A stretch of DNA of 28,566 nt from a virus. Each line of letters starts with the position of its first letter. Within the stretch, counting starts at the first letter, position 1. The notes beneath the pieces were generated by a model. The model was not told the origin of the DNA, searched no databases, and was given only the letters and a program-made list of their open reading frames with translations. Position numbers and translations under genes: made by a program. Shown here piece by piece: positions 1 through 28,566 of the stretch. The stretch spans positions 1,232 through 29,797 of IMG/VR virus record IMGVR_UViG_3300030108_001208; one strand, 5' to 3'.

Positions 1-275
1 ATTTTTGTAGCAGGACACTCCAATGTATCTTGGAACCATTCTAAAGTACGCTTTCTGTCCATATTGGGTCCTGAGCCATGTGCTATTGGAAAATAACCTG
101 ACCAACCATCTACAGCTACAGCAATACCTACAACTTCACCTGCTCCTATTACAGAGCCTGATCCTAATTTTTTTAAGTTTGGATCTCTTGTTTCTAAATC
201 GATTGCAATTTCATCTGCTTGTCTTAGATCTGGATATTCTTTTGGTTGTACCCATTCTGTTTGTGGTAATATCAT
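1..275 (-). CDS. DNA polymerase I (family A), N-terminal fragment
   Basis: This is an incomplete gene running off the left edge; about 91 codons are visible. The translation begins MILPQTEWVQP and contains AIDLETRDPNLKK. The D-x-E of that stretch is the Exo I motif (metal-binding Asp and Glu) of the 3'-5' proofreading exonuclease domain, as found at the N-terminus of phage family A DNA polymerases. The following residues (GAGEVVGIAVAVDG, then GYFPIAH) fit the next strands of that fold. The start was chosen because ATG at 275-273 overlaps the stop of the upstream DUF3310 gene as ATGA. It is the most distal gene of the leftward replication operon visible here. The polymerase domain itself lies outside the window, so a stand-alone exonuclease cannot be excluded. 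Confidence 0.8.
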   Translation of the reverse strand, partial: MILPQTEWVQPKEYPDLRQADEIAIDLETRDPNLKKLGSGSVIGAGEVVGIAVAVDGWSGYFPIAHGSGPNMDRKRTLEWFQDTLECPATK

Positions 276-511
276 TTCATGTCCTTCATCTTTTTAATTT
301 CTAATTCACAGTAGTGTATAATTTTTTCTAAATCTTTTATCTTATCCTTTTTCATGTATCTGCAAACGTACTTCACAACACAGCCTTGAAAGAACGAGAG
401 GTTATTTTTAGAAATAAACTCGTACGGCTGTATGTGAAAATTTTTATAATGGGATCCACCTATTTGTTTATTCTGTGGACTAACGTGGTCAAATATACTT
501 TTGTCTGTCAT
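272..511 (-). CDS. DUF3310 family protein (T7 gp1.7-like small phage protein)
   Basis: 79 residues. The core IGGSHYKNFHIQPYEFI (residues 17-33), then FFQGCVVKYVCRY (41-53) and a basic C-terminal helix, match the pattern of the DUF3310/SaV-like family common in phage replication modules. As I recall, T7 gp1.7, described as a nucleotide kinase, belongs to this family, but no kinase activity can be claimed from this sequence. Its start overlaps the stop of the UvrD-like helicase gene (ATGA at 511-508), and its stop overlaps the start of the polymerase gene. It is therefore translationally coupled between two DNA-metabolism enzymes. An AAGGA Shine-Dalgarno precedes the ATG. Confidence 0.85.
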   Translation of the reverse strand: MTDKSIFDHVSPQNKQIGGSHYKNFHIQPYEFISKNNLSFFQGCVVKYVCRYMKKDKIKDLEKIIHYCELEIKKMKDMK

Positions 512-1929
512 AAATTATATCCTTTTCTTTTTATCTTTGCTTTCAACTTATATAAATTGTGTCTAGCTCTAGTCACTGCAACATACCAAACACGGTGCTC
601 TTCATCTTGTTTATCAAAACTTTTCTTTATTGCTTTCTGTATTTTATCTCCTTGCTCCAATGACAGAATAACATTATCCTCTTCACCACCTTTTATAGCG
701 TGAATGGTAGATAACCATATTCTTGCGTCTTCATCAAGTCTTTCTCCTCTTTCTAATAATTGTCTAATGTAATTTTTTTCTGTAAGGTCTGCGTTGATAA
801 ATGCATCAAACCAAGAGATGGTCTTATCTAGTTCTACATCTCCAGTAAACTCTTTTATGTCCTTAAAATATTTATCATCTAACTCTTTACCAGATTTCCA
901 ACTGTCGTAATATCTTTTTGCATTATACATTGATACTCTAAAACTTTTACCCTTTTTACTTTGAAAGTAAAGGTTAGCTTTTTTAAGTTCTTCCATTATC
1001 TTTAAAAGTGTGGATCTCGTTCTAGTTAAAATCAACCATTTACCTTTTGATAAATCTACTTGTCCTAAGTTTGATATGTACTGTGTCTCTCCCTTGTTAC
1101 TATTAGGTAGATAATCTTTTATCTTTCTAGATCCTACTATTCTATTAGTGATAATATTAGACTCTTCCTGCACTGCTTTTGATATTCTTTTTGAATATTT
1201 TAAAATCTTTTCTTTGGCTGGTTCTCTTATAAATCTTTCTACGTCAGCTCCTGCCCATGCAAAGATGGCTTGGTCATCATCACCGGCTAGATATATGTCC
1301 GTTGTTTTTTGTTTTAATAAATCATACAGCTTCCATTGTAATGGAGATAAATCTTGTGCTTCATCAATAAAAACAACATCAAAGTCTTTTATCATTTTTA
1401 AAGTGACTCCTTTGATTATGTCGTTAAAATCTTTTAACTGATTTTGTTTTTTGTACTCTATTAAATTATGATGAATGTGTTTTAGAGTATCCCAGTTTAT
1501 ATATTTTTTATCATGCTCGTTTCTATCAAACTCTTCTCGTATAGTTATATCTCTATTAATCGCTCTACCAATCAGTTGAAAATAGGGGTTGTCATTTGTT
1601 AAGTAATGCGTCTCTTCTTCGTTATATTTGTCAACATAGTTTACCCTTATATTTAATATTTTACCTAGATCTTCATAGTGGTAAGGCTGCATGATGTCTT
1701 CTTCTTTCAAAGCTAAAGTGTGAAAAGAAAAAGCGTGCAATGTTTGGAAGTAGGGTAATTGTTTTTCCTCAGCTGGCATTCTTTTGATTGCCTCTTGTGC
1801 TGCTTTCTTTGTAAAAGCGAAGTAACCTATTCTGTGTAAAGGCACGCCAACTCTAGCATAAGCTTTAGCTCTACTAATTAGACTATGTGTTTTACCTGTG
1901 CCTGGAGGTCCATATACTTTATAAATCAA
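508..1929 (-). CDS. UvrD/Rep-like superfamily 1 DNA helicase
   Basis: 473 residues, a compact SF1A helicase. The motifs appear in order: Walker A GPPGTGKT at 7-14; motif Ia region FAFTKKAAQEA near 38; Walker B VFIDEAQD at 186-193; motif III AGDDDQAIFAWAGA at 215-228; motif IV-like LILTRTRSTL near 299; motif V STIHAIKGGEEDNV at 407-420; motif VI YVAVTRARHNL at 449-459. All key ATPase residues (K13, D189, E190, Q220, R454) are present, so it should be active. It probably unwinds or remodels phage replication intermediates in the host cytoplasm. Its ATG overlaps the stop of the primase gene by four bases, so the two are coupled. It is shorter than bacterial UvrD because the accessory 1B/2B domains are reduced. 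Confidence 0.93.
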   Translation of the reverse strand: MIYKVYGPPGTGKTHSLISRAKAYARVGVPLHRIGYFAFTKKAAQEAIKRMPAEEKQLPYFQTLHAFSFHTLALKEEDIMQPYHYEDLGKILNIRVNYVDKYNEEETHYLTNDNPYFQLIGRAINRDITIREEFDRNEHDKKYINWDTLKHIHHNLIEYKKQNQLKDFNDIIKGVTLKMIKDFDVVFIDEAQDLSPLQWKLYDLLKQKTTDIYLAGDDDQAIFAWAGADVERFIREPAKEKILKYSKRISKAVQEESNIITNRIVGSRKIKDYLPNSNKGETQYISNLGQVDLSKGKWLILTRTRSTLLKIMEELKKANLYFQSKKGKSFRVSMYNAKRYYDSWKSGKELDDKYFKDIKEFTGDVELDKTISWFDAFINADLTEKNYIRQLLERGERLDEDARIWLSTIHAIKGGEEDNVILSLEQGDKIQKAIKKSFDKQDEEHRVWYVAVTRARHNLYKLKAKIKRKGYNL

Positions 1930-3554
1930 ACTATATCCTCCTTGCTTTCCATATCTATAATTTCTTCTGGAGCTTTGTCTTTCTTAAATATTTCTATAGG
2001 TAATTTTACACAACGTATTGCAGGAAAATATTTTCCGTTTTTATCTTTGCCTGGATATCTTTTCTGTTGATCAAACTCACCTTTAAATAAAGTATGTAGT
2101 ATGTAAGAAGTTCTTTGTTCATCTTTCTTCCATTCATTTCTTTTTAATTCATCGTAGTACGGTTGAAATTTAAAATACACATACTCATCTTCTTCTAATA
2201 CTGCACCACTTGCAAATGAATTATGACTTGTAGCTCTGACACCATTTAAATATTCTTTTGTTAATTCAAATAATATTTCTCTTGGTGTGGTTCCTGAAGC
2301 CGGTTGCATGACATCTATGCTTTGCATCAGGTTATGTATCATAGGTTGGAAGTCTGTAGACTTAATTGAAGGTGGTAACATATCTGCTTGCGCAGCTATC
2401 AAAGCTTTGAGTTCTCTTTGTTCTATTATCTTTTTAATATCTTTAGCATGTATTTGAACAACAGATCCATCTGGTTTAGTTACGTTTAAATAAAATTCTG
2501 GATCAGGTTTAAAGTCTATCTTCTGTAGTCCAGATAGCATAGGCCAAGATCTAGTTAGTTGAGAAGCTATTCCGTAAGTTCTTTTAACACATTCGACTCT
2601 AGAACATTTTCTAGCGATAGGATCTTCACTACAAGTATGTCCAGCTGTATCTTTCTTCCAATCTTTTATTTTCTTTTCTACTTTAGAATCACCCCATACA
2701 TTATCATAAAGCACATAATTTCTAGCAGCTTCTTTTACTTTGTCTTCCCAATTATCTTTAAACTTCTTTTTAGCAAAGACCATATAGTTGTATAGGAATC
2801 TATCTCTTTCATCAGATAATTTTTTACCATTTGTAAGATCTTTTGTTATTAACTGCAGACAAGGTGGGCCATCTAAAAACTCTGCGTGTCCTCCTGTAAG
2901 TTCTTTCGTAACTAGATTGTTCGCAATATCTTTTAATTCTTTTCTTGTTTGTAAATTTAAACCAACAACTGTGATAAATTTATCAAAATCCATTTCTTCA
3001 CCAGATGGCATAAGTGCAACACGTTCTTTTTTATTAAAGTATGGTAGATTTATAAAGTTACCATTGATAGGTTTACCATCTGAATTAGTTCCTAGTTTAG
3101 TTTGTTTAGGATAAATCTCTGTGTTTGATGGTAGTTCAAATGTAAATAATAATGTTTCTAAAAATTCTCTGATGTCACTAGCTTTGACTAGTTCTTTTGT
3201 AAATACGTATAGATGTAAACCTCCACTCTTTGACTTAACAGGTATGATAGGTAATTCTTTTTGTTGTATGATTTCTAGATACTTCTGTATTTCAAAACCA
3301 ATATATTTTTTTGGATCTACATCTATAGCACCAAAGGACGCCATACCTTTATCATTACATGGTTGTATACCTATAGACTTCTTACCTGCAAGGTGGTTGT
3401 TATAATCTTCATCTGTTACTTCAAAGGAAGACCATCCATAATCACCTGGATTAAATTTTATCTTTCCTGTCTCTGGATCAACATAACCGTTTTTAATATT
3501 ACAAAAACCATAATTACGCTTCAACCCTGTGAAATATTTTATAAACTCTTTCAT
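1926..3554 (-). CDS. Archaeo-eukaryotic-type DNA primase (AEP superfamily)
   Basis: 542 residues. The N-terminal half carries AEP primase-polymerase signatures: FGAIDVD with metal-binding D78 and D80, SKSGGLHLYVF (108-118) with H114 as the nucleotide-binding His of the sGGxH motif, then EIYPKQ (146-151) and NFINLPYF (167-174). This resembles the phage and TOTE-type primase group. The middle region holds C232, C308, C317 and C322, which could bind Zn or an Fe-S cluster. The remaining C-terminal part is not recognised. No helicase domain is fused. The product would make primers for phage DNA synthesis. It lies between the upstream 259-residue gene and the coupled SF1 helicase. A stable UUCG hairpin sits just before its ATG, which has no obvious Shine-Dalgarno, hinting at post-transcriptional control. 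Confidence 0.85.
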   Translation of the reverse strand: MKEFIKYFTGLKRNYGFCNIKNGYVDPETGKIKFNPGDYGWSSFEVTDEDYNNHLAGKKSIGIQPCNDKGMASFGAIDVDPKKYIGFEIQKYLEIIQQKELPIIPVKSKSGGLHLYVFTKELVKASDIREFLETLLFTFELPSNTEIYPKQTKLGTNSDGKPINGNFINLPYFNKKERVALMPSGEEMDFDKFITVVGLNLQTRKELKDIANNLVTKELTGGHAEFLDGPPCLQLITKDLTNGKKLSDERDRFLYNYMVFAKKKFKDNWEDKVKEAARNYVLYDNVWGDSKVEKKIKDWKKDTAGHTCSEDPIARKCSRVECVKRTYGIASQLTRSWPMLSGLQKIDFKPDPEFYLNVTKPDGSVVQIHAKDIKKIIEQRELKALIAAQADMLPPSIKSTDFQPMIHNLMQSIDVMQPASGTTPREILFELTKEYLNGVRATSHNSFASGAVLEEDEYVYFKFQPYYDELKRNEWKKDEQRTSYILHTLFKGEFDQQKRYPGKDKNGKYFPAIRCVKLPIEIFKKDKAPEEIIDMESKEDIV

Positions 3555-3561
3555 AAATGTA

Positions 3562-3583
3562 AGGGGCGACCGAAGCCGCCCCT
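3562..3583 (-). promoter_or_regulatory. UUCG-tetraloop RNA hairpin before the primase gene
   Basis: Read on the minus strand, bases 3583 to 3562 fold into a nine-pair stem with one G-U wobble, closed by the very stable C(UUCG)G tetraloop. The arms are AGGGGCGGC and GTCGCCCCT. It fills most of the 35-base gap between the stop at 3590 and the primase ATG at 3554. On the plus strand the wobble becomes an A-C mismatch and the loop is no longer UUCG, so it is built for the leftward transcript. No U-tract follows, so a classical intrinsic terminator is unlikely. A processing site, mRNA stabiliser or translation attenuator fits better. The 7-mer ACATTTA occurs on both sides of the hairpin as a direct repeat. 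Confidence 0.7.
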
Positions 3584-3589
3584 AAATGT

Positions 3590-4369
3590 TTATACAATAT
3601 CAGCAGTTGATTGTCTGTTGTTCTCGTATTTAGGTTTAGCTGTTCCCTTCGCTACTGTCTCCTCCAACTGTTGAGCGATCTTATACATATCAGAATCTTT
3701 CTTATCTGTGATGTTAAGACTTCTAACCTTTGTTGGTTTGTAGACATGCCAGCTTTTACTTCCAGCAGTTCTTGATGCAGTTTTTAAATTATAAACTGTA
3801 TGATAAGAAGCTGGTTCAAAAGAACCTTTGTCATCCGTAACTCTTTGATTCTTAATCAAATTGTTAAGTTCCCTTGCTGGCGTAAGATTTGAAGATCTCA
3901 TAGGAATCACCGCAGGTTTAAGTTCATCATTTACTAAAATCAGAACATAAAAGTATGCAGTTTTTTCTACGTAATTACCATTTGGTAATCTGTATCTTCC
4001 ACCTTTTTCTTCTTTTGCATCTGCAGGTATAGACATATGTGTGCCTACCGGAGCTGATGGGCTATCTCCCATCTCTTGCCATTCAGGATAACGCATCTGT
4101 GCATACGCAACCATTATGTTTATCCCTTTGTCTCCATCTTGCATGATACCAAGACTGCCTGAATATATCATACCAGGTTTTGCACCCTCAACATATTTAG
4201 GATCTCTTGAATTACACTCAGGTGATAACTGGTGTAAGATTTTCAGAATCGGTGTGGATACGTCTTCTGTCTTAATCTCTTGGGATCCTCTTCCAGAATC
4301 CTTTCTGAGATCGATTGTAGATAATGCACCTGCATTACCTTTCTTTGCTAGACTACTTTCAGTTTTCAT
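3590..4369 (-). CDS. Conserved phage replication-module protein, possibly ssDNA-binding
   Basis: 259 residues; no catalytic motif is visible. The N-terminal 30 residues look disordered and polar. The conserved-looking core starts at TPILKILHQLSPECNS (about 39-54) and continues through GAKPGMIYSG and a stretch rich in beta-strand pattern (YFYVLILVNDELKPAVIPM). The C-terminus is charged and ends in an acidic/polar tail (YENNRQSTADIV). Proteins of this kind sit in phage replication operons, and this one lies directly upstream of the primase. A role as an ssDNA-binding or replication accessory protein is inferred from position, size and the polar C-terminal tail, not from a diagnostic motif. The start has a good Shine-Dalgarno (AAAGGAG) 7 bases upstream. 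Confidence 0.6.
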   Translation of the reverse strand: MKTESSLAKKGNAGALSTIDLRKDSGRGSQEIKTEDVSTPILKILHQLSPECNSRDPKYVEGAKPGMIYSGSLGIMQDGDKGINIMVAYAQMRYPEWQEMGDSPSAPVGTHMSIPADAKEEKGGRYRLPNGNYVEKTAYFYVLILVNDELKPAVIPMRSSNLTPARELNNLIKNQRVTDDKGSFEPASYHTVYNLKTASRTAGSKSWHVYKPTKVRSLNITDKKDSDMYKIAQQLEETVAKGTAKPKYENNRQSTADIV

Positions 4370-4382
4370 ATTTACTCCTTTG

Positions 4383-4406
4383 TTAGTTTATTAGTCTATT
4401 AGTTTA
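4383..4406. repeat. Three tandem 8-bp repeats at a gene end
   Basis: On the plus strand the octamer TTAGTYTA occurs three times head to tail (TTAGTTTA, TTAGTCTA, TTAGTTTA). On the minus strand this gives TAAACTAA, TAGACTAA, TAAACTAA, covering the last codons and the stop of the 184-residue gene and running to the Shine-Dalgarno of the next gene. It also places two TAA codons in a row. The unit length is not a multiple of three, so a slippage event would alter the gene end but would soon meet another stop. Confidence 0.75.
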
Positions 4407-4945
4407 CCTTTTATTTTTGTTTGATTACCTTCAAACGTCCAAAATAGATCGGATGGAACATCTTTACCAGATTTTTTCCATTCTTCCAATACTACTTTGA
4501 GAGTGGCAGGATGAACTTTCTCTTCTTGAGTTGGTTCATAACCCTGCCCTCTTGCAAGGGTAGCGTACGCCATAGCCTTGTCGTCTTCGTTCTGGCCAAA
4601 GGTAACGATGATCTTGTTCTTCACAATATCACCTAGGCCATTGTCTCGAAGCCATTTGTGTGCCTCAGCTTTCTTGTCTGCTTTTATAGTGGCACTATAA
4701 ATTTCTTTGACAGAAACTTCTGATCCATCAGATAGTTTCATTGTTTTAATATTTAAGTCTTCCATTAATTTTGGAATAACTACATTACTAAAATTTTTTT
4801 CTTGGTCTTTTAAAGTTTTTATTTCGTCTTCTTTTGCTTTTATTTGCGTTTGCACAGTCTTTAATTTTTCAATCTCTCCTGATAATTCAGAGGGATCTAT
4901 ACGATCAGATTGACTAGGTGCGTCTGCTCTCAGATTAATTGTCAT
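4391..4945 (-). CDS. Conserved phage protein with N-terminal coiled coil
   Basis: 184 residues of unknown function. Residues about 19-55 (ELSGEIEKLKTVQTQIKAK onward) are heptad-like and strongly charged, predicting a coiled coil. A compact alpha/beta part follows, with KLSDGSEVSVKEIYSATI near 71-88 and KAEAHKWLRDNGLGDIVK near 92-109. The C-terminus includes VHPATLKVVLEEWKKSGKDV. I recall similar proteins in early or replication modules of marine podoviruses, always without assigned function. It is the second gene of the leftward operon, 41 bases after the 109-residue gene, with a GAGGA-type Shine-Dalgarno. An oligomeric DNA- or replisome-associated role is a guess from position only. Confidence 0.75.
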   Translation of the reverse strand: MTINLRADAPSQSDRIDPSELSGEIEKLKTVQTQIKAKEDEIKTLKDQEKNFSNVVIPKLMEDLNIKTMKLSDGSEVSVKEIYSATIKADKKAEAHKWLRDNGLGDIVKNKIIVTFGQNEDDKAMAYATLARGQGYEPTQEEKVHPATLKVVLEEWKKSGKDVPSDLFWTFEGNQTKIKGKLID

Positions 4946-4986
4946 ATTTCCTCACTTTCATGTTGCTTTCTATACACTAAAAAATT

Positions 4987-5316
4987 TTAAATGTCAAAGT
5001 TTAAAACATAATAACTCTTTTCTTGTCTGTCCCATTTTAATAATTTAAATTTACCATTTGTAAGTTGTGTTATAATAGAAGTAACAGCACACATAATTGC
5101 TGGATCTCCTGCACATAATAAATAATCTTCTGATGTAAAATCTTTTAAAAGACCTTTTAATTTTTGCACTGCTGGTCCTGGTGAATAAATAATTTGAGAG
5201 TACATGGGTAGCAAAGTCACAATTTCGCCATACTTTGCAGCACCTGCAATACTGTATTTTGGTTTGCCGGTTTCTCTATCGGTAGGTATTTCCTGTGTTA
5301 AATAAACTTTACTCAT
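4987..5316 (-). CDS. Conserved hypothetical phage protein, first gene of leftward operon
   Basis: 109 residues, no recognised catalytic motif. The C-terminal part (YLLCAGDPAIMCAVTSIITQ, about 65-84, then KFKLLKWDRQEKSYYVLNFD, about 89-108) resembles a small domain I recall from many phages, where a GDP-AI stretch precedes a KxLKWDRxxxxY strand. The function of that family is not known to me. The N-terminus is polar, with a hydrophobic strand in the middle (GEIVTLLPMYSQIIYSP). It is the first gene of the leftward replication operon and starts 52 bases from the oppositely oriented SNF2-like gene, so it would be among the first products made from that promoter region. The Shine-Dalgarno is weak. 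Confidence 0.75.
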   Translation of the reverse strand: MSKVYLTQEIPTDRETGKPKYSIAGAAKYGEIVTLLPMYSQIIYSPGPAVQKLKGLLKDFTSEDYLLCAGDPAIMCAVTSIITQLTNGKFKLLKWDRQEKSYYVLNFDI

Positions 5317-5368
5317 TTGACTTTTACTTTATATCATTGTATACGATTTATAGAAAGAAAAAGCAAAC
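5317..5368. promoter_or_regulatory. Divergent promoter region between replication operon and SNF2 gene
   Basis: This 52-base gap separates two genes that start in opposite directions, so it should hold promoters for both. Rightward: TTGACT (5317-5322, five of six matches to the sigma70 -35 box), a 17-base spacer and TATACG (5340-5345, four of six), predicting a transcript start about 15-20 bases before the ATG at 5369. Leftward: TTGCTT (5361-5366 complement), a 17-base spacer and TATACA (5338-5343 complement), which is weaker. TATAAA (5328-5333 complement) is a second leftward -10 candidate. The two -10 regions overlap around GTATAC, so firing in the two directions may compete. Confidence 0.5.
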
Positions 5369-6802
5369 ATGTTATACAAATTTAAAACTAAGCCATATGC
5401 ACATCAAGAAAAGGCATTAGAAATGTCATGGGATAAAGAAGTATTTGCCTATTTTATGGAGATGGGTACAGGTAAATCAAAAGTATTAATAGATAATATG
5501 TCTATGCTCTATGATAGAGGTCTTATAAATGGTGCTATTATTATAGCTCCTAAAGGTGTTTATAAGAACTGGGCTGATTCAGAGATACCTACGCACATGG
5601 CAGATCACATTGAGAAAAAGGTGGTCCTTTGGAAAACATCAGAAACTTCAGATAAGTATATGAAAAATTTATATAGCGTGTTTAAAACTGGCACAGACTT
5701 TCATATTCTTATAATGAATGTAGAGGCTTTTTCTTATCCAAAAGCTTTGAAGTTTGCAGAAAGATTTTTATCATGTCATAAAGCAATGGTAGCGGTGGAT
5801 GAATCCACATCTATAAAAACACACAATGTAAAAAGAACAAAAAATATTTTAAGTCTTACAGATAAATGTGCTTATAGAAGAATACTTACAGGTTCACCCG
5901 TAACTAAATCACCTTTAGATTTATATTCACAATGTAAATTTTTAGATCCTTTTCTTTTAGGTCATCAATCTTATTATACATTCAGAGCTAAGTATGCGAT
6001 TATGAAAAAAATTATGGTGGGTGCTAGATCTGTAGATATTGTTGTTGGATATATTAATCTTGGAGAACTATCAGAAAAACTAAAACCTTTTTCTTATCGT
6101 GTATTAAAAGATGATTGTTTAGATTTACCAAAGAAAACATTTATTAGACGTACAATAGAATTATCTGACGAACAGAAAAGAGTTTATAATCAGATGAAAA
6201 AAGAAGCTCTTGCTTATTTAAATGGTAAAATGGTTTCTACAAATACAGTTATTGTACAGTTAATGAGATTACATCAAATAACTTGTGGTCACTTTACATC
6301 TGATGATGGAGATATACAAAATTTAAAAAATAATCGTATCGGTGAATTAATGGATATCCTTGAAGAGGTAGAGGGCAAAGCTGTTATCTGGGCACATTAT
6401 AGACATGACATAGATATTATAGTTAAAACTATTGAAAAAAAATATCCAGGTTCTGTTGTAACTTATTATGGAGATACGTCTACGGATGACAGACAAAAAG
6501 CTATAAAAGAAATACAAAATAAAAATGGTAACGTTAGATTTTTAGTAGGCACTCCACAAACAGGTGGTTATGGTATTACACTTACAGGTGCATCAACAAT
6601 GATATATTATTCTAATGGTTATGATCTTGAGAAAAGACAACAATCTGAGGCAAGGATAGATAGAATAGGTCAAGACAAACCAATGACTTATATTGATCTT
6701 ATTGCAGAAGATACGATAGATGATAAAATTGTGGTGGCTCTTCGTAAGAAAGTAAATATCGCAACAGAAATAATGGGTGAAGAATTAAAACAGTGGATAT
6801 GA
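5369..6802 (+). CDS. SNF2-like superfamily 2 DNA helicase/translocase
   Basis: 477 residues, the only large plus-strand gene. Domain 1: HQEKAL (12-17) as the Q-motif-like region, Walker A MEMGTGKSK (30-38), Walker B VAVDEST (141-147, DEST in place of DEAH/DEGH) and motif III TGSP (174-177). Domain 2: VIWAHYRHD near 339, the YYGDTSTDDRQKAI region with D363 and R365, motif V TGGYGITLTGAS (398-409) and motif VI QQSEARIDRIGQ (424-435). The motif VI form is typical of SNF2 family C-terminal helicase domains. It lacks chromatin-reader or nuclease domains, like the compact version seen in marine phages. It is probably a dsDNA translocase acting in replication, recombination or removal of host proteins from phage DNA. 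It faces away from the primase operon, and its weak AGAAAGAAAAAG leader provides only a poor Shine-Dalgarno. Confidence 0.92.
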   Translation: MLYKFKTKPYAHQEKALEMSWDKEVFAYFMEMGTGKSKVLIDNMSMLYDRGLINGAIIIAPKGVYKNWADSEIPTHMADHIEKKVVLWKTSETSDKYMKNLYSVFKTGTDFHILIMNVEAFSYPKALKFAERFLSCHKAMVAVDESTSIKTHNVKRTKNILSLTDKCAYRRILTGSPVTKSPLDLYSQCKFLDPFLLGHQSYYTFRAKYAIMKKIMVGARSVDIVVGYINLGELSEKLKPFSYRVLKDDCLDLPKKTFIRRTIELSDEQKRVYNQMKKEALAYLNGKMVSTNTVIVQLMRLHQITCGHFTSDDGDIQNLKNNRIGELMDILEEVEGKAVIWAHYRHDIDIIVKTIEKKYPGSVVTYYGDTSTDDRQKAIKEIQNKNGNVRFLVGTPQTGGYGITLTGASTMIYYSNGYDLEKRQQSEARIDRIGQDKPMTYIDLIAEDTIDDKIVVALRKKVNIATEIMGEELKQWI

Positions 6803-6879
6803 GAGAGGAGGACTTTCTTAGTTTTTTGTTTTTATGGATGTGTTGTTATATTGTTTTGAAAGTATTAGGGCTATTTTAA
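6799..6879 (+). CDS. Possible 26-residue membrane peptide coupled to the SNF2 gene
   Basis: A 26-codon reading frame starts at ATG 6799-6801, overlapping the SNF2 gene stop as ATGA, and ends at TAA 6877-6879. The peptide begins MREEDF and is then almost entirely hydrophobic, with two adjacent cysteines (about FLSFLFLWMCCYIVLKVLGL), ending in LF. That makes it a candidate single-span inner-membrane micropeptide. It fills the whole gap and overlaps the end of the convergent 69-residue gene by nine bases. Coupling and length support it. Against it, TTT/TTA-rich AT-rich DNA easily encodes Phe and Leu by chance, and there is no independent evidence of translation. Confidence 0.35.
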   Translation: MREEDFLSFLFLWMCCYIVLKVLGLF

Positions 6880-7080
6880 AAATAAATTAAATAAACCAGT
6901 GAGAGTTAGTATTGTTGTAAACGCTCCACCTATTATCCAATAAATAACTGTGTCTGTTTTCTTTTCTAACTTTCCTACGTCTTGATGTAAATGATCTATC
7001 TGTCTTTTAAAACCTTGCACATATCCATACAGAGATACTAAATGTTCGCCAGTTGTCTTTGGTGGTTTTCCGTTAGGCAT
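6871..7080 (-). CDS. Small membrane protein, holin/XhlA-like
   Basis: 69 residues. Residues 1-44 are polar and basic to amphipathic, with a heptad-like region (VQGFKRQIDHLHQDVGKLEK). A single hydrophobic segment spans about 46-68 (VIYWIIGGAFTTILTLTGLF), ending in a C-terminal Lys. This plan, a short coiled coil plus one C-terminal transmembrane helix, is that of XhlA-type and related class III-like holin or lysis accessory proteins. It is the last gene of the structural operon and overlaps the end of the 194-residue gene by one base (TAATG). The lysis role is inferred from topology and position. No endolysin is recognisable next to it, so a membrane-anchored DNA-ejection or superinfection role is an alternative. 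Confidence 0.55.
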   Translation of the reverse strand: MPNGKPPKTTGEHLVSLYGYVQGFKRQIDHLHQDVGKLEKKTDTVIYWIIGGAFTTILTLTGLFNLFLK

Positions 7081-7664
7081 TAGGATGATCCTTCGTATTG
7101 TGCTGCTACCCCAGGACTAGAATATTCTTGGAAACCTGTAGGTGCTCCAGTATCATCTGTTACAGAAACTAAATCACCTGTATCAATTGATTGTCCAGAG
7201 CCTGTAGTTACGTCTCTATTCATATCCATATCTCCTAAACCAGTAAATACAGGAACATTAGGAGCAGGTTTAAATTTATTAATAAAATTACTTACACCGT
7301 CACCTATCTTATTTGCAAAAAATCCTGCTAAAGCACCTACCGGCCCTCCTAAAATAGCTCCAAGCCCAAGTCTAGCTGCAGGATTATTTTGAAAAAAATT
7401 TAAACTTTTTTGAAAAACATTTTGTGGTTGAAATCTATTAACATCTTCTATGTCTACGTCTCCACCCTCTGTTTCTAAATATAATTGTAGTTGTTGTTCT
7501 GGTGTAAGAAGTTGACTTATACCTTGATTTACACCTACAAGGTCATTTAAATTTAATCCAGGTCCTGTAGAGGACATATTCACATTTGTACGTTGAGGTC
7601 CAAAAAAAGGACTAGGTGCGCCTCCTTTAATTAATGCCTCAATAAAATCTACTTGTGTTGTCAT
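7080..7664 (-). CDS. Internal virion protein with glycine-rich hydrophobic segment
   Basis: 194 residues, unknown family. The N-terminal half is polar and low-complexity with a Gln/Leu stretch (LTPEQQLQLYLE). Residues about 96-126 form an Ala/Gly-rich hydrophobic helix (ARLGLGAILGGPVGALAGFF) with several small-x3-small pairs, the kind used for helix packing or membrane insertion. The C-terminal 60 residues are acidic and Gly/Ser/Thr-rich. It is coupled to both neighbours by TAATG overlaps, directly after the 1327-residue protein. Position and composition suggest a minor virion protein ejected with the DNA that interacts with the host membrane. That is inference. Confidence 0.6.
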   Translation of the reverse strand: MTTQVDFIEALIKGGAPSPFFGPQRTNVNMSSTGPGLNLNDLVGVNQGISQLLTPEQQLQLYLETEGGDVDIEDVNRFQPQNVFQKSLNFFQNNPAARLGLGAILGGPVGALAGFFANKIGDGVSNFINKFKPAPNVPVFTGLGDMDMNRDVTTGSGQSIDTGDLVSVTDDTGAPTGFQEYSSPGVAAQYEGSS

Positions 7665-10600
7665 TAAGCTAAACCTCTCAATCTAAGTCTTATAAGTTTT
7701 TCTTCCTCTGATAATAAAGCTTGTTCAGCTGTAGTCAAGCCAGATTCTAGGACATTTGGATTTAAAACTTGAGCAGTCTGTAATACTTGACTGTTAGGCA
7801 TAGGTGTTTCAGGCAAAGGAACTTGTGCTACTGGCTCGCTCTCATCCTGTAAATAATCCTCTATATTAATTTCATCATCAAAATTGTCATCAAATGATAA
7901 ATTTTTGAGATCTTGAAGAATGTCATTTATTTCAAATCTAGCATCTTCAAAAGGGTTTGAAATACCTGTTCTCTCTGCAATGTCTCTAAATTCTTTTTGA
8001 ATACTATCGGAAACTTCATAAGGATCAAATCTGTCATTACTTAAATCATTATATACTCTTCTTAGTTGTCTCTCACTAAATTCTTTTCTTAAATCAAAGT
8101 CATCAGATCCTAAAAGTTCAGCTCCTATAAGATCTCTTCTTAATTCTTGTTGAACTAAGAATCTAGCTTTGTTAGCAGCAATGTATCTTCTAATAATATC
8201 ATTTGCTGTTTTAGGTCCTCCTTTTAATACTGATTCTTCTCCTCCAGTAAATAGTCTTCTAGCCTCCCTAATTCCTTTTTGGTAACCAGCTAATTTAAAT
8301 CCCATGGATTTGATAGGATCTACTTTTACCACTCTGTATCCTGCAAAACCTGTAAGCTCATCAGGAAGTTCAAAAAACTCTCCTCGTTCAGATGGTTTAT
8401 CTGCAGCCGCTTGATAAATTCTTGTAAGCGTTGGATACGAAAAAGGTATTAATGATTCTGCAACGTGGTCAATACTATTTTTTATTGCAGTGCCTGGTTC
8501 AGTTTTAAATTGCGTATCTGTAAATATTTGTTTACCATCTCTGGTTCTACCCTCTCTTAAAAATATATCTGCTACAGCTTGAGTATAAATTGCTTCAGAT
8601 ATAAATGGTGACGCGAGTTCTCCTGCAGCTTCTGCCATACCACTCACTACGCCTTTCATTAACACTTCTTCGTTTGTAATACCTTGTTGAATGTTATTTA
8701 ACAAAGTTTGTATTGGTCTAATTGCAGTGTCGTAAGCATTACCGTGACTAAAATCTACATATTTTAATTCACCTGTATCTTCATCTCTAATAGGTAAGAT
8801 AGTAGAATTTTTTGACCACTCTGGTAAAAATCTTTTTAACGCTTCTAATTCTTCATTAGTTACATCGTACAACGCTTGAAAACCTTTTTGTATTCCATAT
8901 GGTGCAACGGCTAACACAGTTGTTAAACCAAATAATCTTTTAAGTCCTATTCGTCTTAACGCCGGATCTTTTATTTCTTTAATAGATCTTTGTGCAATGT
9001 TTGTAGTTGTTCTTAATATTTCAGATGGAAAAGACATGAACGTACCTAATGGTAAACGTCTTAACGCTCTAACTGTATCTGATACGTACGCATAGTTTGG
9101 CACAGTGTTTCTAACAATGTTAGCAGCTTCTTGATCTAAAAATTCTTCTGTAACTTCTCTACCTGCTCTTGCAAAAGCATTTTTTAATCTGTTTCTTTCA
9201 ATTGCAAAATTAGCTATTTTAAAAAAGTCATCTTCTGCTGTGTATAAATCTTCCGCACCTTTTACAAATTTTAATGTACCCCTCTTACCAAGACCAAATA
9301 ATTTACTTGCCATAGAAGATAAAGGCTTGTCTAATTGTATATTTTCACCGAATCTAACATCTTTTAATAGATTCTTAATATCACCTAATTGAACTTGTGA
9401 ATTAACAACTCCTAATCTTAATAGTTCTCTATATCTTGTATTGGCAGCTGCCTCATCAAACTCTTTACCAACTATTCTTCCTGCTAATCTTTTTACAGGG
9501 GTTAGTGTTTGTAAAGGGCCAAAAGCATCTTTAAATGCTTTACCTACCATTTTTGGATTAGTTACAGCATCTACTAATACACCATTTGCTGCAGAAAACC
9601 CTGTTGCAGAGAAGAAGTTTCTAAAATGCGTTACCGGTGATAAAATTGTTTTTGCTATCTGTGCCCCTGCTTTAGGTGCAAGTAATAAATTTCTATATAA
9701 AAAATTAAAACCTTTGATGGCAACGTTTTCACTGTCAGCATCAAATAAAAATTTAAAAGCTTTTTGTGAGTCTCCTAGAGCTGCTGCAATAGATTTAGAT
9801 GTATATAGTCCTTGTAATGGATTAACAGCATAATCGTCTTTGAAGAAAGGAGATAAATAATCATCGAGTTTTACTATCTCTTGATTAGGAAGAGCTCTTT
9901 CTGCTGTTAAATTTTTTACTTCATCAGCGTTGAAGAAGAATCCTCTGTTACCCGCCTCTGTGCCTTCTGTAACTGCAGCCTTAACAACTGCATCGTTAGT
10001 TGCTAAATTTTGTAACAATTCATTCTTTCTTGCTACACCTGATAATTTAGTCATACCATTATATATAGAAAACCTTGGGTCCTCCATTTTACCAAAAAAT
10101 TCTCTAAATACTTTACTACCTGATCCAACAACTTGATCTACCGATTGATCTCCAATATCTCTAGTAACAACTTGTTTAAAATATTTTTTTGTTGTTACAT
10201 CATCAGCCCCCGGTGTTAAATTAATATATTTAAAAAAAGGTAATCTACCCGGTGCTTTTTGTGCTATCGCACTTTTATAAACATTATTAACTAATGTGTC
10301 TGCTTCAAAATCAGTTAGTTGATCTTTTACAGGATTAAAATTAGGATTTCTTCTGTTTGCAAATCGATGATATCTTTTAAATAATTCTTTTACATTTTGT
10401 GTAGCTTCATCTGTTGGTTTATATCTTAAAAAAGGTATAGAAGATTTGTCCTCAAATATTTTGTAAGTGTCGCCTAAATATTCTTTTGCTCTCTCACCTA
10501 TTAAATTTTTTAATTCAGCCACATCTTTCGGTGCGTTTGAACTTTTATTAATTAAATCAGTAAATACCGATCTAGCTGTTTTTATGTTTGTAAATATGTT

Positions 10601-11647
10601 TCTAATACCTTCTTCATTTAAATTTTTTTTCTCTAATATACCTGTTAATTTTTTTGCAGCTGCGTCTGGTAGAGCTTCATCTAATCTTCCAGAAAACAAA
10701 GTATCGTTTATATCTTTTAAAATTATGGCTTTTTCTTTGCCTGTAGATTTATCAAATGTAGTTTTTAATGTTGGAAATATTTTATCTACTTCTCTATCTA
10801 TATTTTTTACTAACTCCATGGCCTGATTTGTATCAGCCATAGTAGCTCCCTTTTCTGCCATTTTTTCTTCAAATACTTTTTGTGGTTTAGCTCCTCTAGC
10901 TCTAAAAGCAGAAAATACTTTGTTAAAAAATTTATCTAATTTAGAATTACTAAACTCTATGTTCTTACCTCTAGTTGCAGCAGCTTTTATACCTCTACCT
11001 ACTCCATAAACAAATGGTGTTATAAACAAAGACTCACCACCAAATTTTATTCTATTAAATAATTTTCTACCTGCATCCTCTCTACCTCCTTCGTCTGTAA
11101 CTTGTGATAGCTCTGTAGGTCCTGCTTCAAATGCATCACCTAAACTTCCTATATCTTCTACATCTGCTACTAATGTTTCACCAGCAGCACCACCTGCTAC
11201 CCCTGCCACAAATTTAGTTCTCTTTGCACTTTTATTTATGGAATTGGTTGTGTTTAAAGCTTTCAATACATTTGGAGATTTTAAGTTGGCATAATTACCA
11301 GCTTTCTTTGCTTTAATTGCTTTGTCTGCTATTTTAGTTGCTGCTTTGAATCCTATGGTGCCTGGCACAGCAATCTGAACTATTGCTTCAGTAAGTTTTC
11401 CTATAGCTCTATCATCAGCCACATCTTCAAAAATATTAATGGTATCAAATGCTTTCTCAACTTTAACAGCCATGTCTGTATCAAAACCGTAATCAATTAA
11501 TTCAGCTGTTAAAGAGGCTACACCTTCTGGAATTTTTATAATACCTGATAAAACACCGGCAGTGGCTGCGGTAAGAGCACTTGTTTCATTGTCTCTTTCC
11601 TCATCTATTAAGTTAAATGTATCATAAGTTTGAAACTTTGTTGTCAT
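7664..11647 (-). CDS. 1327-residue internal virion / DNA-ejection protein
   Basis: 1327 residues, the largest gene in the window. It is predicted largely alpha-helical, with an Ala-rich N-terminus (ETSALTAATAGVLSGIIKIP) and many Lys/Glu/Phe-rich helices. A conserved-looking central part contains LLLAPKAGAQIAKTILSPVT followed by HFRNFFSATGF (about residues 650-680), and LRRLPLGTFMSFPSEILRTT near 870, of the kind I recall from very large virion proteins of marine phages and the helper domains of polyvalent proteins. The length is close to T7 gp16 (1318 residues), but I see no lysozyme-type catalytic motif. A strong Shine-Dalgarno (AGGAGG) precedes the ATG. Placed last among the big virion genes, it is best read as an ejection or internal core protein. 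A polyvalent protein carrying an unrecognised enzymatic domain is an alternative. Confidence 0.65.
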   Translation of the reverse strand: MTTKFQTYDTFNLIDEERDNETSALTAATAGVLSGIIKIPEGVASLTAELIDYGFDTDMAVKVEKAFDTINIFEDVADDRAIGKLTEAIVQIAVPGTIGFKAATKIADKAIKAKKAGNYANLKSPNVLKALNTTNSINKSAKRTKFVAGVAGGAAGETLVADVEDIGSLGDAFEAGPTELSQVTDEGGREDAGRKLFNRIKFGGESLFITPFVYGVGRGIKAAATRGKNIEFSNSKLDKFFNKVFSAFRARGAKPQKVFEEKMAEKGATMADTNQAMELVKNIDREVDKIFPTLKTTFDKSTGKEKAIILKDINDTLFSGRLDEALPDAAAKKLTGILEKKNLNEEGIRNIFTNIKTARSVFTDLINKSSNAPKDVAELKNLIGERAKEYLGDTYKIFEDKSSIPFLRYKPTDEATQNVKELFKRYHRFANRRNPNFNPVKDQLTDFEADTLVNNVYKSAIAQKAPGRLPFFKYINLTPGADDVTTKKYFKQVVTRDIGDQSVDQVVGSGSKVFREFFGKMEDPRFSIYNGMTKLSGVARKNELLQNLATNDAVVKAAVTEGTEAGNRGFFFNADEVKNLTAERALPNQEIVKLDDYLSPFFKDDYAVNPLQGLYTSKSIAAALGDSQKAFKFLFDADSENVAIKGFNFLYRNLLLAPKAGAQIAKTILSPVTHFRNFFSATGFSAANGVLVDAVTNPKMVGKAFKDAFGPLQTLTPVKRLAGRIVGKEFDEAAANTRYRELLRLGVVNSQVQLGDIKNLLKDVRFGENIQLDKPLSSMASKLFGLGKRGTLKFVKGAEDLYTAEDDFFKIANFAIERNRLKNAFARAGREVTEEFLDQEAANIVRNTVPNYAYVSDTVRALRRLPLGTFMSFPSEILRTTTNIAQRSIKEIKDPALRRIGLKRLFGLTTVLAVAPYGIQKGFQALYDVTNEELEALKRFLPEWSKNSTILPIRDEDTGELKYVDFSHGNAYDTAIRPIQTLLNNIQQGITNEEVLMKGVVSGMAEAAGELASPFISEAIYTQAVADIFLREGRTRDGKQIFTDTQFKTEPGTAIKNSIDHVAESLIPFSYPTLTRIYQAAADKPSERGEFFELPDELTGFAGYRVVKVDPIKSMGFKLAGYQKGIREARRLFTGGEESVLKGGPKTANDIIRRYIAANKARFLVQQELRRDLIGAELLGSDDFDLRKEFSERQLRRVYNDLSNDRFDPYEVSDSIQKEFRDIAERTGISNPFEDARFEINDILQDLKNLSFDDNFDDEINIEDYLQDESEPVAQVPLPETPMPNSQVLQTAQVLNPNVLESGLTTAEQALLSEEEKLIRLRLRGLA

Positions 11648-11655
11648 TTAACCTC

Positions 11656-12426
11656 CTATCTAACTTGAACAGCTCCGGCAGCGTCTATAATAACCGCCTT
11701 ATTTCCGAAAGGATCGAAATAAATACCTGCTTCTTTATTTTTTGTTTTGTATTCACCTTTTTTATTTTTCTTAATAGTTCCTATAAAAGTTTTTCCTGGA
11801 AACTCTTTTTCAATATCTGTTCTTTTTTGACTGTTTTCAAACTCGTAATATCTTTCAGCTGGTCCTGCTACTAAACCAAATTTATTATATAATTCTTTTA
11901 TTCGGTCTGCTTTTGCTTTTCTTTTAAATCTATCTTCTACACCAAATTCTTTTTGTTTAATTAGTTCAGCTGTCTTAGCTCTTAATCTAGAGTTGAAATC
12001 TGCTTCTGATTCTCCAGGTTTTCTTTTTACTAGAAAAGCTGCTTTTCTTTGAGCATCTAATTTTTTATTATCCATCTTAGCAACTAATGAAGCAGCTAAA
12101 GCTCTTTTTTGTGCTCTCTCACCAGCCATGTTTTTAAATAATTGCTCTGAAGGTTGTTTGAAAGCTGCAGCTACTTCTTGTAATTTTGTGCCACCAGCGC
12201 CTACACCACCTAATAAATTTAGACCACCTGATATTAATAATTGAGATACAGGTGATACTCCAGTCCCACCTGCTAATTGATCTACTAAAGATAATTGACC
12301 TTGAAGTTTTTCTAGTGATGGTTTAGTTCCCTCATCAAATTTTTTTCTAGGTTTGATTCCAGTCATGATTCCTTCCATGACTTCACCACCTTTTCTAAAC
12401 ATTGGTCTTTTATATATTTTACTCAT
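11656..12426 (-). CDS. Virion-associated protein with KRPMFRKGG N-terminal motif
   Basis: 256 residues. The N-terminus reads MSKIYKRPMFRKGGEVMEG, a basic-aromatic-GlyGly signature that I recall at the start of many uncultured marine phage proteins and that also appears, modified, in the 385-residue gene nearby. Residues about 60-80 are Gly/Leu-rich (LLISGGLNLLGGVGAGG). Residues about 95-190 are a long, highly charged helical region (KRALAASLVAKMDNKKLDAQ onward), and the C-terminal 50 residues look like a small beta domain. No enzyme motif is visible. It stands between the 275- and 1327-residue virion genes, so a minor internal virion or assembly protein is the most likely role. Confidence 0.65.
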   Translation of the reverse strand: MSKIYKRPMFRKGGEVMEGIMTGIKPRKKFDEGTKPSLEKLQGQLSLVDQLAGGTGVSPVSQLLISGGLNLLGGVGAGGTKLQEVAAAFKQPSEQLFKNMAGERAQKRALAASLVAKMDNKKLDAQRKAAFLVKRKPGESEADFNSRLRAKTAELIKQKEFGVEDRFKRKAKADRIKELYNKFGLVAGPAERYYEFENSQKRTDIEKEFPGKTFIGTIKKNKKGEYKTKNKEAGIYFDPFGNKAVIIDAAGAVQVR

Positions 12427-12438
12427 TTATCTCCCTAA

Positions 12439-13266
12439 TTATTTAAATAAAGGTCTAGGGTTTAATGCTCCATATATACCAGCCAATGTTGATGCAACTC
12501 CTAAGCCTGTAGCTAATCCGGAAGGACCTGCTTGTGCAGGAAGTTGTGTCGTTGTAGTCGATGCTGGGTATCCTGATATTAATCCCATGATACCTTGTCC
12601 TAATGTTTGCGCTGCCTCTAACGGTTGGAAAGCTTGTCTTTGTGCCAACTGTTGTCTAGCTGCTAATTCTGATTGTTCTCGTTGTTGTTGCTGTGAACCT
12701 AATGCACCTAATGCTGAAATCTGTTGACCTAATAAAGAAGGTTGTGCTTGAGCTAAACCTAATTGTTGTTGAAAGTTTTGTGCAGCTAATTGTTGTGCTT
12801 GACCAAAACCTTGTTGTAATAATTGTGCTTGTAAAGCTGCTCTGTTTCTAGCTTGGTTAGAAGCAAACTCAGATCTTACAACTCCTTCTCTGCCTCCACC
12901 AAATGCTCCAGCGCCGATAGCTTGAGCCGCTATTCCAGGTATACCTGCAGCTGTTTGTCTATCAAACTCTGCAAGTGTCGTATCAATAACATCTTGTTGA
13001 TATGGAGACATAAACTGTTGAAAAGCTTGTGGTCCAGTTGATGCTTGTGCAGCTGTTAAGAAAGGTTGAAAACCACCAAGCCCTGAAGCCAGTTGCTCGG
13101 CTTGTGTTTGAAGTGCTCCAGGTTGAGCAAGAAATTGTGGTCCATATAGCCTGGATAAATCTAAATCTTTTAAACCACCAACAGCTGTTTCTAATTCTTG
13201 AATATAAGCTTTTGCCGGTGCTTCAATAAATTCTGCGGGTGTTTGTCTTACTATCTGTTCAGCCAT
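12439..13266 (-). CDS. Gln/Ala-rich internal virion protein
   Basis: 275 residues, very rich in Gln, Ala, Gly and Leu. The middle has FMSPYQQDVIDTTLAEFDRQ (about 85-104), then GAGAFGGGREGVVRSE (about 118-133), followed by a long Gln-rich helical stretch (QAQLLQQGFGQAQQLAAQNF onward) to about residue 215. The SPYQQxVxDTTLxE and GAFGG-REG-R pattern recurs, as I recall, in internal or ejection-type proteins of marine podoviruses. The C-terminus is a Gly/Ala/Leu-rich helix. It overlaps the stop of the 385-residue gene by one base. The function, assembly of an ejection channel or inner core, is inferred from composition and neighbours. Confidence 0.65.
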   Translation of the reverse strand: MAEQIVRQTPAEFIEAPAKAYIQELETAVGGLKDLDLSRLYGPQFLAQPGALQTQAEQLASGLGGFQPFLTAAQASTGPQAFQQFMSPYQQDVIDTTLAEFDRQTAAGIPGIAAQAIGAGAFGGGREGVVRSEFASNQARNRAALQAQLLQQGFGQAQQLAAQNFQQQLGLAQAQPSLLGQQISALGALGSQQQQREQSELAARQQLAQRQAFQPLEAAQTLGQGIMGLISGYPASTTTTQLPAQAGPSGLATGLGVASTLAGIYGALNPRPLFK

Positions 13267-14423
13267 TATACTCTAACCACCTTATTTTCTAATTTTTTCA
13301 TCGTATCATACATTCTTTGTGCGCCTTTATTGACGTCACCGTCACCTGCTGCTCTTACGGCATCGGCGGTAAATACGAATTCGTTGTTAGACAACATCGC
13401 TGGGATGTCATCCGCTTTTTCTTTTATACCAACAGGTGGTATAAATCCACCTGTTTTTCTAAGATCTAGCTCCTTAACACCTTTTTGATTTTCTCTTACA
13501 GGCAGTCCTTCAATACCTCCTGCTTGCATAGCGTTATCGCTAGCTGTATCCATCTTACCACCTGCGGCTTCTTTTTCTCTTTCTATAGGTATATCTATTT
13601 CTTCATCATCCATACTTTCTCCGCCAAGTAAATCTCTAGGTGTTTTCATTTCCATTATTATTTGTGACTTTGGCACCCGTATTAATTTTGGATTACCATC
13701 TTCGTCTTGTGATATTATTACAACCGTCTCTTCATCAAACATACCTGCTCCGCCAAGTGATCCTAAACCAGTGGGTGTTCCTTGTTGAAAACCTACTCTA
13801 CCACCTACAGCGTACGCACCAGTTCCAGCAAAATATTCTGATACTCCTTCTGCTACTCTTCTATCTAGCTCTTCTCCTTTAACACCTAATCTTGTTAATG
13901 ATTGTCTTAATTTTTCTGCAACGATAGTTCCTCTATCTTCTGCAGGTGCTTCCTCTATTTCTTCTCTCTCTTCTGCAGACAAACCAGCTAATACAGATGC
14001 TGCTCCTATACCTAGAGTTGCCATAGCTCCTTTAGACAAACCAGTTTTTGTCGCTAAATCTTTATTTACAGAACTTAACATAGAATCAGAAAGTGATACT
14101 TGAGGAAGAAGTTTAGCCTTACCTGCAGCTAAAGCATTTCCAATACCACCAAATCCAAATATACCTGGAGCTCCTCCTGCTGGAACCATAAAAGATGATC
14201 TACCAAATATACCACCTATGCTTGTTCCTGGTATTCCAAATGCAGCTGCTCCTATTAATGCAGCTTTACCAAGATCAGATGATGCAAAATCTTTTACACC
14301 TTTAGCGACTTTCTTAACGGCTTTTTTAATACCACCTAATAAAGCTTTTTCTCTAGGCACTACGTCCATAATGCCACCGCTCATGTATAATTGTCTTTTC
14401 ATCTGTCCTCTAGATATTGCCAT
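13266..14423 (-). CDS. Virion protein with recurrent marine-phage N- and C-terminal modules
   Basis: 385 residues. The N-terminus ISRGQMKRQLYMSGGIMDVV (residues 3-22) is a recurrent start in marine phage virion proteins, as I recall. A Gly/Ala-rich hydrophobic region follows at about 50-110, then a GGRVGFQQG element near 208. The C-terminal 60 residues (KADDIPAMLSNNEFVFTADA, then GDGDVNKGAQRMYDTMKKLE) form a module I recognise as the C-terminal domain of many tail or internal proteins, of unknown function. The middle contains acidic, flexible linkers. The ATG lacks a Shine-Dalgarno, and the preceding 52-base gap has TTTAAT seven bases before the start, so it may be transcribed separately. No catalytic motif is seen. 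Confidence 0.65.
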   Translation of the reverse strand: MAISRGQMKRQLYMSGGIMDVVPREKALLGGIKKAVKKVAKGVKDFASSDLGKAALIGAAAFGIPGTSIGGIFGRSSFMVPAGGAPGIFGFGGIGNALAAGKAKLLPQVSLSDSMLSSVNKDLATKTGLSKGAMATLGIGAASVLAGLSAEEREEIEEAPAEDRGTIVAEKLRQSLTRLGVKGEELDRRVAEGVSEYFAGTGAYAVGGRVGFQQGTPTGLGSLGGAGMFDEETVVIISQDEDGNPKLIRVPKSQIIMEMKTPRDLLGGESMDDEEIDIPIEREKEAAGGKMDTASDNAMQAGGIEGLPVRENQKGVKELDLRKTGGFIPPVGIKEKADDIPAMLSNNEFVFTADAVRAAGDGDVNKGAQRMYDTMKKLENKVVRV

Positions 14424-14475
14424 AATTTAAATTAAATTGTTGTTAGCAGGCTTTGCTATCCTGAAAAGGCTTACT
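14424..14475 (-). promoter_or_regulatory. Intergenic gap with weak -10-like element before the 385-residue gene
   Basis: This 52-base gap separates the glycosyltransferase pair from the internal virion genes. It has no Shine-Dalgarno. TTTAAT (14431-14436 complement, five of six to TATAAT) lies seven bases before the ATG. The corresponding -35 region is poor (three of six at best). Upstream is a small inverted repeat, TAGCA-N5-TGCTA, too weak to be a convincing terminator. A leaderless or near-leaderless promoter at the module boundary is possible but not proven. Confidence 0.3.
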
Positions 14476-15336
14476 TTACTTGGTTTTATCAGTATCGTCA
14501 ACTTTTTTGACATGCATGAGTTCGTCCCAAAAACGACCACAATATTGATATTCTCCGGTATGAGTAATGTAATCCATTATGTAAATAAAGATTTTACCAC
14601 CCATTTCAGTCCATCTTTTACAGAAACCAAAATCTTCACCAAAATATTGTTTAGTCTTTGGATCGTGTATGCATTCAAATAGATTATAAAAGTTCTTCTT
14701 TTTAACTTCACTACCATTTAAGAAGGTAGGTTGATTAATCTCTAACTCAGGATAATGATCTATCATCTTCTCTATAACAGATCTTTTTATTAACATACAT
14801 CCAGTAGGTGCGTGAGTTACTTCACAGATACCATTCTCAACAACTATCTTTCCAGGGTTATCCATCTTAACAGGAAAAGTGTATCCACCTTTCATCATAT
14901 CATCTTGGTCTTCAAACTTTTGTATTTTCATTCTTTCCCAAAGATTAGCCCAGTTAAGACTCTTTAAAGGATACGGACAAGCAATAACATCTTTATCGTA
15001 TTCTAACATTTTAAATATAGTCTTTGCTTGAAAGTCTATATCAGAATCGATGAATAATAGGTCTGTGTAACCATCTTTATGATTGAGGAAATCGGCCACA
15101 CAGAGATTTCTACCTTGTTGAACCAGTGATGATTTTAACAAAGTAAAACTGACTAAAATGTTTCTTAACATACACTCTTGTTGAAACATTAAAACTGATT
15201 GACAATAATGAATACTAACCTCGCTATGCACGGGTGTACATATCATTATTTTTCTTTGAGGTTTCCCCGGACCCACATGAACTTCTTGGGTCTTGTCGTT
15301 ATCGTTAAACCAAATTAGATTACTTTTTTCTGACAC
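14476..15336 (-). CDS. GT-A fold glycosyltransferase (GT2-like)
   Basis: 286 residues. The sequence shows the GT-A plan: an N-terminal nucleotide-sugar binding strand KIMICTPVHSEVS (about 29-41), QQGRNLCVADFL (73-84), and the metal-binding DxD within LLFIDSDIDF (93-102; D97, D99). The acceptor-side motif is FGEDFGFCKRW (232-242; E234, D235), and a late His (H259 in ITHTGEY) is a possible third metal ligand. It should transfer a sugar from a nucleotide-sugar donor. The start is GTG at 15336, supported by AAAAGGAG seven bases upstream and a 17-base overlap with the preceding glycosyltransferase gene. The target could be a virion protein, phage DNA or the host envelope; the position inside the virion gene block favours a virion or surface target. 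Confidence 0.85.
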   Translation of the reverse strand: MSEKSNLIWFNDNDKTQEVHVGPGKPQRKIMICTPVHSEVSIHYCQSVLMFQQECMLRNILVSFTLLKSSLVQQGRNLCVADFLNHKDGYTDLLFIDSDIDFQAKTIFKMLEYDKDVIACPYPLKSLNWANLWERMKIQKFEDQDDMMKGGYTFPVKMDNPGKIVVENGICEVTHAPTGCMLIKRSVIEKMIDHYPELEINQPTFLNGSEVKKKNFYNLFECIHDPKTKQYFGEDFGFCKRWTEMGGKIFIYIMDYITHTGEYQYCGRFWDELMHVKKVDDTDKTK

Positions 15337-16261
15337 CTATAGCTCCTTTTAAAAATCTATTCCAAGAAGATGCTTGTTTAGCCCAGCTATAATAAATATC
15401 TGTATATGATTTTTGAAACTTAAGATGTTGTATAATAGGTGGTTCAGATAAAGTTTCTGCAGCCATCTCTATAGCCTGACCAAATTTAATCGCTAGTCTT
15501 CTGTGATTAGAATCATAAGGTATATACATTGGAAACTCTGCACCTGTTTCAAATAAAGCTCCGTAGTTAGTTGTAATACAATACAAACCAGCTGACATAG
15601 CTTCTATTAAAGATATACAAGATGTCTCTTCCCAAATGCTTGGATACACAAACATATTATAGTTTTTTAAATTTTGTATAATATATTCATGAGGCTTGTA
15701 TCCTACGTAAGATACATTAGGTAATTTTTTTGCTTGTTCATATAACTCTACATATGCACCGTCATTTTGTTTTTTAAAATCAGCTCCATATATTTCAGTG
15801 CTAGAGTATACATCTAAAGTTATTAGTGGGTTTTTTACAAGCTGCATAGCACCTAGTAAAACAGATAATCCTCTCCAAGGTGTAGAGTGATACAATAATT
15901 TTATAGGTTTCTTTTGTTTGTGTGATGGTGCACCTTCTATTTTCTCTATACCATTTTTAATTACGATACATCTATGTGTATCTAAACCAAACATATTTCT
16001 AAAGTTTTGACAGTTCCAATGACTGTTAAAAACATACCAATCATACTTCTTATGATTATCTTTGTTCTTAAACCAAGGATATATATTAGGTTGATTCCAT
16101 GAGTTCTTTTGCCAAAGAATATTTAATTTAGTTGAATGTAAAGGTATCTTCTCAGGTACAGATGTTGTGATCTGTACTTGATCTAATAATTGTTTGTCAC
16201 AGTATTTATTAAGATACTCTAACTGTATTTCAGTTCCGCCTCTAGGACTTTGGTTTGTCAT
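15320..16261 (-). CDS. GT-B fold glycosyltransferase (GT4-like)
   Basis: 313 residues. The N-terminus goes almost directly into RGGTEIQLEYL (7-17), the glycine loop that binds the donor in GT4 enzymes, so the usual first beta strand is missing. An in-frame TGA four codons upstream rules out a longer form. The C-terminal domain has LLYHSTPWRGLSVLLGA (122-138), the KPHEYI stretch near 199 and the donor-binding E-x7-E in EETSCISLIEAMSAG (211-225; E212, E220). The combination is typical of GT4 family retaining transferases. The gene overlaps the 63-residue gene upstream by 20 bases and the GT-A gene downstream by 17, so the three form one coupled unit. Substrate unknown. Confidence 0.87.
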   Translation of the reverse strand: MTNQSPRGGTEIQLEYLNKYCDKQLLDQVQITTSVPEKIPLHSTKLNILWQKNSWNQPNIYPWFKNKDNHKKYDWYVFNSHWNCQNFRNMFGLDTHRCIVIKNGIEKIEGAPSHKQKKPIKLLYHSTPWRGLSVLLGAMQLVKNPLITLDVYSSTEIYGADFKKQNDGAYVELYEQAKKLPNVSYVGYKPHEYIIQNLKNYNMFVYPSIWEETSCISLIEAMSAGLYCITTNYGALFETGAEFPMYIPYDSNHRRLAIKFGQAIEMAAETLSEPPIIQHLKFQKSYTDIYYSWAKQASSWNRFLKGAIGVRKK

Positions 16262-16433
16262 TCTTTTGATTCAATACTTTCTGAAGAACCTCCATACCTT
16301 TGGGTGATACTTGCACAGTAACATCCTCAACGATATCTTCACCAGTTCTAGCTTCTTTATATATCTCTCCTGTTTTTGTATTACGCCAAGTTGTTATCGT
16401 AGTACAATTTATTCTAGGTATATCTTTATCCAT
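16242..16433 (-). CDS. Small hypothetical protein coupled to the glycosyltransferases
   Basis: 63 residues, no recognised family. The sequence begins MDKDIPRINCTTITTWRNTK, with the pattern of a small beta-sheet domain, and ends in a basic, polar tail (LNQKNDKPKS). It overlaps the 113-residue virion gene upstream by eight bases and the GT4 gene downstream by 20 bases, which supports real translation. It could be an accessory of the glycosyltransferases or a tiny virion component. Neither can be decided from sequence. Confidence 0.65.
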   Translation of the reverse strand: MDKDIPRINCTTITTWRNTKTGEIYKEARTGEDIVEDVTVQVSPKGMEVLQKVLNQKNDKPKS

Positions 16434-16767
16434 TTTCTTGTGATCTGTCTATTAGAGCATAACTGACAACAACTTCTAGTTTATTAGCAGTTTCTGCTTT
16501 AGCTTTTATAGCATCTCCAGCCTCTAAGTTCAAGCCTTGAGGAGAAGCATTAACAGTTGTTGTTCCTGCTATATCGTCTCTAAAAAACTCAACATCAGAT
16601 GTAGCTGATGAATCTCTAAGATCTGCGTTACATAACACAGCACCTGTGCTGTTATTAGATACATACACAGATTTAACAATAGCAACAGAACTAGTATTAA
16701 TAGACAGAACTGTTGTCATGTTTGTTGTGTTTAATATTTTAATAGCGTTTTTATATTGTATGGTCAT
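16426..16767 (-). CDS. Small beta-rich virion protein
   Basis: 113 residues, Thr/Ser/Ala/Val-rich and predicted all-beta. Its features are AIVKSVYVSNNSTGAVLCNA (about 29-48) followed by LEAGDAIKAKAETANKLEVV (about 81-100) and a last strand SYALID. The GDAIKA turn plus final strand resembles small beta-sandwich virion proteins (decoration, collar or fibre-attachment types). Its layout resembles the 93-residue protein near the right edge. It is coupled by ATGA to the 54-residue gene upstream and follows the gp10-like tail hub gene, so a tail accessory is likely. No specific family is recognised. Confidence 0.6.
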   Translation of the reverse strand: MTIQYKNAIKILNTTNMTTVLSINTSSVAIVKSVYVSNNSTGAVLCNADLRDSSATSDVEFFRDDIAGTTTVNASPQGLNLEAGDAIKAKAETANKLEVVVSYALIDRSQENG

Positions 16768-16928
16768 GATAAGAAATAATTAAATGCATCCTGTTCGTTT
16801 TTTAAATCTGTTTGAAAACTAAAATTAAGTTGATTTTTTATATTGTCAAGAGAGGCGAGTATCTGTCTTTGGTTATCTACCTCATATTCATCTTTTGGTT
16901 CTGGTATATATACAGTTATCTTTGCCAT
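16764..16928 (-). CDS. Small hypothetical tail-region protein
   Basis: 54 residues, MAKITVYIPEPKDEYEVDNQ onward. A longer form would need a TTG start at 16979, well inside the upstream gene. The ATG at 16928-16926 overlaps the upstream stop as TAATG, the same coupling seen at other junctions here, so the short form is preferred. The protein has one beta-like strand followed by an amphipathic helix (QILASLDNIKNQLNFSF). The function is unknown. It sits between the tail hub gene and a small beta-rich virion gene and overlaps the latter by four bases. Confidence 0.65.
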   Translation of the reverse strand: MAKITVYIPEPKDEYEVDNQRQILASLDNIKNQLNFSFQTDLKNEQDAFNYFLS

Positions 16929-18874
16929 TATCTTCTTCCGTCTGGTCTTGCGTCTAATCTTATCGTACCATATCGCCAAGATTCTCCAGTAGAGTCATTA
17001 GCAATTTTTATAGAAACTAATCTACCTCTAGCTCTGGTATCAATTTTATCTGTAGTGCTTGTTACAGTAAAAGGACCTAAAGGTGATGAGGTTGCCGTGT
17101 TGTTTGGAAAGTCATTTATAAATAAAGTAATTTTTGAATTACCTTGCAACACTTTAAAATCAGGTATGAATCTTCTTACAGACATGAAGAATTGACCATC
17201 TCCTCTAAGATCCGCAATGTCTCGAGTGTTTGTAATATCGTAGTCTCCAGATCTTATAAAAGAATCTATAGATGTTGTTCCATCAGCATTAACTTGATCA
17301 GTTCCATTTTCATGTGAATATAAAAAAGTAGCTCCAAATGTATTTGTAATTCCTTGTATTGGAAAATCAGGTGTTCTATTATCTACGTAGTCAGTGGCAT
17401 ATGGATTATCCCTGATGCCTGCATCAATGTAAGTGGTTCTATCTAAAGAGCTTGTTGTCCAAACACCTTCAGCATAATTATATGTTACACATCTATCTAT
17501 TTGTACTGATTCTGATTTTGGATAAAACCAATTTACTTCTGTGTATAAACTGTTGTGACCTGCGTACACTGTTTTTGAAGAACCAAAATTTATTCCAAGA
17601 TTATCTCCGTCTGTGGTAAACACAAAGTCTTCTACTAAACATGGTAATGATTTTACCGTACCATCATAGACATAAAATCCACCAGCTTTTCCCATCCAAT
17701 AAACAGCGCCTTGAGCATAGACCGCTCCGTGTTGACTTATACATCCACAATTAGTTCCAACCTGTTTTACAGAAAAAGTAAAAGGAGGTCCTACAAACTG
17801 AACAACGTATGCAGCTGTGTCTGTTAAGATTAAAATATAATCTTTACCCTGAACAGCAGTTACGATTTCGTTACCATCATCTAATCTAAAAGTTCCTGCT
17901 GTGTTGGTGGCAGTGGGTGCATATGTGTTTAAATCTTCTTGATTAGAGAATCTTACAAACATAGGATCTTGAGTTGATCCTGTTCCAATTGTTGTTTCTG
18001 TTCCCATGTGAAATAAATGTCTGTCTCTGTCTGATACAATTGTCATTACAGATTGTGTTGGATTATTTGTAACTGAAAATCCAGAAGTGTTACTTGCTGC
18101 TCTAACAGATCTTGCACTTGATGCTCCAGCGTTCCAAGTAAAAGTTTTACCGTTGTGTATAGTTGCAACTAAGACTTGACCAAAATTACTTAACGACCAA
18201 TTACCTGGATCTAAAGTTACATCAGAAACAGAACTCTCTGTGCCCCATGTGCCTGCACTGTAGGCGTCTGTACCCCAGCCATACCCAATGGTTTGAATTG
18301 TAGGTCCAACGATCGCGTAAGGATTAACACTAGTAGATCCTTGTGCGGACATACCTGTGCCTGTCTCTGTTGCTGAAGCTAAAATAGTAAAGCTATTAGT
18401 AGCAACAGTTAAGATCTCATAAGATTTTTCTAAAACACCAGCTGTAAAAGATGTTGCTCCACCACCAGGTAAAGAACCTACGCTTGATAAGGTGATGTAT
18501 CTACCAGCTTGTAAACCATGTGATGTTTTATTAATGGTGACCGTTGCTGAACCATTTGTCGTTGTAAATGTGCAACTAGTTAACGCTGTGTCGAGTGGAC
18601 TAATATCAAAGAAAGATTCATCATAATATAAAAACAATCCTTGTGATGTCCCAATAGCTGTATAGGCTTCTCCTGCTAAACTTGTAAAGTTATGTACAGC
18701 TCTGGCTACACCAGGTAGAGTTTTATCATCCAAAGATAATTGTTGCCAACCACCTATTTTTTCTGGAAGACCATATCTAAATCTAACGAAGTCACCATCT
18801 ATCCATTGAGATTCTGCTCCGGATGCTGTTGCTTGTTTATTAAAACCTGGTCTAAAGTTTAGCTTTTGTAACAT
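16928..18874 (-). CDS. Tail hub / packaged-DNA stabilisation protein, P22 gp10-like
   Basis: 648 residues. The N-terminus MLQKLNFRPGFNKQ followed by WIDGDFVRFRYGLPEKIGGW (23-42) is a highly conserved opening in marine phage tail proteins of the phage stabilisation type (P22 gp10). The rest has repeated beta-strand blocks consistent with a beta-propeller hub, such as VYYD-like and GGFYVYDGTVKSL elements. The C-terminus (GRLVSIKIANDSTGESWRYG) resembles the end of the family. It would form the tail needle-proximal hub closing the portal channel. It is longer than P22 gp10 (about 470 residues); an inserted region at about 95-215 with two WG turns (GYGWGTDAYSAGTWG) accounts for part of this. The ATG lacks a strong Shine-Dalgarno; TATAGT lies eight bases upstream. 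Confidence 0.75.
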   Translation of the reverse strand: MLQKLNFRPGFNKQATASGAESQWIDGDFVRFRYGLPEKIGGWQQLSLDDKTLPGVARAVHNFTSLAGEAYTAIGTSQGLFLYYDESFFDISPLDTALTSCTFTTTNGSATVTINKTSHGLQAGRYITLSSVGSLPGGGATSFTAGVLEKSYEILTVATNSFTILASATETGTGMSAQGSTSVNPYAIVGPTIQTIGYGWGTDAYSAGTWGTESSVSDVTLDPGNWSLSNFGQVLVATIHNGKTFTWNAGASSARSVRAASNTSGFSVTNNPTQSVMTIVSDRDRHLFHMGTETTIGTGSTQDPMFVRFSNQEDLNTYAPTATNTAGTFRLDDGNEIVTAVQGKDYILILTDTAAYVVQFVGPPFTFSVKQVGTNCGCISQHGAVYAQGAVYWMGKAGGFYVYDGTVKSLPCLVEDFVFTTDGDNLGINFGSSKTVYAGHNSLYTEVNWFYPKSESVQIDRCVTYNYAEGVWTTSSLDRTTYIDAGIRDNPYATDYVDNRTPDFPIQGITNTFGATFLYSHENGTDQVNADGTTSIDSFIRSGDYDITNTRDIADLRGDGQFFMSVRRFIPDFKVLQGNSKITLFINDFPNNTATSSPLGPFTVTSTTDKIDTRARGRLVSIKIANDSTGESWRYGTIRLDARPDGRR

Positions 18875-18908
18875 AATAGCTCACTATATAGGGTTATGTC
18901 TTTAAAAT
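18875..18908 (-). promoter_or_regulatory. Gap after the oxygenase cassette with TATAGT element
   Basis: This 34-base gap lies between the last oxygenase gene and the tail hub gene. TATAGT (18883-18888 complement, five of six to TATAAT) stands eight bases before the hub gene ATG, which has only a partial GTGAG as Shine-Dalgarno. No -35 box is apparent 16-18 bases upstream. On the plus strand the same stretch, running into the hub gene start, resembles the T7 promoter (see findings). Confidence 0.3.
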
Positions 18909-19553
18909 CTATACCCTTTTACTTTCAGTCAGAGGGTATTTCAAGCCTAAAGAATGTATACTTTCAAAGAAAGTTATGAGAGTCATCCTTGGTTCTTTGA
19001 CACTAAAGTCTTCAAATCCATCTGCTGCGTGATATTGAGCTCCATCAAACATCACTAATCTATTTGGAATAGATTCAAATACAACAGATTTATTAAAGTC
19101 ATTAGACACCATTTCTCTGTAAGTGTCATATTTTATATCCAGCGTTTTGTAGTATTCATGTTTTTTATCTGACCATCTTTCTTTATTAAAATTTTTCTGT
19201 TTGTATAAAGATGTGCCACAGTGTTTGTGTTCACTTAAATAGATGATAGCAGTTAGTTCTGTATTCTCATGATCTCTATGTATCCAACCATGACTTTTAT
19301 ATTTATTGCCATCTATCTTTTGAAAGTATTGTCTAGCAGTCCACTGTATATTTTCTTTCATGGGATATATTAAAGATAGTATTTTATTAGTGCTCCAACT
19401 AAAAAAGTCTGGATCTATGGTGTGAAGTAAGTCTGTTCTCTCACCAGGCCAAAGAGATCTAGGGTCTTTTTTGTATTTTAAAGTATTACCGTAAGATTTT
19501 ATTTTGTGATAGTCGTCAAAGAAATTATCTACAACTACAGATGGCCATATCAT
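18909..19553 (-). CDS. 2-oxoglutarate/Fe(II) oxygenase, DUF6445-like
   Basis: 214 residues from the preferred start. The iron-binding triad is visible: H92 and D94 in GWIHRDHENTEL, and H175 in MFDGAQYHAADGF. R189 in KEPRMTLITFF is the expected 2-oxoglutarate carboxylate ligand. The strand AIIYLSE after the HxD motif is typical of the double-stranded beta-helix fold. An RTDLLH...DPDFF element near 39-51 recalls the DUF6445 group. A TTG at 19574 would add seven residues, but the ATG at 19553 overlaps the previous stop as ATGA, as elsewhere in this cassette. It is the last gene of the cassette. The substrate is unknown; a protein side chain (Pro, Lys, Asn or Asp) is the usual kind for small enzymes of this fold. 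Confidence 0.8.
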   Translation of the reverse strand: MIWPSVVVDNFFDDYHKIKSYGNTLKYKKDPRSLWPGERTDLLHTIDPDFFSWSTNKILSLIYPMKENIQWTARQYFQKIDGNKYKSHGWIHRDHENTELTAIIYLSEHKHCGTSLYKQKNFNKERWSDKKHEYYKTLDIKYDTYREMVSNDFNKSVVFESIPNRLVMFDGAQYHAADGFEDFSVKEPRMTLITFFESIHSLGLKYPLTESKRV

Positions 19554-20077
19554 TCTACGATATCCATATCCCAAGATATGATTCTTTTTGGTTTGTTTGT
19601 TTTTTGTGGTGGACTAAAATGAGATAAAAATTTAGGAGTTATAACTATATCACCTTCACTACTGCTAGTGGGCACATAAGCTGTAGTGTCTGTTACAAAA
19701 TTATTCCAAGGTTGTACATAAAACGTTTGTGATGATCCTTTTGGAAAATCTAAATATAATATTCCTGTTAAACCTAAAGATCCATGATTGTGTACAGGAT
19801 GATGATCTCCTTTTTTATAAGTTACACTCCATACGTCTGTTATCTTTATATTAACTTCTGTGTATTTACAAAATTCTTCAAGCTCGGGTAATATTAGTTT
19901 TGAAAACTCACTGATAAATTCTTGATCAACAAGTCCTCTATTAGAAGAGAAAGAATATGTTTCATTTCTTTTTTCTGGATATTTATCTAATAATTTTTTT
20001 ATTTTTTCTTTTCTAACGACATGATTGTTCATCTCGTGTGACCAACATAAAATGCTAAATAAAGTATTCTCTTTCAT
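19550..20077 (-). CDS. 2-oxoglutarate/Fe(II) oxygenase, TIGR02466-like
   Basis: 175 residues. The metal site uses an H-x-H form: H96 and H98 in HHPVHNHGSLGLTGILYLDF, with distal H153 in PKFLSHFSPPQ and the co-substrate ligand R165 in KPKRIISWDMDI. HxH followed by SGxLYL-like strands is characteristic of the TIGR02466/2OG-FeII_Oxy_5 group seen in marine phages. It is smaller than most hydroxylases of the fold but has all four key residues and should be active. It overlaps both neighbours by four bases. The Trp/Pro-rich stretch FYVQPWNNFV near 119-128 may line the substrate site. No substrate is evident. Confidence 0.8.
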   Translation of the reverse strand: MKENTLFSILCWSHEMNNHVVRKEKIKKLLDKYPEKRNETYSFSSNRGLVDQEFISEFSKLILPELEEFCKYTEVNIKITDVWSVTYKKGDHHPVHNHGSLGLTGILYLDFPKGSSQTFYVQPWNNFVTDTTAYVPTSSSEGDIVITPKFLSHFSPPQKTNKPKRIISWDMDIVE

Positions 20078-20730
20078 TTTCCCTTAAACCAATCTGGTAA
20101 AGCTAAACAAGGCCTACCGTCATACATATTATTGTTTTTAGATTTCGCAGTATTATAATGTAAAAAAACTTGTATGCAATCGTTTTCTTGTAAAGGTTCT
20201 CTCCAATGTTCGTTTCTAATACCTTGATAAATTAATATGTCACCAGGTTCTAAATTTATTGCAACACCTTTGTTCTTTCCTTTTGTATATGTTTTTTCTT
20301 TTACATTAATTGTGCCACCTTTAGGATTAGGGTCTATATAAATAGGCCACTGCGATCCTCCTAAATTGACAGTTGTAGATATCTCACAACTCATTCTATC
20401 TTTATGTCTTTTAAGCTCATCACCTTTTTGATAAATACGTGCATATGCGTATGTAGGAACTAATTCTATTTTAGTGACTTTTTCTAAAATAGGTTGACAC
20501 TTTAACATTAAAGTTTCCATAGCTAGATCTCCATAAGTTGCATACGAGTTTGGAATTTGTGGATCTCCAAAAGTTCCCCAGCTTTGATCTAATGTAGAAA
20601 GGTATCTTTGCTTTCTCATGATACTATGTACCTCTCTTTTTAGTTTCATGTAGTTAGTTAAAAAGACAGCTAACTCTTTTGGTATAGCTTTTCTTACAAC
20701 TTCAAAACCATCTTTCTTCCATTTATACAT
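20074..20730 (-). CDS. 2-oxoglutarate/Fe(II) oxygenase, prolyl-hydroxylase-like
   Basis: 218 residues. The metal ligands are H109 and D111 in DELKRHKDRMSCEISTTVNL and H175 in IRNEHWREPL. The strand pattern YARIYQKGD before the HxD motif and GDILIYQG before the distal His match the double-stranded beta-helix fold. After the distal His, the position where Arg or Lys usually binds 2-oxoglutarate is occupied by ENDCIQVFLHY with no basic residue. Either R177 or another residue must take that role, or co-substrate binding is altered. The N-terminus (KDGFEVVRKAIPKELAVFLT) is a familiar opening of phage prolyl-hydroxylase-like proteins. It is coupled to the PKHD-type gene upstream by an eight-base overlap. 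Confidence 0.85.
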   Translation of the reverse strand: MYKWKKDGFEVVRKAIPKELAVFLTNYMKLKREVHSIMRKQRYLSTLDQSWGTFGDPQIPNSYATYGDLAMETLMLKCQPILEKVTKIELVPTYAYARIYQKGDELKRHKDRMSCEISTTVNLGGSQWPIYIDPNPKGGTINVKEKTYTKGKNKGVAINLEPGDILIYQGIRNEHWREPLQENDCIQVFLHYNTAKSKNNNMYDGRPCLALPDWFKGK

Positions 20731-21346
20731 ATGGTTTACCTGCGCTCCACATAACTAAACTATATCTTTTACCTTTGGTTACAGGTTTAACCCTGTGCCA
20801 AACAAAACTTGGAAATACCACCACAGATCCTTTTGGTAGTATTTCTTTACACTCTCTAATCTCATTCCTTTCAGGATGACCATCCATGCTAAATTCTAAA
20901 AGACCACCTTCATACTCAGAAGGATCTGATAAAGTACAAGTCATAGATAGTTTTCTAATTTTTCCTACAAGGTTTGGATTATCAATAGACTCATCGTAGG
21001 GAACATTATTAGCATCACAATGCCAATCATAATGTTGATTCTTATCATATGTTGTAAATTGACAAACTTCATTCCAATCTGTGTCATGATTCCAACCTGC
21101 TGCGTAGTTTGCTTCTATCACGTAAGGATGTATTTCTTTATATATCCAGTTTTGATCTAACCAAGAAATATCAGAGTCTCTTAATTTTTTTAAATTTTTC
21201 ATATTCTTCTTACTTAATTTTTTGTCAGAATATTCTTTAGTTATACCTTTCTTAAATTCTTGTTGTTTTGCAAAATTAATTACATCATCACACCATGTAA
21301 GTGATAATGCAGCAGGAAAATACCAATAACTATACTTTACGTTCAT
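20723..21346 (-). CDS. 2-oxoglutarate/Fe(II) oxygenase, PKHD-type hydroxylase
   Basis: 207 residues, the clearest hydroxylase of the set. The metal ligands are H109 and D111 in HYDWHCDAN and H184 in VFPSFVWHRVKPVTKG, and the 2-oxoglutarate ligand is R194 in GKRYSLVMW. Between them, RKLSMTCTLSDPSEYEGGLL (131-150) followed by EF is the standard beta-helix core of PKHD-type hydroxylases (PiuC/YbiX, prolyl 4-hydroxylase alpha-like). All catalytic residues are intact. It probably hydroxylates a protein side chain. It overlaps the gene upstream by four bases and the one downstream by eight, so its product is likely made in step with the other oxygenases. Confidence 0.9.
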   Translation of the reverse strand: MNVKYSYWYFPAALSLTWCDDVINFAKQQEFKKGITKEYSDKKLSKKNMKNLKKLRDSDISWLDQNWIYKEIHPYVIEANYAAGWNHDTDWNEVCQFTTYDKNQHYDWHCDANNVPYDESIDNPNLVGKIRKLSMTCTLSDPSEYEGGLLEFSMDGHPERNEIRECKEILPKGSVVVFPSFVWHRVKPVTKGKRYSLVMWSAGKPYV

Positions 21347-21930
21347 TCTATGTCTATATTACCAGATACAGATATTCTTTCAACGTTGGTCTTATAAGGT
21401 GTGACGTGGTGATATAAACCAGCAGGAAATATAAACATATCTCCTTCCTCTGGCATGAAAGTTCGTTGTGTTATGTAACCACCCACTCTACTACCTTGCT
21501 CTCCAAATTGAAAAATAATAGATCCTGGTTTACCTGATGTTCCTATGTATTTTTCATCTATTAATTTTTGTGGAACTTTTGTGTAAATAACAAAAGAAAG
21601 ATCTCCATCATGAAAGTGTGGAGGATTATATTCATATCGTTTCATAAAATTAATCCAAAGATCTATTAATTTAACTTTATTTATTGGTTTAGCTAATGAT
21701 TGTCTTTTTACAGATTCTTCTAAATAAGATTGAAAGTAAGGTTTAAAAGTTTCCATAAACCATTCTTTGTCTTTATCCTCATAAAACTTTTCATTATCAA
21801 GATGACCCGCTAGAGTAAATCTTGCATCTCTTGTTAAAGTCTTTGCTCTTTTGTTAAGTTCTTTTATTAATTTATTTTCTACTTTAAATTTTGCAAGGTA
21901 AGGACCCCACGCATACCATTCATGTTTCAT
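21343..21930 (-). CDS. 2-oxoglutarate/Fe(II) oxygenase, HxH type
   Basis: 195 residues. The metal-binding motif is H105-F-H107 in NPPHFHDGDLSFVIYTKVP. The distal His is H174 or H175 in PAGLYHHVTPYKTN, and R185 with S187 (VERISVSGN) fits the co-substrate site. GDMFIFPAGLYHHV is a textbook second half of the double-stranded beta-helix. It resembles the 175-residue HxH protein downstream more than the HxD members. The N-terminal 80 residues are helical and charged. It is coupled by ATGA overlap to the preceding metal-site-less homologue (start at 22475), to which it aligns well around the core, so the two may derive from one ancestor or work as a pair. Confidence 0.83.
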   Translation of the reverse strand: MKHEWYAWGPYLAKFKVENKLIKELNKRAKTLTRDARFTLAGHLDNEKFYEDKDKEWFMETFKPYFQSYLEESVKRQSLAKPINKVKLIDLWINFMKRYEYNPPHFHDGDLSFVIYTKVPQKLIDEKYIGTSGKPGSIIFQFGEQGSRVGGYITQRTFMPEEGDMFIFPAGLYHHVTPYKTNVERISVSGNIDIE

Positions 21931-22475
21931 AAAATTTTAAATTTAAATACCGATATGTACATTGGTTTTTCACCTTCATTCTCAGTTATTTGATGAGGTA
22001 TTTCACCATTAAATACAAAAAAATAGTTTTTACAAACTCTTTCATTCCATTGTCTATCAGGCTGTTCATTTGTAGGCACCATAAGTTCTACTGTGGCTGG
22101 CGGACAATCTTCACAACATCCTGTTTCAGAACAGTCAACAAAAAACATACAAACAAAATCATAGTTGTCTTCTTGAAGTTGTACAAAATCACCTTTCTTT
22201 AAACGAATATTATCATGACCTAAACACATTACGTCAAGATTGTGATAAGCTCTTAATCCATTAATAACGTATTCATGCATCCATGTATAATCTTTAGTAA
22301 AGTTTTTCATACCTAAAATATTTTCTTTAAATATATACTTTCTAAAAAAACCTAATTCTTCAAAATCTTTTTCTATATGTTCTTTTACTCTATCTAAATT
22401 AATTGAAGATTCTTTTGGTATTGCTCCAGAAAAACAAAATTGTTGTTTAAGAATTTGTTTATGTATCGCTTTCAT
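21927..22475 (-). CDS. Oxygenase-like protein lacking the metal motif, with Cys cluster
   Basis: 182 residues. The C-terminal half follows the same plan as the next gene: QLQEDNYDFVCMFFVD aligns with HFHDGDLSFVIYTKVP, and FVFNGEIPHQITEN aligns with FIFPAGLYHHVTPY. The H-x-H iron motif is replaced by Q99-L-Q101, and the Arg before the ISV strand is replaced by Tyr. Only the distal His (H161) remains. After the first core strand it has C115, C120, C121 and C124 (CSETGCCEDC), a possible metal or disulfide site absent from its neighbours. It may be an inactive scaffold, a regulator or a re-purposed enzyme. It opens the cassette; its ATG has no Shine-Dalgarno and follows a TATAAT by six bases. Confidence 0.65.
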   Translation of the reverse strand: MKAIHKQILKQQFCFSGAIPKESSINLDRVKEHIEKDFEELGFFRKYIFKENILGMKNFTKDYTWMHEYVINGLRAYHNLDVMCLGHDNIRLKKGDFVQLQEDNYDFVCMFFVDCSETGCCEDCPPATVELMVPTNEQPDRQWNERVCKNYFFVFNGEIPHQITENEGEKPMYISVFKFKIL

Positions 22476-22510
22476 ACTTAGATTATACTAAGTTAAATCA
22501 GGATTTACAA
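22476..22510 (-). promoter_or_regulatory. Putative promoter/operator of the oxygenase cassette
   Basis: On the minus strand: TTGTAA (22505-22510, four of six to TTGACA), a 17-base spacer, then TATAAT (22482-22487, perfect), then six bases to the ATG at 22475. The TATAAT is the loop of a perfect inverted repeat, ACTTAG-TATAAT-CTAAGT (22493 to 22476). The start would fall at or near the A of the ATG, giving a leaderless message, consistent with the lack of a Shine-Dalgarno. The repeat could be an operator or, in read-through RNA, a hairpin ending right at the AUG. The stop codon of the upstream gene lies inside the left arm. Confidence 0.55.
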
Positions 22511-22877
22511 CCCAAGCTTTTTGTGCTTCATCCCACATATAAGGACCTCCACTTTCAGGGTGTGCTACAGGAGCTTCCCATAGGCAAGTTGTTTCATTTA
22601 AAACCCAACTATCGTGTCCTTCAGGTTTTTCCTGTATAAATGCATCTCTAGATGGATCATAAGTTCCACCAATATAAGCATAATTTTTTCTAAAAGGTGT
22701 ACCACCTAAAGCGTGTACATTTCCTAATGTATTATAAGAAGTTTGTTTCCAATTTGACCAACCATGCACGCTTTGTAAATAAGCGATACCTGCTTCCTCT
22801 GTTGGAGCGTTTTCATCAGCACAAGTTAGTACATCTAAAACAACATTGTTTGAATCTAGTTTAGCAAAATGAGCCAT
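22488..22877 (-). CDS. Conserved tail-region protein of marine phages
   Basis: 129 residues. The pattern MAHFAKLDSNNVVLDVLTC, WKQTSYNTLGNVHALGGTPF (43-62), RKNYAYIGGTYDPSRDAFI (63-81) and SWVLNETTCLWEAPV (89-103) is one I recognise from a widespread family in cyanophages and other marine phages, usually annotated as hypothetical or virion-associated. It often sits next to tail-fibre genes, as here. Its start overlaps the stop of the Gly-rich gene by one base (TAATG). The function is unknown; a small fibre-associated or chaperone-like role is inferred from context only. Confidence 0.8.
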   Translation of the reverse strand: MAHFAKLDSNNVVLDVLTCADENAPTEEAGIAYLQSVHGWSNWKQTSYNTLGNVHALGGTPFRKNYAYIGGTYDPSRDAFIQEKPEGHDSWVLNETTCLWEAPVAHPESGGPYMWDEAQKAWVVNPDLT

Positions 22878-23743
22878 TATTCTTCATATCGAATGATTAC
22901 CACACCCGATCCTCCATTTTTTCCAGAAGTAGAACCCACACATCCTGAGCCTCCGCCTCCAGTGTTTGTTGACCCAGCTTGACCTTGGCCTCCGCCTCCG
23001 CCCTGGCCTCCGGTTCCGCCCGGCGCTCCTACCGAACCTGCACCAGTTCCACCACCAGCATAAAAAGTTGCTGATCCTGTAATATCATTTGGAGATCCGT
23101 TTCCACCTGGACCACCTTGATTTCCTCCGCCGGTTGCAGATGCGCCCCCGCCGCCACCACCGCCCTCACATGGTGGTGAATTAGATCCACAAACTGGACC
23201 TCCTGAATTTCCTTCTGGTGGAGAGAACCCACCTGTATTTCCTGATCCTCCAGTTCCGCCTTTTGTAGCGCCACCGCCAGATCCTCCAGATTTTCCTTGG
23301 TGAGGTCCGCCAGCTTGTCCGCTGGATCCCATTCCTCCTCCGCCACCACCTGATGACGAGAAAGTTGAGAAAGTAGAAGTTCCTCCGTTTCCACCTCTTG
23401 AGCCGCCTCCCGTGCCTGCGCCTCCAACAGTGATTGGAAAATCAGCTACAGAAATAGCATGTCCGGCTCCAGTAGCAGAAGGTACATTTGTTCTATATCC
23501 TCCGGCTCCTCCGCCGCCCCCGCCTTTTTCGCCCGGGCTAGTTCTTCCTCCGCCTCCAGCACCTCCCGCAACTACCATAAATTCTACAGTTTGTCCTGCA
23601 GGTGCTTTTGTTACAGAAAATGTTCCGGGTGAGTTGAAAGTGTGAATTTTAAATCCACCTGATTGAGTTATAGTTCCACCAGTGGCATCAATAACGGGTT
23701 TACCGGCTCCGCCTCCTAAACCTAATAATCTAAATCCAAACAT
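22877..23743 (-). CDS. Glycine-rich tail-fibre/adhesin-type protein
   Basis: 288 residues, dominated by glycine from about residue 60 to 280 (long GGGGGG runs, GGxGG, PGGNGS, GAPGGTGG). The N-terminal cap (TGGTITQSGGFKIHTFNSPG, then VEFMVVAGGAGGGG) and the last strand (GVVIIRYEE) look like a beta sandwich closed around the Gly-rich core, as in the Gly-rich domain I recall from marine phages. Long polyglycine helices of this type form the receptor-binding tips of some phage fibres (for example S16 gp38); that parallel is an inference. C185, C192 and C268 could form a disulfide. The coding strand is G-rich, so the local GC is far above the rest of the window. It follows the fibre genes and precedes the conserved 129-residue gene. 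Confidence 0.75.
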   Translation of the reverse strand: MFGFRLLGLGGGAGKPVIDATGGTITQSGGFKIHTFNSPGTFSVTKAPAGQTVEFMVVAGGAGGGGRTSPGEKGGGGGGAGGYRTNVPSATGAGHAISVADFPITVGGAGTGGGSRGGNGGTSTFSTFSSSGGGGGGMGSSGQAGGPHQGKSGGSGGGATKGGTGGSGNTGGFSPPEGNSGGPVCGSNSPPCEGGGGGGGASATGGGNQGGPGGNGSPNDITGSATFYAGGGTGAGSVGAPGGTGGQGGGGGQGQAGSTNTGGGGSGCVGSTSGKNGGSGVVIIRYEE

Positions 23744-23754
23744 TTTTACTCCTA

Positions 23755-24969
23755 TTATGCGTCGTTAGCAGCATCAGTAGTAAAGAATACTTTTATACCT
23801 AGAAGTTTTGCATCTCTATTTAATGTATCACTACCGTTGTCTGCGTCTCTAAAAATTTGAAAGAAAACTTCATCTCCGGCAGCTGGCGTTCCTGCAATAG
23901 TAATTGCACTACTTTCAGGTCCAACATCAAGATCATTTGCAGTTCCGCTATGTGCTTTCGAAGATGTTTGAGCAGTCCCAAATGCTGTGTCGATTGCATC
24001 GTTGTCAGATATAGCTACACCTTGTAATCCGAAGATAGCTGTTCCAGTGTTTGTTGTATTTGCAGTAAAGTAAGGTTGATAAGTAATTGTACCTTCGTTC
24101 CAAGATTTTGGAAACGTAATTGCAAATTGTGCAAACTCATCAGTTGATGCATCAAAGTCTAATGATTTTAATTCAGGTCTTCCTACTGTTAACTCTGTTT
24201 GAGCTAAGTCAGCACATCCTGTTGTTGTTCTAGGATACATAGCAACTGCAGGAACGAAAATAGTTTGTTTACCTGCTACGTTTACTGCTGTTCCATCTGA
24301 TTGAACAACACCTGTTCCTTTAGGAATAATGTTGAAATTTATGTTTGAGTCATCTCCAACTGATGCGATAGATGGGTGACCACCAGAAGCTGCGTTTGTA
24401 ATTTCTAAATTATTTACAGCTGAACCTGTTTTTTGGAATATTAATTGTTCATTACCAGAATCATCTCCAATAAAGTGTGCATCATCGATTAAGATATTGT
24501 GAGAGTTAGTATCTAAGTTTGCAGATAATTGAGGTGAAACGTCTGAAGATAAATCAGTTAATGCTGTGTCTACAATGTTTGTTCCATCTGAGTAAAGAAC
24601 TTTATGTCCTTTGTCATCAGCTGCAAAAGTAACACCTGAACCAGAAGTAGTTTTAACAGTTACTGTTTCCGCTCCAGAAGTTCCGTTGTGTATAATGTAA
24701 GTTTTTTCAATAGAATCTGGAACTATTACGTTAATAGCAGCTGTAATTGTTCCTGCTAGTTTAATAACTTGATTTTTACCATTTGAAACTGCACCATTTG
24801 TAAATGCTAATGTTACGCCTGTTGTTGCGTTAACAGTTACAGATTCGTATCCAGCAATAGCTTGTTCTACGATTAATAAGTTTGTGTTTGTAATTTGTCC
24901 CCACGTTCCTGAGTTTTCACCAGTAGCTTGGACGGTTAATTTTAAATTAGCAGATGTAGAGTTTGCCAT
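23755..24969 (-). CDS. Tail fibre protein
   Basis: 404 residues. The N-terminus NSTSANLKLTVQATGENSGT followed by WGQITNTNLLIVEQAIAGY is a conserved opening of marine phage tail-fibre and appendage proteins, probably the part that joins the tail. Residues about 40-150 are Thr/Val/Ile-rich beta repeats of the carbohydrate-associated type (VIKLAGTITAAINVIVPDS). A middle region (SHNILIDDAHFIGDDSGNEQ, then IIPKGTGVVQSDGT) looks like the trimeric beta-helix segments of fibres. The C-terminal 130 residues (FAITFPKSWNEGTITYQPYF onward) form a separate globular domain, likely receptor-facing. The start has a moderate Shine-Dalgarno (AAGAGG). Confidence 0.8.
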   Translation of the reverse strand: MANSTSANLKLTVQATGENSGTWGQITNTNLLIVEQAIAGYESVTVNATTGVTLAFTNGAVSNGKNQVIKLAGTITAAINVIVPDSIEKTYIIHNGTSGAETVTVKTTSGSGVTFAADDKGHKVLYSDGTNIVDTALTDLSSDVSPQLSANLDTNSHNILIDDAHFIGDDSGNEQLIFQKTGSAVNNLEITNAASGGHPSIASVGDDSNINFNIIPKGTGVVQSDGTAVNVAGKQTIFVPAVAMYPRTTTGCADLAQTELTVGRPELKSLDFDASTDEFAQFAITFPKSWNEGTITYQPYFTANTTNTGTAIFGLQGVAISDNDAIDTAFGTAQTSSKAHSGTANDLDVGPESSAITIAGTPAAGDEVFFQIFRDADNGSDTLNRDAKLLGIKVFFTTDAANDA

Positions 24970-25004
24970 AATTTTTATATCCTCTTATTCGTTTTTTATT
25001 ATTT

Positions 25005-26018
25005 TTAAGCTGCGGTGTCAACCTCTGACCAAGTTACGGTTGTGCCGGTATTTACTTCGTTCCAGATCCTAGTTTTAAGGCTTCCAGCAGCTGTTGTCAA
25101 GCCAATTCCAGTTAAATCTACGGTAGCAGTACCAGATAAAGTTACACTTCCTAAGTTATTTGTTAATCCAAATCCTGTAATTGTAGGTATAGTATTTGCG
25201 TCTAATACAGCAGTTCCTAAAGAAGCGCTCATAGCTATACCTGTTAAAGGTAAAGTATTTGCGTCTCCTGCAATAACCGTTCCCACAGATAAAGAAGCGG
25301 TCATTCCTTGACCAGTTGCTGTAGCATCAGGTGAAGGATCAACTGTTCCTTCATCCATGCTCATCGATAATGTATCGCCTGTTTGATTACCCCAAACACC
25401 TTGTCCCCAAGTTGTTTTGTAACCCCAACCTAATGTAGATGTTCGAGAAACTTCTGCAATAGTATTTGCATCACCTATGGCTGTTCCAAGAGAAACAGTT
25501 GCAGCAGATCCTGTTACAGGAAGGTTTTCAGGATCAAAAGATAATACAGTTGTTAAAGCGTTTCCAGTTACAGGAACTGTAACTAAAGAGAAAGCATCTG
25601 CGCTTCCTGTTGCCATTGTGGCACCTATGCCAGTTAATGTTACATTAGCTGTTCCAAAAACATTTCCTACATTAACGGCTGCAGTTAAACCTTGACCAAT
25701 AACAACAAAGGCATTTCCTGATTGACCCCAGTTTTCAATACCCCATGCATCAGAGCCCCAACCAACATTAACTTCGGCTGTTACACTAACGCTTCCTAAA
25801 TTTGCAGATAAACTAAAAGATGAAGGTATTAAAGTACCTTGAATACCATAACCATTTTCATTCCAACCTTGTCGTCCCCAACCAGAATTTATTTCACCAG
25901 TAAGAGTTACAGAACCAATATTTGCCGAAAGTGATATTCCACTTACAGCAGGTGTACTATTGGATAGATCGTTCCATTGGTTAAAACCCCAAGTTTGCTG
26001 ACCCCAAGTATTGGACAT
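25005..26018 (-). CDS. Repeat-containing tail protein with Trp-Gly modules
   Basis: 337 residues. Four Trp-Gly-rich blocks occur at about 4-16 (TWGQQTWGFNQWN), 47-59 (GWGRQGWNENGYG), 87-99 (GWGSDAWGIENWG) and 197-211 (GWGYKTTWGQGVWGN). Between and after them lie short beta repeats of the form GxxLxxxLGSVxxxxxA (for example SLSANLGSVSVTAEV), about ten copies. The C-terminus RIWNEVNTGTTVTWSEVDTA is shared by many marine phage tail proteins, as I recall. The repeats are Gly/Thr/Val-rich and should build a long beta structure. Placed between the adaptor genes and the fibre, it is probably a fibre shaft or tail-surface protein. A strong Shine-Dalgarno (AGGAGG) precedes the ATG. Confidence 0.7.
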   Translation of the reverse strand: MSNTWGQQTWGFNQWNDLSNSTPAVSGISLSANIGSVTLTGEINSGWGRQGWNENGYGIQGTLIPSSFSLSANLGSVSVTAEVNVGWGSDAWGIENWGQSGNAFVVIGQGLTAAVNVGNVFGTANVTLTGIGATMATGSADAFSLVTVPVTGNALTTVLSFDPENLPVTGSAATVSLGTAIGDANTIAEVSRTSTLGWGYKTTWGQGVWGNQTGDTLSMSMDEGTVDPSPDATATGQGMTASLSVGTVIAGDANTLPLTGIAMSASLGTAVLDANTIPTITGFGLTNNLGSVTLSGTATVDLTGIGLTTAAGSLKTRIWNEVNTGTTVTWSEVDTAA

Positions 26019-26034
26019 AGGAATCTACCTCCTA

Positions 26035-26475
26035 TTATCCAGATATCCTTAGAATAGCTGCTGCGGTTGTAAACGCCGGGAATTGAATTGTAAATGTACC
26101 AGAGGTAGCTGTCTTGTTTCCTCCAAAATCTAAAACTGCAACGGCTGCGTTTGTTACTGTTGCAGACGTATTATAGATTAAGGCACCTCTAGCTGTAATT
26201 GTAACTCCAGTAAAAGATCTATCAGCGAAGTCAACGATAGCAACACCTGATGCAACAGATGTTCCTGCGTTTGCTAACTTACCACCGCCAGATGCGTACT
26301 GACCACTAGCCGTTACTTGGTTAGTAGTTGTAAATACTGTAGTTGCAGAGTTTAGAGTTGCAGAAGAAGTATACAGAGCTAACTTAAATACATCACCACC
26401 AGATTGTTTAAAATTGTGATCACCTTCCAAAAGTTCTTTTTTGAAAGAATTACAAATTGCTTGCGTAATTGCCAT
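26035..26475 (-). CDS. Conserved virion protein (marine phage family)
   Basis: 146 residues. The opening MAITQAICNSFKKELLEGDH followed by GDVFKLALYTSSATL (27-41) is a family I recall from many marine phages, carried in the neck and tail region and detected as structural. The rest is Thr/Ala/Val-rich with predicted beta strands and ends ILRISG. No enzymatic motif. A strong Shine-Dalgarno (AGGAGA) lies upstream. It sits between the adaptor genes and the tail repeat protein, so a tail-tube, collar or fibre-joint role is likely. The exact role is not known. Confidence 0.75.
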   Translation of the reverse strand: MAITQAICNSFKKELLEGDHNFKQSGGDVFKLALYTSSATLNSATTVFTTTNQVTASGQYASGGGKLANAGTSVASGVAIVDFADRSFTGVTITARGALIYNTSATVTNAAVAVLDFGGNKTATSGTFTIQFPAFTTAAAILRISG

Positions 26476-26485
26476 GTGTTATCTC

Positions 26486-27139
26486 CTATTGTTTTCCTAA
26501 ACGATTGACACCACTTTGGTATTCATCTCGTCTTCTTCTTCCCATTTGTTCAATTGAGAAGCCTTCTATCGCTTGTTTATACTTTCCTTCGTATAATTGC
26601 AAGAGATCATTTGGGCCTTTCAAGAAGCTAAACGCCTCGATGAGGCTTGCATACAAAAGTCCGTTGGGAAATTGCAGACTCAAATATGTAGTAGTATTTG
26701 TAGACGATAATCCAGCAGGTTTCAAGATATAATTTAGCTGAATTGTATATGTTGCGTTAGGCGTGGGAGCCACCACGATAGTGTCCTGATCCCACATACC
26801 ATAATATTTAGGAACCCCAGTAGCTCCAGTAGGGTTAAATTCTGACATAAAACTAGTGTCTCTATACTTTAAAAAATCTCTATTATCAGCCTGACCAACA
26901 CCATCAGAATCTATAATTTGAGCAGATCTTACAACTAATAAATCATCAGGAGTATCTATAAATCTTTGCCCAGATATCATAGTAGCTGTAACATATCTTC
27001 TATTGTTATCAGAATCTACATCTCTTAAAATTCTAAATTCAGCATCTAATATAAAATCATTAATTATACTATCAGTTAAAACTGAAGATCCTACTTCTGT
27101 ATAATCTCTAATCTTTTGTACTAATTCAGCATACGTCAT
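26486..27139 (-). CDS. Neck/tail adaptor protein, SU10 adaptor-like
   Basis: 217 residues. The N-terminal helical part (TYAELVQKIRDYTEVGSSVL, then INDFILDAEFRILRDVDSDN) and the middle DTPDDLLVVRSAQIIDS fit a recurring marine phage head-tail adaptor family. A C-terminal helical arm follows (FPNGLLYASLIEAFSFLKGP) with a basic end (MGRRRRDEY). Such proteins sit between portal and tail. I link it to the SU10-type adaptor group from pattern memory, not from a search. The start is coupled to the 120-residue gene by ATGA overlap. With the gp4-like protein upstream it would make two successive neck rings. Confidence 0.65.
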   Translation of the reverse strand: MTYAELVQKIRDYTEVGSSVLTDSIINDFILDAEFRILRDVDSDNNRRYVTATMISGQRFIDTPDDLLVVRSAQIIDSDGVGQADNRDFLKYRDTSFMSEFNPTGATGVPKYYGMWDQDTIVVAPTPNATYTIQLNYILKPAGLSSTNTTTYLSLQFPNGLLYASLIEAFSFLKGPNDLLQLYEGKYKQAIEGFSIEQMGRRRRDEYQSGVNRLGKQ

Positions 27140-27498
27140 GTTATATCTACTCCTACTTCTCCTAACAACATATTAGCTTGTCTTTTATTATTTGCAACAG
27201 ATCCATTTTCAGGTGTCATATTATTTGCACCAAATGCAAAATCACCTGGTAAAGTTAAATTAGCAACTATACCTCCACCGCCTCCAGAGTTAATTGTAAA
27301 AGTTTGAGGTCTAGCGTTTCTTAAACCTTGGCTGTCTGGCTGTATAGGTTTAGGCTCTAACTGTGGGTGTTTAGGTTCAAACTCAGATACATGCACTCTA
27401 GCCCCGTTCCATTCAATAACCATTTCAGTATACGGAAATGCTTGACCAGAACGATCAGATATAAATTGTGCATATTTTCCTTTTGATAAATTAGACAT
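27136..27498 (-). CDS. Conserved neck-region virion protein
   Basis: 120 residues. The pattern GKYAQFISDRSGQAFPYTEM (6-25), then EWNGARVHVSEFEPKHPQLE (29-48), is highly conserved in marine phages, where it lies beside the gp4-like gene. The N-terminal region looks like a small fold (AKFISDRSG-type) followed by a proline-rich linker. Residues about 65-95 contain a GGGGG run and a beta hairpin. It overlaps the end of the 242-residue gene by eight bases and the start of the 217-residue gene by four. The function is unknown; a small clamp or linker of the head-tail junction is inferred from position. Confidence 0.8.
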   Translation of the reverse strand: MSNLSKGKYAQFISDRSGQAFPYTEMVIEWNGARVHVSEFEPKHPQLEPKPIQPDSQGLRNARPQTFTINSGGGGGIVANLTLPGDFAFGANNMTPENGSVANNKRQANMLLGEVGVDIT

Positions 27499-28219
27499 TT
27501 GGATAATAATTCTTTGGTGTTATGTACGAACTAGATGAAGATCCATCTTCTTCTAACGCACGATTAAGTTCATCTTCATAAATTAATTTCATTTCTTGTG
27601 TTCTTTGTGGAGCAAATTTTTGAGCTAAATAATAACTTAAACCTGCACACATACAAGGTACAAATCTATAAGGAACATCAGCTGCGTTTGTATACGCCCC
27701 TGCATCTTGGATTCTTTTTACATAATAATAATTTAAAAAATTACCTGCTTCTGAAGATCCAGGTGTTAAATAAAGTGTAATTGTAACTCTATCTATAAAT
27801 CTTTGCACATAATATTGTGTGGGTGTTCCAGTATTAGTTTTATTAGAAAGAGCTTGATAAGCTGATCTGTTAATTTTAGTTAATGGAAAATCAACATTAG
27901 AAGAATTTCTGTACACTGCCTCTAATATATCATCAACACCAAAGACAGCTGTGGCATCAGATGTTCCATCTGCTGCAGATCTGAACATAGTATAAACTGC
28001 TTGGTTCGCAACTAATGTAATATTATTGTTTGCTATCTCCCAATAGTGCAAACCTCTGTTAGCCCACTCTTGAAATAAAATATTTAAAGATCTCCTTGCA
28101 GTGGCAAGATCATTACCACTGTAATCAAAACGTCCTAATCTTTCAAATGACTCTGTTATGATATCATCGATAGAAAAAGTTTTTTCAAAAGTTGTTGTCC
28201 CAGAAGTAGTGTTAGCCAT
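27491..28219 (-). CDS. Head-tail adaptor, P22 gp4-like
   Basis: 242 residues. FSIDDIITESFERLGRFDYS (15-34) and ATARRSLNILFQEWANRGLH (39-58) form the helical core typical of P22 gp4-type tail accessory factors, the first ring attached below the portal. A beta-rich middle part follows (RVTITLYLTPGS), then a second helical block (VPCMCAGLSYYLAQKFAPQR) and a Ser-rich C-terminus. It is longer than P22 gp4 (166 residues). P22 gp4 also has a cell-wall hydrolase activity, but nothing here shows that. A strong AGGAGG Shine-Dalgarno precedes the ATG. Its presence with the gp10-like hub supports a podovirus-type tail. Confidence 0.75.
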   Translation of the reverse strand: MANTTSGTTTFEKTFSIDDIITESFERLGRFDYSGNDLATARRSLNILFQEWANRGLHYWEIANNNITLVANQAVYTMFRSAADGTSDATAVFGVDDILEAVYRNSSNVDFPLTKINRSAYQALSNKTNTGTPTQYYVQRFIDRVTITLYLTPGSSEAGNFLNYYYVKRIQDAGAYTNAADVPYRFVPCMCAGLSYYLAQKFAPQRTQEMKLIYEDELNRALEEDGSSSSSYITPKNYYPNV

Positions 28220-28227
28220 CTAACCTC

Positions 28228-28509
28228 CTACTTATCTATCAATACAGTACACTTCGCACTTGTTATTGCATTACAAGTCATCAAACCTTTAAACAAAATA
28301 CCATCTTCAGGTAAGTTAAATGAAAAAACATCACCTGGTGGTACCTCAGATGTAAACTGAGTACCGTCTTCATCTTGCAAAGTTATCGAGCCTGTTGTTG
28401 TTTGAGTAGTGGTATTAGAAAGAATAATCCCTCTTAATCTTGTTCTACCGGCAAACACACTTCCCGTAGCTGTTATTTGTACTGCTTTTACGTCGCCTTT
28501 AGCTGCCAT
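28228..28509 (-). CDS. Small beta-rich virion protein near the head genes
   Basis: 93 residues, predicted all-beta: VKAVQITATGSVFAGRTRLR (8-27), GIILSN, SITLQDEDGTQFTSEVPPGD (42-61), and a last strand KCTVLID. It looks like a small decoration, head-completion or collar protein. The order of strands and the closing LID resemble the 113-residue protein at 16426, though sequence identity is low. It has a clear Shine-Dalgarno (AAGGAGA) overlapping the stop of the preceding gene fragment. No specific family is recognised. Confidence 0.65.
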   Translation of the reverse strand: MAAKGDVKAVQITATGSVFAGRTRLRGIILSNTTTQTTTGSITLQDEDGTQFTSEVPPGDVFSFNLPEDGILFKGLMTCNAITSAKCTVLIDK

Positions 28510-28520
28510 TTTTTATCTCC

Positions 28521-28566
28521 TTATTGGTGTGGGTGAGTATCAAGATCAAAAAGTCTCGAAGTTTCT
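28521..28566 (-). CDS. C-terminal end of a gene entering from the right edge
   Basis: Read on the minus strand, one frame gives ETSRLFDLDTHPHQ followed by TAA at 28523-28521, directly joined to the Shine-Dalgarno of the next gene (TAAGGAGA). A stop fused to the next ribosome binding site is the normal junction in this window, which favours this frame over the two others, one of which stops early. A neck-proximal position suggests a head protein such as the coat protein, but only 14 residues are visible, so no assignment is possible. Confidence 0.45.
   Translation of the reverse strand, partial: ETSRLFDLDTHPHQ

Follow-up and report, generated by a model that had tools for sequence, protein, structure and literature searches.

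A variable set of 2-oxoglutarate/Fe(II) oxygenase genes in a fixed slot beside the tail-fibre module of a pelagiphage: a possible virion protein tailoring island

The window analysed here, a 28,566-nucleotide stretch of viral DNA (IMG/VR record IMGVR_UViG_3300030108_001208, positions 1,232 to 29,797), belongs to an HTVC023P-type pelagiphage, a SAR11-phage type of the ocean. In this study, we found that positions 18909-22475 carry a cassette of six genes, all on the minus strand and transcribed in the order g6 to g1, in a slot that holds 2OG/Fe(II) oxygenase genes in every related phage examined. Considering their location and chemistry, we put at about even the chance that the six genes form an island for the tailoring of virion, that is tail-fibre, proteins. 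The cassette and its neighbours are as follows.

22877..23743, minus strand: Gly-rich protein (PF21722 Gly_rich_2, 1.2e-12), adhesin-like, candidate substrate
22488..22877, minus strand: n129, fibre-associated protein (phrog_7759, 2.1e-37), 5' border of the island
21927..22475, minus strand: g6, pseudo-enzyme with a predicted degenerate 2OG-oxygenase fold, first in the cassette
21343..21930, minus strand: g5, HxH oxygenase, 2OG-FeII_Oxy_5 (PF13759), phrog_81
20723..21346, minus strand: g4, PKHD-type oxygenase, 2OG-FeII_Oxy_3 (PF13640), phrog_61, core gene of the island
20074..20730, minus strand: g3, P4H-like 2OG oxygenase, phrog_2954 (family name 'ferrochelatase')
19550..20077, minus strand: g2, HxH oxygenase, 2OG-FeII_Oxy_5, phrog_81
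18909..19574, minus strand: g1, DUF6445-family oxygenase, phrog_1644 (labelled 'minor coat protein')
16928..18874, minus strand: 'stab', tail/virion stabilization-type protein (phrog_3287, 2.6e-82), 3' border of the island
15320-16261: glycosyltransferase, downstream of the cassette in the window

Neighbouring genes overlap by 4 (g6/g5), 4 (g5/g4), 8 (g4/g3) and 4 bases (g3/g2). As listed, the g1 reading frame has a TTG start and a 25-base overlap with g2; moving the start to an in-frame ATG at 19553 reduces the overlap to the usual 4 bases (ATGA), and this ATG is, judging from the sequence, the likely start. With this start, the six consecutive genes with 4-8 base overlaps described in a first-pass annotation of the window are borne out. 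A promoter-like scan gave a count near shuffle level, a terminator-like scan one slightly above it (7 vs 3.6 in shuffles), and the sole PADLOC match was a generic 2OG match on g4. At the borders, the 'stab' protein shares 68.6% identity with HTVC027P gp75, and the Gly-rich gene stands before the island in most same-strand islands. The n129 gene is found next to a fibre or structural gene in numerous marine phages, whether or not they carry oxygenases; its presence also in phages with no annotated oxygenase nearby led us to reject it as a dedicated oxygenase partner.

The Pfam and PHROG family matches of g1, g2, g4 and g5 are beyond chance, and the iron ligands of g1 to g5 (HxD/HxH...H) fall in the same columns of the profile alignments, so that the full triads read earlier in five members are both conserved and column-aligned; these five are predicted 2OG/Fe(II) oxygenases that look active from their sequences. 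In g1, which belongs to DUF6445 (PF20043; 3.8e-13, 50.3 bits against a cut-off of 24), H99, D101, H182 and R196 are invariant and the ligands align with those of g4. In g4 (PF13640, 3e-15; PDB match PiuC, 2.9e-6), H109, D111, H184 and R194 are conserved. The HxH proteins g5 (PF13759, 7.4e-14; H105, H107, H174 and R185 conserved) and g2 (2OG-FeII_Oxy_5, 6.6e-8; H96, H98 and H153) also align with the other families. The 2OG-anchoring column after the distal histidine holds Arg in g1, g4 and g5, Lys164 in g2 and Gln187 in g3. Curated cut-offs place some of these proteins outside the named families nearest to them: g2 and g5 score 30.2 and 42.8 bits against 62.5 for TIGR02466, and g4 scores 60.8 bits against at least 143 for the YbiX/PiuC PKHD equivalog, to which it is thus related without being a member. 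The earlier subfamily reading (PKHD-like g4, P4H-like g3, DUF6445 g1, TIGR02466-like g2 and g5) was therefore right, with g2 and g5 below cut-off, and so was its view that the cassette is not a simple recent duplication, since BLAST among the six proteins finds only g2 and g5 similar (24%).

The sixth protein, g6, had no match at all in the profile searches, Pfam and PHROG included. However, its AF2 model (pLDDT 70, pTM 0.73) has 2OG oxygenases and P4H as top Foldseek matches in the PDB (E ~3e-5), and the best 50 of 85 PDB matches at E<=0.001 are nearly all 2OG oxygenases. We therefore predict from the model that g6 has a 2OG-oxygenase-like double-stranded beta-helix fold. The HxD/HxH iron ligands are absent from g6, as the description of one degenerate member had it, and also from its distant relatives placed likewise after n129.

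Despite its family name, g3 does not appear to be a ferrochelatase. Its one family match is the PHROG named 'ferrochelatase' (phrog_2954, 1.8e-46), and no PF00762 (ferrochelatase) match was found at E<=1 in 55 phrog_2954 members, nor in the record of the window and seven related phage records; the control genomes were positive in the same search. A search of PDB sequences with the g3 profile gave no match, so a fold search was needed. The AF2 model (pLDDT 93) matches P4H 4iw3 (4.6e-9) as well as HygX, PHD2 and AlkB, and among the 50 PDB matches listed for it all are 2OG-dependent oxygenase folds; with g3 and g6 alike, structure prediction thus returned the double-stranded beta-helix that the first-pass annotation had proposed to check. 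H109, D111 and H175 are invariant in 55 sequences of the family, while the 2OG-site Arg is replaced by an invariant Gln187, which means that g3 either holds 2OG in some other way or takes a different cosubstrate; Gln187 itself, Arg98 and Arg177 are candidates for the role of the missing Arg. The predicted fold, the iron triad and the lack of PF00762 argue against a ferrochelatase, and on this sequence and model evidence g3 is a P4H-like 2OG oxygenase and the phrog_2954 name is wrong. Two published ecological inferences (PMC9599517, PMC11561400) count phrog_2954 among heme/iron genes, and their 'ferrochelatase' counts would accordingly be oxygenase counts.

Oxygenases occupy the slot from the tail-fibre module to 'stab' in 152 of 152 islands of related contigs (79 after dereplication), in agreement with the dedicated position by the tail-fibre genes proposed earlier. 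The number of oxygenases has a median of 4 and a maximum of 11 per island. A g4-family gene together with at least one oxygenase is present in all 152 islands and all 79 dereplicated ones, and loci fetched through the flanking 'stab' gene alone agree (60/60). This core gene belongs to one of two orthogroups in 148 of the 152 islands, 4 of these 148 having both; OG1 alone accompanies the Gly-type fibre module in 83 of 89 islands and OG2 alone the other types in 56 of 63, an association that is confounded with phage clade. Where g3 is present, g4 lies upstream of it (63/63 islands). In HTVC027P, HTVC023P and 023Pt_psg01, all genomic PF13640/PF13759 matches lie between tail-collar/fibre genes and 'stab', and in HTVC033P all lie in a single cluster after the Gly-rich gene.

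Beyond the core, island content is hypervariable, with 114 orthogroups, 46 of them singletons, and oxygenases making up 79% of the genes. The g2, g5 and g6 orthogroups are confined to the source phage's own species, and the full six-gene order, which had been put forward as a unit that might recur, was seen again only in two contigs of that species (L088 and L089). In relatives, genes are swapped, gained, lost and inverted, and sister islands also encode flavin halogenases, sulfotransferases, carbamoyltransferases and methyltransferases. Free swapping with unrelated cargo had been named as grounds for giving up the idea of a dedicated system: the swapping is there, but the cargo is mostly oxygenases or group-adding enzymes. 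Among 75 further halogenase loci, an oxygenase lies no more than two genes away in 73 and a fibre or stab marker no more than five in 68. The island is opposite in strand to the tail genes in 15 of the 79 dereplicated islands and mixed in 10 more, so the island need not be transcribed together with the tail operon. Island content did not covary significantly with Gly-rich divergence (Mantel-type partial r 0.15, p 0.087, 22 islands) in a comparison that also took in n404, n337, n146 and stab divergence, and the Trp content of fibre proteins showed no increase with halogenase presence. A few differences in fibre composition (Pro, His, Asp) were seen in exploratory comparisons that are phylogenetically confounded.

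These features suggest a model in which the tail-fibre module ends in a constant slot whose small 2OG/Fe(II) oxygenases vary among phages except for one core enzyme, g4, usually followed by g3. The enzymes would be made late, alongside the tail proteins, and each would hydroxylate side chains on a virion protein soon after its synthesis; the likeliest substrates would be the Gly-rich or fibre proteins encoded just upstream, and in other phages side chains may also be halogenated, sulfated or carbamoylated. g6 could assist without catalysing, either as a partner of another enzyme or by holding the substrate, and fast selection by host receptors on surface-exposed virion proteins may drive the diversification of the repertoire. 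Because island genes are swapped, added, lost and inverted, a fixed six-step pathway is unlikely, and the content is better described as an open repertoire built on a core enzyme. More tentatively, and at somewhat below even likelihood, we propose that receptor-binding tail fibres owe chemical diversity to a modular, fast-swapping system, in which a universal core hydroxylase is joined by a combinatorial choice of hydroxylases, halogenases, sulfo- and carbamoyltransferases and pseudo-enzymes, and that this system operates in two unrelated families of phages that infect the most abundant bacteria of the ocean. If so, the adhesin would vary chemically and not by sequence alone, and host recognition by a dominant ocean virus would rest on a layer that genome annotation does not predict.

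Other explanations have to be considered. The oxygenases may act on host metabolites or drain 2-oxoglutarate or iron, reprogramming host nitrogen/energy metabolism, an idea put forward for cyanophages (PMC3037559, PMC9602691) and for pelagiphages (PMC9599517, PMC12753301). We regard such auxiliary metabolism as unlikely: it leaves unexplained both the fixed slot beside the tail fibres in podoviruses and T4-like phages and the halogenase, sulfotransferase and carbamoyltransferase companions, and its iron version loses the 'ferrochelatase' leg with g3 being an oxygenase. Those companions bear differently on modification of the infected cell's glycans or outer-membrane proteins, e.g. against re-adsorption of released phage to debris. 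The usual substrates of carbamoyl-, sulfo- and glycosyltransferases are glycans, the glycosyltransferase gene at 15320-16261 lies downstream, and cellular relatives of g3 and g4 adjoin genes for group-adding enzymes, namely TPR-sulfotransferases, glycosyltransferases and an acyltransferase, a setting that also speaks for the tailoring model. However, flavin Trp-halogenases are not glycan enzymes and the cassette lies among the tail-structural genes of lytic phages, and we judge a host-surface role to be similarly unlikely.

That the slot is simply permissive for recombination and gathers accessory genes of unrelated function, often oxygenases by chance, would suit the many orthogroups and singletons and the frequent inversion; we consider it improbable, given that one fold class dominating the content, a core lineage in nearly all islands and an invariable g4-g3 order are not expected of random cargo. 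Least probable in our view is TET/AlkB-like modification or repair of phage DNA or RNA. Although g3 has weak PF13532 (AlkB-like) similarity with AlkB among its structural matches, and HTVC023P-type phages are reported to have DNA hypermodification enzymes (PMC9599517), the top sequence and fold matches are prolyl hydroxylase and PKHD types, the neighbours are tail rather than replication genes, and the companion enzymes do not act on nucleic acids.

That these phages have multiple 2OG genes is already published: in HTVC023P-type pelagiphages, the same phage group as our source phage, eight 2OG genes were described that are non-orthologous and lie together with 'ferrochelatases' (Wittmers et al. 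2022, PMC9599517). That study describes the genes as close by without being adjacent and takes the partner for a heme enzyme, whereas here they are adjacent, overlapping and in one slot, shared with halogenase, sulfotransferase and carbamoyltransferase genes, and the partner, g3, is predicted to be another oxygenase. We did not find the conserved slot, the universal core gene, the mixed tailoring chemistry or the reassignments of g3 and g6 in the papers available to us. The same layout after fibre, Gly-rich or n129 genes occurs in the T4-like marine phages S-SSM5, HTVC008M, S-RSM4, syn9 and S-CREM1, the last with nine genes in a row annotated 2OG or JmjC. T4-like cyanophages, a different virus family, are reported to carry 24 (S-SCSM1) and 10 (S-CREM1) 2OG genes, and, as in the pelagiphages, divergent small oxygenases run near fibre genes, often with a Trp halogenase. 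In the portions of those papers available to us (PMC9602691, PMC9964418), the arrays are interpreted as host reprogramming or antibiotic protection and no link to the fibre module is drawn. As for single proteins, bacterial PKHD/PiuC (9ghl) and P4H (4iw3) resemble g4 and g3 in fold and iron site, although phage g4 falls below the YbiX equivalog cut-offs; by the title of its PDB entry, the Pseudomonas P4H structure is that of a complex with a protein, EF-Tu. Finally, TlxI, which ranks high among the structural matches of g6, is part of the TlxIJ oxygenase heterodimer (7vbq/7vbr), which belongs to a natural-product pathway and provides a precedent for paired oxygenase subunits.

The phage record in IMG/VR is 29.8 kb long, and the window spans most of it. 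The phage is an HTVC023P-type pelagiphage, since its stabilization protein (gene stab, phrog_3287) shares 68.6% identity with the counterpart in Pelagibacter phage HTVC027P and 58.3% with that in HTVC023P. Six genes, g6 to g1 in order of transcription, lie between fibre-side genes and stab:

22877-23743, minus strand: Gly-rich, PF21722 adhesin-like protein
22488-22877: n129, phrog_7759 fibre-associated protein
22475-18909, minus strand: g6 to g1
16928-18874: stab

Given an ATG as the g1 start, g6-g1 overlap by 4-8 bases. Recent duplication as their origin was ruled out by comparing the six proteins with each other. A DEAD-type helicase (5369-6802) is encoded on the plus strand, opposite to almost every other large gene, these being on the minus strand; in HTVC027P and HTVC023P this helicase is likewise opposite in strand to the tail genes.

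The first-pass annotation had read the cassette as five 2OG/Fe(II) oxygenases plus a degenerate member. Pfam, PHROG, and NCBIfam searches identified g4 as PKHD-like 2OG-FeII_Oxy_3, g5 and g2 as 2OG-FeII_Oxy_5 with HxH, and g1 as DUF6445, matched g3 only to phrog_2954 ('ferrochelatase') and the related phrog_3531, and gave no family match for g6. In profile-profile alignments the iron ligands of g1-g5 are in register (H/D or H/H), consistent with conservation among relatives, and the column after the ligands holds Arg in g1, g4, and g5, Lys in g2, and Gln in g3. The predicted g6 structure (pLDDT 70, built from nine sequences) matches P4H-like and TlxI oxygenases at ~3e-5, and g6 contains no HxD. 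It is a divergent counterpart of the small protein kept in first position of other islands, which is likewise without iron ligands.

The predicted structure of g3 (pLDDT 93) has Pseudomonas P4H (4.6e-9), HygX, PHD2, and AlkB among its matches, and ferrochelatase is absent from the 50 listed. PF00762 has no match in the g3 family, the window record, or seven related phage records. Because an invariant Gln187 replaces the expected 2OG-binding Arg/Lys, cosubstrate anchoring in this family may be unusual. In bacteria, g3 homologues neighbour TPR-sulfotransferases, glycosyltransferases, and an acyltransferase, often with a g4-like gene alongside. Phrog_2954 has been treated as a seasonal 'ferrochelatase' gene (PMC11561400). 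The PHROG labels 'ferrochelatase' (phrog_2954/3531), 'minor coat protein' (phrog_1644), and 'DNA endonuclease V' (phrog_274) stand on proteins behaving as 2OG-oxygenase folds, and RefSeq phage records have taken them over; in the window, the labels at issue fall on g3 (20074-20730) and g1 (18909-19574).

Related loci were retrieved via stab, g3, a halogenase, and a carbamoyltransferase, and island genes, from the last fibre-side gene to stab, were mapped with HMMs made from the window proteins. Oxygenases and a g4-family gene were present in 152/152 islands, and in 79/79 after dereplication (oxygenases: median four, maximum eleven); these counts are not population frequencies, since contigs are partly redundant and the searches picked up genes closely related to the queries before more distant ones. 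Retrieval through stab alone, which does not select for oxygenases, gave g4 in 60/60 islands. The g4 core comprises two orthogroups (148/152 islands carry one, four of these both) and tracks the fibre module, with only OG1 in 83/89 Gly-type islands and only OG2 in 56/63 non-Gly-type ones. Relative to transcription, a g4 gene lies upstream of g3 in all 63 dereplicated islands with g3, and where oxygenase genes neighbour each other on one strand, 84% overlap or abut. Otherwise the island gene set is open-ended, with 114 orthogroups of which 46 are singletons, and g2, g5, and g6 were found solely in the window phage's own species. The island is inverted relative to the tail genes in HTVC027P, and among the 79, 15 are wholly inverted and 10 mixed. 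In HTVC027P, HTVC023P, and 023Pt_psg01, all whole-genome PF13640/PF13759 matches fall between collar/fibre genes and stab. Downstream of stab, a group-1 glycosyltransferase (15320-16261) and a conserved phrog_1574 protein (14476-15336), retained in many relatives, are possible partner chemistry; some relatives (L011, L034) have a single oxygenase directly ahead of this glycosyltransferase.

Among the non-oxygenase island genes are those for sulfotransferases, a Trp-type flavin halogenase, a Nol-like carbamoyltransferase, and cupin-like and methyltransferase-like proteins, the last labelled from reading the sequences, with no family match. At 75 further halogenase loci, an oxygenase lies no more than two genes away in 73, and a marker gene (fibre or stab) no more than five away in 68; the corresponding counts among 12 carbamoyltransferase loci are 11 and 10. 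The same layout adjoins fibre genes in the T4-like marine phages S-SSM5 (carbamoyltransferase, 2OG, g3, n129, then four more), HTVC008M (n129, five oxygenases, neck genes, with a halogenase farther along), S-RSM4, syn9 (two halogenases, then the array), and S-CREM1 (nine consecutive array genes). The island also occurs on contigs (L267, L268, L269, L271, L277, L278) placed in species genomes under the names Maricaulis, Flavobacteriaceae, or Pelagibacteraceae; since most hold fibre and stab genes, they appear to be phage contigs that were binned or sorted together with the cells. In a SAR11 single-cell contig (SAG-MED28), a fibre-like gene is followed two genes later by a g3-g4 pair (L300 5905-7103), possibly from a prophage or co-sorted phage. 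L279, a 118-kb contig binned as Porticoccaceae, resembles a T4-like phage and has two halogenase-like genes along with g4, g3, and g1.

The fixed position at the fibre module in two phage families, the universal core hydroxylase, and the group-adding companions lead us to infer that the island enzymes tailor a phage-encoded late product, with fibre-side proteins as the nearest candidates. The companion enzymes all attach small groups, either to side chains or to sugars; the presence of halogenases and hydroxylases among them favours a protein over a purely glycan substrate. Covariation of island content with Gly-rich protein divergence was not significant, and the composition of fibre proteins showed no Trp signal with halogenase presence.

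The open literature searched gave no account of one conserved slot built around a universal g4 core, of the mixed tailoring enzymes in it, of a pseudo-enzyme first gene, or of the reassignment of phrog_2954 from 'ferrochelatase', and virion tailoring is not proposed in any of the open-access journal papers found. Multiple divergent 2OG genes in HTVC023P-type phages were already known (PMC9599517), and 24 are given for S-SCSM1 in PMC9602691. Published accounts have assigned phage 2OG genes to host metabolism, to 2OG/nitrogen signalling, to DNA repair, and to protection against antibiotics (PMC3037559, PMC9602691, PMC9964418, PMC9599517, PMC12753301).
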